64,000 bases of DNA from the NCBI GenBank assembly GCA_030432595.1, contig JAUIGU010000002.1, positions 62,001 through 126,000 of the forward strand. Direction: 5' to 3'. Of this stretch, positions 1 to 64,000 are shown one piece after another. The notes below the pieces were generated by a model. The model saw only the letters and a list, made by a program, of their open reading frames with translations, made no database searches and was not told where the DNA came from. Position numbers and translations under genes: made by a program. Position 1 is the stretch's first letter. Each line of letters starts with the position of its first letter. The stretch is from Phycisphaerae bacterium. GTDB taxonomy: Bacteria > Planctomycetota > Phycisphaerae > Phycisphaerales > Phycisphaeraceae.

Positions 1-592
1 CGGGGTCCTGACGCAGCACGTGCCGCAGGCCCGAGGCGAAGCTGGGCGTGTCCTGGCCCAGCTCGCGCTGCTCGATGCAGGACTTCTCGGAGTTCAGCAG
101 GTATTCGACGGGGTCTTCGAGCGTGATGATGTGCTTCTGGTAGCGACGGTTCATCGCGTCGATCATGGCCGCCAGCGTGGTGGTCTTACCCGAGCCGGTG
201 TCGCCCGTGACCAGGATCAGGCCGCGCGGCAGGTACGTCAGCCGGCTGATGACCTCCGGCAGGTTCAGGCTCTTGAGCGCGGGCACCTGCGTCTTGATCG
301 ATCGCAGCGCGATGCCGATCACGCCGCGCTGGCTGTGCGCGTTCACACGGAAGCGTCCGGCATCCTTGACCTCGTACGAAAAGTCCGCGTCCTTGATCTT
401 GTCGAACGTCTTGAGCTGCTCGGGCGGTGCCATGTGCTCGACCATCGCCCGTGCCGCCTCGGGGGTGATCTCCGGGAAGTCCATCGGGGTCATCACCGTC
501 TGCACGCGGCACATCGGCGGGTGGCCGGCCACCAGGTGGATGTCCGAGCTGTCCATCTCCAACGCCGTCTTGAGGATCGTGTCCAGCTGCAT
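1..592 (-). CDS. pilT: PilT-family twitching ATPase (partial, runs off the window edge)
   Basis: The minus-strand frame opens at ATG 592 and is still open at base 1, so only the first 197 residues are present. It begins MQLDTILKTALEMDSSDIHL, the usual PilT N-terminal domain. Walker A is GDTGSGKTT at residues 130-138, where many homologues have GPTGSGKST. It is followed by the Asp-box-like ITLEDPVEY and by RQDPD-type sequence at the edge. GGAG lies about 7 bases upstream of the ATG. PilT hexamers power retraction of type IV pili at the inner membrane. Pilus retraction is the best call, but a related PilT/GspE-like ATPase is possible without the C-terminal half. Two pseudopilin genes occur in the window, one of them close by at 1331. 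Confidence 0.9.
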   Translation of the reverse strand, partial: MQLDTILKTALEMDSSDIHLVAGHPPMCRVQTVMTPMDFPEITPEAARAMVEHMAPPEQLKTFDKIKDADFSYEVKDAGRFRVNAHSQRGVIGIALRSIKTQVPALKSLNLPEVISRLTYLPRGLILVTGDTGSGKTTTLAAMIDAMNRRYQKHIITLEDPVEYLLNSEKSCIEQRELGQDTPSFASGLRHVLRQDP

Positions 593-959
593 GAAGGGCT
601 CCGAAGATCACGGAAAAACAAGCGGAAAACGGCCCCAACGACCGCGTCGCGCGACGCACAAAGCGCCGCCGGTTGTCGGGATATCGACCACCGACGCGGG
701 CTGGATAAGCCGGGCCGGCCGGGAAAATGCGCGAACGCCCGCGCGTCGGCGTGAAAACGCGAAGTTTTCTCGGACGCGCAGACACCCCTGGAACCGCGCA
801 CCGCGGCTGGTCGTGCACGCGACCGGCTCCGTTTCGCTTCGATCCTTCAGCGCCGGTAGCGTCCGCGACCGGTTGCTCTAAAGAGCGCCGCACCCACTTA
901 AACCGCATAACCCCACCGAAACGCTTGGTCGGCGCGACCCGCACGGATACGATGACCCC
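593..959. other. Divergent intergenic region between pilT and clpS
   Basis: No convincing gene is present in these 367 bases. The last third (about 820-880) contains a degenerate run resembling the GCGACCGGT repeat arm seen at 31040-31117 and 36310-36374, but the copy is too eroded to call firmly. Promoters for pilT (minus) and clpS (plus) should lie here. I see no strong -35/-10 pair. Confidence 0.4.
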
Positions 960-1334
960 GTGACCGATCACGCCCGCGAGTCCGACGCCGACACCGCCGT
1001 CGCCGAGCCGCAACCCCGGGAATCGCCCCGTGCGGACACGGACGCCAAGCCCGACCGGCCGCCGCGCTACGCCGTGATCCTGCACAACGACGACGACATC
1101 GATTTTTCATTCGTCATTGCGACCTTGGTGAAGGTCCTCAAGGTTTCCGCCACCGCCGCCATGCGGTTCGCGCTCGTCGCTCACAAGACCGGCCGCTGCG
1201 CCGTCTGGACCGGACTCAAAGAACACGCAGAACTCAAGGCTCAACAGATCAAGGGCGCAGGCATCGACCCAACCGCCACCTGCGAACACCCGCGCCCGAT
1301 CAAGGCGACCATCGAACCGGTGCCGGGGACGTGA
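960..1334 (+). CDS. clpS: ClpS-like Clp protease adaptor
   Basis: A 124-residue protein with a charged tail of about 36 residues and then a ClpS core. The core opens RYAVILHNDDDIDFSFVI, and the NDD triplet matches the N-degron-binding residues of ClpS. It continues to LVAHKTGRCAVWTGLKEHAE, where the His aligns with the second conserved ligand-binding residue. ClpS delivers N-end-rule substrates to ClpA or ClpC. The start is GTG at 960, directly after ATGACCCC. The TGA stop overlaps the GTG of the next gene (GTGA at 1331), so the two are probably translated together. The core is complete. Pairing with a pseudopilin gene is odd for clpS. Confidence 0.85.
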   Translation: MTDHARESDADTAVAEPQPRESPRADTDAKPDRPPRYAVILHNDDDIDFSFVIATLVKVLKVSATAAMRFALVAHKTGRCAVWTGLKEHAELKAQQIKGAGIDPTATCEHPRPIKATIEPVPGT

Positions 1335-2323
1335 GCCGGCGGCCGGCTCGGCGTGCGGACGGCTTTGCGCGTCGGGACGCCGTCGCGCTCGTCATCGTGG
1401 CCGCGCTGATTGGGGCCCTGCTTTTGCCCGTGCTTTCAACCATGCGCCGCACGTCGCGGATGCATCAGAACAACATCCAGTTGCGCGGGATCGTGCAGGG
1501 CATGTTTACGTTCGCGCAATCAGGCAAAAACGGGGGAGCAGACGGCTGGTATCCCGGCGTCGACAGACGTGGCCGCGCGATCACGCCAACTCTACAAACG
1601 TGGGCCCGAATCGATCCGAACATATTCGGACAGCACAACGCTATTCAAGCCTACGCCGACGACCGCGACGACCCTCAAGACATCGCGTTGGCCGAAATGA
1701 ATGACCCCGACACCGGTGAGGGCTTCATGCAGTACGCCTTTGCGGAACTCTTGACCGGCGACTTCATTCCCGGCGGCCGGCGGCGTTGGCGACTGGCTCC
1801 CGGACTGGAATTCGGCGAACCGTTCGTCGGCAGCAATTGGATGGTCAATCCAAACGACCCGGTGAAAACACGCTTTGAAGCCGGCGACCCCGGCGACACC
1901 GGGCGGTTCGACATGTCCAAAGTCTCGTACACAATCCTCAACGTCGCGGTGGACGGGCTCAAGGAGGAGTGGCGCGAAACCGCCAACCCCAACGCGATCA
2001 TGGTCGCCGACCGTGCCGTCGGCAACGGCGACACGCTCGGTCAGCCCGGAGCCTCGGCAAGCAGCGTCTGGACCCAGCCCGGTTCCGGCCGATGGCGCGG
2101 CGGCCAGGCACGCAACGACGCGTCTACGTGGACCGTGCTCAGCCCGCGGATTACCGGCGAAAAACTTACCTACGCCGACATAACCTTCGAAAACGACACC
2201 GTCCACAACCTCTTCGCCCACCCCGACGACGAGACGCTCGACCGCAACGACGCCGGCGAGATCGAATCCGATCAAGGCGTGCTGTTCGATCAGGACGAAC
2301 GCGGGCGGGACACCGGCGTATAA
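1331..2323 (+). CDS. Type II secretion-type pseudopilin with degenerate cleavage site
   Basis: A 330-residue protein. A basic leader is followed by GFARRDAVALVIVAALIGAL, a prepilin-like hydrophobic helix, and then by RRTSRMHQNNIQLRGIVQGM, a core shared closely with the pseudopilin at 57781-58701. In canonical pseudopilins the cleavage site reads G-F-T-x-x-E. Here position +5 is Asp instead of Glu and the site is poorly conserved, so processing and assembly may differ. The rest resembles the large planctomycete pseudopilin-like family, rich in Gly, Asp and Pro. The GTG start overlaps the clpS stop. A palindromic terminator follows at 2357-2388. The particular substrate or secretion system is unknown. 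Confidence 0.75.
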   Translation: MSRRPARRADGFARRDAVALVIVAALIGALLLPVLSTMRRTSRMHQNNIQLRGIVQGMFTFAQSGKNGGADGWYPGVDRRGRAITPTLQTWARIDPNIFGQHNAIQAYADDRDDPQDIALAEMNDPDTGEGFMQYAFAELLTGDFIPGGRRRWRLAPGLEFGEPFVGSNWMVNPNDPVKTRFEAGDPGDTGRFDMSKVSYTILNVAVDGLKEEWRETANPNAIMVADRAVGNGDTLGQPGASASSVWTQPGSGRWRGGQARNDASTWTVLSPRITGEKLTYADITFENDTVHNLFAHPDDETLDRNDAGEIESDQGVLFDQDERGRDTGV

Positions 2324-2356
2324 ACCCGCGCCGAACGACACGCCGCGCGAGAAAAA

Positions 2357-2388
2357 TAAAGCCCGGAGACGGCCGTCTCCGGGCTTTA
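2357..2388. terminator. Bidirectional palindromic terminator
   Basis: A perfect 32-base palindrome centred on GACGGCCGTC, with outer TAAAGCCCGG arms flanked by A and T runs. It lies between the convergent pseudopilin and thioredoxin genes and can serve both strands. Confidence 0.85.
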
Positions 2389-2428
2389 AACTTGTGGGTT
2401 GTTTGCCATTGTTGTTGTTCGGCCGGGC

Positions 2429-2779
2429 TTACGCCCCGACCAAATCGTTCAGCGCCGACTCGAACTCGGGCTTGCCCGTGACGCCGACAAACTTCTTGAC
2501 CACCTCGCCGCCCTTGAAGACCAGGACGGTCGGGATCGCCGAGATGCCGTACTTCACGGACACCTCGCGGTTGGCGTCGGTGTCGAGCTTGCCGACCTTG
2601 ACCTTGCCGGCGAAGTCGTTGGCGACCTCGTCGATCGTCGGCGCGAGCATGCGGCAGGGCATGCACCACTCGGCCCAGAAATCGACGACCACGGGCTGGT
2701 CGGACTGCACCACCTCGGTGTCGAAGTTGGCGTCGGTGAATTCTTGAACGGCGTCGCTGGCCATGGTGGGGTTCTCCAT
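2429..2779 (-). CDS. trxA: Thioredoxin with a CMPC active site
   Basis: A 116-residue single-domain thioredoxin. The active site reads VDFWAEWCMPCRMLAP, so the dipeptide between the cysteines is Met-Pro rather than the usual Gly-Pro. The cis-proline loop ISAIPTVLVF and the GGEVV..FVG C-terminal elements are intact, and there is no signal peptide, so it is cytoplasmic. It should reduce protein disulfides with thioredoxin reductase. The dipeptide affects redox potential in this family, so altered reducing strength is likely. Either ATG 2779 or ATG 2764 (MASDAVQEF) may be used. Both have a purine-rich stretch upstream, and 2764 gives the more typical length. Confidence 0.92.
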   Translation of the reverse strand: MENPTMASDAVQEFTDANFDTEVVQSDQPVVVDFWAEWCMPCRMLAPTIDEVANDFAGKVKVGKLDTDANREVSVKYGISAIPTVLVFKGGEVVKKFVGVTGKPEFESALNDLVGA

Positions 2780-3347
2780 CGGGAGGCCTTTCGTATCCAG
2801 TTGGGAGTGTACGGGGCGGGGCGCGGGGATTCCACCGGACGCCGGCGGGCGCCTCGCCGCAGGTTATTGGTTCGGGGTGGTGCTGTACGCGCGAATTCGG
2901 TCGCACGTGGTTGTGTGCCGTGGCATGGTTGCCGTGGCCCGGTGGCCTTGGCTCTCGCATGGGGGGGGCCGGTTTGGTGTCGGTCCGCCGTGAACATCCG
3001 GGCCGACCGTGGGCTCAACCCCCGCCACCGACGGGGTATTCCACGCCGGCCTCGCCCGCCCTCGCAGCCGACCCCAACCGCCCGCCAACCCCAGAGTCAC
3101 GCCCACCCCGTGCCCCGCTCCACCGCCGCCCGTCTCCTGCCCCGCCCCCAACTCCGAACCCCACCCCCGACCCAAGCGCCCACCCCGGTTTTCACCCCCG
3201 AAACAATTGGGGTTTCCGCGATTTGGGGGTACACTTACCCGGCGGGAGGTCGGGTCGCGGCGGTGTCTGCGTCCCGACGGCGGGCCCGCCCCACCCCTCA
3301 ACCCGCCGATGGTCCGGTTTTTTGTCCCGTCGAGTGGCGGAGGAAGA
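2780..3347. other. Long C-rich intergenic region
   Basis: No gene is supported in these 568 bases. The part from about 3030 to 3200 is strongly cytosine-skewed on the plus strand and includes four C-runs at 3140-3168 that form a canonical G-quadruplex motif on the minus strand. A less GC-rich stretch at about 3205-3240 may hold the promoter of the protease gene. Confidence 0.5.
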
Positions 3348-4277
3348 ATGTTGTTCATGCCCGATCGAATCGTCCAAGCCACGGCGTTGGCCACGCTGGC
3401 CGCCGGCCTGTCCGTGCCCGCGTCGGCCCTCATCGTCGACGACCCCGGCAACGCCCGGCCCCTGCTCACCCCGCCCGCCGCCGCCATCGGCACCTGGGGC
3501 GCCAACGCCTCCGCCGTCGCCATCGGACCCAACCACATCCTCACCACCCGCCACCAGGACGGCTCCTCCGAGACCCCCACCCTCCGCCAGGTCAACTTCA
3601 ACGGCACCACCTACAACTCCGTCAGCCAGACCCTCTTCGACGTCTCCGGCAGCGACAACTTCGACGTCCGCCTCGTCGAAATCGAACAGACCAACGGCAG
3701 CCCCGCCAACCTCACCGACTTCCTGCCCGTCTACACCCTCGGCATCAGCGAGTCCCTCGTCGGCCAACGCGTCGTCATGGCTGCCCACGGCCTCACCGGC
3801 ATCAACGAAGACGGCGCCGGCTTCGACTGGCAGGCCTTCGGCGGCGCCAACCCCAACGCCAATTCCTACGGCGTCGCCTTCGGCGAAAACGTCATCGACG
3901 CCGAAGACACCCAGAACGACAACGGCTTCAACGGCGACCGCTGGCTCGGCGACTTCGACGCCCCCAGCGCCAACGACAACATGACCTACGAAGCCACCGT
4001 CGCCCCCGGTGACTCCGGCGGCGCCCTCATGATGTTCCGCTACGACCAGTGGTGGCTCGTCGGCCTGCCCAACGCCGTCGAAGAGGCCTCCGGCTCGCTC
4101 CCCGACGCGTTCTTCGGCCAGGAGTGGTTCGCCTCCGACGTCACCCGCCTCGCCTCCGACATCGAAACCGCCATCGGCGGCGGCTTCGCCTTCCCCGACC
4201 CCAAGCCCCTCCCCGAACCCGGCAGCGCCGCACTGCTCGCCGGTCTGGCCACGCTCGCCCTGCGTCGCCGCAAGTAA
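3348..4277 (+). CDS. Secreted trypsin-like serine protease with PEP-CTERM anchor
   Basis: About 309 residues. A signal peptide ends near VPASA. The catalytic triad is visible: His in ILTTRHQDG, Asp in NFDVRLVEI and Ser in APGDSGGALM. The C-terminus is a PEP-CTERM sorting tag: PLPEPGSAALLAGLATLALR with terminal Arg/Lys. The tag predicts export and exosortase processing at the outer surface. GGAGG at 3339-3343 supports ATG 3348, and ATG 3357 is an in-frame alternative with longer spacing. The reading frame stays open further upstream, but that stretch is C-rich noncoding DNA. A terminator follows at 4306. The substrate is unknown. Two other PEP-CTERM proteins lie in the window (46306 and 53798). 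Confidence 0.85.
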   Translation: MLFMPDRIVQATALATLAAGLSVPASALIVDDPGNARPLLTPPAAAIGTWGANASAVAIGPNHILTTRHQDGSSETPTLRQVNFNGTTYNSVSQTLFDVSGSDNFDVRLVEIEQTNGSPANLTDFLPVYTLGISESLVGQRVVMAAHGLTGINEDGAGFDWQAFGGANPNANSYGVAFGENVIDAEDTQNDNGFNGDRWLGDFDAPSANDNMTYEATVAPGDSGGALMMFRYDQWWLVGLPNAVEEASGSLPDAFFGQEWFASDVTRLASDIETAIGGGFAFPDPKPLPEPGSAALLAGLATLALRRRK

Positions 4278-4305
4278 CCCGAGCCAATACACGCAAAAAA
4301 CCACG

Positions 4306-4332
4306 AAGCCCACGTTCTCCGAACGTGGGCTT
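4306..4332. terminator. Bidirectional terminator of the GCCCACG hairpin family
   Basis: AAGCCCACGTTC-TCC-GAACGTGGGCTT, a perfect 12-base stem with a 3-base loop followed by a T-rich run. It lies between the convergent protease and dehydrogenase genes. Almost the same stem recurs at 6014-6041, and variants occur at 18782-18804 and 43316-43346. Confidence 0.9.
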
Positions 4333-4346
4333 TTCTTTGTTCCGTG

Positions 4347-5309
4347 CTACCCCTCCGTCTCGCCATCTTCTCCGTACACCGCCGCGTCCGCAAACGAAAA
4401 CCCGCCCAGCGCCTCCACCGCCGCCGACACCGCCTGCGTGCCCTTCTTCCCCAGACCCCGCGCCGACGCCGCACGCATGAGCTGCGCCCCCGCGCTCGTC
4501 ACCGGCAACGGCAACCCCGCGTGCGCCGCCGACTCCGCCACGATCCCCAGGTCCTTCAGCAGGTAGTCCACAAAAAAGCCCGGCTCCAGATCCCCTTTCA
4601 CGATCTTCGGCCCGAGCTTGTTCAACTGCCACGACCCGCCCGCGCCCGCGCTCACCACCTCGATCATCTTCGCCGGGTCCAGCCCCAGCTTCGTCGACAG
4701 CGCCAACGCCTCCGTCGCGCCCAGCAGCGCCCCCAACACCGCGACCTGGTTGCACGCCTTGCACACCTGACCGCTGCCCGCCGGCCCGACGTGCGTCACC
4801 GCCCCACCGACCACCTCGAGCAACGGCAGAACCTCCTCGAACACTTCCGGGGGCCCGCCCACCATGATCGACAGCGTGCCATTCTTTGCGCCCACGTCCC
4901 CGCCCGACACCGGCGCGTCCAGCAGCACGATCCCGTACTCGTGCAACCGCTCCGCGAAATCTTTCGTCGCCACCGGGCTGATCGTCGAGTGATCCACCAC
5001 GACCAACCCGCGCTTCTCGTTGCTCCCCGCCGCCACGCCCATCACCGAGAACAGCACCTGCTCAACGTCGGCCGTGTCCGTCACGTTCAAAAACACCACG
5101 TCGCTCTGCGCCGCCACCGCCGCCGGCGAATCACATAACGCCGCGCCGTGGGGCACCAGCGCCTCGGCCTTCTCCGCCGTGCGGTTCCACACCGACACCG
5201 CGTGCCCCGCGTCGAGCAGGTTGCGGCACATCGCCCCGCCCATGATCCCCAGCCCGACATAACCCAACCGCGGCGCCCGCGCCTCGCCCTTGTGCTTCGA
5301 CTTGCTCAT
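4347..5309 (-). CDS. Beta-hydroxyacid dehydrogenase (3-hydroxyisobutyrate dehydrogenase-like)
   Basis: About 320 residues. The N-terminal Rossmann motif is LGYVGLGIMGGAMCRNLL. It is followed by the family substrate-binding signature DAPVSGGDVGAKNGTLSIMV and by the catalytic-lysine region GSGQVCKACNQ. The C-terminal helical domain has KDLGIVAESAA. The family uses NAD(P)H to oxidise or reduce 3-hydroxyisobutyrate, tartronate semialdehyde and similar compounds, and the exact substrate cannot be set from sequence. ATG 5309 (MSKSKHKGEA), preceded by a G-rich run, is preferred over the longer frame from 5342. The gene converges on the protease through the terminator at 4306. The region upstream of it is the dispersed repeat at 5379. 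Confidence 0.85.
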   Translation of the reverse strand: MSKSKHKGEARAPRLGYVGLGIMGGAMCRNLLDAGHAVSVWNRTAEKAEALVPHGAALCDSPAAVAAQSDVVFLNVTDTADVEQVLFSVMGVAAGSNEKRGLVVVDHSTISPVATKDFAERLHEYGIVLLDAPVSGGDVGAKNGTLSIMVGGPPEVFEEVLPLLEVVGGAVTHVGPAGSGQVCKACNQVAVLGALLGATEALALSTKLGLDPAKMIEVVSAGAGGSWQLNKLGPKIVKGDLEPGFFVDYLLKDLGIVAESAAHAGLPLPVTSAGAQLMRAASARGLGKKGTQAVSAAVEALGGFSFADAAVYGEDGETEG

Positions 5310-5378
5310 CCCCCCATTGTGACCGAATCCCTCCCACCCCACACGCAGACAAGTCGCCCCAATCTGCCGTGTCCAACA

Positions 5379-6042
5379 GACATATCACGAAACCTACCGT
5401 TAGCCTCCGCCCCACGGGCTGCGCGCCCTGCGCAGGTTCTGGTCGCTTGGCGCGCACTGCGTGGCAGTGCGGCTGAAAACATAAATCATTGCGTCTCCGT
5501 GCTCTCCGCGCCCTCTGTGCCTCCGTGGTTTCTCTTCCTGCGCAACAATGCGTGCCCGCGCCCCGAAGTAACCCGGGAGTCAAACACTTCCGGGGGTGCC
5601 CGCAGGTCGTTGTGGGGTTCCAGGTCGGTGAGGCCGTGTCTCGGGAAAACGCAGCGTTCCTCTCATCGGCCGACGGGCCGGTCACGAGCGCCGACGGGAC
5701 AATGGCCAAGGGAGTCCGATCCGAACGCACGGCTCGCCGGGGCTTCCGTTTCAAGTGAGGCAGGCGACCAACCTGTGGCACTTGGAACCGGACGCGTGGT
5801 GCTGCGTGAAGTGGGAGCCGCCGCCGCGTGGGACATGAAGGTCCGGCCCTGGTGAAGGTGGTGATATAAAGCGGCCGACGGTGTCGGCCGTTCGGGGCGC
5901 GTGGGTTTGCGAGCGCTCGACGGCGGCCACCGGCGGCCACTTTGTAGAGCTGCCGGCTCTTTGACAAGTGAAGCAGGGGCGTTGTCGCTCCACGAAAGCA
6001 CGAGAGATGAGAAGAAGCCCACGTTCGGTGAACGTGGGCTTC
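5379..6042. repeat. Dispersed repeat copy 1 (about 0.66 kb)
   Basis: This block is homologous over most of its length to 42636-43346, in the same orientation. Shared landmarks in order: TATCACGAAA; a GCACTGC-GTG-GCAGTGC hairpin (5454-5470); GGCTGAAAACATAAAT; GCGCAACAA; CCGCGCCCCGA; GGTTCCAGGTCGGTGAGGCC; GGGAGTCCGATCCGAACG; GTGGTGCTGCGTGAAGTGGG; CGGCCGACGGTGTCGGCCG; GAGCGCTCGACGG; and CTCTTTGACAAGTGAAGCAG. It ends at the GCCCACG hairpin. Indels break every reading frame between the copies, so it is probably noncoding. It fills the gap between the dehydrogenase and the kinase. Confidence 0.85.
6014..6041 (+). terminator. GCCCACG hairpin just upstream of the kinase start
   Basis: AAGCCCACGTTC-GGT-GAACGTGGGCTT is the same stem as at 4306-4332. 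No T-run follows, and the kinase ATG lies 36 bases further on. It is the right-hand end of repeat copy 1. It may therefore act as a 5' leader hairpin for the kinase rather than as a terminator. Confidence 0.6.
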
Positions 6043-6077
6043 AAGGTCCGTTGGTATCGAGCGGGTACGATGCCGCG

Positions 6078-7298
<1,221 letters not shown>

Positions 7299-7405
7299 TT
7301 ACAGATTTCAAATTGTCGATTTCAGATGTGAAAGCAACCGGCGTCGAGCTCATTACGCAGGCCGGGTCAAACAATCTGAAATCTCAAATCCGCAGTCTGA
7401 AATCG
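7299..7405. repeat. Phrase-like inverted repeat between convergent genes
   Basis: The left arm (about 7299-7329) is built from CAGATTTCA/GATTTCAGAT words. The right arm (7372-7405) carries their complements (CTGAAATCTC, GTCTGAAATCG). It is markedly AT-richer than its surroundings and fills the gap between the kinase and the minus-strand gene at 7408, so it may terminate both transcripts. Confidence 0.6.
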
Positions 7406-7407
7406 CT

Positions 7408-7812
7408 TCACGCCGCGTCTTCGAGTGATTGCTCGTCGTCGTCCTCGAACGTGTCGGCCGGGGGCGGGAAGGACGGGGCGTCGGCGGGCTCGGTCCAGTC
7501 CTCGGCGGAGCGGATTTCCAGTTCCGTTGCCTGCGTCTTGCGGTAGCCGAGCTTGCGGATGACTTCGAGGACCTCGGTCCAGGTGGGGAACGGCCGCTGG
7601 TTGACTTTCTTGTAGGCGTCGATGGCCTGGATGAACAGGAACTGCTCGGGGGTCATCTCGCCTTCTTCGGCGCTCTTGGCGAAGTCGGTGCGGCGGCGGC
7701 CGGGGCCGCGGCGGCGTTCGAGGCCGGTGCCGGGCGTGCGGGCATCGACCACGTTCTGTCGGCGGTCGGGCCCCTGGTAGCGTTGTTCGTCGGCGGCGTT
7801 GTGGTCGGTCAT
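7408..7812 (-). CDS. Conserved hypothetical protein with GPDRRQ / PTWTEVLEVIRKLGYRK region
   Basis: 134 residues, soluble. The N-terminal half is basic and disordered-looking, with YQGPDRRQN and LERRRGPGRRRTDF. The C-terminal half is probably folded: MTPEQFLFIQAIDAYKKVNQ and then FPTWTEVLEVIRKLGYRK. It ends in an acidic tail, FEDDDEQSLEDAA. I believe this matches an uncharacterised planctomycete family, but I cannot name a Pfam entry. The start ATG 7812 lies 58 bases downstream of the acidic protein gene, so the two are probably co-transcribed. Function unknown. The basic/acidic pairing of the two products suggests, without proving, that they interact. Confidence 0.7.
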   Translation of the reverse strand: MTDHNAADEQRYQGPDRRQNVVDARTPGTGLERRRGPGRRRTDFAKSAEEGEMTPEQFLFIQAIDAYKKVNQRPFPTWTEVLEVIRKLGYRKTQATELEIRSAEDWTEPADAPSFPPPADTFEDDDEQSLEDAA

Positions 7813-7870
7813 GGCTCGGCTCCTGGCCGCGGGGGCTCCCGCGGCGTTGGCCGAGTACCCACCCGGCCGG

Positions 7871-8191
7871 TCAGTCGTCGTCGAGGTCGAATTCGTCGTC
7901 GTCCTCGTCTTCGTCGTCGTCGAAGAGCTCGTCGTCTTCTTCGTCTTCGTCGTCGAAGTAGTCGTCGTCCTCTTCGTCGTCATCGTCGTCGAAGAAGTCG
8001 TCGTCGCCGTCTTCCTCGTCCTCGTCCTCGTCGTCATCGTCAAAAAAGTCGTCGTCGTCCAGTTCGTCGTCGTCATCGGCGGCGAGGAAGCGCGGACGGG
8101 CCGACGGCGTCGCCCACCCGGCGGCGGGCCAGGCGTCCGGATAAACGGTGGTGGCGGATTCGTCGTCGTGAAGCGTGGGGAAGCCGGACAT
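7871..8191 (-). CDS. Extremely acidic Asp/Glu-rich protein
   Basis: About 106 residues from ATG 8191 (MSGFPTLHDDESATTVYPDA). The first 45 residues are ordinary. The remaining 60 or so are almost only Asp and Glu broken by single Phe, Tyr or Leu residues (patterns such as DDDFFDDDD). The DNA is correspondingly a long run of GTC/CTC triplets on the plus strand. Candidate roles for such tails are charge shielding, metal or cation binding, or mimicry of nucleic acid, and none can be chosen from sequence. The downstream partner gene at 7408 encodes a basic N-terminal half. The alternative start at 8221 is less likely. Confidence 0.65.
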   Translation of the reverse strand: MSGFPTLHDDESATTVYPDAWPAAGWATPSARPRFLAADDDDELDDDDFFDDDDEDEDEEDGDDDFFDDDDDEEDDDYFDDEDEEDDELFDDDEDEDDDEFDLDDD

Positions 8192-8466
8192 GGCGGGGTC
8201 TCCGATTCGGGCTCGGGTCACCGGGGGGTTTGTCGGGGTCGTGCGGGTGTTGCGGGCGGCGCGGGTTGGCCGGGTGTTCGTCGGGCGGGTCGGTCTGGCC
8301 GCTCAGGTTAGACTGCCCGTCCGGCGCATCTTGAACGGGCGCGTCGGCGTGTGTCAAGCGGCGCTTGGCCGCGTGGCGGGGCCCCGGCGGATCGCCCGCG
8401 GGTCCGTCGGTCGGGCCGGGCCGTGACACCGTCCGCCGGCATCGATCTTCCGATTTGTTTGCGACC

Positions 8467-9051
8467 GTGTCCAAAGAATCCCCCCCACCGTCCGACGCGT
8501 CGCCGCACGAGCCGTCCGCCGCGTCGGGGCCGCGGTTGAACCTGGCGCCGGCGGTACTGGGCTGGGCAGTGCCGGGGCTGGGGCACCTGGTCATGGGACA
8601 GACCGCCCGCGGGCTGATCCTCGCGGTGACGATCCTTTCGCTGTGGCTGGGCGGGTTGCTCATCGGCGGCATCAGCGTGATCGACCGCAAGGACCACCCG
8701 GCGTGGTTCCTCGGGCAGATGTGGGTCGCGCCGTCCTGGCTGGTCAACCACTACCACGACGGCCTGCGGCAGCGCTGGCAGCGCGACGCCGGCACGCGGG
8801 CGGATATCGAGCGTGGATACGAGCCGGCCTACGGCAAACCCGAGGAGCAGGGCATCCTCTTCACCGCGCTCGCCGGCCTGCTCAACGTGTTGGCGATCAT
8901 CGACGTGATCTACCGCGAGCCCTGGCCGGTGCGCGAATTGACGGGCGAGGACGTGCCGGTCATGCCGCCGGTGCCCGAGGAACACGACGACGTCGGCCCG
9001 CCACGGCCGCACCCCACCGTAAACCCGGACGCCGCCGGAGGTTCATCGTGA
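8467..9051 (+). CDS. Small membrane protein, DUF6677-like
   Basis: 194 residues from GTG 8467. A Ser/Pro-rich cytoplasmic start precedes a hydrophobic segment with PAVLGWAVPGLGHLVMGQTA. This is followed by a second and a third hydrophobic stretch (GLILAVTILSLWLGGLLIGG; GILFTALAGLLNVLAIIDVI) and a Pro-rich acidic tail. The GLGHL...G pattern is typical of planctomycete membrane proteins annotated as DUF6677. That name is from memory and should be verified. The stop overlaps the next start as GTGA, so the pair is translationally coupled. Function unknown. Confidence 0.7.
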   Translation: MSKESPPPSDASPHEPSAASGPRLNLAPAVLGWAVPGLGHLVMGQTARGLILAVTILSLWLGGLLIGGISVIDRKDHPAWFLGQMWVAPSWLVNHYHDGLRQRWQRDAGTRADIERGYEPAYGKPEEQGILFTALAGLLNVLAIIDVIYREPWPVRELTGEDVPVMPPVPEEHDDVGPPRPHPTVNPDAAGGSS

Positions 9052-9275
9052 GCGCGGTGCTGGCGTACCGCCCGTTCCTCGAGCCGCTGCCGATCGAGCC
9101 GGCGTGGCTGTGGCTGTGCGTGCCGCTGGTGCTGGGCGTGGCCGTGGTCTACAAAACCATCAAGCTGCCGACGCTGGAAAAACTCCCGCAACAGTCGCTG
9201 CTGCTGGCGACGCAGGTGCTGCTGTTCATGGCCGCGGGCGCGGGGCTGCTGTCGCTGCTGACGTGGTGGTTCTGA
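9048..9275 (+). CDS. Small hydrophobic protein, two membrane segments
   Basis: 75 residues. GTG 9048 overlaps the TGA of the preceding gene. The two predicted membrane helices are PAWLWLCVPLVLGVAVVYKT and a stretch around LLLATQVLLFMAAGAGLLSL, joined by a short basic loop (IKLPTLEKLPQQ). It probably forms a small complex with the DUF6677-like protein, judging only from the coupling. Function unknown. Confidence 0.65.
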   Translation: MSAVLAYRPFLEPLPIEPAWLWLCVPLVLGVAVVYKTIKLPTLEKLPQQSLLLATQVLLFMAAGAGLLSLLTWWF

Positions 9276-9283
9276 GGGATGAG

Positions 9284-9362
9284 CAGTAGAGCAGCAGAAC
9301 AGTAGAGCAGAAAATACTGCATTGGTCTGTGTTTTCTTATCTACTGTTCTGCTGCTTTACTG
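9284..9362. repeat. Long-arm inverted repeat upstream of trpD
   Basis: The arms at 9284-9305 and 9341-9362 match over 22 bases with one mismatch (CAGTAGAGCAGCAGAACAGT and its complement), separated by 35 bases of AT-richer sequence. The words CAGTAGAGCAG repeat inside the arm. It is placed to terminate the upstream membrane-protein operon, and trpD starts 31 bases later. Confidence 0.75.
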
Positions 9363-9393
9363 ATCTATCGATCTACCGCAGTATCATGCCCCC

Positions 9394-10443
9394 ATGAAAG
9401 ACCTGCTCGCCCAACTCGTCGCCGGGGAGTCGTTGACGCGTGAACAGGCCGTCGATGCGTTCGAGCAGATCATGTCCGGCAGCGCCACGCCGCCGCAGAC
9501 CGCCGCCCTGCTCACCGCCATCCAGCAGCGCGGCGCGACGATCGATGAAATCACCGGTGCCGCGACGGTCATGCGGGACAAATCGACGAAGGTCGCCGTC
9601 CCCGACGGGCTGACCGCGATGGACATCGTCGGCACCGGCGGCGACCACGCGGGCACGTTCAACATCTCCACCGCCACCGCCATCGTCACTGCCGCCGCGG
9701 GCCGGCCCGACGACCTGGTCGTCGCCAAGCACGGCAACCGCGCCGTCACCTCCAACTCCGGCGCGTCGCAGGTCCTCGAAGCGCTGGGCGTCACGCTCAC
9801 CGCCGACGGCGACACGCTCACGAAGTGCCTCGACGAAGCGGGCCTCTGCTTCTGCTTCGCCCCGCACCACCACCCGGCCATGAAGCACGCCGGGCCCGTC
9901 CGCGCCGAACTGGGCTTCCGCACGATCTTCAACCTGGTCGGGCCGCTCACCAACCCCGCGGGCGTACGCCGCATCCTCATGGGCGTGTGGACCGGCAAGC
10001 TCTGCGAACCGCTCGCGCAGGTCCTCGCCGAGCTCGGCGTCGAGCGCGCGATGGTCGTCAACGGCCGCATCCCCTCCGACGACGGACAGCACGTCGATGG
10101 CTTCGACGAACTCTCCACCTGCGGGCCCAGCACCGTCGCCCACGTCGATCGCACCCGCGTCACGCTCGAAGAACTCGACCCCACCGCGCTGGACCTGCCC
10201 TACAGCCACCCGTCCACCCTCCGCGTCGACAGCCCCGACCAGAGCGCCGAAACGATCCGCAAGGTCTTCGCCGGCGAGACCGGCCCGCCGCGCGACATCG
10301 TCGTCCTCAACACCGCCGCCGCGCTGCTCGTCGGCGGCCGGGCCGACGACCTCAACGACGGCCTGCAACGCGCGGCAGAAGCGATCGACTCGGGCGCGGC
10401 GCGGAAAACGCTGGACACGCTGATCAAACTCACGGCGGGCTGA
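9394..10443 (+). CDS. trpD: Anthranilate phosphoribosyltransferase
   Basis: 349 residues, the usual family length. It catalyses anthranilate + PRPP to phosphoribosyl-anthranilate in tryptophan synthesis. The PRPP-binding signature is DIVGTGGDHAGTFNISTATA, followed by VAKHGNRAVTSNSGASQVLEALG and the second anthranilate site around HHPAMKHAGPVRAELGFRT and LTNPAGV. All expected motifs are present. No other trp gene lies next to it, so the pathway is dispersed in this genome. An unknown membrane protein gene follows 4 bases after the stop. Confidence 0.96.
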   Translation: MKDLLAQLVAGESLTREQAVDAFEQIMSGSATPPQTAALLTAIQQRGATIDEITGAATVMRDKSTKVAVPDGLTAMDIVGTGGDHAGTFNISTATAIVTAAAGRPDDLVVAKHGNRAVTSNSGASQVLEALGVTLTADGDTLTKCLDEAGLCFCFAPHHHPAMKHAGPVRAELGFRTIFNLVGPLTNPAGVRRILMGVWTGKLCEPLAQVLAELGVERAMVVNGRIPSDDGQHVDGFDELSTCGPSTVAHVDRTRVTLEELDPTALDLPYSHPSTLRVDSPDQSAETIRKVFAGETGPPRDIVVLNTAAALLVGGRADDLNDGLQRAAEAIDSGAARKTLDTLIKLTAG

Positions 10444-10447
10444 TGAC

Positions 10448-10861
10448 ATGCAGGGACCGCAAGAGGCACCGCCGAACGCCGAGACCCGTCAGCCGGGCAT
10501 CGCACTTCCCGTAATCGCCGCATTGCTGACGCTCGTTCTTTTCTGGCTCATTGCCACCTTCGATCCGATCCCTGCTTATACCTTCGCTTCAACCGATGGT
10601 CGGTTTCGTCGCACCGAATGCCCCGGCAAGAACCACACGCTCGATCACCTCGAAACAGAGTTTGCTTCGTACCAAACGGTTGCCCCCGAAGCGGAACTGG
10701 TCAGACTCGAGCCCAAACCCTGGTGGAACCCGTGGGAATGGCCGGGGCTGATCACCAACCGGCGGTGGAGCTACCCCTATCAATCTGCCAACAGCATTCC
10801 AGACGCGGACCCCTGGGAAACCGTTTGGTCCGCTGATCAGGACCCAGAAGCCGGTGACTGA
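10448..10861 (+). CDS. Unknown single-pass membrane protein
   Basis: 137 residues, not recognised. Residues 18-37 form one membrane helix (IALPVIAALLTLVLFWLIAT). The rest faces out: it has a TDGRFRRTECP segment and a Trp-rich stretch (PKPWWNPWEWPGLITNRRW). It starts 4 bases after trpD and overlaps tsaB by 8 bases, so the three are probably one transcript. There is no detectable enzyme motif. Confidence 0.6.
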   Translation: MQGPQEAPPNAETRQPGIALPVIAALLTLVLFWLIATFDPIPAYTFASTDGRFRRTECPGKNHTLDHLETEFASYQTVAPEAELVRLEPKPWWNPWEWPGLITNRRWSYPYQSANSIPDADPWETVWSADQDPEAGD

Positions 10862-11540
10862 CGAAGGCTACTACTTGGCATTGGAGAACAGCTCTACTTC
10901 CGGCGCGGTCGCGCTGGGGTGCGGCCCCGACATCCTCGGCGTCGAACCCATCCCGCCGCGCAAACGGCACAACGTCGATCTCATGGTCGCGGTTGATGCG
11001 ATCTGCCGAACCCACGGCGTCAAACCCGATCAACTCGACGCCGTGTTCGTCTCGCTGGGGCCAGGCTCGTTCACCGGGCTGCGCGTCGCCGTGACCACCG
11101 CGAAGATGCTCGCGCTGACTTTGGGCATCAAGGTCGTCGGCATCCCCACCCTCGAACTGCTTCGCGCTCAGCACCCCGACGCCGTTGTCGCCCTCAACGT
11201 CAAACGCGGCACCGCGTGGTCCGCCCACCCACCCACCTCCGGAAGCGACGGCGAAACGTCAAACGCAGGTTTGAGACCGATCGAAGAGCTCCAGACCCTC
11301 GCCAAAAAGCTCGGCATCCCGCTCATCGCCGACAAACTCGACGGCGCGACCCCGCCGCAACCCGACGTCGCCACCCTCTACCGCCTCGGCCACGAACGCC
11401 TCACCGCCGGCCACACCGACGACCCGCTCACCCTCGCCCCGGCCTACATCCGCGAGCCCGAGGCGGTCACGCTGTGGGACGAGAAGGAAAACGCAGGAAA
11501 CCAGAAAACGCAGGAAACGCAAGAAAGCGAGACCGCGTAA
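10854..11540 (+). CDS. tsaB: TsaB, tRNA threonylcarbamoyladenosine biosynthesis protein
   Basis: 228 residues, an ASKHA-fold partner of TsaD in making t6A37 of ANN-decoding tRNAs. Seen: YLALENSSTSGAVALGC at the N-terminus and the family hallmark VFVSLGPGSFTGLRVAVTTA. These are followed by the LGIKVVGIPTLELL segment and a C-terminal APAYIREPEAV. The start is GTG 10854, overlapping the upstream gene. The last 16 or so residues (EKENAGNQKTQETQES) are low complexity and are encoded by the left arm of a dispersed inverted repeat whose right arm ends at the der start codon. They are therefore likely a recent tail. Confidence 0.92.
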   Translation: MTDEGYYLALENSSTSGAVALGCGPDILGVEPIPPRKRHNVDLMVAVDAICRTHGVKPDQLDAVFVSLGPGSFTGLRVAVTTAKMLALTLGIKVVGIPTLELLRAQHPDAVVALNVKRGTAWSAHPPTSGSDGETSNAGLRPIEELQTLAKKLGIPLIADKLDGATPPQPDVATLYRLGHERLTAGHTDDPLTLAPAYIREPEAVTLWDEKENAGNQKTQETQESETA

Positions 11541-11614
11541 CCTTTCCGGTTACGGCCAGACATCGGAGTGTCCGATTTCCTGCGTTTCTTGCGTTTCCTG
11601 ATTTTCCTGCGTTT
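11484..11614. repeat. AAACGCAGGAAA-type inverted repeat spanning tsaB end and der leader
   Basis: The left arm 11484-11526 consists of AAACGCAGGAAA and GCAAGAAA words. The right arm 11574-11614 carries the complements (TTTCCTGCGTTTCTTGCGTT and TTTTCCTGCGTTT). The left arm is translated as the TsaB tail, and the right arm runs up to the ATG of der at 11615. A single-arm relative occurs at about 17345-17390. Confidence 0.75.
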
Positions 11615-13057
11615 ATGACTCCCCGCCTCGTCATCGTCGGCCGACCCAACGTCGGCAAGTCCTCGCTGCTGAACCTGCTGGCCAAGCGGAAGGTGTCCAT
11701 CGTCGATCCCACGGCCGGCGTCACCCGCGACCGCGTGTCCACGATGGTCGAGATCCCCGGCACGGAGCGCAACGCCCCGCCGATCACCGTCGAGTTGATC
11801 GACACCGGCGGCGTCGGCATCGTGGACCGGCTCGACCTGGGGGCCGACATCGAGCGGCAGGTCGCCGAGGGTCTGGCCGAGGCGGACGTGGTGTTGTTCG
11901 TGGTGGACGCACAGCAAGGCGTGACGCCGTTGGACGAGGCGGTGGCGAAACTGCTGCGGACCAGCGGCGCAAAGTCCAAACCGGTCGTGTTCATCGCGAA
12001 CAAGGTGGACAGCACGACCTTCGAGGCCGACGCGTGGGAGGTGATGAAGCTCGGCTTCGGCGAGCCGGTCATGTTCTCGGCCACCACCAAGCACAACCTG
12101 CACGACCTGCACGAAGCGCTGCGCGACGCGATCGACGCCGCGCCGCCGCGCGACGAGTCTGACGACGACACTACCGGGGGCGAACTCAAGATCGCGCTGG
12201 TCGGCAAGCGCAACGCGGGCAAGTCCACGCTGCTCAACGCCCTGGCCGGGCAGCAGCGCGTCATCGTCTCGGAGCACGCGGGCACGACGCGCGACAGCGT
12301 GGACGTGCGCATCGCCTGGCCCGCCCCCGGAAGTTCCGAAAAGGACGATTCGGACGGCAAGCGTCACCCCAACGCCTTCATCGCCATCGACACCGCCGGC
12401 GTCCGCAAGACCAAATCCCTCGACGGCGACCTGGAGTTCTACAGCCAGCACCGCTCGCTGCGTTCAGTTCGTCGGGCGGACGTTTGTTTGTTGCTCGTGG
12501 ACGCCACGGTGCCGATCAGCCAGACCGACTACCTGCTTAGCCAGGAGATCCAGAAGCACTTCAAGCCGACGGTGATCGTGGTGAACAAGTGGGACCTGGT
12601 CGGCGGGCGCATGACGCAGGAGGAGTACGTCGCGTACCTCGAAGACGCGATGAAGGGCCTGACGTTCGCACCGGTCGTGTTCATCAGCGCCAAGAACGCC
12701 GAGGGGCTCAAGGAGGCGGTCGCGCTGGCGTACAACCTGCACGACCAGGCGGGCCACCGCGTCGGCACGGGCGAACTGAACCGTTTCTTCGAGCGTATCT
12801 TCCACGAGCGCGGCCCGGGCGCGAACAAGCACGGCAAGCAGCCCAAGCTCTACTACACCACCCAGATCGACACGCACCCGCCGACGCTCGCGATGTTTGT
12901 CAACGACCCGGAGCTGTTCGACCACAACTACCAGCGGTACTTGATGAACCGCGTGCGCGACGAGCTGCCGTTCAGCGAGGTGCCGATCAAGCTGCTGATC
13001 CGCGGCAAGCAAAAGATGAGCGCCGAGGAACGCGTGGCGGCGAAGCTGGAAGAGTAA
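11615..13057 (+). CDS. der: GTPase Der (EngA), tandem G-domain ribosome assembly factor
   Basis: 480 residues. Two G domains in tandem are diagnostic. G domain 1 has IVGRPNVGKSSLLNLLAKRK, TRDRV, DTGG and NKVD. G domain 2 has LVGKRNAGKSTLLNALAGQQ, TTRDSVDV, DTAG and NKWD. The C-terminal KH-like domain ends RGKQKMSAEERVAAKLEE. Der acts in maturation of the 50S ribosomal subunit. G2 contains a short charged insertion (GSSEKDDSDGKRHP) before its DTAG. The start ATG 11615 is fixed by family alignment. The longer open frame from 11216 overlaps tsaB and is not used. Confidence 0.96.
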   Translation: MTPRLVIVGRPNVGKSSLLNLLAKRKVSIVDPTAGVTRDRVSTMVEIPGTERNAPPITVELIDTGGVGIVDRLDLGADIERQVAEGLAEADVVLFVVDAQQGVTPLDEAVAKLLRTSGAKSKPVVFIANKVDSTTFEADAWEVMKLGFGEPVMFSATTKHNLHDLHEALRDAIDAAPPRDESDDDTTGGELKIALVGKRNAGKSTLLNALAGQQRVIVSEHAGTTRDSVDVRIAWPAPGSSEKDDSDGKRHPNAFIAIDTAGVRKTKSLDGDLEFYSQHRSLRSVRRADVCLLLVDATVPISQTDYLLSQEIQKHFKPTVIVVNKWDLVGGRMTQEEYVAYLEDAMKGLTFAPVVFISAKNAEGLKEAVALAYNLHDQAGHRVGTGELNRFFERIFHERGPGANKHGKQPKLYYTTQIDTHPPTLAMFVNDPELFDHNYQRYLMNRVRDELPFSEVPIKLLIRGKQKMSAEERVAAKLEE

Positions 13058-13067
13058 GGCAGGAAGG

Positions 13068-13278
13068 AACCGCAGATGGACGCAGATGGACGCAGATTAT
13101 TCACACGTGTTCGACAGAACGCACCGTCTGCATGTTTAACCGCCAAGACGCCAAGATCGCCAAGTCCCGGCAAACAAGCGGTGTCCGGTGTCGATCTTCT
13201 TGGTGTCCTTTGCGTCATGGCGGTTCAATCAAAAGCTCTTCTGCTTCTATCTGCGTTCATCTGCGTCCATCTGTGGTT
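13068..13278. repeat. Nested phrase-like inverted repeat (GCAGATGGAC / GCCAAGACG families)
   Basis: Outer arms 13068-13097 and 13249-13278 match with two mismatches over 30 bases and are built of CGCAGATGGA words. Inner arms 13138-13164 and 13199-13225 are built of CCAAGACGCCAAG words. The right arms overlap the next gene: its ATG at 13217 lies in the inner arm, and its signal-peptide core is encoded by the outer arm. Confidence 0.85.
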
Positions 13279-15868
13279 TACTTCTTCTGCTTCTGCGGCA
13301 GAGAACGGCATCGTCTGGTGGGAGGGCGAGGACGCGGTGCGGACGAACGTGCCGGCGCGGTCGCCGTTCGGGCCGGGCACGGGCGGGAACTTCGACGTGC
13401 TCTCCGGCGGCGACTGGATCAGCGGGCAGGTGCGCCCCGGCGGCCGGCCATACGAGGCGCAGTACCTGATCGAAGCCCCGGCCGACGGGACGTACACGCT
13501 GTGGGCGCGGAAGTTCTGGAAGCACGGCCCGTTCGAGTGGCGCTTCGACGACCAGAAATGGACGCAGGTCGGGCGCGAGGTGACGCTGGCGGACAGCGCG
13601 ACGATCCGCACGCACCTGGTCGCGAACTGGGTGGCCGTGGGCGACGTGAAACTCACCGCCGGCCGGCACGCGTTTTGGTGGCGGATGACGGACCTGCAGC
13701 CGGGCAAGGACGAGGCGGTGGGCTTCGATTGTTTTGCGCTCGTGCCCAGCGACGCCGCGTTCACGCCGCGCGGCAAACTCAAACCGAATCAGCGCGACAC
13801 GCGCGCCGACGACGGCTGGTTCGCGTGGGACCCGCCGCGCGACGAATTCCCCGAAGACGCAGGCTTCGACCACCGCGATCTGAACGAGGAGTTCGCCGGC
13901 ATCCACGGGCGCGTCCGCAAAACCGACGACGGCAACGGGCTGCTCCTGGGCGACGGCACGCCCGTGCGCTTCTGGGGCGTCAACGTCAAGCCCGACTTCG
14001 GCGACGCGCCCGACGGCCTGCTGAACCACTGGGCGCGGCGCATGGCGAAGATCGGCGTCAACCTCGTCCGCATCCACGGCCCGCTGTGGACGAAACAACA
14101 CGACCAGTGGCGCGTCGACCCCCGGAAGCTGGAGAACGTTCACCGCCTCGTCGCGGCGCTCAAACAACAAGGGATCTACACCGAGATCAGTTGGTACTTC
14201 CCGATCTGGATCGACGCGCGGCACGCGGGCCTGCCCGGGTACCACGACGCGAACATCGAGCACCCGTTCGCGTCGCACATGTTCAACGACCGAGTACAGC
14301 GGTGGTACCTCGACACGCTGCGCGACATCGTCACGCCGGTGAACCCGCACACCGGGCTGTCGCTGGCCGACGACCCGGCGGTCGCGATGATCGAACTGGT
14401 GAACGAGGACAGCTTCTTCTTCTGGACGTTCAACCCCGACAACATGCCCGAGCCGATCTGGGACGAGCTGCAGGACATGTACGAGGACTCTCCGCACTAC
14501 GCCGGCGGCGAGCTGCGCGGCGTATGGAACCTGACGCGCGAGGGTCAAAAGAACGCCGGGCGACGCGAGTTGCGTCAGCTCAAGGCGCAGGCGGCGTTCC
14601 TGGCGAACCTCCAGCGCGGGTTCTACGAGAAAGCGATCGCGGCGCTGCGCGGGCACGGGTACGACGGCCTGACGGTGTGCTCGAACTGGCACACCGCCGA
14701 CCCGCCAATGCTCGATGCGCTGGAGCGGTGGACGTACACGGCCGGCGACGTGATCGACCACCACGGGTATTTCGAGAGCAAGCACACCGGCTCGGCGGCG
14801 GCGTGGGCGGTGCGCGCCGGCGACACGTTCGAGAGCCGGTCGGCGCTGCAGAACCTCGACGCGCTGCCGCTGCGCGTCAACCAGGTGCGCGGCCACCCGC
14901 AGATGATCTCGGAGGTGAACTGGCCGCTCCCCAACGAGCACCGCGCGGACATGGTCTGGCTGGGCGTCGCCGCGCTGGGCGCGCAGGGCGTCGATGCGGT
15001 GTGCTGGTTCCAGTGCACGTCGCTGACGGGCGTCGAAACCAACTGGGTGCAGAAGTTCACCATCGACGTGCCGAGCATCACCGGCCAGTTCCCCGCCGCG
15101 GCGCTGGCGTTCCGGCGCGGCGACGTGCCGGAGCAGGAGCCGGTCGTGGTCGAATCGATCAAGAGCAAGGACCTGAAAGCGCTGTCCGGCTCGGCGACGG
15201 CGAACCACGCGAGTATCGAGGCGTTCCGGGCGGGGGATGCGCAGCAGATCGAAGATTTTGATGGGGTGGACCCGCTGGCGTATTACGTGGGGCCGGTGGT
15301 GCGGGTGTTTGATGACCCATCGATCAAGTCGTGGCAAAGGAGCGCCGGTGGCGTGCTCGCAGGCGATGACGTCCATGTTCCGGGGGTGCTGCAGACCAGC
15401 CATCCGACGTCGTTGGCGTTGCACGGGCAGTCTCGGTTGAGCGTCCGCCTGGGGCCGGCACCGATCCGTGACTTTGACCTCTTGCCGTCGTCACACGAGA
15501 TCGCGCCGAGCAACGACGACGGGGCTGTGTCGATGATTTCGTTGGACGGGAAGCCGCTGCGACGATCCAACCGTGTGTTGTTCCAGGCGATCCGCACGGA
15601 GAAGCCCTACGGGTTCGTCGTCACCGACGGACAGATCAAGAGCATGGGCGGCGCACCGCTGAACGTGACGACGCCGAAGGCCGGGTTCGCGATTCTTTTC
15701 GAGGACGACCGTCCGGCCAGGGCGACCGTGCTCGATGAGAACGGCGACCGCACCACACGGCCGGTTCCGCTGATCGAGAAGAACGGCAGCGTCGGTTTTG
15801 ACTGGCCCGCGAACACGGTGAGCGTGCTGCTGGAACGGGACGCCGAGCCCATCGGCAACAAGGAGTAG
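13217..15868 (+). CDS. Secreted GH5-like glycoside hydrolase (clan GH-A)
   Basis: 883 residues. The signal peptide is MAVQSKALLLLSAFICVHLW, ending near SASAAE. An N-terminal beta domain of about 170 residues (carbohydrate-binding-like: YTLWARKFWKHGPF) precedes a TIM barrel with VRFWGVNVKPD, NLVRIHGPLW and the acid/base motif MIELVNEDSFFFW. The nucleophile motif is MISEVNWPLP. A C-terminal beta domain follows. NE and E at the barrel-strand ends fit clan GH-A retaining enzymes acting on beta-glycans. The precise family and substrate are uncertain. ATG 13217 is chosen because it opens a signal peptide, and the frame upstream runs through a dispersed repeat. Confidence 0.8.
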   Translation: MAVQSKALLLLSAFICVHLWFTSSASAAENGIVWWEGEDAVRTNVPARSPFGPGTGGNFDVLSGGDWISGQVRPGGRPYEAQYLIEAPADGTYTLWARKFWKHGPFEWRFDDQKWTQVGREVTLADSATIRTHLVANWVAVGDVKLTAGRHAFWWRMTDLQPGKDEAVGFDCFALVPSDAAFTPRGKLKPNQRDTRADDGWFAWDPPRDEFPEDAGFDHRDLNEEFAGIHGRVRKTDDGNGLLLGDGTPVRFWGVNVKPDFGDAPDGLLNHWARRMAKIGVNLVRIHGPLWTKQHDQWRVDPRKLENVHRLVAALKQQGIYTEISWYFPIWIDARHAGLPGYHDANIEHPFASHMFNDRVQRWYLDTLRDIVTPVNPHTGLSLADDPAVAMIELVNEDSFFFWTFNPDNMPEPIWDELQDMYEDSPHYAGGELRGVWNLTREGQKNAGRRELRQLKAQAAFLANLQRGFYEKAIAALRGHGYDGLTVCSNWHTADPPMLDALERWTYTAGDVIDHHGYFESKHTGSAAAWAVRAGDTFESRSALQNLDALPLRVNQVRGHPQMISEVNWPLPNEHRADMVWLGVAALGAQGVDAVCWFQCTSLTGVETNWVQKFTIDVPSITGQFPAAALAFRRGDVPEQEPVVVESIKSKDLKALSGSATANHASIEAFRAGDAQQIEDFDGVDPLAYYVGPVVRVFDDPSIKSWQRSAGGVLAGDDVHVPGVLQTSHPTSLALHGQSRLSVRLGPAPIRDFDLLPSSHEIAPSNDDGAVSMISLDGKPLRRSNRVLFQAIRTEKPYGFVVTDGQIKSMGGAPLNVTTPKAGFAILFEDDRPARATVLDENGDRTTRPVPLIEKNGSVGFDWPANTVSVLLERDAEPIGNKE

Positions 15869-15956
15869 CACTGGAGCAAGACTGGATTCTCAGGCGCGGG
15901 CGGATGCCAAGTTCGTGACGCAAAGTTGCTACACGGCCCAGCGTTATGATTTCACC

Positions 15957-16568
15957 ATGGATGAAACCCGTCGCGACGTTCCGCACGAGAAGCTGATCCG
16001 CCCGTCGTACGCCAAGGCGCGGAAGGTGATGCGCATCGTCGGGCCAGCGGTGTTTCTGCTGGGGCTGACGCTGACTGCCGTCGGGTTCCTGACGGTGATT
16101 GCGGGCGACCCGTTCGACCACCCTTTGCGGGCGGCGTTGCCGTTCGTGGGGATGCCGCTGATGTTTGTGGGCGCGGTGCTGAGCATGTTCGCGTTCATGG
16201 GGGCGGTGGCGCGGTACGCGGCGAGCGAGCACGCGCCGGTGGCCGTGGACACGGTCAACTACGTGGGCGAGGGCACGCGGCCGGGCGTGTCGGCGATGGC
16301 GCACGCGGTGGGCAGCGGGCTGGGCGTGGGGCTTAGGGAGGCGGCGGCGCATGAAGACGGGGACACGTCGGCGGAAGACGGCGTGCCGGGCGTCAAGGAT
16401 TTGTCGGCGCGTTGCCCGGCCTGCGACACGCGCAACGATGCGGACGCGAAGTTCTGCGACACGTGCGGTGGGCCGTTGGCGACGGGGACGGAGTGCGCGA
16501 AATGCGGCGCGGAGAATGATGCGGATGCGCGGTTCTGCGACGCGTGCGGCGCGGGGTTGGGCGTTTAG
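15957..16568 (+). CDS. Membrane protein with C-terminal double zinc ribbon
   Basis: 203 residues. Two membrane helices lie near residues 25-47 (IVGPAVFLLGLTLTAVGFLT) and 63-87. A cytoplasmic linker follows, and then two near-identical zinc ribbons: CPACDTRNDADAKFCDTCG and CAKCGAENDADARFCDACG. Each has CxxC-x11-CxxC ligands. The ribbons probably duplicated recently. Such proteins are common and of unknown role, and the ribbons may mediate protein contacts. ATG 15957 is preferred over 15915 because the upstream residues look untranslated. Confidence 0.75.
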   Translation: MDETRRDVPHEKLIRPSYAKARKVMRIVGPAVFLLGLTLTAVGFLTVIAGDPFDHPLRAALPFVGMPLMFVGAVLSMFAFMGAVARYAASEHAPVAVDTVNYVGEGTRPGVSAMAHAVGSGLGVGLREAAAHEDGDTSAEDGVPGVKDLSARCPACDTRNDADAKFCDTCGGPLATGTECAKCGAENDADARFCDACGAGLGV

Positions 16569-16645
16569 CGGGTGCGGCGCAGCCGCCCGCGGGATCGCGG
16601 AACGTATGTCCGACATTAAGATCGCGGGACGCTGCGCGTCGACCG

Positions 16646-17347
16646 CTAAACGTTGCGGTGCAGTTGCGGGAGTTGGTTGATCAGCCAGGCGGCGAAGGCG
16701 GGTTTGGGCATCGGGCCCGGCGCTTCGCGATGGCCGTCGGCGGTGAGCAGCACCGGGTCGATGTCGGCGGCGTCCATGGTGGTCAGCGGGTTGGCGACGA
16801 TGGCGTCGACGCCTTTGCGTTTCATCTTCTCGGCGGCGCGGGCTTCGAGTTGGGCAGGGTCTTCGAGGGCGAATGCGATGACGGTCTGGTCCTCGCGTTT
16901 GTGTTGGGCGATGCCGGCGACCACGTCGGGGGTGCCGACGAGGTGGAGGGTGAGTTCCTTTTTTCGCTCTGTTTTGCCTTGTTTTTGCGGGGCTTTCGTG
17001 GGGTCGAGGCGGTAGTCGCCGACGGCGGCGGCCATGATGAGCGCGTCGTGGTCGGGGAACAGTTGTTCGAGTTTGCGTTGCAGGTCGTCAACGGTTTCGA
17101 AGCGATGGATCGTGAACGGCGGGGCCGATGCATCCGTTGGGACAGGCGTCTCGCCTGTTGACAGGTTGGAAGCCTGTCCCACTGAAGACATCACGGGCCC
17201 GAGCAGGAGCGTGGTGGGGTGGCCGGCAGAGGCGGCGGCGTGGGCGAGCGCGAGGCCGAGCGTGCCGCTGGAGCGGTTGCTGAGGTAGCGGACCGCGTCG
17301 AGCGGTTCGCGGGTGGGGCCGGCGGTGATGAGGAGGCGGGGCTTCAT
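16646..17347 (-). CDS. coaB: Phosphopantothenate-cysteine ligase domain protein (CoaB)
   Basis: 233 residues. CoaB joins cysteine to 4'-phosphopantothenate in coenzyme A synthesis. Motifs: LLITAGPTREPLDAVRYLSN, NRSSGTLGLALA, the AAAVGDYR segment, DAIVANPL and a C-terminal Lys/Arg region. It stands alone rather than fused to CoaC, so the decarboxylase must be encoded elsewhere. Residues 53-74 (SVGQASNLSTGETPVPT) are absent from ordinary CoaB and coincide exactly with a palindromic dispersed repeat at 17138-17181. The start is ATG 17347. A GTG six bases upstream is possible. Confidence 0.88.
   Translation of the reverse strand: MKPRLLITAGPTREPLDAVRYLSNRSSGTLGLALAHAAASAGHPTTLLLGPVMSSVGQASNLSTGETPVPTDASAPPFTIHRFETVDDLQRKLEQLFPDHDALIMAAAVGDYRLDPTKAPQKQGKTERKKELTLHLVGTPDVVAGIAQHKREDQTVIAFALEDPAQLEARAAEKMKRKGVDAIVANPLTTMDAADIDPVLLTADGHREAPGPMPKPAFAAWLINQLPQLHRNV
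17138..17181. repeat. GGGACAGGC palindromic repeat inside coaB
   Basis: The outer arms GGGACAGGC (17139-17147) and GCCTGTCCC (17172-17180) enclose GCCTGTTGACAGG. The element keeps the coaB frame open and encodes about 15 extra residues. The word pattern is typical of dispersed planctomycete repeats that I recall, but I cite no database. Confidence 0.8.
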
Positions 17348-17480
17348 AAACACAGAAAATCAGGAAACGCAAGAAACGCAAGAAAGAGGCACGCGTTTTA
17401 CGTGGTGCGTTAACGGCACGGAACGATCGCGTTGAACGTTGATACGAAACACGGGACGCGGTGTGCGGCTTTCAACACGG

Positions 17481-18728
17481 TCACGCGGTTTCGACCGGGG
17501 TCGGCGGGGTGAGGGGTTGTTGGCCGAGGGTGACGATGGTCATCGCGTCGGGGCGGTGCGACTGCACGAAGGCGTTGAGCGCATCAAGCGTGACGGCGTC
17601 GACTTCGGCGGCACGTTCTTCGAGGGTGCGGGGTCGGCCGAGGGTGACGTAGTCGGTGGCGATGGCGGCGGCACGGGCCTCGGTGGATTCACCCTGCATG
17701 ACGAGGCGTGACTTCATGCCGACGATGGCGCGGTCGAATTCGTTTTGGTCCACGCCGTCGGACAAACGGGTCAGCTCACCGACGAGGACGTCGAGGGTTT
17801 CCTGGGCGCGGGCGGTGGTGGTGCCGGCGTAGGCGTAGACGTCGCCGCGGTCGGCCTGGCCGACGTACTGGGCGTAGACGGAGTAGCACAGCCCGCGCTT
17901 CTCGCGGACTTCGGTGAAGAGTCGGCCGGACATGCCGCCGGAGAGCACGGCGACGGCAGCGCGTTGGAGCACGGCGTCGGGGTGGCCCTGGGGCATGGCG
18001 TCGTAGCCGACGGCGATGTGGGTCTGGGTCGAGTCGTCGTGGCCGGCGTGGTAGGTGCGCGGCGGGTCGGCGGCGGGGGTCACGGGCGACGATTCACCGG
18101 TCCAGGACGCGCACAACTCGCCGACCTGATCGCGGAGCGGGTCGAAGTCGAGGCAACCGGCGACGGCGAGGACCGCGCCGCGCGGGGTGCATGCGTGCTG
18201 CCAGAAGGCGCGGGCGTCGTCAACGGTGAGGGCCTCGAGGTGGGACTTGTCGCCGAGCGGGTTGCGGCCGAGCGGGTCGGGCAGGTGGCGGCGGCGCAGG
18301 TCGATCATGGCGCGCTGTTGTGGCTCGTCGTCGAGCGAAGCGATGGCCTGGAGCGCGAGGTCGCGGCAGGGGCCGAAGTGGGCGTCGTCGAGGTTGGGTG
18401 CCAAGGCCATGTCCAGCAGCAGGGGCAGCGCTTCGGCGAGGTGGCTGCCGAGCATGGTGCCGGCGATGGCAAAGAAGCGGGTCTGCGCGTCGGTGTCGCG
18501 CTGGACGCCGAGCTGGTCGAGGGCGTCGCTGTGCTGGCGGGCGTTGAGGCCGCCGGCGCCGCGGATGAGGAAGTCGGCCATGAGCGGCGCGACGCCGAGC
18601 TGGTCGGCGGGCTGCCGCGCGACGCCGGCGGGGACGAGCAGCGTGAGCGCCGCGGACTGCGCCGCGGGCATGGGCTCGGCGAGCAGGGTCAGGCCGTTGG
18701 GATAGGTGTGGGTCTGGATCGCCGGCAT
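17481..18728 (-). CDS. M16-family (pitrilysin-like) protein lacking the zinc motif
   Basis: 415 residues. The two-lobe M16 layout is recognisable: an N-terminal lobe, and then EVREKRGLCYSVYAQYVGQA with the conserved R..GL.Y motif of the second lobe. Where active M16 peptidases carry HxxEH, this protein has VAPLMADFLIRGAGGLNARQ, without either His or the Glu. It is therefore probably not a peptidase by itself. In several M16 systems one active and one inactive subunit pair up, and no active partner lies in the window. It is cytoplasmic, with no signal peptide. The gene starts with ATG 18728. An unrelated hairpin lies upstream at 18782. Confidence 0.8.
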   Translation of the reverse strand: MPAIQTHTYPNGLTLLAEPMPAAQSAALTLLVPAGVARQPADQLGVAPLMADFLIRGAGGLNARQHSDALDQLGVQRDTDAQTRFFAIAGTMLGSHLAEALPLLLDMALAPNLDDAHFGPCRDLALQAIASLDDEPQQRAMIDLRRRHLPDPLGRNPLGDKSHLEALTVDDARAFWQHACTPRGAVLAVAGCLDFDPLRDQVGELCASWTGESSPVTPAADPPRTYHAGHDDSTQTHIAVGYDAMPQGHPDAVLQRAAVAVLSGGMSGRLFTEVREKRGLCYSVYAQYVGQADRGDVYAYAGTTTARAQETLDVLVGELTRLSDGVDQNEFDRAIVGMKSRLVMQGESTEARAAAIATDYVTLGRPRTLEERAAEVDAVTLDALNAFVQSHRPDAMTIVTLGQQPLTPPTPVETA

Positions 18729-18781
18729 GGGACGGCGATTGTAACGAGGCGGTGGGGTATGACCGGGTTGTATGTGATGCG

Positions 18782-18804
18782 GCCCACGCTGAAACAGCGT
18801 GGGC
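18782..18804 (-). terminator. GCCCACG-family hairpin downstream of the Hpt gene
   Basis: GCCCACGCTG-AAA-CAGCGTGGGC, a perfect 10-base stem. It lies between the Hpt gene (ending at 18862 on the minus strand) and the M16 gene. There is no clear T-run, so termination efficiency is uncertain. Confidence 0.6.
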
Positions 18805-18861
18805 TTCGATAGGCGGAGTCGATTGGGCTCAAGCGTGTCGCGGAAGGATGCGTGACTTGGA

Positions 18862-19185
18862 TCAGCCCAGCGACGCGCGGTTGCAGACGTCTACGAGCGC
18901 GTCGACCGTGCGGCGGACTTGATCGAGGTCATCGGGGGTCTGCTTGGCGGCCTGTTCAGCGTCGAGGCCGGCTTCGGTGATCGCCGGGAACCCGTAGCCG
19001 CCGCCGGCGCCTTTGAGCTGGTGCGCGACCTGCCCGACTTTCTTGATGTCGCCTTGGCCCAGGGCCTCGCGGATCGTCGCGACGCGATCGGGGAGCTCTT
19101 CCAGGAAGAGCTCGACGAGTTCTGCCATGTCCGGGTCGTCGGCGTAGGCGCTGACGATGGACGCTGCGTCGGATGATGTGGACAT
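18862..19185 (-). CDS. Histidine phosphotransfer (Hpt) domain protein
   Basis: 107 residues, one Hpt domain. The phosphorylatable His is in VAHQLKGAGGGYGF (H55), matching the HxLKGxxxxxG consensus of phosphorelay intermediates. The N-terminal half has a typical helix, AELVELFLEELPDRVATIRE. Hpt proteins pass phosphate between hybrid kinases and response regulators. No kinase or regulator is encoded nearby, so partners are elsewhere. ATG 19185 is the start. The gene follows the single-pass protein at 19298 and ends at the hairpin 18782. Confidence 0.88.
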   Translation of the reverse strand: MSTSSDAASIVSAYADDPDMAELVELFLEELPDRVATIREALGQGDIKKVGQVAHQLKGAGGGYGFPAITEAGLDAEQAAKQTPDDLDQVRRTVDALVDVCNRASLG

Positions 19186-19297
19186 CGGTTTGCCTCCGGT
19201 GCCCCCCGTACGGCGTATCGGACACGTGGGCGGCCGGGTTGAGCGGTCGCGCCGACGTCCCATATCTCCAGCCGTGGCGGGGTGCGAGCGGCCCGGG

Positions 19298-20014
19298 TCA
19301 GTCGGTGCGCAGCGACGGCCGGCGCGGGGCCGGCTTCTCGCCCTCGGGCTGGTGGAGAAACTCGACCTGGGCGAAGAGCCCGCTGTCGTCGTGCCCGGCG
19401 GCGGCGGCCTCGACGCGGGGGTCGGGGACGCCGGCGATCGACACGGAGGTCGTGGAGCGTTCCCGGCTGGCCAGCGCCGACCCGGGCGCGTGGCCGGGCA
19501 CGTAGGCGAGGGGCCGGCGGGTCGCGTCACCGTCGCGCGGCAGCGCGGCGAGTTCGGTGCTGTTGATCCGGTTGTAGCGGGCGAGGGTGAGTTCGTCGCC
19601 GGCGTCGGCGGGCGTGCGGGCGCGGAAGATGCCGTTGTTGGGGTTGTACCAGACGCCGGCCTGGTCCTCGCGGAGCAGCACGGGGTCCGGCGGGTGCAGG
19701 GCCATGTCGCCCGGCGGCGCGACATCGATCCAGGGGTGGCCCTCGTCGGCGAGCACGTTGCCGGGTTGCCGGCCGCCGAACCACGCGGGGTCGATCTGCA
19801 CCGGGAACTCGGTCGTGGGGTACTCGTTGTTGTCGATGGTCTCGCTGAACTCGAGTGCCGCGTGGTACGAGGTGCGCTCGTACAGCAGGCGCAGCTCGTC
19901 GCGCACCAGCGACTCCCGGTCCAGGTCCTGCTGGCCCGTGCGCTGCTGGAAGAAGAACACGCCCACCAGCGCGATCAGGCCCAGGACCACCAAAGCTTCG
20001 AGGATGAAACGCAT
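19298..20014 (-). CDS. Unknown protein with a prepilin-like N-terminal helix
   Basis: 238 residues. It begins MRFILEALVVLGLIALVGVF, a hydrophobic N-terminal helix with an early Glu, as in mature type IV pilins but without a leader. It continues with an amphipathic stretch (DELRLLYERTSYHAALEFSE) and a large Pro/Asp-rich globular region (PTTEFPVQIDPAWFGG). Family not recognised. The mature-pilin resemblance is an inference: Glu is at position 4 after the first Phe rather than 5. GGAG just upstream supports ATG 20014 over 20026. It lies between the amidase lipoprotein and the Hpt gene on the same strand. Confidence 0.6.
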   Translation of the reverse strand: MRFILEALVVLGLIALVGVFFFQQRTGQQDLDRESLVRDELRLLYERTSYHAALEFSETIDNNEYPTTEFPVQIDPAWFGGRQPGNVLADEGHPWIDVAPPGDMALHPPDPVLLREDQAGVWYNPNNGIFRARTPADAGDELTLARYNRINSTELAALPRDGDATRRPLAYVPGHAPGSALASRERSTTSVSIAGVPDPRVEAAAAGHDDSGLFAQVEFLHQPEGEKPAPRRPSLRTD

Positions 20015-20145
20015 ACCTGGCTCCATTCCGACGGACCGCCCGTCGTGAACGAAGCCTCCGATTCAGCGCGGCGCCGGGCCAACGGCCCGTTCCGAGAATC
20101 CGCCGCCGCGCCGCACGGGCGTCGGTCTGACCCGCACAACCCGCA

Positions 20146-21171
20146 TCACCGGGCCTTCTCGACGCCCCGGCGCAGCCGTTCCCAGTCGAACGCCGGGCCG
20201 GGGTCGGTCTTGCGGTTGGTCTCGTGGTAGTGCCCGATCAGGCCTTGGAAGTTCGCAAAGTCCTCGTCGCTGAGCTCGTCGGTGATCAGGTTGCCGTCGG
20301 CGTCGGTGGGGTACTCGTTCTTGATCTTGGGGAAGATCTCGCAGAGCGCGGCGGTGAGTTTGATGAGCGCGTCGTACTGCGCGTCGGTGAGGTCGTACTG
20401 CTCGAGGGTGCTACCGTTGATCGTGCCGGTGACGGGCTCGGGGCGGGCGGTGTAGTACTTGCCGGGGTTCCATTGCGTGCGGCGTATGTCGGTGTCTTCG
20501 TTGGGGACGGTGACGAAGGTGCCCTTATCGTCGTGGCCGTACCAGGTCTCGAAGGGGTTCTTGCCGTCGGGCGGGTACGCGCCCATGTTGGCGATCTCGA
20601 TGCCGACCGAGCGCGAGTTGGCGCTGCTGGCGTGCCAGGCGCGTTCCTGCAGGTCGAGGGTCTGGTAGATCGTGCCGTCCACGTCGAGCATGAAGTGGAC
20701 CGAGAGGAACCGCCGGTCGTGCAGCACGTCGAAGCACACGCCCGCGGTGCCGCAGACGTCGTAGTGGATGACGAACTGGTCGACGACGTCCTGGAGTTTC
20801 TCGAGCGGCCAGTTCTTGCGGACGGCGTTGATCTGCTCCTCGGTGAAGTCGGCCATGCCGTTGTTGAAGCGGTTGATGCGCCAGCTGTAGCGCTGGGGCT
20901 CGGCGTAGCTGGGCAGGTTTTCGTCGTCCTTGTAGTCGTCCCAGTGGGCCTGGTCCCACTTGGCGAACTGCTTGTCGACGCGGTAGGCGTTGTACCCGCC
21001 GACGTCGAGCCAGGTGACGACGGGCGTGCCGATGCGGAAGAACTGCCCGCCGACGATGATGGCGTCGTCGGGGCGCTCGGCGAGGGTGCCGGGCTTGACG
21101 GCGCAGCCGGCCGCAACGACCAACAAGCCGATGGCGAACACGGAGGCGGTCAGCGTTTGAAGCGGTTTCAT
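20146..21171 (-). CDS. N-acetylmuramoyl-L-alanine amidase lipoprotein (AmpD/amidase_2 type)
   Basis: 341 residues. The lipoprotein signal MKPLQTLTASVFAIGLLVVA ends in a VAAGC lipobox. The amidase_2 fold shows zinc ligands and catalytic residues: FVIHYDVCG, ERAWHASSANSRSVGIEIAN and the TDPGPAFDW motif near the C-terminus. The enzyme cleaves the bond between MurNAc and L-Ala of the stem peptide, so its location in the envelope suits turnover of the wall. A segment of about 70 residues between the signal and the amidase core (EEQINAVRKNW) is unassigned. AAAGGA lies before ATG 21171. It is 55 bases after the GH20-like gene, probably the last gene of that operon. Confidence 0.88.
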   Translation of the reverse strand: MKPLQTLTASVFAIGLLVVAAGCAVKPGTLAERPDDAIIVGGQFFRIGTPVVTWLDVGGYNAYRVDKQFAKWDQAHWDDYKDDENLPSYAEPQRYSWRINRFNNGMADFTEEQINAVRKNWPLEKLQDVVDQFVIHYDVCGTAGVCFDVLHDRRFLSVHFMLDVDGTIYQTLDLQERAWHASSANSRSVGIEIANMGAYPPDGKNPFETWYGHDDKGTFVTVPNEDTDIRRTQWNPGKYYTARPEPVTGTINGSTLEQYDLTDAQYDALIKLTAALCEIFPKIKNEYPTDADGNLITDELSDEDFANFQGLIGHYHETNRKTDPGPAFDWERLRRGVEKAR

Positions 21172-21226
21172 GCGGGCGATCCTTTCGAGGACGTGTTCAG
21201 AGGGGTGTTCGGGGTTCGTGCGTGGG

Positions 21227-23011
21227 TCAGCAACCGGGGTCACCTCGGTAGTGGCCGCAGATGCGGTGCAGCGCGGCGACGCTGTCAGTCAGCCCGCCGG
21301 GCCGGCTGCGCTGGCGCCAGTTGGTTTCGAATTCGGGGATGATCGCGGTCATGTCGTAGAGCAACGCGGCGCGGCGGTCGGCGGAAAGCTGCGTCGAGTG
21401 GGCGACGCCGTCTTCGAGCCGGCCGCGCAGGTTCGCGAGGCTGTGGTGCAGCATCCGGCCGGCGACACGCAACTCGTCGAGCAGCAGCGCCGCGTCGGCG
21501 CGCTTGGGATCGGCCAGCGCGACACCGGCCAATGCGCTCTCCAAGCGCTGCTGGGCGGCGTCGAGTTTTTCGTGTGTCAGCGGCCCGGTCGCGCCCCAGG
21601 GCATCTTGAGGTAGCCGTCGTCGCGCAGCTCGACCTCGTCGCGGATCATCGCCCAGCCCAGCACGTTCTCGCGGTTGCAGTCCAGGTCGTCGCGCAGCCG
21701 ACCCATCTCGCGCACCGCGCCGGCGAGGCGGCCGCCGGCGTCTTCGTAGATCAGCGTGTCGAGCGCGGCGGCGACGTCGAGGCCGCGGTTGGTTTCGAGG
21801 CACCACGACGCGGCCGCGCCCATCACGATCCCGGGGTGGTTCACGGCGTGCGGCTGCCAGTGCCCGAAGTCGCCCCACCAGGTGTTGAGCATGCCGGACG
21901 TCCCGAACTTCAGCCCGCTCTCGACGGCGTTGACCGCGTTGCCGATCGCGACATCCCAGCGACCGCCGATGCCGACGAACGTCGCGTTGGCCGGGCAGAC
22001 CATGTAAGGCAAGCCCGCCTCGTGGAACGCCTTGTTCTCTTTGTCGAACGGGTGGTTGAGTTCGTAGCCCCAGTTGAGCGCCATCGCCCCCGGAAGCTCG
22101 GACTTCACGGCCGGGAGCAGCTCCGGGGAATGCAGGATGATGTCGCCCCAGTACTGCACCTGCTTGCCGTGCTTCGTGCAGACGTCGTAGACCTTGCGGA
22201 CAAAGTCCAGGTACACCCGGCCCTTGCCCACGCGTTCGCATTCGCTTTTGCTCTTGCCCTTCCCTAGATCAAACGTCTCATCGCAGCCGATGTTGATCGT
22301 GTCGCTGCGGAAGCACGGCAGGAGCTGCGCGAGCATGTCCTCAACCAGCTCGAGGCTGCGCGAGTCAAGCGGGTCGAGCGTCTTGGCTTCGGGCGAAAAG
22401 AACGGCTCGGGCAGATCGTCACGGATGAACCCGTCCGGGCACTCGGCAAACTGCCGGTAGGGCTCGTGCTTGAGCCAGCGCTCGAGGTGCCCGAAGCAGT
22501 TCTGGTTGGGCACCAACTCGATGAAACGCTCGGCGCAGTAGTCGTCGATCTGCCGGATTTCGTCGGGCGTGAAGGGCGACGCGTCTTTCCAGACTTTCTC
22601 GTGGCCGGCGTAGGCGAAGGTGTGCTCGGTGTAGAGCTGGAACTGGTTGTACTTGAGCAGTGCAAAGGTGTCGATGAGCGCGAGGAGCGTTTGCATCGTC
22701 GGCACGCGGTCGCGCGACACGTCGAGCATGAACCCGCGCACGGGCAGGTCGGGCCAGTCTTCGATGTGCAAACACGGCACGGCACCGTCGCCATCCACCT
22801 GACGGCGGAGCTGCGCGAGGGTTTGTCGCCCGTAGAACACGCCGGCGTCGTCGTGGCCGACGAGGTGTACCGCGTCAGGCTTGAGGTCGAGGGTGTAGCC
22901 CTGCGCCTGCGCGACCGACGCTGGGTCGATGGTGCACTGCGCTTCGAGTGTGGCGAGCGGGCAGCGGCCGGCGGTTTCTTCGAGCGTGCGTGGTTGGGGC
23001 GCGAGGATCAT
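21227..23011 (-). CDS. GH20-like beta-N-acetylhexosaminidase
   Basis: 594 residues. An N-terminal alpha/beta domain (residues about 1-80, ending DDAGVFYGRQTLAQL) is followed by a TIM barrel with PVRGFMLDVSRDRVPTMQTL. The GH20 catalytic pair Asp-Glu is in TINIGCDETFDLGKG. It also has WGDIILHSP and NTWWGDFGHWQP. No signal peptide is visible, so it probably acts in the cytoplasm on imported sugars. Substrate-assisted GH20 enzymes remove terminal GlcNAc or GalNAc. ATG 23011 overlaps the isomerase stop (ATGA), so the pair is translationally coupled. A GTG at 23017 is possible. The C-terminal helical domain is longer than usual. Confidence 0.85.
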   Translation of the reverse strand: MILAPQPRTLEETAGRCPLATLEAQCTIDPASVAQAQGYTLDLKPDAVHLVGHDDAGVFYGRQTLAQLRRQVDGDGAVPCLHIEDWPDLPVRGFMLDVSRDRVPTMQTLLALIDTFALLKYNQFQLYTEHTFAYAGHEKVWKDASPFTPDEIRQIDDYCAERFIELVPNQNCFGHLERWLKHEPYRQFAECPDGFIRDDLPEPFFSPEAKTLDPLDSRSLELVEDMLAQLLPCFRSDTINIGCDETFDLGKGKSKSECERVGKGRVYLDFVRKVYDVCTKHGKQVQYWGDIILHSPELLPAVKSELPGAMALNWGYELNHPFDKENKAFHEAGLPYMVCPANATFVGIGGRWDVAIGNAVNAVESGLKFGTSGMLNTWWGDFGHWQPHAVNHPGIVMGAAASWCLETNRGLDVAAALDTLIYEDAGGRLAGAVREMGRLRDDLDCNRENVLGWAMIRDEVELRDDGYLKMPWGATGPLTHEKLDAAQQRLESALAGVALADPKRADAALLLDELRVAGRMLHHSLANLRGRLEDGVAHSTQLSADRRAALLYDMTAIIPEFETNWRQRSRPGGLTDSVAALHRICGHYRGDPGC

Positions 23012-23844
23012 GCGCACAAACGCTCCGAGATAAACGCGGCGGCTTGCCGAACGTCTTCCACGCGGCTTTCGCCGGCCTCGCGCTCGATAACCAAGTCGCC
23101 GTCGTAATGATGCTGAGACAGCACGGTGAGGAAGTCGTCCCAGTCCACGTCGCCCGTGCCGACCGCGACCTCACTGCCCCACTGCCCGGGCGTGTCGGCG
23201 GCGGTAGCGTCCTTGAGGTGGACCTGTTTCACGCGCGGCATGAGCATCTCGAGCGCGGCGATCGGGTCGCCCTTGCCGTAGAGGATCATGTTCGCCGGGT
23301 CGAAGTTCACACCCACGTTGTCCTTGCCCAGCGTGTCGAGGAAGGCGGTGAGGTCTGCGGCGGTCTCCTGCCCGGTCTCGAGCAGCAGCGTCAGCCCGTG
23401 GTCGGCGCACAGCTCGGCGATCCGGCCGAGGCGCTGCTGCACCCGGATGAACACGTCGTCCGCGGGGTCGTGGGGGATGAAGCCGGCGTGGAAGGTGAGT
23501 ATCTCGATGCCGTGCTGCTGCGCGAGCGCCGCGACGCGCTGACACATCGCCCAGTTGTCGTCCCAGGTGGCGTCGGGCACGACGCCGCCGGTCTGGCGGA
23601 TCGTGTCCAGCGTGGTGTAGTCCTCGCCGTACGGCCCGATCATGCCGGACACGACTTCGATGCTGCTGCGCTCGAGCGCGTCAAAAAGACCGGCCCAAGT
23701 GTCGGGGGCATCCACAACGGGCGTCAACGAGAGCTGAACCCGGCGCAGCCCGGTCGCGCGGACGCGGTCCAGCAACTCGGTCGGGTCCGTCGGCTGCAGC
23801 GACCAAGAGCAGACGCCGAGATGGTCGGGGGTCAGTCGGGGCAT
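23008..23844 (-). CDS. Sugar phosphate isomerase/epimerase (xylose isomerase-like TIM barrel)
   Basis: 278 residues. AP-endonuclease-2/xylose isomerase superfamily: the metal-binding residues are Glu in TLLLETGQE, Asp in VNFDPANMILYG, His in VKQVHLKDA and Glu in LVIEREAGES, in the usual order. LTFHAGFIPHD carries another conserved His. Such proteins isomerise or epimerise sugars or inositols, and the exact substrate cannot be told from sequence. The stop overlaps the GH20-like start, and the upstream dipeptidase ends 6 bases away. This argues for a role in processing the sugar released by that pathway. Confidence 0.85.
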   Translation of the reverse strand: MPRLTPDHLGVCSWSLQPTDPTELLDRVRATGLRRVQLSLTPVVDAPDTWAGLFDALERSSIEVVSGMIGPYGEDYTTLDTIRQTGGVVPDATWDDNWAMCQRVAALAQQHGIEILTFHAGFIPHDPADDVFIRVQQRLGRIAELCADHGLTLLLETGQETAADLTAFLDTLGKDNVGVNFDPANMILYGKGDPIAALEMLMPRVKQVHLKDATAADTPGQWGSEVAVGTGDVDWDDFLTVLSQHHYDGDLVIEREAGESRVEDVRQAAAFISERLCA

Positions 23845-23850
23845 GAGGCT

Positions 23851-24531
23851 TCAAACTTCTAGGGGCTTCACAATCTCGCGCAGCGGCGTGTTGTTGATCC
23901 GGTACCGCCGCGCATCCGGGTGGTTGAAGTGCCACCACTCCGCCCGGTACACGCGGAAGCCGTGGTCGGCCATGCACGCGATCAACCGGTCGCGGCGTTG
24001 ACGCACCGCGTCAGACCCGCCGGCGAAGTCGAACGCGGCGCGCTCGGTGAACTCGTCGTAGTCGCTGGGCATCTCGGCCTGTTCGCCTGAGTCCAAATGG
24101 TAGAGCCCGATGTCCACCGCCGCCCCGCGGTTGTGGATCGACCCGCGGTGCGGCTTGGCGACGAAGTCCTCACGCAGGTGCTCGGGCGTCACCAGCCACA
24201 TCGCGACGGTGACGTAGAACGGCCGGTACCCGTCGAAGACCACGATGCCGTACCCGTCGTGCTTCAACTCGGCCTGCACCTTGGCCAGGTCTTCGGCGAC
24301 CGGGCGCTGCAACACCGCGCCTGCGACCTCGTACACGGCCCCGCCCATGAAGTTGTTGTCCGTCGCGTAGCGCACGTCGAGCTTGAACGCCGGGTCGATC
24401 TCGGTCACGTCCACCAAGTCGTCAGCCAGCCATCCACCCTCGGGCTCGTCCTGCACGGGGATCGCAAACGTCCGCGCCTTCTCGAGCGCTTCGGCGATGG
24501 GCATCACGGGCTCAAACAGCCGCTCGGTCAC
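23851..24531 (-). CDS. ddpX: D-alanyl-D-alanine dipeptidase (VanX/DdpX type)
   Basis: 226 residues. VanX-family motifs: FDGYRPFYVTVAMW (Arg in the active site), the SxHxxGxAxD signature GSIHNRGAAVDIGLY (H133, D140) and AEWWHFNHPDARRY (E198, H201). Zinc ligands and the catalytic Glu are all present. The enzyme hydrolyses D-Ala-D-Ala and here would release D-Ala from recycled peptides. In resistance clusters the same enzyme blocks vancomycin targets, but no vanH, vanA or two-component pair is nearby. The GTG start overlaps the symporter stop (GTGA), giving tight coupling. Confidence 0.93.
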   Translation of the reverse strand: MTERLFEPVMPIAEALEKARTFAIPVQDEPEGGWLADDLVDVTEIDPAFKLDVRYATDNNFMGGAVYEVAGAVLQRPVAEDLAKVQAELKHDGYGIVVFDGYRPFYVTVAMWLVTPEHLREDFVAKPHRGSIHNRGAAVDIGLYHLDSGEQAEMPSDYDEFTERAAFDFAGGSDAVRQRRDRLIACMADHGFRVYRAEWWHFNHPDARRYRINNTPLREIVKPLEV

Positions 24532-26690
24532 GCGGAACCTTCCCCTCCGCCCGATGCCGCGGCGGTACTCAGCGCCGGCGTCGGCTCGGGCCGGTGATCG
24601 ATGACGCGTTGCGGCTCGCGCCGGCGGGGGTCGGCCAGGAGCCAGCCAAAGACAAACGCCACCGTGCCGCCGATCGGCGCGTACCAGGTCCAGGCAATGT
24701 TGTCGCGCAGCGCCACGCCTCCGCCGGCGACGTAGAGCGCAGGCGGCTCGCCGTCGGCCACGACCTGCACCTTGGGCTGGTCGTCGTCGTCCACAAGCAC
24801 GTCGCCCTTCGCCGTCCGCATCAGGATGCCGCGCTGCCGCGGCGCACCCGTTTCGTCCAGCAACGGCTCGTCGGTGATCGGGTGACGCCAAGGCTCGGCA
24901 ACGGGGTCGGGGTCGGGGACAACGTTGCCGGCATCGTCGGTCAAGACGGCGTCGGCGTGTACGACCCGGCCCTGTTCGTCAGTCTTGGGGAACGTGCCGT
25001 ACAGGCACAGCGCCATGACGACCGCGCAACCCAACACGAGGTAACCCGTTTTGAGCAGCCGCCTGTTCCGCAGCGACGGGTCCAGGGTGAAGCTCGCGTA
25101 GAGCACCCATGTGAACAAGAGGATGCCGCCGCCGATGCCGCAGGTCCACACCGTCCACCCGTCGTGGAAGCGCGACGCGAACACGGCCAGCACCGCCAGC
25201 GGCGCCGACCACACCAGCCCGCGCCCGTTCACCTGGATCGGCAGCCACGCCAGCAGGAACGCCGCGACCAGCCCGCCGACGATGTAGCTGCCCAGCGCCA
25301 GAGCCAGGTCGAGAATGGGCACGCCCGTCGCGTCCTTGAACGCGTTGACCGCGAACGCCGCCACGCACAGTGCGATCCCCCAGAACACGATCCACATCCG
25401 AGAGATGCGCACGATGCGCAGCCCCTCGGCCTCGTCGTGCTCGACCAATGCCTGCTCGGTCGACTCCGTCAGGCCAAGGTGTTTCGCGCGGGCCGGGAGG
25501 TAGACCGCCGAGATCGTCGTCTGCGCGAGGGCCGCGAGGATCGAGGTCAGCGACGAGATCGCCGCCGCGAAGATGCCGGCGATCACCAGCCCCGTCACGC
25601 CCACCGGCATCTGTTCGAGGATGAACGCCGGGAAGATCTTGTCGTTCTCCTGCGCCACCTTGAACGCGAAAAACCCGCCGAGCTTCTCGGGGAACACGGT
25701 GTAGAACACGAACAGCCCGACGCCCACCAACAGCATCAGCGTGGTGACCAGCTCGGCGGCGTAGCTGCTGAGCATCGCGTACTGCGCGTTCTTTCGGTCC
25801 TTGCAGCAGAAGATGCGCTGGGCGAGCAGTTGGTCCGTGCCGTACGCCCCGATGTTTCCGACCACCACCGCGAAGCCCGCGGCGACCAACGTGTAAGGCT
25901 CGGTCAGCGAGAACGCCTTGTTCAGGTCGAACACCTTGAACTTCTCGGCGTCGCCGCCGATCTCGACGAACTGTGAAAACCCGCCCGGCAGGTTCGCCAG
26001 CACGACCCACAACGCCGCGACCCCGCCGGTGATGAACACGAGGAAGAGCAGCGCGTCGGTCCACACCACCGTCGCGATCCCGCCGAGCATCGTCCAGGCG
26101 ATCGCGATCAGCCCGATGAGGATGATCGACGACGCAAACGGATGGAGCCCGGTGTAGTCCTGCACCCACCCCAGCTGCTCGGCCATGACCAGCGTCAGCA
26201 CCAGCGCGGTCAGGTACACCCGCGCCGACTGCGACAGCAAGCCGCCGAGCGTGAACAGCGCGGTGGTCACGCCGCGGGCGCCGCCGCCGAGCTTGTCGCC
26301 CATGTAGTCGTACGGGCTGTAGACGCGCTTCTCGTAGTACGCCGGCACAAGCACGAATGTGATGAACAAACGCGAGATCAGGCCCGCGATGATGCCGAGC
26401 TGCAGATACGTCATGTCCCCCGCGAATGCGACGGCCGGCACGCCCACGAACGTGACCGCCGAGATCGTCGTGGCGATCAGTGACGCCGACACGGCGTACC
26501 ACGGCAGCTTGTCGCCGCCGCGGAAGAAGTCCTGCATGTCCTTCTGCTTGCCCGCGAGCTTCACGCCCAGCACGGACACGAGCACCATGTACCCGACCAG
26601 CACGGCCCAGTCGATAAGGGTGAAGTGTGCCGAGGGCGACGCGTCCGGCGCGGCCGCCCCGGCCTGTGCGATCCATGTTCCCAAGCTCAT
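24528..26690 (-). CDS. Sodium:solute symporter (SSS family)
   Basis: 720 residues. SSS-type fold with about 13-14 membrane helices. Seen: DWAVLVGYMVLVSVLGVKLA for TM1, MQDFFRGGDKLPWY, TTISAVTFVGVPA with the sodium-site Ser/Thr residues, and YMGDKLGGGAR. A C-terminal extension of about 150 residues has a soluble Asp-rich part (ADAVLTDDAGNVVPDPDP) and one further helix near the end (WYAPIGGTVAFVFGWLLA). The family imports sugars, amino acids and nucleosides with sodium. The stop overlaps the VanX-type gene, which suggests import of a muropeptide fragment or an amino sugar. Substrate unproven. Confidence 0.87.
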   Translation of the reverse strand: MSLGTWIAQAGAAAPDASPSAHFTLIDWAVLVGYMVLVSVLGVKLAGKQKDMQDFFRGGDKLPWYAVSASLIATTISAVTFVGVPAVAFAGDMTYLQLGIIAGLISRLFITFVLVPAYYEKRVYSPYDYMGDKLGGGARGVTTALFTLGGLLSQSARVYLTALVLTLVMAEQLGWVQDYTGLHPFASSIILIGLIAIAWTMLGGIATVVWTDALLFLVFITGGVAALWVVLANLPGGFSQFVEIGGDAEKFKVFDLNKAFSLTEPYTLVAAGFAVVVGNIGAYGTDQLLAQRIFCCKDRKNAQYAMLSSYAAELVTTLMLLVGVGLFVFYTVFPEKLGGFFAFKVAQENDKIFPAFILEQMPVGVTGLVIAGIFAAAISSLTSILAALAQTTISAVYLPARAKHLGLTESTEQALVEHDEAEGLRIVRISRMWIVFWGIALCVAAFAVNAFKDATGVPILDLALALGSYIVGGLVAAFLLAWLPIQVNGRGLVWSAPLAVLAVFASRFHDGWTVWTCGIGGGILLFTWVLYASFTLDPSLRNRRLLKTGYLVLGCAVVMALCLYGTFPKTDEQGRVVHADAVLTDDAGNVVPDPDPVAEPWRHPITDEPLLDETGAPRQRGILMRTAKGDVLVDDDDQPKVQVVADGEPPALYVAGGGVALRDNIAWTWYAPIGGTVAFVFGWLLADPRRREPQRVIDHRPEPTPALSTAAASGGGEGSA

Positions 26691-26762
26691 GCCGATTCCC
26701 TGGTAGCGACGGCCCTGGCGGCCATGCTAACGCGGGGCCGATTCGTGGCGGAACGGGTTGAA

Positions 26763-26795
26763 GAAAAACGCGCCGCCGATCGACCGGCGCGGCGG
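26763..26795 (-). terminator. Rho-independent terminator of the regulator gene
   Basis: On the minus strand, CGCGCCG and its complement CGGCGCG form a GC stem just after the regulator stop, followed by GTTTTTC. The symporter operon starts 73 bases further on, so it has a promoter of its own in the short gap. Confidence 0.8.
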
Positions 26796-26800
26796 ACGGG

Positions 26801-27895
26801 TCAGTCGCGCGGCGGCGCCGACGACGAATCCCGGATGATCAGCTCGGCCCGGAGGATGTGGTCCTGCGGGTCGTCCTCGTCGCGCAGCAGCTTGCCCACC
26901 ACCGCGTTGACCGCCTGGTGCCCCACCTCAACCAGCGGCTGGCTGAACGTCGTGAGTGCCGGCGAGAGGAACCCCGCGCTCGGCGGGTCGCCCACGCCGA
27001 CCACCGACAGGTCGTCCGGCACGCCGAACCCCAGCGACGCCGCGGCCTCGTACAGGTCCAGCGCGAGGTAGAACCCACCGGTGAACACCGCGGTCGGCCG
27101 GGGCTTGCGGTTGAGCAGGCGCGACAGCTCCATCTTCTCCCGCTGATCGAGCTGGCCGCCCTTGGCTTCGAGGACCGGGCACTGCGCCGCGTCCAGGCCG
27201 GCTGCGGCGCACGCGGCGCGGAAGCCGTCCCGCAGGTCCTTGCTCGCCGAGAGCGCGGCGTCGGGCCCGACGTACGCGATCCGCCGGTGGCCCAGCCGCG
27301 TAAGGTGCTGCACGGCCTGCTCGGCCATGTCCGCGTGGTCGACATCGAACGACGGCGTCTCCTCCGTCGCCGAACGGGCACCGACCACCGCGATCGTCTG
27401 GTCACGGTTGAGCTGTTCGTGGATCGCTGACAGTTCGTCCGCGCCCGGGTTGATCACCAGCACGCCATCGGCGCCGTTGGTCGGGTCCTGCCGCATGCGG
27501 GTGATGAGCAGCTCGACCTGCTTATCCTGCGCCGCCTGCCGCATGCCCTCGAAGAGCTGCGAGTGGTGGTAGTCGGCCATCGACGCGTCGGGGTGCATGA
27601 TCACGCCCAGGCGGTAGCGCGGCGCGGTGCGTCGGCTGCGCTCGATGACGAACGTGCCCCGGCCCTGCGTGCGTTCGAGCACGCCGCCCTGCACCAGCTC
27701 CTGCAACGCGCGGTGCGCCGTCACCAGTGAGACCGACATCTGCCGGCTAATCTCCTTGGTTGACGGCAGGCGCGAGCCGGGCTTGAACGTGCCCGCCTCG
27801 ATCGCGTCCACCAGCGCCTGCTTCACGAGCTTGTAGAGCGGCCGGCCGGGTTGGGCCTTCACCGGGTCCAGAGACGACGAACGGGCCTGGGTCAT
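26801..27895 (-). CDS. GntR/LacI hybrid transcriptional regulator
   Basis: 364 residues. The N-terminal winged helix-turn-helix of GntR type (RLPSTKEISRQMSVSLVTAH, then ALQELVQGGVLERTQGRGTF) is fused to a LacI/GalR periplasmic-binding-like sensor. The sensor has RLGVIMHPDASMADYHHSQL, GADGVLVINPG, VDHADMAEQAVQHLTRLGHR and DDLSVVGVGD. This architecture senses sugars. It lies 11 bases after the NAGPA gene and just upstream of the symporter operon, so the symporter-to-hexosaminidase genes are its likely targets. The gap 26691-26762 is the place to look for an operator. Ligand unknown. Confidence 0.9.
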   Translation of the reverse strand: MTQARSSSLDPVKAQPGRPLYKLVKQALVDAIEAGTFKPGSRLPSTKEISRQMSVSLVTAHRALQELVQGGVLERTQGRGTFVIERSRRTAPRYRLGVIMHPDASMADYHHSQLFEGMRQAAQDKQVELLITRMRQDPTNGADGVLVINPGADELSAIHEQLNRDQTIAVVGARSATEETPSFDVDHADMAEQAVQHLTRLGHRRIAYVGPDAALSASKDLRDGFRAACAAAGLDAAQCPVLEAKGGQLDQREKMELSRLLNRKPRPTAVFTGGFYLALDLYEAAASLGFGVPDDLSVVGVGDPPSAGFLSPALTTFSQPLVEVGHQAVNAVVGKLLRDEDDPQDHILRAELIIRDSSSAPPRD

Positions 27896-27906
27896 GGGAA
27901 CTCCTT

Positions 27907-29112
27907 CTAATCAGCGACGGCGGAGGGAACGGACACGGCCGCTTCCGTACCGCGCACGGGCGCGGGGCCGTCTTGTCCCGGAAGGTTCGGCGGCGTCCAG
28001 CCGCGCAGGCGGACGCCGAGGTTGTTCGCGACGGGCCGGTAACGCCCGTCGCTGGGTCGGTTGGTGATCCACCCGTCGCCGTCGTCGTCGAACCCGGCGT
28101 TGACCATGGGTTCGCCGGTCGCGAGGGCGTGGACGAGCAGCGCGGTGCTGCCGCCGCCGTCGAGGTTGACCGCGTCGTCGGCGCCGGCGTCGATCATGAG
28201 CTCGCCCAGCTCGACCAGCGTGATGCCGATGCTGTGCCCGGGCCGCCGGCCGTCGATCACCGCGAGGACCAGCGTGTCGCCGTCGGCATCGACGCCCGCG
28301 GCGGTGCGGGGGTGCCGGGCGTTGGGGCCAGGACGCGCGGTCGCGCCGTGGTTCTGCCCGTCGATCACCAAGAGCGTGCCGGGCGTGGCGTCATCGTCCG
28401 AAGCACCGATGCCCGCGACGCCGTCCCACACCGCCCCGCCGGAGACCGCATCGCCGTCGGCGTTGAGCACCCGGGCCCGCCCGCGCTGATCGAACACCAG
28501 CGCCGGGTCGCCCACGCCGCCTGCGTCACCCACAACCCGCGGAGCCGAGACCACCACCCCGTCCGTCACCGAAAGCCCCACGATGTCCGCGATCGTCTTG
28601 TTGCCGTCCGCATCCTCGAGCCAGCGGAAGAAGTTTGCGTTCACCGCCAACGCGCAGCCGGTTTCGCTCGTGAACGCATCCGTCGGCGTGAGCACCACCT
28701 CGGCCGCCGGGTCCGCCAAGGGCTCGGCCGCGCCGCCGCTGACCACCACCTCCACCCGCGGGTCGCCCAGGTCCACCGTCACCAGGAACCCACGGATCGG
28801 GCCGAACTCCGTCTGTATGAAGACCGGCGACAGCGCGATCGGGCTGCCGGGGCCCACCGCGCCGTCCATGCGGACCGACACGTCAGGCTTGGTCACCGCC
28901 GGCTCGGCCGCCGTGTCCACCCGGGTCGAGACCCGCAGGTCCACCCGCGTATCGACATCCGACACCGCCGGCGTTTCATCCTGTTTCACCCGCGCCGATC
29001 GGCCGTAGCGCGACGAACCACTTGTAGATGACGCACCGGGCTCCGCGGGCTTTACGCCCGAACACGCCGTGAACCCCCACACCACGCACGCCGCCGCCAC
29101 CCCGCCCAGCAT
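27907..29112 (-). CDS. NAGPA-type phosphodiester glycosidase lipoprotein
   Basis: About 401 residues. A signal (MLGGVAAACVVWGFTACSG) with an FTAC lipobox predicts a lipoprotein. A Ser/Asp/Val-rich linker follows, and then the NAGPA domain (DUF2233): CALAVNANFFRWLEDADG, GQNHGATARPGPNARHPRTA, VLAVIDGRRPGHSIG and the hallmark DDAVNLDGGGSTALL. In animals this domain exposes mannose 6-phosphate by removing GlcNAc. Bacterial versions are thought to cleave sugar phosphodiesters in walls or capsules. ATG 29112 is chosen for the signal peptide, and longer frames exist to 29274. It is followed by the regulator 11 bases on. Confidence 0.85.
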   Translation of the reverse strand: MLGGVAAACVVWGFTACSGVKPAEPGASSTSGSSRYGRSARVKQDETPAVSDVDTRVDLRVSTRVDTAAEPAVTKPDVSVRMDGAVGPGSPIALSPVFIQTEFGPIRGFLVTVDLGDPRVEVVVSGGAAEPLADPAAEVVLTPTDAFTSETGCALAVNANFFRWLEDADGNKTIADIVGLSVTDGVVVSAPRVVGDAGGVGDPALVFDQRGRARVLNADGDAVSGGAVWDGVAGIGASDDDATPGTLLVIDGQNHGATARPGPNARHPRTAAGVDADGDTLVLAVIDGRRPGHSIGITLVELGELMIDAGADDAVNLDGGGSTALLVHALATGEPMVNAGFDDDGDGWITNRPSDGRYRPVANNLGVRLRGWTPPNLPGQDGPAPVRGTEAAVSVPSAVAD

Positions 29113-29556
29113 CCGTGTCGTCCACCCCCGTGCCCGCCTCCACGTTGGGGCATGCGGTTGGGTGCGCGTTGAGGGCCAAGAGTGGGCCCGCGTCGCCATC
29201 AAACTGGACTGCCTTGGACGCACGCGTGATTCCCGAAGGGTCAGACAACACAACCGCACCGACCGGGCCGCCACCCATACCGCCCCGCTAGGTTATAGAA
29301 CTGTCCTGAAGATTGCACGCTTTTTCTCCCCCACTGTTTCATACGCGAAATCCCCTCAGATACACCCGGAATCGCGTAAAAACCCGCCTGACGCCCCCAA
29401 AACCGCGATTCACGGGGTTGTCGGTCAGCCGCAGGCCAACGGCCTGCGCGCCCGCGTCCCAGAACCACACCTCCACCACACCCCGGCGCGCGGTCCGTTG
29501 GACCGCGGCTATGCGAGGGAACGCCTCGGGTTTCGCTTGTCCTCCCGGGCTCTCCC
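29113..29556. other. Intergenic region with one palindromic hairpin
   Basis: These 444 bases between the amidase_3 stop and the NAGPA-type gene hold no convincing gene. A stretch around 29290-29370 is AT-richer and may hold the promoter of the NAGPA gene. GCAGGCC-AAC-GGCCTGC at about 29432-29448 is a hairpin of the same family as the one at the lptD start (50558-50618). A short frame beginning MKQWGRKSVQ near 29341 (minus) is not supported. Confidence 0.5.
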
Positions 29557-31140
29557 TCAGCGCGGGGCCCCCAGCGGGCGGACCGCCACGACCTCCGGTG
29601 CCTCGGCCCCCGGCTCCCACTTCAATTCCACCGCGTAACGCTGCGGCCAGTTGTGGGCTTTGAGGAAGTTGGCGTGGTGGATGGTCAATTCAATCTCGTC
29701 AGGTTTGTCGGCAGCATCATTGAAACCCGCGTCCTCCAGAAAAACGCCAATCTCATCGATCGGCAATTGTCGTGCTAACAGAAGCTTGATGTGTCCGGTG
29801 ACCGAATTCTGTGTGGAGGCCATAGGTTTGATTTCGAGACCTCCGATCTGGACCGAGATTGAAGTCGGCAGAATTCGGCCCTGCTCATGCCCCCACCAAT
29901 CAGGCAGCCCATCGTCAAGCTCAATGTTCATCATCAGAAAACCCATTCTTTCTGGTGATAATGGAGCAAGTTCGATTGTCTGCGTCGGCCTCCCGCTGTA
30001 CGCCAGCTCACACAGCGCCGTGTACATCGCATAGGCCTCGCGGATGAGGTAGCCGGGGTTGTTCAGGCGTTGTTCCTCGTCGGGGTTGGTGTAGAAGCTC
30101 GACTCGGTGAGCACGGCGGGCACGGTCGCGTGGCGGAGCACGCCGAAGCCGTGCTCGTACATCTGCCGGTCGTTCATGACCGGGCTGGTCTTGCCCACGT
30201 CGGTGCGCAGCGCCCGGCCGATCTCGCGCGCGAGGTGCCGGGCGGCGTCGAGTTCGACGGTGGCGTCTTCCGCGGGGCCGTGGAACCAGACGGTGGTGTA
30301 GTTGCTCTCGGGCGAGCTGCTGGCGTTGTGGTGGATGGAGATGAACAGGTCCGCGCCGCGGGAAACACCGTGTTCGTCGGGGATTCCCGCGAATTTCGCG
30401 CCTTCGGGGCGCTCGAAGTTGTTCGCGTACTCGGCCCGGAGCTGCAGCGTGCTCTTCTGTGCAGGATTGTCACTTCCGGGGGCGTTGTGGTTGTAGTCGC
30501 CGATGCGGTCGTCGGCGATGTCGCTGGTTTCTTCGGTGCGGGTCATGCCGACGGTCGCGCCGGCGCGTTCGAGCAGTTGCCGGAGCATGAGCCCGACGCG
30601 AAGGTTCATCTCGGCCTCGCGCACGCCGGTGGGTCCCATCTTCCAGCCGTCCACTTCGAGGCTCTTCCCGCCGTGCCCGGGGTCGAGCACGATGACCCAG
30701 CCTTCGAGGTACTTGTCCGCGGGGTGGCGGGGCAGGTCGAGAGGCGGGTGCGTCTTCCAATCGTCGGCGTCGCTGAGACGGGCGAGGGCTTCGTCGAGCG
30801 TGAGCACAGGGTTGTTGAGTCCTGTCTCGTGTTTTGTCATTGGCACCGGTTTCTCGACGTGGTACCCGTCGCACACCTTCGGGCTGCCGGTACAGGCGGT
30901 GACAAACAACGTCATCACAGACAGGCCAAGCCAGGAACAGATGGAGACTGCTCGGGTGCCACGGAAATCAGTCCGTGTGTCTCGGTGTTCGGTGACTCGG
31001 CACGGACTGAAGTCCGTGGCACCCGGCAACCGACGGGCCACCGGTCGCTGACGCTCCCGGCTCTGAAAGACGCGGCGTGACGATTCTTGGTCAGAGCCGG
31101 GAGCGTGAGCGACCGGTCCGATTTCATGTTGACGGTTCAT
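29557..31140 (-). CDS. N-acetylmuramoyl-L-alanine amidase (amidase_3) with repeat-derived N-terminus
   Basis: 527 residues. Amidase_3 core: VIVLDPGHGGKSLEVDGW, VREAEMNLRVGLML, the second His in LFISIHHNASSSP and the catalytic Glu in VPAVLTESSFYTNPDEE. The C-terminal 130 residues are unassigned. A lipoprotein signal (VSICSWLGLSVMTLFVTACT, lipobox Cys at about residue 83) does not start at the N-terminus. Residues 8-63 before it are encoded by two palindromic repeats (31040-31117 and 30954-31024). ATG 31140 overlaps the GNAT stop (ATGA). Whether the long form is exported, or an internal GTG is used, is open. Confidence 0.85.
   Translation of the reverse strand: MNRQHEIGPVAHAPGSDQESSRRVFQSRERQRPVARRLPGATDFSPCRVTEHRDTRTDFRGTRAVSICSWLGLSVMTLFVTACTGSPKVCDGYHVEKPVPMTKHETGLNNPVLTLDEALARLSDADDWKTHPPLDLPRHPADKYLEGWVIVLDPGHGGKSLEVDGWKMGPTGVREAEMNLRVGLMLRQLLERAGATVGMTRTEETSDIADDRIGDYNHNAPGSDNPAQKSTLQLRAEYANNFERPEGAKFAGIPDEHGVSRGADLFISIHHNASSSPESNYTTVWFHGPAEDATVELDAARHLAREIGRALRTDVGKTSPVMNDRQMYEHGFGVLRHATVPAVLTESSFYTNPDEEQRLNNPGYLIREAYAMYTALCELAYSGRPTQTIELAPLSPERMGFLMMNIELDDGLPDWWGHEQGRILPTSISVQIGGLEIKPMASTQNSVTGHIKLLLARQLPIDEIGVFLEDAGFNDAADKPDEIELTIHHANFLKAHNWPQRYAVELKWEPGAEAPEVVAVRPLGAPR
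30954..31024. repeat. Palindromic repeat GGGTGCCACGG... (CAGTCCGTG)
   Basis: Arms 30954-30977 and 31001-31024 pair over 24 bases with two mismatches, loop of 23 bases. The arms also contain a CGGACTGAAGTCCG palindrome. It is located inside the amidase_3 reading frame. Confidence 0.85.
31040..31117. repeat. Palindromic repeat ACCGGTCGCTGACGCTCCCG family, copy 1
   Basis: Arms 31040-31066 and 31091-31117 pair over 27 bases with one mismatch, loop of 24 bases. The same arms recur at 36310-36332 and 36352-36374 inside a GH130 gene. Located inside the amidase_3 reading frame, directly after its start codon. Confidence 0.9.
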
Positions 31141-31619
31141 GATTGTTTCCCCTTGATCATGTGTGCGTACACGCCTGGCTCGGAACCCTCGATCACGGTC
31201 GCGCCCACGGCCTTGGCGTAAAAGTCCACGGGGCCGGCCGCGCCGATGATGGCGTAGCCGTAGCCCAGGTGTTTCAGGCCGCGCAGGGCTTCGTGGAGCA
31301 GGGCGGCGCCGATGCCCTGGCCGCGCTGGGCGGCGTCGACGCCGGTGGGGCCGAAGAACCCGCGGGCGGTGGTGTCGTAGCTGGCGAAGCCGACGAGTTG
31401 GCCGGCCTTGATCGCCAGGACGCAGGGGATGGGCTGGCGGGCCCAGGCGCTGGTGACCTCGCTGACCCAGCCGGGCGAGAAGTGTTCGGTTAGGAAGGCC
31501 TCGACGTGGTGCCGGTCGTAGGGCATGGCGTGGCGGAGGACGACCCCGGCGGCGGCGACCCGGGCCTTGACGGGGGCGTCGTCGGGGAGGTCAAATAATT
31601 TCACAATAAGGTCGGGCAT
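31137..31619 (-). CDS. GNAT-family N-acetyltransferase
   Basis: 160 residues. GNAT fold with the acetyl-CoA binding motif A (GVDAAQRGQGIGAALLHEAL: Q/RxxGxG) and the preceding LVGFASYDTTARGFFGP strand. A Tyr near the end (VDFYAKAVGATVIEG) suits the general-acid position. The acceptor substrate is not predictable, and an amino sugar or a peptide amine would fit the neighbourhood. ATG 31619 opens the frame. The stop overlaps the start of the amidase_3 gene (ATGA), so the pair is translated together. It is divergent from the MurQ-like gene at 31712. Confidence 0.87.
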   Translation of the reverse strand: MPDLIVKLFDLPDDAPVKARVAAAGVVLRHAMPYDRHHVEAFLTEHFSPGWVSEVTSAWARQPIPCVLAIKAGQLVGFASYDTTARGFFGPTGVDAAQRGQGIGAALLHEALRGLKHLGYGYAIIGAAGPVDFYAKAVGATVIEGSEPGVYAHMIKGKQS

Positions 31620-31711
31620 GGCGTTAGCATGACCGGGATCGCCCCCGCCGCCAAGCCCGGCGTCACTTTGCCCCCCGGGAACCCGTTTTGCCGCCTGTTT
31701 CGCCCACCGCC

Positions 31712-33442
31712 GTGTCCGCCCTGCCCGACGACCGCACGCCCGCCCAGCGGGCCCGGCACTTCATCGAGCACGAAACCGCCTTCCGCCTGGGCGTGCTGCC
31801 CACCGAGCAGCCGCACCCGGGCACGCGCGGCTTGGCCGAGGCCGCGCAAAAAGACCCCGCCGATGCGGTCCGCATGATCCTCAGCGTCGATCGCGAGCTG
31901 ATCGACGCGGCGGACCGGGTGTTCGCGTCGGTGCAGTTCGGGAAGCTGGTCGAAGCGTTGACGCGTTCGCTGAGCGATGACGGAGACGGCCGAACCTCCG
32001 GGGGCCGCGTGTTTTTCACGGGCTGCGGCGCGACCGGACGGCTGAGCATCCTGCTCGAGGCGTGCTGGCGCAAGGCGTGCCAGCGGGCCGGGCGCGGCGA
32101 CTTGGAAGACCGCGTGTTCTCCGTCATGGCCGGCGGCGACTTCGCGCTCATCAAAAGCGTCGAGGGCTTCGAAGACTTCACGGACTTCGGCAAGCACCAG
32201 ATCGACGACACGGCTGGCCCCCGGAAGTTGAACGAGCACGACACCGTCGTGGCCATCAGCGAGGGCGGCGAGACCAGCTTCGTCATCGGCACCGCGTGGC
32301 GGGCGCTCGAAGCCGGCGCGACGCCCTTCTTCGTGTTCAACAACCCGGCCGACGTACTGGCCGAGCACGTCGAGCGTTCGCGCAAGGTCATTCAAGAGCC
32401 GGGCATCACCAAGCTCGACCTGTCGCAGTCGCCGATGGCGGTGGCGGGCTCGACGCGGATGCAGGCGACGACCATCGAGCTGCTCGTCGTCGGCGCCGCG
32501 CTGGAGATCGCGTTCGACACCGTCGCCGGGGCCGCGCCCAAGCCCGCGACGCACTACCGGGACCGCTACGCCGCGCTGGTGGATGAACTCGAAGCCGACG
32601 CCGCGGTGGACGCCGTCGCGGGGCTCGCGGCGTACGAGGCCGAGCTTTACCGGGACGATCGCCTGGTGACGTACCTCGCGGACCAGCTATTGCTGGACGT
32701 GATGACGGACACGACCGAGCGCTCGCCGACGTTCTCGCTACCGCCGTTCCGCAAGCGCGGCGACGACGATGCGCTGCCGTCGTGGTCGTTCGTGCAGAAC
32801 CCGGCGGTGGATACCGACACCGCGTGGCGGACGCTGCTGGGCCGGGACATCCGCGGCATCGACTGGGGCTCGAAGGACTACGCCGGCATGGGCGCGCCCG
32901 ACGCGATCGTCCAGGCCCCGCCGTGCCTGGACCGCGGCACGATCCGCACCTTCCCCATCGGCGACGAGGTGTTGCCCGCCCGCACCGGCGGCGTGGCGAT
33001 CACGCTGCTCACCGCCGGCGACACCATCGCCGACGCCGCGTCCAACGTCGCCGCGCGCTTCGCCGACGAGGCGGCGCTGGCCATCGGCACCGAACCGCCC
33101 GCCGGGATCGAGCGCGTCTTCCGCGTGCCCGTCAACCTCTGCCACGACGGCGCGATGCAGTTGCAGCACCACCTCGCCGCCAAGCTCGCGCTCAACACGC
33201 TCTCGACCGTGAGCATGGCCGTCATGGGCCGGCTGGTCAGCAACTGGATGGTCCACGTCTCGTGCACCAACAAGAAACTCATCGACCGCGGCACCCGGCT
33301 GATCGCCGACCAGTCGCACATGGGCTACGACGAGGCTTGCGTCGCGCTGCACGAGGCGATGGCCGCCCTCGCCGCCGACCCCAAACTCGCCGCCCGCACC
33401 TCGCCGGTCGCACACGTCATCGCCCAGCACGGCAAGGCATAG
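31712..33442 (+). CDS. Large MurQ/GKRP-like protein with two SIS domains
   Basis: 576 residues from GTG 31712 (a TTG at 31688 is possible). The first SIS domain carries MurNAc-6-phosphate etherase motifs: FFTGCGATGRLSILLEACWR, SVEGFEDFTDFG (matching the second MurQ Glu region), AISEGGETSFVIGTA and AGSTRMQATTIELL. The C-terminal part repeats a MurQ-type end, NTLSTVSMAVMGRLVSNWMV and TNKKLIDRGTRLI. MurQ proteins are about 300 residues. Double size and two SIS-like halves recall mammalian glucokinase regulatory protein (GKRP), which derives from MurQ. Whether it cleaves D-lactate from MurNAc-6-P or only binds sugar phosphate is open. It is close to other wall-recycling genes. Confidence 0.8.
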   Translation: MSALPDDRTPAQRARHFIEHETAFRLGVLPTEQPHPGTRGLAEAAQKDPADAVRMILSVDRELIDAADRVFASVQFGKLVEALTRSLSDDGDGRTSGGRVFFTGCGATGRLSILLEACWRKACQRAGRGDLEDRVFSVMAGGDFALIKSVEGFEDFTDFGKHQIDDTAGPRKLNEHDTVVAISEGGETSFVIGTAWRALEAGATPFFVFNNPADVLAEHVERSRKVIQEPGITKLDLSQSPMAVAGSTRMQATTIELLVVGAALEIAFDTVAGAAPKPATHYRDRYAALVDELEADAAVDAVAGLAAYEAELYRDDRLVTYLADQLLLDVMTDTTERSPTFSLPPFRKRGDDDALPSWSFVQNPAVDTDTAWRTLLGRDIRGIDWGSKDYAGMGAPDAIVQAPPCLDRGTIRTFPIGDEVLPARTGGVAITLLTAGDTIADAASNVAARFADEAALAIGTEPPAGIERVFRVPVNLCHDGAMQLQHHLAAKLALNTLSTVSMAVMGRLVSNWMVHVSCTNKKLIDRGTRLIADQSHMGYDEACVALHEAMAALAADPKLAARTSPVAHVIAQHGKA

Positions 33443-33455
33443 CGCCGAGAAGTTG

Positions 33456-33712
33456 AAACCACCGATGAACGCAGATGAACACGGATGATGTTCCGTCGTG
33501 CGATACTTCCCGAAACGACGTAAATTATGAAAGATTGATCGTCGAGTTTTTTCCGCTTGGTTCGGTCTCCGCCTGAGCACTCCCCAGGAACGCACGCCAT
33601 GACCCGCTTGAATGGTCCAACATTTTCCTCGGTTTTGAAGTCCTTTTCCGTGAGTTCCGTGTGTTCCGTGGCCCTGCTCGCATCGGCGTTCATCGGTGTG
33701 CATCCGTGGTTC
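33456..33712. repeat. Phrase-like inverted repeat (ATGAACGCAGATGAAC family)
   Basis: The left arm 33456-33487 and right arm 33681-33712 are complementary with mismatches and are built of CGATGAACGC/GTTCATCGG words. An additional word run (CCGTGAGTTCCGTGTGTTCC) at about 33648-33670 adjoins the right arm. The right half overlaps the signal peptide of the next gene. Confidence 0.75.
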
Positions 33713-35341
33713 CAAACGCCCGCCGCCGCCCAGGACAACGCGCTCGACGTGGAGGCCGCCATGACCGAGACCGCCGCCGACATCCCGGAAGTCCCGCGTG
33801 AGTTCCGCGCCGCGTGGATCGCCACGGTCGCCAACATCGACTGGCCCACCGAGCCCGGGCTATCCACCGCCGACCAGCAAAAGGAGATGCTCGCGCTGCT
33901 GGACCTCTGCGACGAGCTCAACCTCAACGCCATCGTCTTCCAGGTCCGCCCGCACGCCGACGCGATGTACGACTCGAAGATCGAGCCGTGGTCCTACTAC
34001 CTCACCGGGGAGCAGGGCCAGGCCCCCGACCCGTACTACGACCCGCTCAAGTTCACCGTCGATGAGGCCCACCGGCGCGGCATCGAGGTCCACGTCTGGT
34101 TCAACCCGTACCGGGCGATGCACCCCGACAACCTGTCCGGCAACGACACCCTTGCCGACAACCACGTCGCCAACACCATGCCCGACGCCGTCAAGAAGCT
34201 CGGCGAAAAGCAGAACATGTGGTGGATGGACCCCGGCGACCGCCGCGTCCAGCAGCAGTCGCTTGACGTCATCGCCGACGTCGTCGACCGCTACGACGTG
34301 GACGGCATCCACTTCGACGACTACTTCTACCCTTACCCGTCCTACAACGACGGCAACGACTTCCCCGACGACGCCTCGTACAAGGCGTACCAGGACGCCG
34401 GCGGCCGGCTGAACCGCGGGGACTGGCGGCGCAAGAGCGTCAACGACTTCGTCGAAGAGCTCCACAGCGTCATCAAAGCCAGGAAGCCGCACGTCAAGTT
34501 CGGCATCAGCCCGTTCGGCATCTACCGGCCCGGGCACCCCGACTACATCAAGGGCTTCGACCAGTACGAAGAGCTCTACGCCGACGCCCACTTCTGGCTC
34601 GAACGTGGCTGGGTCGACTACATGACCCCGCAGCTCTACTGGGAGATCCGCAACCCCGACCAGAGCTTTGTGGGCCTGCTGAAGTGGTGGAACGACCACA
34701 ACCCCGAGGGTCGGCACATCTGGCCGGGCCTGTACACGTCCCGGCTCAACAGCGAGAACCCGACCTTCGACGACGACGAGATCCCGATGCAGATCAAGTG
34801 GACGCGCGTGCTCACGCAGCCGTCGTCAGGGCACGTGCACTTCTCGATCAAGGCGCTGCAGAAGGACAGCCGGGAGGTCGCGACAAAACTCAAGGCCGGG
34901 TACTACGGCGACGACGCGCTCGTGCCCGCCTCGCCGTGGATGAGCGAAGGGCAGCCGGCCGCGCCGACGTTCACCGCGCAGCGCGAGGACGACACCGTGA
35001 CCGTGACGCTCGAGGAGGCGCCGCCCGGGCTGGCGTGGGTCGTGCAGGTCGGCGTCGAGGGCCGGTGGACGCACACGGTGGTGCCGGGGACCGAAACCAC
35101 GACGACGGTCACGCTGCCCGCGCCGCAGGCCTTGGAGGCGGGGCCCGAGGCGACGAACCGCGTGCCCCGTGGGTTCAACGAAGACGAGCCGTCTGACGAT
35201 CAGGCGGTCGAGCCTGCCGAGCCGGCCAACCCCGACGCGCTCGACATCACCGTCGCCGTCTTCACCGTCGACCGCGCGGGCGTGGCCAGCGAGAAAACGG
35301 TCGAGACGATCACGAGCCAGTGGGAACGCACGCCGCGGTAA
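33599..35341 (+). CDS. Secreted GHL10-type glycosidase (DUF187/YngK-like)
   Basis: 580 residues. The signal peptide (MTRLNGPTFSSVLKSFSVSS, then VALLASAFIGVHPW) ends near AAAQ. The barrel motifs are EFRAAWIATVANIDWP, LNAIVFQVRPHADAMYDSKI, GIEVHVWFNPYRA, DGIHFDDYFYPYPS and FGISPFGIYRPG, all typical of the glycosyl hydrolase-like 10 group. DYFYPYP and PQLYWEIR place the catalytic Asp/Glu. The C-terminal 170 residues include a beta-sandwich-like region. Bacterial members act on polymers of the wall or surface. The start ATG 33599 is chosen for the signal peptide. The upstream repeat encodes part of that signal. Confidence 0.85.
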   Translation: MTRLNGPTFSSVLKSFSVSSVCSVALLASAFIGVHPWFQTPAAAQDNALDVEAAMTETAADIPEVPREFRAAWIATVANIDWPTEPGLSTADQQKEMLALLDLCDELNLNAIVFQVRPHADAMYDSKIEPWSYYLTGEQGQAPDPYYDPLKFTVDEAHRRGIEVHVWFNPYRAMHPDNLSGNDTLADNHVANTMPDAVKKLGEKQNMWWMDPGDRRVQQQSLDVIADVVDRYDVDGIHFDDYFYPYPSYNDGNDFPDDASYKAYQDAGGRLNRGDWRRKSVNDFVEELHSVIKARKPHVKFGISPFGIYRPGHPDYIKGFDQYEELYADAHFWLERGWVDYMTPQLYWEIRNPDQSFVGLLKWWNDHNPEGRHIWPGLYTSRLNSENPTFDDDEIPMQIKWTRVLTQPSSGHVHFSIKALQKDSREVATKLKAGYYGDDALVPASPWMSEGQPAAPTFTAQREDDTVTVTLEEAPPGLAWVVQVGVEGRWTHTVVPGTETTTTVTLPAPQALEAGPEATNRVPRGFNEDEPSDDQAVEPAEPANPDALDITVAVFTVDRAGVASEKTVETITSQWERTPR

Positions 35342-35344
35342 GCG

Positions 35345-35572
35345 TCATAGCGGCGTCTTAATCCCCATCGCCCGCAGCCCGCACCAGCCGGCCCACCCGC
35401 CGAGGATCGCGGTCACGCCCATCGACCCCAGCGCCGCCACGACCCACCACCACCAAGGCCCGTCCAGCACGCCGGCCAGCCGCAGCGCGAGAACCCCCGC
35501 CGCGGCCGTCGTGAGCCCCAGGCCCGTGAGCAGCCGCGCCCGCTTGCCGCGTGCGTCGATGTTGCATTGCAT
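35345..35572 (-). CDS. Small membrane protein of the DUF2892 type
   Basis: 75 residues, two membrane helices. It begins MQCNIDARGKRARLLTGLGL and ends GGWAGWCGLRAMGIKTPL, the pattern of DUF2892/YgaP-like membrane proteins, which start near C-N-[IV]-x3-[DR]-R and end near G-[FW]-C-x2-[RY]-x2-G-I-x-T. The Cys residues of the family are present. Some members are fused to rhodanese, but this one is not. Function unknown. ATG 35572 is chosen over the frame from 35641. Confidence 0.75.
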   Translation of the reverse strand: MQCNIDARGKRARLLTGLGLTTAAAGVLALRLAGVLDGPWWWWVVAALGSMGVTAILGGWAGWCGLRAMGIKTPL

Positions 35573-35594
35573 GGCGGAATCGTAGACACGCGCT

Positions 35595-36032
35595 TCAGGC
35601 CAAGCTTTCGAGGTACAGCTCGGCAAGCTCGTACTTGTCACGCTGCTTGCCCGGCGGCAGATCCGACAGGTTGTCGGTCAGGTCCGCGAGTTTGACGGCA
35701 CGGGCCAGCGTGTCTTGCCCGCAGCGCTGGGTGAACTGGGCGTAGGTCTCGCCGTCACGTCGGCTCAACCGGTCCACCGCCTCGACCACGGCCTCGGGGA
35801 AGCCCGCCTCCCGAAGCGTGTCGAGCGTGATCGCCGTGTCCTCCACCGTGTCGTGCAGCCAGCCCGCCACGGCCGCCAGGCCTTCACATCGCGAGGCGAC
35901 GCGCTGCGGGTGCGTGATGTACGGGTCGCCGTTGCGCCGCGTCTGCCCCGCATGTGCTTCGGTCGCCAGCGCGCGGGCGCGCTCGATCATGGCTTGGATG
36001 TCTTGATTGTCTTGGATGTCCTGCTCATTCAT
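35595..36032 (-). CDS. HD-domain hydrolase (SpoT/MESH1-like)
   Basis: 145 residues from ATG 36032. HD-domain motifs: YITHPQRVAS (first His), AAVAGWLHDTVEDTAI (HD and ED) and AVKLADLTDNLSDL (the second Asp). This is the short hydrolase-only arrangement of ppGpp hydrolases of the MESH1 type, with no synthetase domain. The N-terminal MNEQDIQDNQDIQAM is a repeat in itself, encoded by GACATCCAAGACAATCAAGA-type words similar to other phrase-like repeats in this window. It may be a recent addition, and MIERARAL is an alternative start. Substrate uncertain. Confidence 0.82.
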   Translation of the reverse strand: MNEQDIQDNQDIQAMIERARALATEAHAGQTRRNGDPYITHPQRVASRCEGLAAVAGWLHDTVEDTAITLDTLREAGFPEAVVEAVDRLSRRDGETYAQFTQRCGQDTLARAVKLADLTDNLSDLPPGKQRDKYELAELYLESLA

Positions 36033-36090
36033 CGTCTGCCCGCCTTGTGGTTCGTCCTTCGTTTCCGACCGGACAAACGTACACTCCGGC

Positions 36091-37296
36091 ATGCTCACGC
36101 GACAGTTCACCCGCCGGCTGCTGTCCCCCGCCGATGTGTCGCCGTCGCGCGACGACCTCGAAGTCATCGGCGTGTTCAACCCCGCCGCCGTCGCGCTGCG
36201 CGGACACCCCGACCACGCCGACGGCACAATCGTGCTCATGGCCCGTGTCGCCGAACGCCCCACCGACCAGCGTCCGGGGTTTCACGCGCTGCCACGATGG
36301 GAGGCACCGCCGGTCGCTGACGCTCTCGGCTCCGCCGGGCAGCGCCGATCAGAGCCGGGAGCGTCAGCGACCGGTCCCGTCCCCGGGCAACTCGTCGTCG
36401 AACACCTGCCCGCCGAGGAAGACATCCTCGTCGACCCGCGGAAGGTCGTCCGCAAGCGCGACCAGCTCATGCGGCTCAAGTTCGTCAGCCACATCCGCGT
36501 CTTCACCCTCACGCCCGACGGACAAACCGTCACCGGCGAGTTGCCGCCCCTGCTCTGCCAAGGCCCGTGCGAGACCTTCGGCGTCGAAGACCCGCGCATC
36601 ACGGCCATCGCCGATCAGCAGGGCAACACCACCTACTGGATCACTTACGTCAGCGTCAGCGAACACGGGGCCTGCACCTCACTCGCCACGACCCGCGACT
36701 TCCGCACCTACGACCGCCTCGGCGTGTGCTTCGCGCCGGAAAACAAAGACGTCGTCCTCTGCCCCGAGAAAGTTGATGGCCGATACGTCGCGCTGCACCG
36801 GCCCAACACCTTCCAACGCTTCTGCAAGCCGGAGATGTGGGCCGCGACCTCGATCGACGGCCGGGACTGGGGTGCGCAGAGGCCCGTCTGGCACGGGCGG
36901 CACCCTTGGGACGGAGACCGCATCGGGGCCGGCACCCCGCCGATCGTGCTCGACGACGACACGCTGCTGGAGGTCTATCACGGCAGCGAGCCGTCGCACA
37001 CCAAGGGCAAGGTCGGGGCGTACCGCGCGGGGCTGCTCACGCTGGCCCGGGCGGAGCCGTGGAAGGTCGTCGCGCACACGCCCGAGCCGGTGATGCAGGC
37101 GGAGGAACCGTGGGAGATGGACGGGTTCGTGCCCGACGTGGTGTTCCCCACGGGGATCGTCCTGCCCGGTGTCGCGCACAACGCCGTGCCGGGCGACGAC
37201 GATGAGGCGTTGGTGTTTTACGGCGCGGCCGACACGCACGTGGGCGTCACGGCGTACCGCGTCGGCGAGATGCGGGCAGCACTGCAACCGATGTAG
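36091..37296 (+). CDS. GH130-like glycosidase/phosphorylase A, with in-frame palindromic insertion
   Basis: 401 residues. Five-bladed propeller of the GH130 type: VIGVFNPAAVAL, GVEDPRITAIA (the family's catalytic EDPR motif), ENKDVVLCPEKVDGRYVALHRP and DRIGAGTPPI. GH130 enzymes are mannoside phosphorylases or hydrolases acting on beta-mannosides and mannosyl-GlcNAc. Compared with paralogue B at 38385, residues 71-97 (EAPPVADALG, SAGQRRSEPG) are extra and fall exactly on a palindromic repeat. ATG 36091 starts just after the HD gene's divergent start. Cytoplasmic, with no signal peptide. Confidence 0.82.
   Translation: MLTRQFTRRLLSPADVSPSRDDLEVIGVFNPAAVALRGHPDHADGTIVLMARVAERPTDQRPGFHALPRWEAPPVADALGSAGQRRSEPGASATGPVPGQLVVEHLPAEEDILVDPRKVVRKRDQLMRLKFVSHIRVFTLTPDGQTVTGELPPLLCQGPCETFGVEDPRITAIADQQGNTTYWITYVSVSEHGACTSLATTRDFRTYDRLGVCFAPENKDVVLCPEKVDGRYVALHRPNTFQRFCKPEMWAATSIDGRDWGAQRPVWHGRHPWDGDRIGAGTPPIVLDDDTLLEVYHGSEPSHTKGKVGAYRAGLLTLARAEPWKVVAHTPEPVMQAEEPWEMDGFVPDVVFPTGIVLPGVAHNAVPGDDDEALVFYGAADTHVGVTAYRVGEMRAALQPM
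36310..36374. repeat. Palindromic repeat ACCGGTCGCTGACGCTCCCG family, copy 2, inside a gene
   Basis: The arms 36310-36332 and 36352-36374 pair over 23 bases with one mismatch. They are the same sequence as the arms at 31040-31066 and 31091-31117. It sits inside the GH130-A gene without breaking the frame. Confidence 0.9.
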
Positions 37297-37316
37297 ACGC
37301 GTCGCGCGCATTGCCA

Positions 37317-37404
37317 GGTGCCACGGTCGCTTGCGACCGTGCGAATCGCAACAGAACGCCACGCCCATGAGTCCTCGAACACGGTCGCAAGCGACCGTGG
37401 CACC
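37317..37404. repeat. Palindromic repeat GGTGCCACGGTCGCTTGCGA
   Basis: The arms 37317-37341 and 37380-37404 are perfect 25-base complements, and each arm also contains ACGGTCGC-TT-GCGACCGT. The repeat occupies most of the gap between GH130-A and the epimerase. A single arm recurs at 40198-40223 and a diverged pair at 56661-56769. Confidence 0.92.
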
Positions 37405-37444
37405 CCGACCCCGCCGCGCAAAGACGAAACTCCGGTCAAAGACC

Positions 37445-38191
37445 ATGCCCCGATCCGACGACCACGCTTCCGCAGACAAACCCCGCGTCGGCCTCACCGG
37501 CGCGACGGGCTCCATCGGGCGCGTGCTCATGCGCACCCTTGCCGACGACTTCGACCTTGTCGGCATGTCGCGCCGCATCGACGGCACGGACCTCACCGAC
37601 CCGGACGGCCTGGCCGAACGCTTCGCCGGGCTCGATGCGGTGGTCCATCTGGCGTGGCAGTACGCCGAGCACGCGCCCTCGGGGGCGGGCTACTTCGACA
37701 ACCTCGCGATGAACCGCAACGTGCTCGAGGCCGCGGACGCGGCGGGCGTCCGTGTCGCCGTCATGGCCAGCTCCGTGCACGCAGACTACTTCTATGACCA
37801 CAACCCACAGCGCGACGGCCTGCTGACCGTCCAACGCACGCCGCGCGGCAACGGGCCCTACGGCTGCGCGAAGGTGATCGTGGAAGAGATGGGCCGGGAA
37901 TTCGCCGCAATGCAGCGCGACGCCGGGCCGCTGCGCGTCGTCTGCATCCGCTACGGCGCGGTCACGCCCGACGGGCAGCCGCACGGAAGCGACGCCTGGG
38001 AACGCCGCGTCTGGCTCTCGCACCGCGACCTCACCGACCTCATCCGCCGGACGCTCACGGTGGACGCCCCCGAACCGTTCAGCCTGCTCTACGCCGTCTC
38101 CGACAACGCCGGCCGCGTCCACGACGTGTCCAACCCCTTCGGCTGGGTTCCACGCGACTCGGCTTCCGCGCTTCCCGGTGGCGATGGGTGA
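37445..38191 (+). CDS. NAD-dependent epimerase/dehydratase (SDR)
   Basis: 248 residues. An extended-SDR Rossmann motif (RVGLTGATGSIGRVLMRTLA), a GLDAVVHLAWQ segment and an MASSVHADYFYDHNP region precede the active-site YGCAKVIVEEMGREFAA (YxxxK, as in sugar epimerases). It ends with VWLSHRDLTDLIRRTL. The family epimerises or dehydrates nucleotide sugars or oxidises uronates. Uronate dehydrogenase has a similar short length, so oxidation of a hexuronate is a candidate. It is sandwiched between two GH130-like genes, so a role in sugar use is likely. ATG 37445 starts the frame. Confidence 0.82.
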   Translation: MPRSDDHASADKPRVGLTGATGSIGRVLMRTLADDFDLVGMSRRIDGTDLTDPDGLAERFAGLDAVVHLAWQYAEHAPSGAGYFDNLAMNRNVLEAADAAGVRVAVMASSVHADYFYDHNPQRDGLLTVQRTPRGNGPYGCAKVIVEEMGREFAAMQRDAGPLRVVCIRYGAVTPDGQPHGSDAWERRVWLSHRDLTDLIRRTLTVDAPEPFSLLYAVSDNAGRVHDVSNPFGWVPRDSASALPGGDG

Positions 38192-38384
38192 GAGACGCCA
38201 ACGCACAGGGCGGCGCTGAGCGGGGTCTGGGGCTTGGGGTGTGGGGGTTGCGTGAGCACTTGGCGCTGGCGACCCGCTCCAGAGTTTCGTTCCCGCCCCA
38301 AGCCCCATCCCCCAAGCCTCAGACCCGCGCCCCGATCACTCTCAAACAAACCCAACTCCGCGCCCCCACCCGCTCGAGCCAGAC
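38192..38384. other. Leader of GH130-B with two opposed G-quadruplex arms
   Basis: The plus-strand run 38222-38247 is GGGG-TCT-GGGG-CTT-GGGG-TGT-GGGGG. The complementary-type arm at 38296-38326 has C-runs, giving a G-run motif on the other strand. The two arms are largely complementary, so the DNA can be drawn either as a hairpin or as two G-quadruplexes. Confidence 0.7.
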
Positions 38385-39560
38385 ATGATCCCCCGTCAGC
38401 GCACCATCCACCTGATCTCCCCCGCCGACTTGCCGCCCTCGCGCGACGGGTTCGAGGTGATCGGCACGTTCAACCCCGCCGCCGTCGCGTTCCCTTCCCC
38501 CGAGCACCCCGACCGCGTCGCCCTGCTTGTGCGCGTCGCCGAGCGCCCGCTCGAGCGGCGCCCGGGGTTCCACGCCTCGCCCTACTACACCGCCGACGGC
38601 GACCTCGCGCTGGATTTCATCCCCGACGACGCCGTCTCCACGGCCGACCCACGCATGCTCGTGTTCCACGACACCGGCTTCAAGCGACTAACGTTCACCT
38701 CGCACCTGCGCGTGTGCTTCACCCACACCGGCGAAAAACTCGACGTGATCGGACCTTGCCTCGAACCACCGCACCGCCAAAATGACAGGCTTCATCGTGC
38801 GGATCGGGACGCCGGTTCATCAGACTTCGACCCCCTCACGAGCTTCGGCTACGAAGACCCGCGCATCACACAGATCGGTGACGATTTCATCATCACCGTG
38901 GTTGGGGCTTCACCCCACGGCGTGGTCACCCAACTGCTCCGCACCACCGACTTCGAGCGCTTCGACACGCTGGGCACCGCGTTCTGCCGGGAGAACAAAG
39001 ATGTCGTGCTGTTCCCCCGACGATTCGCCGGCCAGTACGCCGCGATCCACCGCCCGACCGGACGTTTCGAGGTGCAGCCGGCCGAGATGTGGCTGGCGTT
39101 TTCCCCCGACCTGCGCTACTGGGGCGACCACGCACCGCTCTACGGCATGGATTACGTAAGTCTTGATCAAAACAAGACTTTCGACGCGTCGTCGCGCTGG
39201 GACAACGGCCGGATCGGCGGCGGTGTGCCCCCGATCGCCACCGACGCCGGCTGGCTGGTGATCTACCACGCGTCGTGTCGGCCCACGCCCGGCGAACCCA
39301 TCGGCGTGTACGCCGCCGGTGCACTGTTGTTGGACCTGGAACACCCGTCGCGCGTGCTCGCGGCGCTGCCCGAACCGTTCATGACACCCGACGAAGACTT
39401 CGAGCGCGCCGGCTTCGTGAAGGCGGTCGTGTTCCCCACCGGTTACGCGCTGCGCGGCGACGCGTTGGACCTGTATTACGGCGCGGCCGACACCCACGTC
39501 GGCGTCGCGCGCTACGCGCTGAGCGAACTGTTGCACGCGCTCGAAACAAGTAAACGGTGA
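38385..39560 (+). CDS. GH130-like glycosidase/phosphorylase B
   Basis: 391 residues, paralogue of GH130-A. Aligned motifs: VIGTFNPAAVAF, GYEDPRITQIGDDFII, ENKDVVLFPRRFAGQYAAIH and GRIGGGVPPI. Two insertions separate it from copy A: a stretch near residues 123-147 (CLEPPHRQNDRLHRADR), and about 17 residues around DYVSLDQNKTFDASSR. The second insertion overlaps an AT-rich 8-base inverted repeat at 39158-39180. The substrate may be a beta-mannoside. ATG 38385 follows a G-rich leader. The gene and its paralogue flank an epimerase and are all on the plus strand. Confidence 0.83.
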   Translation: MIPRQRTIHLISPADLPPSRDGFEVIGTFNPAAVAFPSPEHPDRVALLVRVAERPLERRPGFHASPYYTADGDLALDFIPDDAVSTADPRMLVFHDTGFKRLTFTSHLRVCFTHTGEKLDVIGPCLEPPHRQNDRLHRADRDAGSSDFDPLTSFGYEDPRITQIGDDFIITVVGASPHGVVTQLLRTTDFERFDTLGTAFCRENKDVVLFPRRFAGQYAAIHRPTGRFEVQPAEMWLAFSPDLRYWGDHAPLYGMDYVSLDQNKTFDASSRWDNGRIGGGVPPIATDAGWLVIYHASCRPTPGEPIGVYAAGALLLDLEHPSRVLAALPEPFMTPDEDFERAGFVKAVVFPTGYALRGDALDLYYGAADTHVGVARYALSELLHALETSKR

Positions 39561-39674
39561 ATGCACACACGGCCGTTGCCACTTCAGCCGACGGGTTTAT
39601 CGGCCGATGCATTCAAGCAGTGACCAGGGTCACGCCGATACGACGCTTACGACATCATGCATCCACTTTGGTGT

Positions 39675-39704
39675 TGACGCTTCCCCCATAACCTGTTTAC
39701 GATG
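39675..39704 (+). promoter_or_regulatory. Candidate sigma70-like promoter of the histone-like gene
   Basis: TTGACG (39675-39680) and TACGAT (39699-39704) are separated by 18 bases, 38 bases before the start codon. The AT-richer context around it is unusual for this window. AAAGGA precedes the ATG. Confidence 0.5.
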
Positions 39705-39741
39705 ATGACAAGCTCCGCGTGCGTTTGAAAGGATTGACGCC

Positions 39742-40011
39742 ATGGCAAAGAAGAGAGCCAAGAAGAAGGCTACGAAGAAGAAGGCCACCAAGAAGAAGGC
39801 CACGCGCAAGAAGAAGGCCACCAAGAAGAAGGCCACGCGTAAGAAGGCGACTCGCAAGAAGAAGGCCACCAAGAAGAAGGCCACGCGCAAGAAGAAGGCC
39901 ACCAAGAAGAAGGCCACCAAGAAGAAGGCCACGCGTAAGAAGAAGGCGACTAAGAAGAAGGCCACCAAGAAGAAGGCCACGCGTCGCCGCGCGACCAAGA
40001 AGAAGAAGTAA
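39742..40011 (+). CDS. Lysine-repeat histone H1-like DNA-binding protein
   Basis: 89 residues, almost entirely KKATKKKATRKK-type tandem repeats after MAKKRAKKK. The only other residues are Ala and Thr, with a few Arg. There is no fold beyond an unstructured basic tail. Similar Lys/Ala-repeat proteins (histone H1-like, Hc1/Hc2 type) compact DNA in bacteria with condensed nucleoids, such as planctomycetes and chlamydiae. The DNA is correspondingly a run of AAGAAGAAGGCCACC words. A terminator is not obvious. The HU-like protein at 63272 has a similar KKKTTKKKAAATKK tail, so the two may cooperate in nucleoid compaction. Confidence 0.85.
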   Translation: MAKKRAKKKATKKKATKKKATRKKKATKKKATRKKATRKKKATKKKATRKKKATKKKATKKKATRKKKATKKKATKKKATRRRATKKKK

Positions 40012-40197
40012 CAAGGGATTCACCCCGGCGTGGCACGTGACACGCCCCCCGAGCCGATGCCGCCGCTCCGAAGTACAGGCGGCCCGGCCCACCCGAAACC
40101 CAACGCCACGGAGCTACGAGACAGGGCGGCCCAAAAGGCCGCCCTTCTCTTTGCGCACTCCGACCCCCATCCCACTTTCATCGCGGCTTTCCGGCCG

Positions 40198-40223
40198 GGT
40201 GCCACGGTCGCTTGCGACCGTGC
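40198..40223. repeat. Single arm of the GGTGCCACGGTCGC palindromic repeat
   Basis: The 26-base sequence matches 37317-37341. It contains the ACGGTCGC-TT-GCGACCGT palindrome and lies between the histone-like gene and astA. Confidence 0.8.
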
Positions 40224-40293
40224 GGCCACCCGAAAACAAAACCCGGCGGTGCGGTCGCCCATCTCGTCCCGCCCAAACCGCTAACTTGCCCCT

Positions 40294-41298
40294 ATGTGGA
40301 CGCTCCGCCGTGCCCGCGCCATCGACCTGGACGCGCTGCTCGAACTCGCCCGCGCCGCCGGCGTCGGGCTCACCACCTTCCCCGCCGACCCCGACCGCCT
40401 CGAACAACGCCTCGCCGACTCCGACGCCGGCGACGCGCCGCTGTTCGTGCTCACCCAACGACGCGCCAACGGCGAACACGTGCTCGGCGTGTCGGGCCTG
40501 GTCCGCAGCGTCGGCGCGGGCGCCGATGCGCAGCCCTTCTACGCCTACCGCCTCGAACGCACCGTCCACCACTCCGACGCCCTCGGCGTCCACCACGAGG
40601 TCCAAGCGTTGCACCTGCTCGCCGACTACGACGGACCGACCGAGATCGGCACGCTGTTCCTCCACCCCGACGCGCGAGGGAAAGGCCAGGGCCGACTCCT
40701 CTCGCTCGCGCGCTTCCTCTATATGGCCAACGCACCGCACGACTTCAAGCCCGGCGTCATCGCCGAACTGCGCGGCGTCATCGACGAACACGGCCAATCA
40801 CCGTTCTGGGATGCCGTCGGTTCGCACTTCTTCAAAGTCGACTACGCCACCGCCGACGCGATGTCCGCGCGCGACAAACGCTTCATCGCCGAACTCATGC
40901 CCCGCCACCCGATCTACGTCCCGCTGCTGCCCGAGCCGGCGCGGAACGTCATCGGCAAGGTCCACCCGCTGACTGAGCCCGCCCAGCGCCTGCTCGAACA
41001 CGAAGGCTTCCACCCCACCCGCCTCGTCGATATCTTCGACGCCGGGCCCGCGCTGCGTTGCGACCTCCAGGCCATCCGCACCGTGCGCACCTCGACGATC
41101 GTGCCGACCGCGGCCGACGCATCGATAAACCCCGACGACGCGCCGACGCACCTGGCCTGCACGCCCGACAACATCGACTTCCGCGCGGTCGCCACGCCCG
41201 CCACCGTCACCCCCGATCACGCCGCGCTGCCCGCCGCAGCACTCGACCGACTCGGCGTCCCCCACGGCAGCCCCGTCCGCCTCGCGCTGATCCGCTGA
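40294..41298 (+). CDS. astA: Arginine N-succinyltransferase-like protein
   Basis: 334 residues, the usual AstA length. The AstA family is an extended GNAT: WTLRRARAIDLDALLELARA at the start, and then EIGTLFLHPDARGKGQGRLL (acetyl/succinyl-CoA loop), ARFLYMANAPHDFK, ELRGVIDEHGQSPFWDAVGS and FFKVDYATADAMSA. The C-terminal domain contains EGFHPTRLVDIFDAGPAL. AstA succinylates arginine in the AST catabolic pathway, but astB, astC, astD and astE are absent from the window. It could act in arginine use or in another amino-acyl succinylation. Start ATG 40294. Confidence 0.85.
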   Translation: MWTLRRARAIDLDALLELARAAGVGLTTFPADPDRLEQRLADSDAGDAPLFVLTQRRANGEHVLGVSGLVRSVGAGADAQPFYAYRLERTVHHSDALGVHHEVQALHLLADYDGPTEIGTLFLHPDARGKGQGRLLSLARFLYMANAPHDFKPGVIAELRGVIDEHGQSPFWDAVGSHFFKVDYATADAMSARDKRFIAELMPRHPIYVPLLPEPARNVIGKVHPLTEPAQRLLEHEGFHPTRLVDIFDAGPALRCDLQAIRTVRTSTIVPTAADASINPDDAPTHLACTPDNIDFRAVATPATVTPDHAALPAAALDRLGVPHGSPVRLALIR

Positions 41299-41329
41299 TC
41301 CGCTAACCAACGGATTCCGCCTGAGTGCT

Positions 41330-41370
41330 CACTCCCCTCCCTCCGGGAGGGGCCGGGGGAGGGTGCTTTT
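41330..41370. terminator. Terminator between convergent astA and lpxB
   Basis: CCCCTCCCTCC pairs with GGGAGGGG and a further GGGGGAGGG arm follows, ending in GTGCTTTTC. The region separates the convergent ends of astA and lpxB and can terminate the astA transcript. It is another CTCCC/GGGAG phrase-like element. Confidence 0.7.
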
Positions 41371-41379
41371 CTTCCGGCC

Positions 41380-42564
41380 CTACCCCTCCACCGCCTCCAC
41401 CAACCCGTCCACCGCCGCCGCCCCGAAGTCCACCCCCGCAAACGCCCCGTGGATCGCCGCGAACGCGTCACGCTGTCTCGCCCGCGCCGCCTCGTCCCGC
41501 AGCAACGGCTCCAACGCCCGGATGATCGGCTCCGACCCGCCGAAGTGCGGCACCAGCTCCGGCACCACCCGCCCGCCGTCCTCCGTGCCCGGCAACTCCA
41601 GATGCTCGGCCAGCAGGTTCGGCAGCGTGAACGTCCGCGTGCGGATGATCCACCGACCCAACCCGTGCCACATCGCCGGGCTCGCGCGGAATAGCGTCAC
41701 CATCGGGCAGTCCCGCGACACCGCCTCCAGCGTCGCCGTCCCCGACACGACCAGCGCGCAGTCCGCCCAGTCCAGCACCGCCGACGCGTTGCCCACCGAC
41801 ATCTCCACGCGCCGCGGCAATCGACCGCCCGGGCTGTGACGCTTGATCAGCTCCGCCCGCGTCCGGTCCGCCGCCGCCACCACCACCCGCATCTCTGGGA
41901 ACCGATGCCGCAGCACGTCAAACGCCCCGAGCATGTCCTTCCAGTTCTTCGTCACCTCGCCGCTGCGCGAGCCCGGCAAGAGCGCCAGCTTTGGCCCACC
42001 GTCGCTCGGGAACTGTGACGTGTCCAGCGTTTTTCCTGCCTGCTCAAACAGCGGGTGCCCCACAAACACCGCCGGCACGTCGTGCTCCGCAAACACCACG
42101 GGCTCGAACGGCAGCAGACACAACACCCGGTCGCTCAACCGACGCAGCCACTTGATCCGCCACGTCGCCCACGCCCACACCTGCGGCGCCACCAGGTGCA
42201 CGATCTTCGCCTCCGGCCGGCGCTTGCGCACCAGCTTGCAGAACGACCAGTTCGCCGCCGGGCTGTCCACCGGGACCAAAACATCTAACGCCTTGTCACC
42301 GTCTTCGAGCCAGTCGCGCACGAGTTTCACCCGCCGCCGCAGCGTCCGCACCTCCGACACCGCGCCCAGCCCCATCTTGCCGTGCTGCGTCGTCTCCTCC
42401 AGCAGCGTCGCGCCCGCCGCCTCGAGCTTCGGCCCGCCCAGGGCAAACGCCTCCACATCCGGCCAACGCTCCCGCAGCCCCGTCAACAACCGCGCCGCCA
42501 GCACGTCCCCGCTGGTCTCGAACGCCGTGAACAACACCCGTCGCGCCGGTCCGCTTCCTTGCAT
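41380..42564 (-). CDS. lpxB: Lipid-A-disaccharide synthase
   Basis: 394 residues, GT19. LpxB joins lipid X to UDP-2,3-diacylglucosamine, giving lipid A disaccharide. Seen: FTAFETSGDVLAARLLTGLR, the ALGGPKLEAAGATLL segment, VDSPAANWSFCK, HLVAPQVWAWATWRIKWL, FVGHPLFEQ, LALLPGSRSGEVTKNW and a C-terminal SGTATLEAV. The presence of lpxB, with lptD at 50514, indicates that this organism makes an LPS-bearing outer membrane. ATG 42564 is chosen over TTG 42567. Its promoter region is the second copy of the dispersed repeat. Confidence 0.93.
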   Translation of the reverse strand: MQGSGPARRVLFTAFETSGDVLAARLLTGLRERWPDVEAFALGGPKLEAAGATLLEETTQHGKMGLGAVSEVRTLRRRVKLVRDWLEDGDKALDVLVPVDSPAANWSFCKLVRKRRPEAKIVHLVAPQVWAWATWRIKWLRRLSDRVLCLLPFEPVVFAEHDVPAVFVGHPLFEQAGKTLDTSQFPSDGGPKLALLPGSRSGEVTKNWKDMLGAFDVLRHRFPEMRVVVAAADRTRAELIKRHSPGGRLPRRVEMSVGNASAVLDWADCALVVSGTATLEAVSRDCPMVTLFRASPAMWHGLGRWIIRTRTFTLPNLLAEHLELPGTEDGGRVVPELVPHFGGSEPIIRALEPLLRDEAARARQRDAFAAIHGAFAGVDFGAAAVDGLVEAVEG

Positions 42565-42635
42565 CAATCCAGAATACCGGCGCGACGCCCCGAGTTCCCG
42601 TAACCTTGAAACCCATCACGCCCCCGACAAAGCAA

Positions 42636-43346
42636 ACCCATCACGAAAACCACAGCCAGCCGCAGCCCAACGGCTGCGCGTCGGCGCAGGTTATGATCGC
42701 TCGTTCCGCACTGCGTGGCAGTGCGGCTGAGAACATAAATGTTTCGCGTTGCACGACCTCCGCGCCCTCCGCGCCTCCGCGGTTCAATCGGCTGCGCAAC
42801 AACGCGCACCCGCGCCCCGAGGTAAGCCCCGCTTCTCTCCGGAACTTCCGGGGGTGGCGGGGGCCCGCAGGTTGTCGCGGGGTTCCAGGTCGGTGAGGCC
42901 GTGTTCTGGTGAAACGCGGGGTCCGCTGCGTGGATGGAAATGGGTGGTGCGCCCGGCGAGTGGATGCTCGCACGCAAGGCGTAAGAGTTGAGGAATGAGC
43001 ACCACCCCACGCTTCGCAAGACCCCCGACGGGACAAGGGCCAAGGGAGTCCGATCCGAACGCGACGGCTCGCCGGGGTTGATGCGAGGTGTGCATCAGCG
43101 TGGTGCTGCGTGAAGTGGGAGCCGCCGCCGCGTGGGACGAAGGTCCGGCCTTGGTGAAGGTGGCGATATAAAGCGGCCGACGGTGTCGGCCGTTCGGGGC
43201 GCGTGTGTTTGCGAGCGCTCGACGGCGGCCGCCGGCCGCCGCTTTATATGGCTGCCGGCTCTTTGACAAGTGAAGCAGGGGCGTTGTCGCTCCACAATGG
43301 CAAGGAGAGAAGCGAGAAGCCCACGCCGTGACGGCGTGGGCTTCGG
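42636..43346. repeat. Dispersed repeat copy 2 (about 0.71 kb)
   Basis: Homologous to 5379-6042. It shares the GCACTGC-GTG-GCAGTGC hairpin (42708-42724), GGAACTTCCGGGGGTGGCGG-type and GGTTCCAGGTCGGTGAGGCC runs, and the structured core. In this copy ATATAAAGCGGC (43166-43177) is a perfect 12-base complement of GCCGCTTTATAT (43238-43249), enclosing CGGCCGAC-GGT-GTCGGCCG and GAGCGCTC. It ends with a GCCCACG hairpin. Copy 2 also holds a 160-base stretch (about 42910-43030) not found in copy 1. Confidence 0.85.
43316..43346 (-). terminator. GCCCACG-family hairpin, also the end of repeat copy 2
   Basis: GAAGCCCACGCCG-TGA-CGGCGTGGGCTTC is a perfect 13-base stem. On the minus strand it lies 34 bases after the stop of the membrane protein at 43380 and can terminate it. 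It matches 4306, 6014 and 18782 in its GCCCAC part. Confidence 0.75.
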
Positions 43347-43379
43347 GGGCGTGTGTGAATGTGGTGCCCCCCCACCGGG

Positions 43380-44120
43380 TCAAGATTCGGAGGTCGGTTC
43401 CGTCCGGTGCGTCAGCGCGCCCCACCCGTAGAGCAGCATCGCCGCGGCGAACAGCATCTCTTTCTGCTCGTTGAGCTGCTCGAAGTAGTTGATGTACAGC
43501 GGGTCGGTCTTGTGGTCCGGCTGGGTCGCGATGTAGATGTCCTTCGCGGTGCTGAGCGCCAGGCCCAGGACGACCGCGAGCGTCGCGGCGCCGATCGGCA
43601 CGGCGGGCCGCCACTCGCCGGGCAGGTTCAGCGGTCGCCGGAACAGCCAGACGGCGGGGATCACGAGGAACACCGTCATGATGAAGACCGAGCCCAGCCC
43701 CTGCACGGACACGAGGTCCGCGGTGTTGTGCAGGTTCAGCGTGACGTCGCGGTCCTGGTCGCGCTCGCCCACGCCCCAGTGCAGAAACGTCTGGCCCCAG
43801 TTCACCTCTTCGCCGGCCAGGAACACGCTCGCCAACGCACACACCGCGACCAGCGCGTAGCCCCCGTGGCGGTCTGGCCAGCCGCGCAACCCCGGCGGGC
43901 CGAAGTCCGGGCCCGGCCGACGCCGCCACAACCCCCACGCCGCCCATGCGAGCAGGCCGCCGCCGACCAACGCACACGCGAACGTCGTCATCTCCACCGC
44001 CTGGTACTCGCGCATCTGGTCATTGAGCACGAAGCGGAGATAGAAGTCCGGCGCGACGGCGTAAATCAAGGCCGGCACGGCCACGAGCAGGACGGGGATC
44101 GCGTAGCGGAGCGTCGTCAT
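43380..44120 (-). CDS. Polytopic membrane protein with GEEVNWGQ motif
   Basis: 246 residues, about six membrane helices. Conserved-looking motif: FLAGEEVNWGQTFLHWG, with Glu-Glu and Trp-Gly-Gln in a membrane-proximal loop, followed by DVTLNLHNTADL. The GEE-x-WGQ pattern appears in several uncharacterised integral membrane proteins that may be acyl- or phospho-transfer enzymes, which is only a suggestion. It ends in a short basic/acidic cytoplasmic tail. The gene is followed by a hairpin and preceded by the esterase gene ending at 44173. Function unknown. Confidence 0.65.
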   Translation of the reverse strand: MTTLRYAIPVLLVAVPALIYAVAPDFYLRFVLNDQMREYQAVEMTTFACALVGGGLLAWAAWGLWRRRPGPDFGPPGLRGWPDRHGGYALVAVCALASVFLAGEEVNWGQTFLHWGVGERDQDRDVTLNLHNTADLVSVQGLGSVFIMTVFLVIPAVWLFRRPLNLPGEWRPAVPIGAATLAVVLGLALSTAKDIYIATQPDHKTDPLYINYFEQLNEQKEMLFAAAMLLYGWGALTHRTEPTSES

Positions 44121-44172
44121 CGCCGGAGCGTAACGGGGGCGGTCGCGGTGCGTGGGTTCGCGCTCGACGGGG

Positions 44173-46296
44173 TCAAGGCGGGGACAGGAAGTTGTTGGCG
44201 GTCACGCCGGGCCAGTCGTCGCTGCGGAACGGGCTGGCGGGCAGGCCTTCCGCGTTGATCAGTGTCGCGTCGGCGGGGTTGTGCTGCCAGCCGTAGCGCA
44301 CGGCCACGGGTTGCGGCACGGCGTCGGACGTGACGCGCACCACGTCGCCGTCGATCGTCGCCTGCGCCTTGTGCCAGACGCGGTCGGCGCCGGCGAGCGT
44401 GAACCCGCCGAGTTCCGGGCTGCCTTGTGGGTCGTTCTCTTGGCCTTCTCGCACGGCCAACGGCGAGCCGAACAAATCGAAACGCACGACGGCCTGGCCT
44501 TCGGTGAAGAACGCTTCGCGGAACAGCGGGCCGGACTTGACGACGTCGCGCTGGCCGTAGGTGTCGACGAGCGCCCAGCGCGCGAGCCGGTCGCCGACGT
44601 CGTGCTTGTTGCGGGGGTGGATGTCGGCGGGGTCGCCGATGTCGGTGATCACCGCCATGCCCGTCCGGCCGACGTGCCGAAGCGTGTTGAACTGCGCGTC
44701 GCGCAGCTCGGCCCAGCCGCTCTCGACGGGCTGGTCCTGGAAGGGCGTGAAGTCGGCGAGTTGAACCATGAAGAACCACAGCGGGTCGCCGCCGCCGGCG
44801 TCGCGTTGCCCGAAGGTCGGCTCGGCGAACGGTGCGGCGCCCCAGGCTTGCCGCCAATCTTGAATCATCGCGGGCATCAGAGCGCGGTACTGCTCGGAGC
44901 GGCCGGCGTTGCTCTCGCCCTGGTACCAGACGGCACCGCGGAGGGCGAAGGGCGTGAGCGGGTGGATCATGGCGTTGTAGAGCTGGGCGGGCGCGTGGAC
45001 GTGGCCCGGGCCGTAAGGCATCGCGAAGTTGGCGGGGCCGGTGATCGCGCCGGGGTCGAGGCGGGTGGCGTAGCGCGGCGCCCACCACTTGGACAGATCG
45101 ATCGCCTCGGCGTCGTCATCGCCGGACGGAAAGAGCTTCATCGCCTCGGCCGGCCCGGCGAGCCCGCCGTCGGCGTAGCGGTCGAACACACGGACCGCGA
45201 TCGTTGTTTCGCCCGCGTTCGCGAGTTCCGCCGGCACGGTGTAGCGGCGGGGTTGCTGCCACCACTGCGACGTCTCCACGCCGGTGCGTCCGACCTCGAC
45301 GCCGTTGACGTAGGTGATGTCGAAGTCGTCGATCGCGCCCAGGTTCAGCGTCAGTTCCCGGCCGGCCCAGTCCTCGGGGACCTCAACGGTCGCGTAGTAC
45401 CACGCGACGCCGTCGAAGTCGTCGGGCATCAGCAGCGGCGCGGGGCGCGCGGCCAGGGCCGCCTCCCCGGGACCCGCGGCGAGTTGTTCGGTCTGGCCGT
45501 CGTCGCCGGGGTCTTCGTGGTACTGCGGTCTGTCGCCGCGCTCGGCCTCGCGCTGGGCAAGGACCTCATCCCAGCGTCCGGCGATCTCGTCGAAATGATC
45601 GAGGATCGGCTTCGCTTCGGGCGTGGCGTCCAGCGTCGGCCGCGAGGTCCACGCCTCGATCCGCGTGCCGCCCCAGTTCGACCCGATCAACCCGACCGGC
45701 ACGTCGAGTGCTTCCTGCAGACGCACGCCGAAGTGGTACCCCACCGCGGAAAACCCCGCCGCAACCCCCGGGTCTGACCGCGCCCAACGCCCGCCGGGCA
45801 GGCGGTCCTGAGGCTGGGCGCTCGCGGTGTTGGGCCCGACGTTGAACATCCGCAGGTGCGGACGGTCCGACGCGGCGATGAACGTCTCGGCACCGTCGGT
45901 CAGGCGCAGCGGCCACTCCATGTTCGACTGCCCGCCGCACAGCCAGACCTCGCCGACCAGCACGTCCGAGCGTTTGACGGTCTCCGGCTCGCCGTTCTCG
46001 CCGATGGCGCGGACGGTCAAGACGCGCGGCTCATACGACGCCGGCATCGCGGGCAGTTCCACGGACCACCGGCCCCGGTCGTCGGCCTGCGTCTCGGCGT
46101 AGCCGCTGCCAAACGAAACCGCCACCGCATGCCCCGGTTCCGCCCAGCCCCACACCGGCACGGGCTTGTGCCGCTGCAGCACCATGTGGTCGCCGAAGAC
46201 CTTCGGCAGTTCCAACGCGTGGCCGGCTTGCGGCGGCACAACGCACACGACCAACACGAACCACGCAACAACGAGGTGAAGGATGCGGATAGGCAT
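44173..46296 (-). CDS. Sialate O-acetylesterase-like SGNH esterase, secreted
   Basis: 707 residues. A signal peptide (MPIRILHLVVAWFVLVVCVV, cleavage near AGHA) precedes an N-terminal beta domain with FGDHMVLQRHKPVPVWGWA. The SGNH catalytic blocks are VWLCGGQSNMEWPL (Ser nucleophile), GSNWGGTRIEAW (oxyanion Gly/Asn), AVWYQGESNAGR and DIGDPADIHPRNKHDVGDRL (Asp and His). A jelly-roll insertion with VYVNGVEVGRT-like sequence (TYVNGVEVGRTG) sits in the middle. The family removes O-acetyl groups from sialic acids or plant polysaccharides. The latter fits a polysaccharide-degrading planctomycete. Confidence 0.9.
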   Translation of the reverse strand: MPIRILHLVVAWFVLVVCVVPPQAGHALELPKVFGDHMVLQRHKPVPVWGWAEPGHAVAVSFGSGYAETQADDRGRWSVELPAMPASYEPRVLTVRAIGENGEPETVKRSDVLVGEVWLCGGQSNMEWPLRLTDGAETFIAASDRPHLRMFNVGPNTASAQPQDRLPGGRWARSDPGVAAGFSAVGYHFGVRLQEALDVPVGLIGSNWGGTRIEAWTSRPTLDATPEAKPILDHFDEIAGRWDEVLAQREAERGDRPQYHEDPGDDGQTEQLAAGPGEAALAARPAPLLMPDDFDGVAWYYATVEVPEDWAGRELTLNLGAIDDFDITYVNGVEVGRTGVETSQWWQQPRRYTVPAELANAGETTIAVRVFDRYADGGLAGPAEAMKLFPSGDDDAEAIDLSKWWAPRYATRLDPGAITGPANFAMPYGPGHVHAPAQLYNAMIHPLTPFALRGAVWYQGESNAGRSEQYRALMPAMIQDWRQAWGAAPFAEPTFGQRDAGGGDPLWFFMVQLADFTPFQDQPVESGWAELRDAQFNTLRHVGRTGMAVITDIGDPADIHPRNKHDVGDRLARWALVDTYGQRDVVKSGPLFREAFFTEGQAVVRFDLFGSPLAVREGQENDPQGSPELGGFTLAGADRVWHKAQATIDGDVVRVTSDAVPQPVAVRYGWQHNPADATLINAEGLPASPFRSDDWPGVTANNFLSPP

Positions 46297-46305
46297 CCCG
46301 GCAGA

Positions 46306-48195
46306 TTACCGCGCCCGCGAACGGCGAGACGCAACGCCCCAGCCCGCCAGCACGACGCCGAGCGCCGCCGCCGGCTCGGGCACGACGCCCGGGTTCTGCG
46401 AAAACTCCGGCGCACTCGTGCCGCCCCAGTTCAACAGCACACCGTCGAGCTCGGCCTGATCGATCACGCCTTCGGGCGGGTCGTTCACCCAGCCGGCGGG
46501 GACGCCGGCTCCGCTTCCGGGGGTGGTGTCGAGGCCCCAGTTCTGGAGGACCAGATCGAGGTCGCCCTGTTCGACCTGGCCGGAGTTGTTGTAGTCGCCG
46601 AGGATATCCGTGGTGAGTGTGGAGATGAGAACGCCAGCGCTGCCGTCCGTAAACCCGATAGTAAAAGAAAGCTGACTGTGATCGTTGAACGTCTGTAGCT
46701 GGGTGTTGCTACCACCGAAGCCGCTGATCGACCGGATCGACGAAACAGTGCGTTCATCAACCACCAGCGGGTCCGGGTTGACATCAATGACATCGCCAGT
46801 GCGGACGACCAACCGGAGTAGGCCCTGGTGATTGCTCGCGAATACACCGAGGTTTTTCGTGGCATCCACGCCTAAGCCGGTTAGCTCGGCGGCAAACGAA
46901 ACCCGGCCTGCGTCATTCAACACCGGGACGGAGCTGAATCGATCAAAAGTGATTCCCGGCCCTGCGTCCGGAGCCGCGTCGCCTTCTCTAACAATCAAAG
47001 AAAGCGTTTCGGCGTCCGCAAGGTAGAACGCGCGATCATTAGATACATCGACGTTATTGCCCGAAAGCTTTACCTCTAAAGCAACTTGTCCTAGGTTGTT
47101 GAGAGTTGAGATTTGATCGAAACGGTCGAGGTAAGTGTCGGGACTGATTCCGGGCGCGACATCTCCACTTCGAGCGATCAAGTTTAAGTTTTCAGTATTC
47201 CCAAAAATTAGACCGTGCTCGTTGGTCTCATCCACCTCGGGCCCGGTTATCCCAGCAACAAAGGCGACGTGCCCGGCGTTGTTCAGGGTCGGGTCCGAAA
47301 AAGCAGTAAATGTTTCACCGATGGCATCACCCGGCACTGTATCGCCTGCGCGCGTCACCACATGCGTTGTGCCGTCGACATTGCTGAAGACGGCGTTGTC
47401 GTCCGTAGCACTTACACCCGCTCCCTCAAGTCCGGAGCGAAAAGCGAACTCGCTGAGATCGTTGACGTGGAGTCTGGCCGGGCGTCTCAGATCGAGCAAG
47501 ACATCCGGCCCGGTGCCGGGGGCCGAGTCGCCGGCTCGGGCCGCCAATTCCAAGACGCCGCCGTTCTCTGCGAATAGGCCGTAGCTGTTGCTCTCGTCCA
47601 CGGCGTCGCCCTTGAGGTAGGCCTGAAACGCGATGTCGCCAGCGGCGTTGATGGATAGATCGAAGAACGCAAACCCTCGACCCGCAAAACCGAATTCGAC
47701 GTCAGGGCCGACTCCCGGCGGGGGTTCGCCCTGCAACGCAATCAGGCTAATGGTTCCGTTCTGCGAAGAGAGCACCGCGGAGAACGTGCCGCCGAAAGAC
47801 CCGGGGCCGCCCAGGGGCGCGGCGAAGGAAACCTTCCCGCTGTCGCTCAAGACCGGGGGGTACTGTAGGTTCAACACCTCCGACACCGAGCCGATCCCCG
47901 CGATAGTTTCGCCTTGACGAACCACGGACACCAGAGAATCGCGGTTTCCGGAGTAGATACCCAAGTCGTTGTCGCTCTGAACACCAGTGCCTGTAAGCTC
48001 GGCGCGGAAGGCGACCTGACCGAGGTTGTTGAGCGCGACATCGTTGAAACTGCTGAAGCTCACCCCCGGGTCAGCGCCCGGTACAGGCAGCCCAGTCAGC
48101 GCGATGGTTTCGAACGACACGCCCGAATAGGCCGGCCCGACCATAACGGCTACCAAGGCCGCCTCTGCAAACATTTTGAGCCCGGAACCCATCAT
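46306..48195 (-). CDS. PEP-CTERM protein with eight propeller-like repeats and a dockerin-like motif
   Basis: 629 residues. After the signal peptide come eight repeats of about 60 residues, each with a V.R.GD..PG...F..F....LNN.G.VAF.A.LTG pattern (clearest at LNNAGHVAFVAGITGPEV and LNNLGQVAFRAELTGTGV). The count fits an eight-bladed beta-propeller (an inference). A calcium-binding, dockerin-like EF-hand segment, ILGDYNNSGQVEQGDLDLVL, follows. The protein ends in the PEP-CTERM tag VPEPAAALGVVLAGWGVASR. It is probably a surface-exposed, sorted protein. GGAG precedes ATG 48195. Ligand or enzyme activity unknown. Confidence 0.8.
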   Translation of the reverse strand: MMGSGLKMFAEAALVAVMVGPAYSGVSFETIALTGLPVPGADPGVSFSSFNDVALNNLGQVAFRAELTGTGVQSDNDLGIYSGNRDSLVSVVRQGETIAGIGSVSEVLNLQYPPVLSDSGKVSFAAPLGGPGSFGGTFSAVLSSQNGTISLIALQGEPPPGVGPDVEFGFAGRGFAFFDLSINAAGDIAFQAYLKGDAVDESNSYGLFAENGGVLELAARAGDSAPGTGPDVLLDLRRPARLHVNDLSEFAFRSGLEGAGVSATDDNAVFSNVDGTTHVVTRAGDTVPGDAIGETFTAFSDPTLNNAGHVAFVAGITGPEVDETNEHGLIFGNTENLNLIARSGDVAPGISPDTYLDRFDQISTLNNLGQVALEVKLSGNNVDVSNDRAFYLADAETLSLIVREGDAAPDAGPGITFDRFSSVPVLNDAGRVSFAAELTGLGVDATKNLGVFASNHQGLLRLVVRTGDVIDVNPDPLVVDERTVSSIRSISGFGGSNTQLQTFNDHSQLSFTIGFTDGSAGVLISTLTTDILGDYNNSGQVEQGDLDLVLQNWGLDTTPGSGAGVPAGWVNDPPEGVIDQAELDGVLLNWGGTSAPEFSQNPGVVPEPAAALGVVLAGWGVASRRSRAR

Positions 48196-48294
48196 CTCGC
48201 CATCTCCGAGTGATTAGCCGAAACAACCCAAAATGCACCTTCGCGCGACCGGGTTAGCACACGTCGATAGTATATTTCATTACAGGGGATATAC

Positions 48295-49155
48295 CTATTC
48301 CCCCGGGATGTACGAGATCACGCCGGCCCACGGGGAGCTCGCGGTGGCGTAGCGCTTTTTGGGGATGCGCCCGGCGCGGTACGACAAGCGGCCGGCTTCA
48401 AGGGCGTGGCGCATGGCGTGGGCCATGGTGACGGGGTCTTGCGCGTGGGCGATGCCGGTGTTGAGGAGGACGCCGTCGGCGCCGAGTTCCATGGCGATGG
48501 CGACGTCGCTGGCGGTGCCGACGCCGGCGTCGACGATGACGGGGTAGTCCGGGTCGCCGCCGGACGCGGGGTCCTTGAGCATTTCCAGGATGATGGTGAT
48601 GGCGTTGGGGTTGAGGACGCCCTGGCCGCTGCCGATGGGCGAGCCGGCGGGCATGACGGCGGCGGCGCCGGCGTCGCGCAGCTTGCACGCCATCACGGGG
48701 TCGTCGCTGGTGTAGCACAACACCTGAAACCCGTCGGCGACGAGCTGTTTGGTCGCGTCGAGCGTGCCGACCGGGTCGGGGAGCAGGGTCTTCTTGTCGT
48801 TGAGCACTTCGAGCTTGACCCAGTCCTTGCCGGGGTTGTCGAGCTGGTCGAGCAGTTCACGGCCGAGGCGCGCGACGCGCACCGCGTCCTCGGCGGTGAA
48901 GCAGCCGGCCGTATTCGGAAGGATGGTGTAGCGCGACGTGTCGAGGTGGTCGAGCAGCGACTCGCCTTGCTCGTTGACGAGGCGCTCGCGGCGGACGGCG
49001 ACGGTGACGGCGTCGCAGCCCGAGGCGTCGAGGGCGTCGCGCATCTGTTCGAAGGTGGCGTACTTGCCGGTGCCGACGATGAGGCGGGAGTTGAGCGTGC
49101 GGCCGCCGACGGTGAGGGGGTGTTCGGTGGCATTGGAGGTGGCGGCGGTCGTCAT
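48295..49155 (-). CDS. thiG: Thiazole synthase
   Basis: 286 residues. ThiG makes the thiazole phosphate of thiamine from DXP, dehydroglycine and ThiS-thiocarboxylate. Motifs: [20 protein letters not shown] (Schiff-base Lys), [49 protein letters not shown] and [17 protein letters not shown]. The TIM-barrel end has [20 protein letters not shown]. Full length. thiS lies upstream on the same strand, but a 197-base gap containing a dispersed repeat separates them (49191-49334). Confidence 0.95.
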
Positions 49156-49190
49156 GGCGGCATTCTAGGAAGTCGAATCGCCGGGCAAAT

Positions 49191-49334
49191 TAACGCAGAG
49201 GGCGCAGAGAGCTGGAGACGCAGAGGAGAGAACCCTTGTCACCAAGCCCATCGCGACTGCACCATCTGATGAGGGCAATCGGTCCGGAAAAAAGATGTCT
49301 TCTCTGCGTCTCTGCCCCTCTGCTTCTCTGCGTA
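49191..49334. repeat. GACGCAGAG phrase-like inverted repeat between thiS and thiG
   Basis: The left arm 49191-49234 contains CGCAGAGGGCGCAGAGA words. The right arm 49298-49334 contains the complements (TCTCTGCGTCTCTGCCCCTC). The element separates thiS from thiG on the minus strand, and a hairpin would form in the transcript between the two. Confidence 0.8.
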
Positions 49335-49352
49335 TGGCGTAGGCGCGAAGCC

Positions 49353-49577
49353 TCATCCCCCGCCGACGAGCGTGACCATCTCGACGGTGTCGCCGTCTTG
49401 GAGTTGGGTCGTGGCGTGGTCGCGTTTGGGGACGAGTTGTTGGTTGACCTCGACGGCGACGGGCTGGCCGGTGAGGCCGTGGTGGGCGAGGAGGTCGGCG
49501 ACGGTGAGGGCGGTGTCGCCATCGCTTCCGGGGGAGGGGGCGAGGGTTTCGGGTTGGCCGTTGACGGTGAGATTCAT
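49353..49577 (-). CDS. thiS: Sulfur carrier protein ThiS
   Basis: 74 residues, ubiquitin-like. It begins MNLTVNGQPETLAPSPGSDG. The beta-grasp core has VADLLAHHGLTGQPVAVEVN and VPKRDHATTQLQDGDTVEMV, and it ends in the diglycine tail VGGG, the site of adenylation and thiocarboxylation. It supplies sulfur to ThiG. The G-D-T-V-E-M pattern near the end is typical. thiG follows on the same strand. No TPP riboswitch is visible upstream. Confidence 0.92.
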   Translation of the reverse strand: MNLTVNGQPETLAPSPGSDGDTALTVADLLAHHGLTGQPVAVEVNQQLVPKRDHATTQLQDGDTVEMVTLVGGG

Positions 49578-49717
49578 GAGGGGTTTATGGTAGGCGGATC
49601 CGGGGCTTCGCTTTGCTCAGCCCTCGGCTTAAGGGGGAAGTGCCGGGGGAGGGTTAGGTGGGTGATGGTGGTGGGGGTGGTTTCGCGTTGGGGCGTGAGT
49701 TGCGGTATTTTTGGGGG

Positions 49718-50437
49718 ATGGCTCAGGAGGAAACGGCACATCCGGCGGCGGGCAAGGGCGTGAAAATGTCCGAGCCCGAGACGAGCGCGCAGTACGACGT
49801 GTGGTCAAAGTTTTACGACAACACGTTCGGGGCGTTGGTGCACCGTCGGCAGACGCGGGCGATCGCGGAGCTGCGGATCAAGCCGGGCGATCGCGTGCTG
49901 GACCTGGGCGTGGGCACGGGGCTGTCGCTGACGAAGTACCCGACGGACGCGAACGTGGTGGGCGTCGATCTGTCCGGCGGGATGCTGCGGAAGGCGAAGG
50001 ACAAGCTGGACGCGGACGGGTTGCACCACGCCGAGTTGGTTCAGGCCGACGCGATGCACACGCCTTTCGCGGACAGCAGTTTCGACCACGTCATGGTCAG
50101 CCACGTGATCAGCGTGGTGAGCGACCCGAACCGTTTGCTTCAAGAGTGCCGACGGATCGTGAAGCCCACGGGCACGATCGTGGTGCTGAATCATTTCCAG
50201 AGCCCGTCGGCGGTGGTGGGTTTCTTTGAGCGGGTGCTGAACCCGGTGTTCGTGAAGATCGGGTGGCGGAGCGATTTGACGCTGCAGGAGTGCGTCGAGG
50301 GGTTGGGTCTACACGTGCTGTACCACTTCAAGCTGAGCTGGTTCGACTTCTGGCAGATCGTGGTGCTGAGCCCGACGGCGCGGGGGCCGATGCCGGCGAC
50401 GGACCTGCCGCGCGGCGCGGCGCTGGCGGCGGGGTGA
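49718..50437 (+). CDS. Class I SAM-dependent methyltransferase (PmtA-like)
   Basis: 239 residues. A Rossmann methyltransferase: motif I is DRVLDLGVGTGLSLTKYP, followed by VVGVDLSGGMLRKAKDKL, VQADAMHTPFADSSFDHVMV and SHVISVVSDPNRLLQECRRI. The start region, SAQYDVWSKFYDNTFGALVH, resembles phosphatidylethanolamine N-methyltransferases of bacteria. If correct, the enzyme would make methylated PE or phosphatidylcholine. Other small-molecule methyltransferases share this pattern, so this is provisional. Starts ATG 49718, preceded by a G-run. lptD begins 76 bases after its stop. Confidence 0.82.
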   Translation: MAQEETAHPAAGKGVKMSEPETSAQYDVWSKFYDNTFGALVHRRQTRAIAELRIKPGDRVLDLGVGTGLSLTKYPTDANVVGVDLSGGMLRKAKDKLDADGLHHAELVQADAMHTPFADSSFDHVMVSHVISVVSDPNRLLQECRRIVKPTGTIVVLNHFQSPSAVVGFFERVLNPVFVKIGWRSDLTLQECVEGLGLHVLYHFKLSWFDFWQIVVLSPTARGPMPATDLPRGAALAAG

Positions 50438-50513
50438 AGACGAGCGGACGGGGTTGGGGAGGTTGGGGGCCGGGATGTTGGCGTGGGGCCTTGCGGGTAT
50501 CCTGCGGCCCGGC

Positions 50514-53500
50514 ATGAAGCGCACGGCGACACGGATGATCAGGGAGTGGTTTGCCGCAGCCGCAGGCCAACGGCCTGCGCGCTCCCGCCATCGGCGCGCT
50601 AGCCGTTGCCCTGCGGCTTTGAACGTGCGTGGCGTATTGGGTGTGGTCGCGTGGGTTTTCGTGGCGAGCTTTGGACTCGGGGGCGGGTGCAGCAGCGCTT
50701 CGGGGCAGGCGGTCGTGCTTGATCGGCCGGCCGTGCTTTCGGGGCAACGCGCCGCGACGTGGGAGGCGGACGGGCACCGCTACGTGTACCTGGACCGCGC
50801 GGCGGGCGTGCGCGTCGGGGCGATGGGCTTCGAGGGCTCACGGGCGCTGGTGCGGATCACGCGAACGGCGACATCCGGCTCGTCGTTGGTGGACCTGGCG
50901 GTGGTGATCGACGACGCGGCCTCGGTGGTGGAGCACGCGGGGGATGCGCCGGCGGACACGGCGGTGGGCGCGGCGGCGGAACGGCTGTTGGTGACCGCGA
51001 CGACGCGGGCGGGGGTGTCGCTCGAAGTGGATGCGCTCGAACGGATCGACGGCGACCCGGACGCCGCGTTTGTCCGCGCGGCGTTGGGTCGGCTTGAACG
51101 CTACGACGCCTCGGTGACGCGCGTAGTGGTGCCCGACGAACCGCCGGCACCGCTTTTGACCGAGGCGCAGAAACAGCGTCGCGACGCGGTCGCCGCCGAG
51201 GTCGCCGAGCGGCGAAAGCGCTTGATCGATCAGGCGCGTTCGCAGCCCGGCCCGCCGGGTGAGTTGGTCGAGGACGCCGCGGCGCAGACCCCGCCGCCCG
51301 ACCCGGGGGTGTTGCCCGCCCGCGGCGTGGTGAGCTACCAGGCGGGCGGCGTCGTGATCGATCTGGCCGACGCGCAGGACGGCGACGAGTCGGTTGTGTC
51401 CCTGGTGGACGGCGTGACGGTGATCTTCGAGGACTACACGCGCGGCCGAACGGTGTCGCTGCGGGCGCGGCGAGCCGTGCTGTTCCTCCGTGAGAAAGAT
51501 GACGCCGACGCGGACAATGAACTCGCCGTCGGCGACAACGCGCTCGACGCTGGCGACCTGGTGGGCGTGTACCTCGAAGACAACGCGATCATCACCGACG
51601 GCGACTACACCGTCCGCGCCCCGCGGGTGTATTACGACCTGCAGAACAACCGGGCGATCCTGCTCGACGCGGTGATGTTCACGTACGACCTGAAGCGCAA
51701 CGTGCCGCTGTACCTGAGGGCCGAGGTAATGCGACAGACCGCGGCGCGGTCGTTCACGGCCGAGGGCGCGCGGTTCACGACCAGCGAGTTCCACGAGCCA
51801 CACGTCGCGTTGGGGGCGGGCAAGGTCACGGTATCGCAGTACGAAACCGAGGACGGCGTCGTCGGCCAGAGCGTCGACGCGTCGGGCATCACGCTGCGCG
51901 TCGGCGAAACGCCGGTGTTCTACTGGCCGCGCTTCGCCGCCCGCGGGACCGACACGCCGCTGCGCCGCGTCAAGGCCGGGTACAGCAGCAACGACGGCGT
52001 CACCGTCGAGACCGAGTGGGACCTGTTCGGCCTGCTCGGCCGGGAAGAACCCGAAGGCGTCGAGGCCAACGCGCTCATCGACGTACTCGGCGAGCACGGC
52101 GTGGGCCTGGGCGTCGAGGCGGACTACGAACTGGACGACATGTACGGCAACATCGACGCGTATTCGCTGCTGTCGGACAACGGCGACGACGACCTGCCCC
52201 GCCGGGGTTCGATCGATCAGGACGGCGAGACGCGCGGCTTCGCGCTGGTCCAGCACCGGCAGTCTTTGCCCAACGGCCTGGACGTCTCGGTCGAGGGCGC
52301 GTACGTGAGCGACGAGACGTTCCTCGAAGAGTTCTTCCTGGGTTACGCCGAGGAGCACAAGCCGTTTGAGACGTCGCTCTACCTCGACCGCCGCGACGAG
52401 GAGACGCAAGTCACCGCCCTGCTCAAAACCAACGTCAACGACTTTTTGCCGCAGACCGACGCGCTGCAGTCGCCGGGCTACACGGTCGACCGCTTCCCGG
52501 AGCTGGCGTACCGCCGGCTGGGCACGCCGGTGTTCGACGATGCGCTGACGTGGTACAGCGAGAACACCGGCTCGGTGATGCGTGCCCGCTTCGGCGAGGA
52601 CACGCCCGCCGACCGCGGCTTCAACAATGCGCAGTCGCTCGCGACGTTCGGCATCCCCAACACGACGAGCTTCGAGGACGCCGCCGACGCCGCGGGTTTC
52701 CCGGACGACACCGTGCTCCGCCTCGACACCCGGCAGGAACTGCTGCTGCCGCTCGAAGCCGGGCCGGTCAACATCACGCCCTTCGCCGTCGGCCGCGTCA
52801 CGGGCTACGACGAAGACTTCGAGGACTTCAACGGCAACGACGACCAGGCCCGCCTGTGGGGCCAGCTCGGCACGCGCGTCAGCACCGAGCTGCACCACAC
52901 CTACGCCGACACGCAGAGCCGGGTCCTCGACCTCGACGGCATCCGGCACGTGGTCGAACCCAACGCGACGATCTCCTGGGCCGAGTCGTCGATGGACCTC
53001 AACGAGCTGCCCGTGTTCGACGCCGACGTCGAATCGATCACGCAGGGCGGCACGTTCAAGCTCGGGCTGAACCAGACGTTCCAGACGCGGCGCGGCGGCC
53101 CGGGCCGGCAACGCACGGTCGACTGGGTCCGGGTCAACAGCTACGTCGCGTTCCAGACCGAGGACGAACTCGATACCGAGGCGTTCGGCCGGTTCTACGA
53201 CTACCGCCCCGAGTTCGCCCGCGGCGGCGACCACTTCTACACCGAACTGCTCTGGCAACTCAGCGACGCGGTCGGCGTCGCCGGCGAAGTCACCTACGAC
53301 TTCGAGGACGACACCGTCGCCCAGTGGCGCCTCGGCGGCACGCTGCAACACACCCCGCGCTTCACCAGCTTCCTGACCTACGAAGAGCTCGACCCGGTCG
53401 ACAGCGCCGTGCTGACCTACGGCCTGAACTACCAGCTCACCACCAAGTACCGCGTCGCCGCTTCCCAAAGCTTCGACTTCTCCGGCAACTCCCGCCGGGT

Positions 53501-53654
53501 CCTCAACCTCGCCCTGGAACGCAAGCTCCCGCGCTGGCGCTTCCTGGTCACCGCCTCCTGGGACCAGCTCGAGGACGAACAGACCGTCGGCTTCGTCCTG
53601 ATCCCCGACGGCTTCGGCGGCGGCCGGGGCATCGGCACCGGGCTGTTTAACTGA
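50514..53654 (+). CDS. lptD: LPS-assembly outer-membrane protein LptD-like, with repeat-derived N-terminus
   Basis: 1046 residues. An OstA/LptA-like periplasmic region, about residues 260-460 (GVVSYQAGGVVIDLADAQDG, DGDYTVRAPRVYYDLQNNRA, SFTAEGARFTTSEFHEP), is followed by a C-terminal transmembrane beta-barrel of about 500 residues. LptD forms the outer-membrane LPS translocon with LptE. The signal (VRGVLGVVAWVFVASFGLGG) starts at about residue 38. Residues 15-35 before it are encoded by a palindromic repeat at 50558-50618. ATG 50514 follows TGCGGCCCGGC. The barrel region lacks obvious cysteines. The overall assignment rests on the fold pattern rather than on high identity. Confidence 0.82.
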   Translation: MKRTATRMIREWFAAAAGQRPARSRHRRASRCPAALNVRGVLGVVAWVFVASFGLGGGCSSASGQAVVLDRPAVLSGQRAATWEADGHRYVYLDRAAGVRVGAMGFEGSRALVRITRTATSGSSLVDLAVVIDDAASVVEHAGDAPADTAVGAAAERLLVTATTRAGVSLEVDALERIDGDPDAAFVRAALGRLERYDASVTRVVVPDEPPAPLLTEAQKQRRDAVAAEVAERRKRLIDQARSQPGPPGELVEDAAAQTPPPDPGVLPARGVVSYQAGGVVIDLADAQDGDESVVSLVDGVTVIFEDYTRGRTVSLRARRAVLFLREKDDADADNELAVGDNALDAGDLVGVYLEDNAIITDGDYTVRAPRVYYDLQNNRAILLDAVMFTYDLKRNVPLYLRAEVMRQTAARSFTAEGARFTTSEFHEPHVALGAGKVTVSQYETEDGVVGQSVDASGITLRVGETPVFYWPRFAARGTDTPLRRVKAGYSSNDGVTVETEWDLFGLLGREEPEGVEANALIDVLGEHGVGLGVEADYELDDMYGNIDAYSLLSDNGDDDLPRRGSIDQDGETRGFALVQHRQSLPNGLDVSVEGAYVSDETFLEEFFLGYAEEHKPFETSLYLDRRDEETQVTALLKTNVNDFLPQTDALQSPGYTVDRFPELAYRRLGTPVFDDALTWYSENTGSVMRARFGEDTPADRGFNNAQSLATFGIPNTTSFEDAADAAGFPDDTVLRLDTRQELLLPLEAGPVNITPFAVGRVTGYDEDFEDFNGNDDQARLWGQLGTRVSTELHHTYADTQSRVLDLDGIRHVVEPNATISWAESSMDLNELPVFDADVESITQGGTFKLGLNQTFQTRRGGPGRQRTVDWVRVNSYVAFQTEDELDTEAFGRFYDYRPEFARGGDHFYTELLWQLSDAVGVAGEVTYDFEDDTVAQWRLGGTLQHTPRFTSFLTYEELDPVDSAVLTYGLNYQLTTKYRVAASQSFDFSGNSRRVLNLALERKLPRWRFLVTASWDQLEDEQTVGFVLIPDGFGGGRGIGTGLFN
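50558..50618. repeat. AGCCGCAGGCCAACGGCCTG palindromic repeat inside lptD
   Basis: The arms 50558-50581 and 50595-50618 pair with three mismatches over 24 bases. Within the left arm GCAGGCC-AAC-GGCCTGC also folds back on itself. The same hairpin occurs at about 29432 and in a variant form at 42656-42680 in repeat copy 2. It keeps the lptD frame open. Confidence 0.85.
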
Positions 53655-53797
53655 ATCAAGCGGCGACGGCGTGCGTCTTCCTACCTGGAAACCTGCGGCG
53701 CGGTGTTTGCGCGGCTGGCGGAGTACGCGGTGAAGTGCGCGGTCCGGGCGACCGAGAGCTGTCCGCTGCATCGAACTAATTCATGCTGGAGTTTGAC

Positions 53798-55993
53798 ATG
53801 GATTTCACGTTACTTTGCCGCAGCCTGACGATTGCGGTCGTCGTCGTTGTTGGTTCGTTCGTGCCCACACCGTCTCGATCGCAAACCCTCGAATCCGGCG
53901 TATTCGAAGCGCCTCCACTCGTCTTGGAAGAGATCACGCGGGTTCATCGTGGGGCGACGCTCAACATCCGCGACGGGGCGACGGGTTCACTCATCGTGGC
54001 GGGCGCGACAGGACCGACACCGGGCAGCGCCACCGTCAACTTCACCGGCGGCCATGCCAATGCCGTGTTGGCGTTGCTGGATACGTTCATCAACATTTCC
54101 GGCTCGCCGATCGACGGACCGACAATCGGAGGTATTCAAGCCGGACAGAATGTCGTCGTCGATATCGACGGCGGAAAGATCGGAGGCATCTTCGCCTCAG
54201 GGAACGCTCAAATACTGCTTTCGGGCGGTGTCATCGAGAATACTCTTTCCGCGGGGCCAGGAACCTCGGTGGAGATTCGTGGTTCCGGTTTCCAAGTCAA
54301 CAGAGTCTCCACACCGAGCGGCGTGCTGAACTTGCCGCTTCTCCTGGATGCCCCTGAAGCAACCACCGTCACCGGCGTGTTTGAGAGCGGGACACCGTTT
54401 GTTCTTTCGAATTGGACCGGAGACAACATCGATCAACTGGCGCTGGTGGATATTTCTGTGCCGCCGGTCAGCCTCGACCCGATTGAAGTTTCAAACGGTG
54501 TCGGCCCGGTGGGCCTTCGTCCGGGCCAACGCCTCAAACTCAGCGACACCGGCTCGCTGCCGGATCACTTCACCGCGGTCGATGCCACGCTTGAGATACA
54601 GGGCGGGATGGTGGGCGAAGGGATGCGTTTGGCGAACACCGGAGCCTCGTTCTCCGGAGGCGCTCTTGTTGACGCGATCCTGTTTGGTGGGACCGGGCTC
54701 GACGTGTCGGGTGACGTCACGATCGAACGGCTCCGCTCGCTTGCCGGCAGCACGGTCGAAATAACCGGCGGCTCGATTGAATCGGCGTGGGTGCGCCAGG
54801 GCAGCAACCTGACGATGTCTGCCGGTGACATCGGCCGCATCGAGCCTGGCGGGTCACTGCGCTTCTCCGGCGGAGTGTTCGGCGATGTCAACAACACGCC
54901 CTTCGTGTTTGACAGTTTCATGAGCCTGCTCGGAAACGAGTTCATGCTGAACGGGCGTCCGATTTCTGGCTTCTTCAAGTTGCAGTCGCGCAACGATGTG
55001 CTCACCGGTACCTTGGCAGACGGCTCGCCGTTTGTCATCGGGTACGGCGCGGGCGACACCGGCTTCGACGACCTCCGCATCAATCTGCAAACCATCGGAC
55101 TGCCGGTCGCCGACCCCGCCCTCATCATCATTGACGGCGACATCGGGCCGAAAGGACTCCGCGGTGGTCAAGCGCTTCGGTTGCTGTCGGGTGGGCAACT
55201 GGGTCGGAACTTTGCGGCCGTGGAGGCCGAGATCGAAGTCTACGGCGGGTACATCAACAGCAATCTAGAAATCGTTTCGTCCAACCTTCTCGTGACCGGT
55301 GGGGAGATCGGCGACCACTTCAGCGCGCAGCTTGGCAGCCACGTCGTGATCGATGGCGGAGCCGTCGGAAACGACTTCGAGGCCTACCTCGGCAGCACGA
55401 TCCTGCTTGAAAGCGGGTCCATCGGCGAGGACTTCCGGGTCAACACTGGCAGCGTGTTCAGCATGCTCGGCGGCGAAGTGGGCACAAGGTTCACTGTCCT
55501 CGATGGCGGTCGCGCGGCGATCTATGACGGGGTGTTGCTGGGCGATGCGTCCGTTCGGGCAGGCGGCAAGTTTGATCTGCGTGGCGGTGAAGTTCAAGGA
55601 GACATCCACATCGGCGCCGGCGGTCGGCTGCACCTGGTCGGAGGCGATGTTGCCGGCGTCACCGCGGACCCCGCGGCGGATGTCAATGTCGTCGGCCAAT
55701 CGTTCGCCATCGACGGCCAACCCATGGATGGACTGACGCTGGGTGAAACGCTGCTGATTGTGCAGCGTGACGTCGTGCTTTCGGGACAACTGGCCGACGG
55801 GTCGGCGTTCAGCCTCGATCTGAGCCTCCCGGTCTTCGAGCGCGGTCGGCCCGTGTCGCCGGGGGTATCCGCGGAGGCCTTCGTCACGGTGACGCTCGTG
55901 CCGGAGCCTTACGCGGTGCTGGGGTTGCTGGCGTGTGTCTTGGTCCGACGCCGGGAAAGAAGGCGTTTCTACGCGCGAGTGATGGCCGCATGA
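53798..55993 (+). CDS. PEP-CTERM beta-solenoid-like surface protein
   Basis: 731 residues. The signal peptide is MDFTLLCRSLTIAVVVVVGS, cleaved near TPSRSQ. The body is built of short degenerate G-rich repeats such as GGEIGDHFSAQLGSHVVIDG, GGAVGNDFEAYLGSTILLES and GSIGEDFRVNTGSVFSMLGG, a pattern that usually folds as a right-handed beta-helix. It ends in the PEP-CTERM tag VPEPYAVLGLLACVLVRRRE. Repeats are strongest in the last third. It would be sorted to the outer envelope. GGAG at 53788-53791 supports ATG 53798 over ATG 53783. Function unknown, possibly polysaccharide binding. Confidence 0.75.
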   Translation: MDFTLLCRSLTIAVVVVVGSFVPTPSRSQTLESGVFEAPPLVLEEITRVHRGATLNIRDGATGSLIVAGATGPTPGSATVNFTGGHANAVLALLDTFINISGSPIDGPTIGGIQAGQNVVVDIDGGKIGGIFASGNAQILLSGGVIENTLSAGPGTSVEIRGSGFQVNRVSTPSGVLNLPLLLDAPEATTVTGVFESGTPFVLSNWTGDNIDQLALVDISVPPVSLDPIEVSNGVGPVGLRPGQRLKLSDTGSLPDHFTAVDATLEIQGGMVGEGMRLANTGASFSGGALVDAILFGGTGLDVSGDVTIERLRSLAGSTVEITGGSIESAWVRQGSNLTMSAGDIGRIEPGGSLRFSGGVFGDVNNTPFVFDSFMSLLGNEFMLNGRPISGFFKLQSRNDVLTGTLADGSPFVIGYGAGDTGFDDLRINLQTIGLPVADPALIIIDGDIGPKGLRGGQALRLLSGGQLGRNFAAVEAEIEVYGGYINSNLEIVSSNLLVTGGEIGDHFSAQLGSHVVIDGGAVGNDFEAYLGSTILLESGSIGEDFRVNTGSVFSMLGGEVGTRFTVLDGGRAAIYDGVLLGDASVRAGGKFDLRGGEVQGDIHIGAGGRLHLVGGDVAGVTADPAADVNVVGQSFAIDGQPMDGLTLGETLLIVQRDVVLSGQLADGSAFSLDLSLPVFERGRPVSPGVSAEAFVTVTLVPEPYAVLGLLACVLVRRRERRRFYARVMAA

Positions 55994-56004
55994 GCGCGAA
56001 CGTA

Positions 56005-56496
56005 TCAACGCAGTGGGGGCAATGATTGCTCGTCGCGTCGCCGATTGACGGTTTCCAACGCGGCGGGAAACCCGCGCCACCATTTCAGCAACTGTGACCG
56101 GCTCACGTTCAACGCGTCGGCCGTCGCTTTGTCATCCCAGCCTTGCGCCGCCGCCGCGTCGAGGGACTCGGCGAGGATCGCGGGTGCGTCGGTGTGTTCC
56201 GGGTTGACGGCAATACGGCGGCTGGCGCAGCGCGAACGCCACAGGGGCGACGGTTCAACCCACGGTTCGCGGACGGCGACCGCGAGTTTCATCCGCAGGC
56301 GGAACACGGCGGCGTTGTGGTTGTCGCGCTGGCTGCGGCGTTCGGACGCCTCGGCGGTGGTGCCGGTGGGGGTGTGGGTGAGGCGGACGGCGGTCTCGAC
56401 CTTGTTACGGTGCTGCCCGCCGGGGCCACCGCGTCGGCCGCGCGTGACTTCGCACGCTTTGAGCAGGTCGTCGTCCGGTAACGCCGCGGGGTGCAT
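56005..56496 (-). CDS. Peptide-chain-release-factor-like protein with C-terminal extension
   Basis: 163 residues. The RF-1-type GGQ domain reads RGRRGGPGGQHRNKVETAVR (GGQ with the conserved Asn/Lys environment) and ASERRSQRDNHNAAVFRLRM. Domains 1 and 2 of a normal release factor are missing, so this is a solitary domain as in ArfB/PrfH-type rescue factors. The C-terminal 60 residues are not the basic tail of ArfB but a helix-turn-helix-like segment, WDDKATADALNVSRSQLLKW. This suggests a separate planctomycete rescue or quality-control factor. ATG 56496 is the start. Confidence 0.75.
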   Translation of the reverse strand: MHPAALPDDDLLKACEVTRGRRGGPGGQHRNKVETAVRLTHTPTGTTAEASERRSQRDNHNAAVFRLRMKLAVAVREPWVEPSPLWRSRCASRRIAVNPEHTDAPAILAESLDAAAAQGWDDKATADALNVSRSQLLKWWRGFPAALETVNRRRDEQSLPPLR

Positions 56497-56531
56497 GGGC
56501 GGAATCTAATGCATTCTGCATCCTTTCTGCC

Positions 56532-56613
56532 TCTTAGCTGCGACGCACCACGTCGCAGGTGTCACCGGTGATTGACAACGAAACAGCGACGCGGCGCGTC
56601 GCAGCTAAAAGGC
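56532..56613. repeat. TTAGCTGCGACGC inverted repeat
   Basis: The arms CCTCTTAGCTGCGACGC (about 56531-56547) and GCGTCGCAGCTAAAAGG (about 56596-56612) are near-perfect complements, separated by a GTCGCAGGTGTC-type loop. It lies in the intergenic gap before the CPBP protease gene. Confidence 0.75.
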
Positions 56614-56660
56614 ATTCATCTCGCAATGTGTTCTAATGCGCGGCAAAGCATGGTTCCGGG

Positions 56661-56769
56661 GGTGCCGCGGTCGTTGGCGACCGTGCTTCGCGGCGATTCA
56701 GACGTGACCTGATTGAAACCATGAATCAGGGCTCTCGGCACTAGCACGGTCGTGAGCAACCGGGGCACC
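56661..56769. repeat. Diverged GGTGCCACGGTCGC palindromic repeat pair
   Basis: The left arm 56661-56685 (GGTGCCGCGGTCG) and right arm 56744-56769 (GGGGCACC end) are eroded relatives of 37317-37404. With the preceding TTAGCTGCGACGC element they fill the 344-base gap 56497-56840, in which I see no gene. Confidence 0.65.
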
Positions 56770-56840
56770 CGGAAACCGGGCACGCATCGCTGTTGCCGGA
56801 TCGTTATCGTGCCGATCCCAAACTCACGCCGTACTTGCCC

Positions 56841-57737
56841 ATGAACGACCCGCAGACCAACCCGCCGCCGACCCGCTTGGAGAAGCTCGACGCGTTCATG
56901 GCGGCCAACCCCTGGCACCCGCGCGTCGTGCCGTACTTCGTGTACATCGTCGGGCTGACGCTCACCGCGTTCGTGCCCGGAGGCGACCGCGCCGCGGCGC
57001 TGGCGTACCTGCCCATCTACTTGGTGATCAACGCGGTTATCCTCTGGCTGCTCTGGCGGTACCGCAAGCTCACGCCCGAGCTCAACTTCCGGTTCCACTG
57101 GACGGTGCTCCCCTCGGCACTCTTGCTGACCGCGGCGTGGGTGGCGTTGGGGTACGGGTACAACACGCTCTTCTTCGGTGAGTTGAAAGAGGTCCCGTTG
57201 GAAGACAGCGAGCCGTTCGGCGAGCTGATGGCGGTCGGGGCGGGGCTGTTCTGGGTCGTGTTCGCCTGCCGGGGGCTGGGCATGTCGATCACGGTGCCGT
57301 TGTTTGAAGAACTGTTCGTGCGTTCGGCGCTCTTGCGTGGGATGCACCGGTGGCGGCTGACGAAGACGGGGCTACTCCAGGTCGCCGCGGATTTGCCGGC
57401 GGTGGGCGACGCGGTGGCGACCAAGCCGGCGGTGGTGAAGGCCCAGTCCGAGCCGGCGGCGTTTACGGCGCAGCTCGCGAACACGCCGCTGGGGCGCGTG
57501 ACCGTGTTCGCGACGGCGGCGTCGACGTTCATCTTCATGCTCGCCCACATGCCGCGCGACTACCTGGGCTGCATCGCCTGCGGGATCGTGTGGTGCTGGA
57601 TGGTGTGGTACACGAACCGTGAAAGCCTGCCGGACGAAAAACGCAAGGGCCTGGGCCCGGTGATCTGGTCGCACGGGCTGGTGAACGCGGCGCTGTGGGT
57701 GTACTCGTACACCACGAACGACTGGCAGTTCCTTTGA
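56841..57737 (+). CDS. CPBP-family intramembrane protease
   Basis: 298 residues, about seven membrane helices. CPBP motifs: VPLFEELFVRSALLRGMHRW (motif 1, EExxxR), FMLAHMPRDYLGC (motif 2, His) and WSHGLVNAALWVYSY (motif 3, His). The catalytic Glu pair and both His are present. CPBP proteins are related to CAAX proteases and some act in exosortase or PEP-CTERM systems, which fits the three PEP-CTERM proteins in this window. No exosortase is encoded here, so the link is only circumstantial. ATG 56841 is the start, chosen by the hydrophobic profile. Confidence 0.85.
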   Translation: MNDPQTNPPPTRLEKLDAFMAANPWHPRVVPYFVYIVGLTLTAFVPGGDRAAALAYLPIYLVINAVILWLLWRYRKLTPELNFRFHWTVLPSALLLTAAWVALGYGYNTLFFGELKEVPLEDSEPFGELMAVGAGLFWVVFACRGLGMSITVPLFEELFVRSALLRGMHRWRLTKTGLLQVAADLPAVGDAVATKPAVVKAQSEPAAFTAQLANTPLGRVTVFATAASTFIFMLAHMPRDYLGCIACGIVWCWMVWYTNRESLPDEKRKGLGPVIWSHGLVNAALWVYSYTTNDWQFL

Positions 57738-57780
57738 CCCCGATCCGCAACAGGCGGAACCGGACGCCGCAGTCTTCGCT

Positions 57781-58701
57781 TCATTCGGCCGCCGCGAGAC
57801 CGGCGCGCCCGTCGGGGTCGGCGTCGTGGGGGCCGGTGTGCAGAAACGCGTCCGCGTTGGCGACGTCGGCGTCCTTGTCGGCAAGCCCCCCCGGGTCCCG
57901 GCCGACGCCGCCGCGTGCATTTATGCCGGGGTCGTCTTCGAACAAGTGGTCGCGGTCAACGATGACCCATCCGTATTTGAGCCCGTCGATCACCGGGGAG
58001 GGTTCGGTGGCGACACTGGCGTCGTTGCGCGCGACGCCGCCGCGCCACTGCCCGCTGTGGGGGTCGGTCCACACGCTGCTGATGCGCGAGCCGACCTCGG
58101 TGTCGCCACCGGTGTTGCGGTCGCCGAGGACGACGGCCCGGGTGTTGACGGTCTCCTTCCATTCCGCGGCCCGGCCCGGGAACACCGGCGCCTGCCCGAC
58201 CCCCGCGCCCGCGCCGCCGTAATCGAGAAAGGCGTAGGAGTAGTGGCCCGGCTGTTCGGGCGTCGGCGGCTGCAGGTGGTCGCCGGGGACGGGCATGATG
58301 ACGTCGGGGTCGGCAGGGTTGAGGAAGTATTCGGCGTTGCCGGCGGGGATGAAGTCGCCGGCCATGAGCAGCGCAAGGGCGTTCGCGGGCGTGCCCGGCG
58401 GCGCGGTGAAACGCGCGCCGTCCTGGCCGGCCACCGACCCCGGTGCCACCATGCCGCGCGGATCGAGCCCGGGGTAGAAACCGTCGTTGCCGGCGGCCTT
58501 GTTGCCCTGCGCGAAAATAAACAGCCCCTGCGTGGTCCCGCGGAGTTGGGTGTTGTTCTGCATCTGCCGGGAGGTTCGGCGCGCGGTGCCCAAGGCGGGC
58601 AAGAGGATGCCGATCAGGACGCCGATGAGCAGCAGGATGGCGAGGACGCCGAGCGCTTCGAGCGGCGTGAAGCCGCGCTGACGGTGCGAGGGGCGAGGCA
58701 T
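57781..58701 (-). CDS. Type II secretion-type pseudopilin with canonical cleavage site
   Basis: 306 residues from ATG 58701. The N-terminus HRQRGFTPLEALGVLAILLL has a canonical prepilin peptidase site (G-F-T-P-L-E) with Glu at +5. It is followed by LGTARRTSRQMQNNTQLRGT, near-identical to the paralogue at 1331-2323. The globular part is Gly/Pro/Asp-rich, with GFYPGLDPRGMVAPG and NRTNS-like loops, and ends in EDDPGINARGGVGRD-type sequence. It would be processed by PilD and assembled as a minor pilin. It is not linked to the rest of a secretion cluster here. Confidence 0.85.
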   Translation of the reverse strand: MPRPSHRQRGFTPLEALGVLAILLLIGVLIGILLPALGTARRTSRQMQNNTQLRGTTQGLFIFAQGNKAAGNDGFYPGLDPRGMVAPGSVAGQDGARFTAPPGTPANALALLMAGDFIPAGNAEYFLNPADPDVIMPVPGDHLQPPTPEQPGHYSYAFLDYGGAGAGVGQAPVFPGRAAEWKETVNTRAVVLGDRNTGGDTEVGSRISSVWTDPHSGQWRGGVARNDASVATEPSPVIDGLKYGWVIVDRDHLFEDDPGINARGGVGRDPGGLADKDADVANADAFLHTGPHDADPDGRAGLAAAE

Positions 58702-58791
58702 GGGATGCTCCCGGGGGGGGTCTGAACCACGACATCTTAGACGCCCGCGGCCGACGGACACACGAACGATTCAGGGCTTCGTGGCCACGCT

Positions 58792-59544
58792 CTAAGAAGT
58801 TCTCCCCGCCCGTTCCCGCCACCACAACGCCGCAAGCGTGCGGATGATGACCACGCCGGCCCGGACGCTGCCGGTGACCGAGCCGCTGATCTTGCTCTTG
58901 CCCGCGTGGCGTCGGCGGTAGGGCGTGTCGATCTCGAGCGTGCGCAGGCCACGCGTGGCGGCCTTGTATTGCATCTCGACGGTCCAGCCCCAGGTGCGGT
59001 CCTGCATATCGAGTCGCTGCAGCGCGTCCCAGGTGACTGCCCGCATAGGCCCCAGGTCGCGGTAGCGCCGGCCGGTGAGCAGGCGCATCAGGACGCAGGC
59101 CAATCGGTTGCCGAAGCGCTGGTGCGGGTCGAGCGCGCCGCGCTGCTGCGGGACGCGTCGGCCCAGCACCAGGTCGGCGTCGCCGCGGGCGAGCGGTTCG
59201 AGCAGCGCGGGCAGCATCGCCGGGTCGTCGGCGAGGTCGGCGTCGAGGAAGGCGACGGTGTCCGGAAGTTCGGGCGCGTCTTCCGCGATGTGCCGCAAGG
59301 CCGCGAGGCAGGCGCCGCCGTACCCGGGCCGGGGTTCGTGGACGACCGTGAGCCCCGCGTCCCGCGCGAGGTCGGCCGTCCCGTCGGTCGAGGCGTTGTC
59401 GCACAGCACCACGCGACGCAGCGTGCCGTCTTCGACCAGCGGGCGCAGCGCCGCGGCCAGCGCGGGCAGGTTATCCGCCTCGTTGCGGGCCGGGATGATC
59501 AGGTCGCATCGCACGGCGGCACGATATGCCGAAACCGACGGCAT
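58792..59544 (-). CDS. Family 2 glycosyltransferase
   Basis: About 250 residues. GT-A fold: CDLIIPARNEADNLPALAAA, VVLCDNASTDGTADLARDAG, FLDADLADDPAMLPALLEPL (DxD-like DAD), GRRVPQQRGALDPHQRFGNR and a C-terminal amphipathic region (GLRTLEIDTPYRRRHAGKSK). The family resembles dolichyl/undecaprenyl-phosphate hexosyltransferases, but a second domain is missing. ATG 59544 is taken as start, with GTG 59514 also possible. Divergent from metF, whose start lies 30 bases away, so the two may share a promoter region. Confidence 0.82.
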   Translation of the reverse strand: MPSVSAYRAAVRCDLIIPARNEADNLPALAAALRPLVEDGTLRRVVLCDNASTDGTADLARDAGLTVVHEPRPGYGGACLAALRHIAEDAPELPDTVAFLDADLADDPAMLPALLEPLARGDADLVLGRRVPQQRGALDPHQRFGNRLACVLMRLLTGRRYRDLGPMRAVTWDALQRLDMQDRTWGWTVEMQYKAATRGLRTLEIDTPYRRRHAGKSKISGSVTGSVRAGVVIIRTLAALWWRERAGRTS

Positions 59545-59574
59545 AACGCCATCCCCTGCTACGATGCCCGCCGC

Positions 59575-60495
59575 ATGCACATCCGCGACATCTTTGCCAA
59601 CACGGAGACGACGTTCTCGTTCGAGTTCTTCCCGCCCAAAACCCCTGAGGCGGCGGAGGATTTATTCACGACCGTGCGGGAGTTGCAGGCGCTGCGGCCG
59701 AGCTTCGTCGACGTGACGTACGGGGCGGGCGGATCAACGCGGGACCTCACGCACGACCTGGTGCTGCGGATCAAGCGCGAGACCGACACGCCGACGATCC
59801 CGCACTTGACCTGCGTGTGCCACAGCGGCGCGGACCTCGACGCGATTTTGCAGCGCTGGACGGACGAGGGAGTGGGCAACATCCTCGCGCTATCGGGCGA
59901 CCTGCCGCGCGACAAGCCGGACTGGGACCGGGGCAGGGACGCGTGCCGGTACGCGGCGGACCTCATCGGCTACATCAAGAAATTCACCGAGACGCACGGC
60001 CACCCGGATGCGCGCGGGTTCGGTATCGGCGTGGCGGGCTTTCCGGAAGGCCACCCCGACACGCCCAACCGCATGCTCGAGATGGACCACCTCAAAGCGA
60101 AGGTCGATGCCGGCGCGGACTACATCTGCACGCAGCTGTTCTTCGACAACCACGACTTCGAGGACTTCCGCGAGCGCTGCACGCTCGCGGGGATCACGAT
60201 CCCGATCCTGGCGGGCATCATGCCGATCACGTCGGTCAAAGGCATGCGGCGCATGGCCGAGCTTGCGGCGGGTTCGCGCTACCCAGCGGCGCTGCTGCGG
60301 GCGCTGGCACGCGCGGGGGACGACGAGGCGGCGGTAAAGCGCGTCGGCGTGCACTGGGCGACCGAGCAGTGCCGGCAGCTCCTGGACCGCGGCGTGGCGG
60401 GGCTGCACTTCTACACGCTGAACAAGTCCGACGCGACGCGGCAGATTTATCAGAACCTCGGCGTCGCCGACTCGGCCGGTCTGGGCGGCGGGTGA
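59575..60495 (+). CDS. metF: 5,10-methylenetetrahydrofolate reductase
   Basis: 306 residues. FAD-dependent MetF provides 5-methyl-THF for methionine synthesis. Conserved blocks: TTFSFEFFPPKTPEAAEDLF (with the Glu near the flavin), PSFVDVTYGAGGSTRD, IPHLTCVCHSGADLDAIL, LALSGDLPRDKPDWDRG, IGVAGFPEGHP, ADYICTQLFFDNHDFEDF and LAGIMPITSVKGMRRM. Full length with ATG 59575. There is no cobalamin or SAM riboswitch that I can recognise upstream. Confidence 0.95.
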   Translation: MHIRDIFANTETTFSFEFFPPKTPEAAEDLFTTVRELQALRPSFVDVTYGAGGSTRDLTHDLVLRIKRETDTPTIPHLTCVCHSGADLDAILQRWTDEGVGNILALSGDLPRDKPDWDRGRDACRYAADLIGYIKKFTETHGHPDARGFGIGVAGFPEGHPDTPNRMLEMDHLKAKVDAGADYICTQLFFDNHDFEDFRERCTLAGITIPILAGIMPITSVKGMRRMAELAAGSRYPAALLRALARAGDDEAAVKRVGVHWATEQCRQLLDRGVAGLHFYTLNKSDATRQIYQNLGVADSAGLGGG

Positions 60496-60571
60496 CGGCG
60501 CGACGTATGGCGTTTGGCCCGGTTTGTTCGAACGGCGTCAAAGCCCCGGCTTGAACGGCCGATAGGTCGGC

Positions 60572-62077
60572 GTGCGCTCACTCCGAAATTGGTTGTGGAT
60601 GGGTGGCGTGGCATCGCTCTGTGTCGCAGCGGTGTCGGCGCGGGCGCAACTCGTGTTATCGGAGTCGCCGGAGGTCGTCTGGAACGCGCCCAGCGCGGTG
60701 GACCCGGGCAACCCCGGGCAGGTGCTGCTGCAAGAGGCGAGGCTGCACGTCGATACGGCGTTGCGCCCCGGGCAGGCGGACCGCGCGTCCTGGTTACGCC
60801 GCGCTCGGCGGGCTTACGCCGAGGCACTCCACGCCGACGGCCTGAACGACCGGGACCGTGCCCACGCGCGGCGTGCGCTCCGCGCGATCGACGTGCTTCT
60901 GGCACCTCCCCCCGAAGTCATCGCAAACACCGATCCGGTTGCGTCGCCAAGTCCGCCGCCCGGCCATCCCGTCGTTGGCGATGTGCCCAAGAGCGATCCG
61001 CGAGAATCCAAGGCAGAAACGTCTCCGCCACCGGCCCTTGAGCCGCCGGCCGTGTCCGTCTCGCCCGCCTCCATCGCTTGGCAGCGCGGACGCGCCGCGT
61101 TGTGGGCGATGCACCAAGATCAGACCCACTGGGAGTCGCCGCTGGACGCGGACAACCCGCCGCTCCAACACGCGGCCACGGCGCTGGCGGTCCTGGCGCT
61201 TGCACCCGACAAATCCGGGTTCGAACACGCATTCGACTCTGAGGAACAAAAGGCGAAATGGGAACAGGCACGGGCGGCGCTGCGGTCGGTGGAACCGCTC
61301 GGCACCTTTCCCGCGGCGTTCACGGTGCTCGCGTGGTCGAATGAATTCAGCCCGTCCGAAGCGTGGCGCCGACTTGGGCCGGGCATGAACGCCGACGGCC
61401 GGTGGGGCCCCGCGACGCACCGCCCCGCCGACGGCGCGACCGCGTTCCACACGCTGGCCGCGGTCGCCGCGCTGACGCGTATGGACCATCACAACGCGGG
61501 ATTCGACTCGGACGACGCATCTGAGCGTGACACCGACACCGTGCCCTGGCGGACGCTCGCGGCGTATCTCGTGCTGCAACAGCACCCCGACGGCGGCTGG
61601 CCCGACCCGTGGCAGGCGTCGCCCGCCACTTCTTTGGGTACGACCGCAGAAAACCAGGTGGCCCAATTGCCACGTGACGTCATGCCCAGCGATCCGGCGG
61701 TCAGCGTCATGTCACGCTTGACGCTTGAGATGGTTCTGCCGCTGTTGAATGATCCGGCCGACCGTGCCATGGCCCGTGAAGCGATGCAGTTCGGCGACGC
61801 CTACCTCTGGATCCATCTCGACACCGAGAACAACCCGATGCCCGGGCGGTTCCGCGCCGCGCTGCCTTGGGCACTGGCCCACCTGCACGACACCGGCTAC
61901 GGGCTGCGGGTGCGGCGCGAGTTGCGAGACCGGGCGCAACGCTGGTTGCTCGCGTCGCAGTTCGAGGACGGGAGTTGGGGCGGTGCCGCCGAGACCGCGA
62001 TGGCCGTGCTGGCGTTGCGCGAGCTCGTTGAAGAGCCCGCGGCCTACGAACTCATGGCCGACGTGCCGACGCCTTGA
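60572..62077 (+). CDS. Secreted protein with alpha/alpha-toroid (prenyltransferase-like) repeats
   Basis: 501 residues from GTG 60572. A signal peptide (MRSLRNWLWMGGVASLCVAA, cleaved near SARA) precedes a Pro-rich linker at about 110-165. The C-terminal half contains toroid repeat motifs, LVLQQHPDGGWPDPWQASPA and WLLASQFEDGSWGGAAETAM, as in squalene cyclases, terpene cyclases and alpha-2-macroglobulin-like proteins. The catalytic DxDD-type residues of squalene-hopene cyclase are not visible, so a structural or binding role is more likely. Function unknown. Confidence 0.7.
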   Translation: MRSLRNWLWMGGVASLCVAAVSARAQLVLSESPEVVWNAPSAVDPGNPGQVLLQEARLHVDTALRPGQADRASWLRRARRAYAEALHADGLNDRDRAHARRALRAIDVLLAPPPEVIANTDPVASPSPPPGHPVVGDVPKSDPRESKAETSPPPALEPPAVSVSPASIAWQRGRAALWAMHQDQTHWESPLDADNPPLQHAATALAVLALAPDKSGFEHAFDSEEQKAKWEQARAALRSVEPLGTFPAAFTVLAWSNEFSPSEAWRRLGPGMNADGRWGPATHRPADGATAFHTLAAVAALTRMDHHNAGFDSDDASERDTDTVPWRTLAAYLVLQQHPDGGWPDPWQASPATSLGTTAENQVAQLPRDVMPSDPAVSVMSRLTLEMVLPLLNDPADRAMAREAMQFGDAYLWIHLDTENNPMPGRFRAALPWALAHLHDTGYGLRVRRELRDRAQRWLLASQFEDGSWGGAAETAMAVLALRELVEEPAAYELMADVPTP

Positions 62078-62113
62078 CGTTTCGCATCACCCCACGCGTT
62101 TTGCGCGGTTGTG

Positions 62114-63115
62114 TTACTGCATCGGGCGCAGGCGGATGAGCATCACGATCTGCGCCTCGCCGCCGGGCACGCCCTGGGTCATCAGCGCCCGGCCGAGGTT
62201 CAGGGGCAGCGGGATGGTGGGTGCCGGGGGGATCGCCGGCCCGTCCTGGTGCTGGGCCTGGAGCACGACGTCCACCGCGCCCGCGTCCACCGCGTTGACC
62301 GGCTCGCCACCGCCGGCGTCGTCGGGCAATTCCTCCGGGTCCTGAGCGCCCGGGCGCTGGTCCGGCGGCAGCGTCCAGGGGTCGCGGGCCAGCCCCAGCA
62401 CGAGGTAGCGGTCGCCCGTCACGGCCAGGCGGATCGCGAGTTCCTCGAACAGCCGGCCGTCGAGCAGCTTCTCTTGCGCGGTGCGCGGGCGGAGCATCTG
62501 TCGCGGCTTGTGGTGGTGGGGCGTGAGCTCGACCCGGCAGAACCCGCCGGGCTGCGGGCGCACGGACATGAGCAGGTGCAGCCGGTGGCCCGTGACTTCT
62601 TCGCGTTTGGGCGCGAACGGCGGGACGGTGAGGTCGGCGTAAAACGCGGCGCGCAACGGCCGGGAACGCACCAGCGGCGTCGGCGTCGGGCCGGCGACGA
62701 TGCGCTGCTGGCGGTCGTCCCAGGTCTCGGGCAGCGCGTCGATGAAGTCGTTGAGCCGGCTCGCCGGCAGCAGCCCGACGCGCAGCCCGTTGCCGTGCCA
62801 CACGCCGCGGGTCAGGGCGGGGACCACTTCTTCGTCGGCGAGCGCCCACGCCCGATCGATCCCGCGGTCCAGCGGGATGAGTACGGTGGTCACCCGCGCC
62901 TCGGCGGCGGCGTCGGCGGTGATGACAGACTCACCGGGCACCTCGTAGATCGTGCCCGTCGCCGGCGGTTCCGCGCTGCGGATGTCGTCGAGCGTCTCGT
63001 CGGGCATCGGCGGGCGCTCTGCGGTCGGCACGGTCTCGCAGCCGTTCGACACTGCCAGAACGCACGAGCACATAAGGCCCCACACCAACGATCGCGACCA
63101 CGCTCGCTGCATCAT
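62114..63115 (-). CDS. Hypothetical lipoprotein
   Basis: 333 residues from ATG 63115 (ATG 63112 equally possible). The signal SLVWGLMCSCVLAVSNGC ends at a lipobox (SNGC), so it is an envelope lipoprotein. The body has an RGIDRAWALADEEVVPALT segment, PFAPKREEVTGHRLHLLMSV and RVELTPHHHKPRQMLRPRTA. The C-terminal 90 residues are Pro/Asp-rich. No family recognised. It lies divergent to the toroid protein's end and before HU, whose terminator sits at 63152-63179. Confidence 0.65.
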   Translation of the reverse strand: MMQRAWSRSLVWGLMCSCVLAVSNGCETVPTAERPPMPDETLDDIRSAEPPATGTIYEVPGESVITADAAAEARVTTVLIPLDRGIDRAWALADEEVVPALTRGVWHGNGLRVGLLPASRLNDFIDALPETWDDRQQRIVAGPTPTPLVRSRPLRAAFYADLTVPPFAPKREEVTGHRLHLLMSVRPQPGGFCRVELTPHHHKPRQMLRPRTAQEKLLDGRLFEELAIRLAVTGDRYLVLGLARDPWTLPPDQRPGAQDPEELPDDAGGGEPVNAVDAGAVDVVLQAQHQDGPAIPPAPTIPLPLNLGRALMTQGVPGGEAQIVMLIRLRPMQ

Positions 63116-63151
63116 CCGTTCATTGTACCGGCAGCCCCGCCCCCAACGACA

Positions 63152-63179
63152 AACCCCCCGCCGGACTCGGCGAGGGGTT
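63152..63179 (-). terminator. Terminator of the HU gene
   Basis: On the minus strand, AACCCCTCGCCG-AGTC-CGGCGGGGGGTT forms a 12-base stem with one G-T wobble, followed by a short T-rich tail. It lies 93 bases after the HU stop. Confidence 0.7.
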
Positions 63180-63271
63180 CGAGGTCTGTCACGGACCAAA
63201 ACGGAAACGGTACGGAAATCAAAAAACTCGTCACGGCGCGGCGGGTCGGAGCGCCCGGGCACGCCGAAGAT

Positions 63272-63613
63272 TCAGTTGACCTGTTCCTTGAGGTTCTTGA
63301 GCGCGCGGACGCGGACGTTCTTGCTGGCCGGCTTGGCCTTGAACATCATCTCTTCGCCGGTGAAGGGGTTGATGCCCTTGCGTGCCTTGGTGGCCGGCTT
63401 CTTGACGACGGTCATCTTCGCCAGACCCAGCAGGTTGAACACGCCGTTCTTCTTCAGCGACTTGACCATGATGCCTTCGAGCGCGTCGCACACGGCGACG
63501 ACGTCCTTACGCGTCATGTCGGTCTGCTCGGCGATGGTGCGGTAGACCTCGGCCTTGGTGGGGGCCTTCTTGGTGGCCGCGGCCTTTTTCTTGGTCGTCT
63601 TTTTCTTAGCCAT
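63272..63613 (-). CDS. HU-like DNA-binding protein with lysine-rich N-terminus
   Basis: 113 residues. The HU/IHF fold follows a 17-residue basic tail (MAKKKTTKKKAAATKKAP). The DNA-binding arm region is GINPFTGEEMMFKAKPASKN, with Pro in the arm, and the core contains MTRKDVVAVCDALEGIMVKS and GVFNLLGLAKMTVVKKPA. It compacts and bends DNA as a dimer. AAGGAG lies just upstream of ATG 63613. The Lys-tail resembles the repeat protein at 39742, which suggests extra charge-based compaction. A terminator follows at 63152. Confidence 0.93.
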   Translation of the reverse strand: MAKKKTTKKKAAATKKAPTKAEVYRTIAEQTDMTRKDVVAVCDALEGIMVKSLKKNGVFNLLGLAKMTVVKKPATKARKGINPFTGEEMMFKAKPASKNVRVRALKNLKEQVN

Positions 63614-64000
63614 GGTGCTCTCCTTGCGAGGGGCCGGCCAAATGGATGCGGCGCGGCCCGGTGATGCGGTTCCTCCGTGACAGAGAGGACGGGGCGGCGG
63701 GCGGCGGCGATCACGAGCGGCCGGTCCCGCAAACCCCTGTTTTTCCCGAGCGATTCCAGCCCGGACCAACGCGGGGTCGCGTTTGATGCGGCAAATCCTG
63801 CCGTTTTTGTCACCCCGCGTCAAATCGGCCTAGCAAACAAGGGGTTTTCAACACCGCCGCACGGGGCAATACCGGGCCGCCCGGACCCGCCCAGACCCCG
63901 CGCGAGCGGCTCAACGCGGGGCGGGGTTTCGTCGGCCGGGCCTGCCAACCTGACAGCGCCGGACCGACCGAGCCGACCGCTGGCAGCACAAACCGGCCGT
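63614..64000. other. Region upstream of HU, window end
   Basis: No gene is supported in these 387 bases. Promoter elements of HU should lie near 63650-63800, but I cannot mark a clear -35/-10 pair. The last 150 bases are ordinary GC-rich sequence without a convincing open frame. Confidence 0.4.

Follow-up and report, generated by a model that had tools for sequence, protein, structure and literature searches.

Arms of dispersed inverted repeats form the apparent signal-peptide cores of two genes in a Phycisphaerae bacterium and probably derive from GxxExxY-type elements

How does dispersed repetitive DNA come to lie within the export signal of a protein, and does it do so often? The question is raised by a 64,000-nucleotide stretch of DNA from a Phycisphaerae bacterium (the window), in which two genes, one for a GH5-like protein (13217..15868, plus strand) and one for a GHL10 protein (33599..35341, plus strand), were predicted from the sequence to share a signal core encoded by a repeat, as if repeats seeded export signals. 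Here, we describe the two loci, compare them with related genomes and trace the repeats to a probable source.

At the GH5-like locus, a B-type inverted repeat made of CTTGGCG units lies within an A-type one made of ATCTGCG units (13066-13278). The left outer arm (13066..13098, minus strand) has ATCYGYG units that read outward, and the right outer arm lies at 13249..13278 on the plus strand; the arms of the nested repeat are found at 13138..13164 (minus strand) and 13199..13228 (plus strand). The raw sequence bears out the original prediction at this locus. The third unit of the right B arm, CATGGCGG here versus the usual CTTGGCGG, supplies the start codon, ATG 13217, and the right outer arm contributes in frame SAFICVHLWF, which makes up the hydrophobic core of the predicted signal. 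The complete signal, MAVQSKALLLLSAFICVHLWFTSSASA, is followed by AENG; its c-region, TSSASA, comes directly after the arm and leads into the mature protein (cleavage site placed by eye). A codon model supports the gene as coding, and its product is probably secreted. The left A arm also holds an ATG (13076) in open frame with the gene, from which the reading begins MDADGRR here and MNADERR in the sister species, so ATG 13217 is the likelier start and not the sole candidate. The distance from the left-arm ATG to a conserved WWE segment is 240 and 117 nt in the two species. The name GH5-like reflects a resemblance in fold and not in sequence: the protein (P0001) has no sequence match in Pfam (E 0.001), NCBIfam (E 0.01) or the PDB, and none to a profile of Glycoside hydrolase family 5, but a model of 500 residues, confident in part (mean pLDDT 56.5), has mostly GH5-type barrels as its best fold matches, at a TMq of ~0.3.

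The GHL10 locus has an A-type pair around a spacer that holds a C-like arm (33457-33714). The left outer arm (33457..33486, minus strand) lies 5´ of the gene. The C-like arm (33646..33671, plus strand) has TTCCGTG units and encodes SVSSVCSV in frame inside the signal, and the right outer arm (33681..33714, plus strand) encodes SAFIGVHPWF; as proposed, it is equivalent to the A-type arm of the GH5-like gene and is read in the same frame. The signal, ...CSVALLASAFIGVHPWFQTPAAAQ, is followed by DNALDV, and its c-region, TPAAAQ, again comes directly after the arm and before the mature protein (cleavage site by eye). The protein is assigned to GHL10 by a Pfam match (PF02638, E 3.5e-68, 230.4 bits against a cut-off of 27.9). 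A further in-frame ATG 3´ of the arm is conserved in both species (EAAM / EASM), which makes a shorter product conceivable. The two signal cores are encoded by arms of the same repeat family, read in the same frame, and these arms now seem to provide the export signals of two genes for secreted enzymes. The maximum hydropathy over 12 amino acids is 2.57 for the GH5-like and 2.47 for the GHL10 signal, with n-region net charges of 1 and 2, respectively.

The same arrangement is found in the sister species (G001), the single other genome of the genus compared with that of the window (G000). The orthologues of the GH5-like and GHL10 proteins are 64% and 73% identical, a repeat arm is read in that frame within their signals too (...PASVCVYLWLQTCPAVAQ and ...SAFICVNLRINTLAQ), and the upstream neighbours match those of the sister at 82% and 74%. 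At the GH5-like locus of the sister (L056), the GTPase gene upstream is likewise followed by the A-type left arm. Between the arms, the DNA of the two species differs and is unalignable by eye at both loci. The maximum hydropathy of the sister signals is 2.38 (GHL10, n-region charge 2) and 1.68 (GH5-like), the latter being the less hydrophobic one, with an n-region charge of 0. No arm was seen in the N-termini of orthologues from other genera that were viewed (10 GH5-like and 18 GHL10); by eye, their signals look ordinary or have a lipobox, as do many of those of GHL10. Since the sister keeps both arm and frame at both loci, the use of the arms as signals looks like a retained co-option, which we infer to predate the split of the species. 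A comparison of element sites points the same way, if weakly. Among 30 loci of the genome, 27 were counted after removal of two pattern matches in coding sequence (L026, L040) and one duplicate (L022, of L042), and 6 of the 27 sites are common to the sister (L004, L013, L031, L042, L055, L085), a count that leaves out two paralogue-like matches (L001, L032) and a pair in which the sister match lies inside coding sequence and not in an orthologous gap (L033/L283). Both signal-coding sites are shared, compared to 4 of the 25 others (p = 15/351 = 0.043, calculated by hand; 0.06 when seven sites are counted), which is weak statistical support for retention.

Could the two signals be alike for reasons unrelated to the repeat? 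The genes may share their signal by ancestry or through exchange of N-termini. The encoded cores are alike, and both proteins are probably TIM-barrel hydrolases by fold, which qualifies the prediction that they are non-homologous. However, the proteins have no sequence similarity detectable by BLASTP (best E 1.1), the n-region and c-region differ outside the arms, similar arms are present at many unrelated sites and the orthologues from other genera have unrelated signals. Homology of the mature proteins likewise found no support by BLASTP. We disfavour this explanation and regard it as highly improbable. Alternatively, the arms may be untranslated leader DNA, with true starts downstream and an accidental resemblance to a signal. 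This is what would be expected from the arms of other genes, which by eye lie mostly just 5´ of the start codon, and from the conservation of the downstream ATG of GHL10 in both species. Yet, the GH5-like gene has no in-frame ATG, GTG or TTG from the arm to WWEGE/WWEAE in either species, and QDNALDV, located upstream of the alternative GHL10 start, has the same 20 coding bases in the two species. The AxA-like c-regions directly after both window arms, the preservation of frame at both loci in two species and the apparent export signals of the orthologues from other genera (by eye) also argue against a leader, and this explanation appears quite improbable.

A more general role is a different matter, and the idea that repeats seed export signals as a rule failed on a survey of seven genomes with 202 arm instances, in which a codon model trained on the loci examined was used. 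Coding sequence follows on the strand of the arm in 76 of the 202 instances, and by eye the start codon is mostly just outside the arm. Among these 76, arms were found inside signals in the two window genes, the two sister orthologues (one of which is present in two loci) and one more locus of the same genome as the window (L038), where the arm forms the n-region only; by eye, only the window loci and their sister orthologues use it as signal core. Of 39 B-type arms, 13 are followed by coding sequence, and in-signal use was seen by eye only in the GH5-like gene. The prediction had also implied that the motif would turn up in front of other proteins. A search of 251 order-level genomes with a 30-residue signal query listed several other matches with E values no worse than the one for GHL10, and no further arm-encoded signal was seen in 20 regions around the longer open frames and other matches among those listed. 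The survey and these regions together show that arms often adjoin gene starts and rarely become signals. The loci at which the co-option of a signal arm can be argued are few, namely two.

The ease with which an arm can become a signal at all may lie in its composition. For eight representative arms, chosen by hand, the mean hydropathy is positive in 20 of the 24 frames that read outward, e.g. LSAFICVHLWF, LGVLGVLAVQ and LCVSVPLWF, and 4 of the 24 contain a stop; it is negative in all 24 inward frames. When a gene takes over a start codon within an element, it is the outward strand, with its mostly hydrophobic reading, that is translated, and an export signal would then be an easy outcome.

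Where, then, do the arms come from? They occur in the 4.39-Mb genome above chance: the A pattern (at most one mismatch) has 53 matches, some arms being counted twice because units overlap, and the B pattern (at most two mismatches) has 47, compared to 0 for either pattern written backwards. The architecture is one of paired, outward-facing arms, each with about three tandem units of ~7 bp. We collected 109 inverted arm pairs from eleven genomes, with spacers of 8 to 806 bp that contain short AT-rich loops, other nested repeats and a few small ORFs. Such terminal inverted repeats are a classical feature of MITEs and common to both; target-site duplication, in contrast, is absent here, the longest direct repeat between the outer flanks of 64 elements having a mean of 4.13, and of 4.35 in controls with mispaired flanks. 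Empty sites of arm-bounded elements were not found. The ends of 64 A elements have GG followed by a CTAAA-like sequence and are without a GTAG tag. Rfam gave no match at gathering threshold between 12900 and 34000, and no tRNA genes were found in the window.

A source is suggested by A-type arm pairs in two relatives that enclose an ORF of ~120 residues. Both ORFs match TIGR04256, the GxxExxY family (E 6.1e-43 and 4.1e-40; 145.9 and 136.8 bits against a cut-off of 35), as their sole match in NCBIfam, and neither is an HUH tyrosine transposase. The corresponding Pfam family, PF13366, scores above cut-off in 63 of the 101 genomes searched; the genome of the window has it in seven places, and none was found in the sister. 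Considering the best locus per genome in relatives, inverted arms flank GxxExxY genes in 26 of 29 loci with scores exceeding 15.0, the maximum of a control made up of 300 draws from those 29 (L303 was dropped for short flanks). A second set, with genomes partly overlapping the first, gave 18 of 20. The association extends to named genomes from many bacterial phyla and methanogenic archaea. There, 61 of 79 loci score at least 15, compared to 2 of 158 controls with reversed flanks, and 18 score below 15; these loci are the usable ones of the best 80 matches (L414 had flanks too short) to an alignment with an A-type protein at its head; they do not constitute a random sample. For 60 of the 80, bracketing was found in 50, versus 0 of 120 controls shifted by 1,100 bases. 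The association of GxxExxY genes with inverted repeats is strong and apparently undescribed in the open-licence PMC literature.

The type of arm also follows the type of protein. Placed on a tree of 51 GxxExxY proteins, six arm classes require 12 changes, compared to a mean of 21.7 after shuffling, and none of 200 shuffles was as low; three of the labels were set by hand before the test (L220 and L338 as A, L321 as D). Taken singly, A arms need 3 changes and C arms 7 (0 of 500 shuffles as low for each) and B arms 2 (3 of 500); the D arms show no clear clustering (3 changes; 53 of 500). The A rows form two groups that match two arm subtypes, and all four B rows fall within one group of five rows with modest support (81/81). 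Part of this clustering is due to the loci being related by descent. Among genomes of the family, 8 of the 11 with an A-i-type protein have A arms, versus 10 of the 40 without (p 0.0056), where A-i denotes at least 55% identity to the protein of L178, a line drawn after viewing the list, and A arms were counted with one pattern variant. None of the seven PF13366 copies in the genome of the window, all of which were examined, has A-i arms, and this genome, like G007, G015 and G026, has many A arms without an A-i-type protein. Those repeats may therefore be relics or have been moved by something else.

The GxxExxY protein belongs to the PD-(D/E)XK nuclease superfamily by predicted fold and by residues. 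Its AF2 model (pLDDT 95.9) has the PD-(D/E)XK fold, and D62, E72 and K74 are invariant in 18 of 18 sequences. The best structural match is the Cas4-like SSO0001 (Z 9.8, rmsd 3.2, 96 aligned residues); others include Hjc (Z 7.6) and lambda-type exonucleases, and only 5 chains reach a Z of 8. PADLOC likewise reports a weak resemblance to Cas4/Cas4b, and a search of the PDB by sequence gave a single weak match (E 0.34). Nuclease activity, and with it any cleavage of DNA, is a prediction from the model.

We think it probable that the dispersed arms are the ends of GxxExxY-type elements, mostly gene-less, and that two of them were co-opted as signal cores. According to this model, the arms would mark the ends, facing outward, of small elements with inverted repeats, of the same type as those around GxxExxY (TIGR04256/PF13366) genes. 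The PD-(D/E)XK-fold protein would most likely recognise its own triple-unit arm, with some three ~7-bp units spaced about one helical turn apart, and promote the spread of arm-bounded DNA with no duplication of the target. The majority of copies would have lost the gene, leaving two arms and a spacer, often next to gene starts. In the ancestor of the genus, two elements would have come to lie at the 5´ ends of genes for secreted hydrolases, at the junction with the c-region of the signal; start codons within the element would have been recruited and the right arm turned into the hydrophobic core. Selection may then have preserved arm and frame while the interior turned over.

Another possibility is that GxxExxY is a resident gene whose flanking arms serve as hairpins for regulation or termination, and that an unrelated transposase, e.g. 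a RAYT, scattered the dispersed arms. The orphan arms in genomes without the cognate protein type and the missing target-site duplication would fit such a scenario, as would the rarity of GxxExxY on plasmids, where relatives of one query (E 1e-5) are present in 8 of 72,556 records; this rarity also means that a chromosomal, RAYT-like life style fits better than that of a classical transposon. What speaks against it is that arms are found on both sides of the gene in many phyla, that arm type tracks protein phylogeny and that in one genome (G003) gene-less copies have the same inner edge, TAAGAC..GTCTTA, as the copy that holds the gene. We therefore consider hairpins moved by an unrelated transposase rather unlikely, and favour elements with GxxExxY-bracketing ends.

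Several known systems are reminiscent of these elements. At the Yersinia locus YPO1552, a MITE of the YPAL/RU-2 type encodes a hydrophobic segment within a predicted signal peptide (Delihas, 2007; PMC2229807). As here, a small repeat lies within a signal and the gene is conserved in two species, so a MITE-derived signal peptide has already been described and the signal co-option here is a further case of a known kind. The element family differs, however, two enzyme genes here share both arm and frame, and the arms persist while the interiors differ. The Rickettsia RPE, treated in the same paper (PMC2229807), are also dispersed palindromes in frame within protein genes. They are found inside the reading frames of many proteins, whereas the arm here forms an N-terminal export signal and its type goes with a nuclease-like family. 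As a whole, the element appears to have its closest analogues in the RAYT/REPtron and TIRtron systems, in which, according to PMC3733652, dispersed inverted repeats also bracket one gene and several repeat families include many gene-less copies. There, the bracketed gene encodes an HUH tyrosine transposase and the arms are GTAG-tagged hairpins, whereas a PD-(D/E)XK-fold protein and tandem ~7-bp units are seen here. In the open-licence PMC literature, we found no paper on GxxExxY function, flanking repeats or a link between nuclease and repeat, and none containing the arm-type strings CATCTGCGTTCATCTGCGG, CTTGGCGTCTTGGCGGTT and CTCTGTGTCTCTGTGG, which recur in these genomes; papers that name GxxExxY do so in passing.

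In conclusion, repeat arms at two loci in two species appear to have been co-opted as signal cores, and a general generator of export signals is not supported. With somewhat more confidence than doubt, we propose that GxxExxY proteins are the mobilising nucleases of widespread, undescribed tiny mobile elements with triple ~7-bp arms, a non-HUH counterpart of REPIN/RAYT. Such elements would have given rise to a number of abundant repeat families found in Planctomycetota, Verrucomicrobiota, Acidobacteriota, Bacteroidota, Chloroflexota, Cyanobacteria, Proteobacteria and some archaea, and could hand adjacent genes a ready-made export signal through their mostly hydrophobic outward strand. Linking the repeats to one uncharacterised nuclease-like family gives them a testable origin, and the correspondence of protein clade and arm unit may amount to a recognition code. 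The two signals represent a conserved example of repetitive DNA that has seemingly turned into a functional part of a protein, and the hydrophobic bias of the strand would explain why an export signal is such an easy outcome.

At one site in the genome (locus L031, G000:C38:142000-145500, positions 1509-1937) and its orthologue in the sister species (L290, G001:C136, 1205-1527), the outward-facing A arms have been retained in both species but the small ORFs in the spacer differ, being of an FVRFVV type in the former and a possible small membrane protein in the latter; neither had a match in an NCBIfam search. It is as if cassettes had been exchanged between conserved arms. Local amplification is suggested in another relative, where three A elements with close mutual similarity, each with a spacer of 153 bp, lie in tandem (L259, G126:C32:29500-40500, 3261-3945).

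In the related genome G003, a distinct hairpin family, CCCGCGGAAGCTCCG...CGGAGCATCCGCGGG, is recurrently nested inside A elements (e.g., L146, L151, L157, and L158), and one gene of the nuclease-like GxxExxY family (L343, G003:C11:28900-30673) has arms in the opposite orientation, reading CACGGAG outward instead of CTCCGTG.

A third candidate signal is MLNSLPNIGVHPRSSAAACLLLLLPFCVQAAA (L038, G000:C69:160700-164100, at about 1689, minus strand); its n-region is encoded by an A arm read in a different frame, and its hydrophobic core falls outside the arm. Finally, a TTG within a B arm (L437, G000:C22:58392 region, 1518, minus strand) is the apparent start of a protein that by eye looks TrkA-like, and secreted proteins may thus not be the sole recipients of N-termini encoded by these elements.
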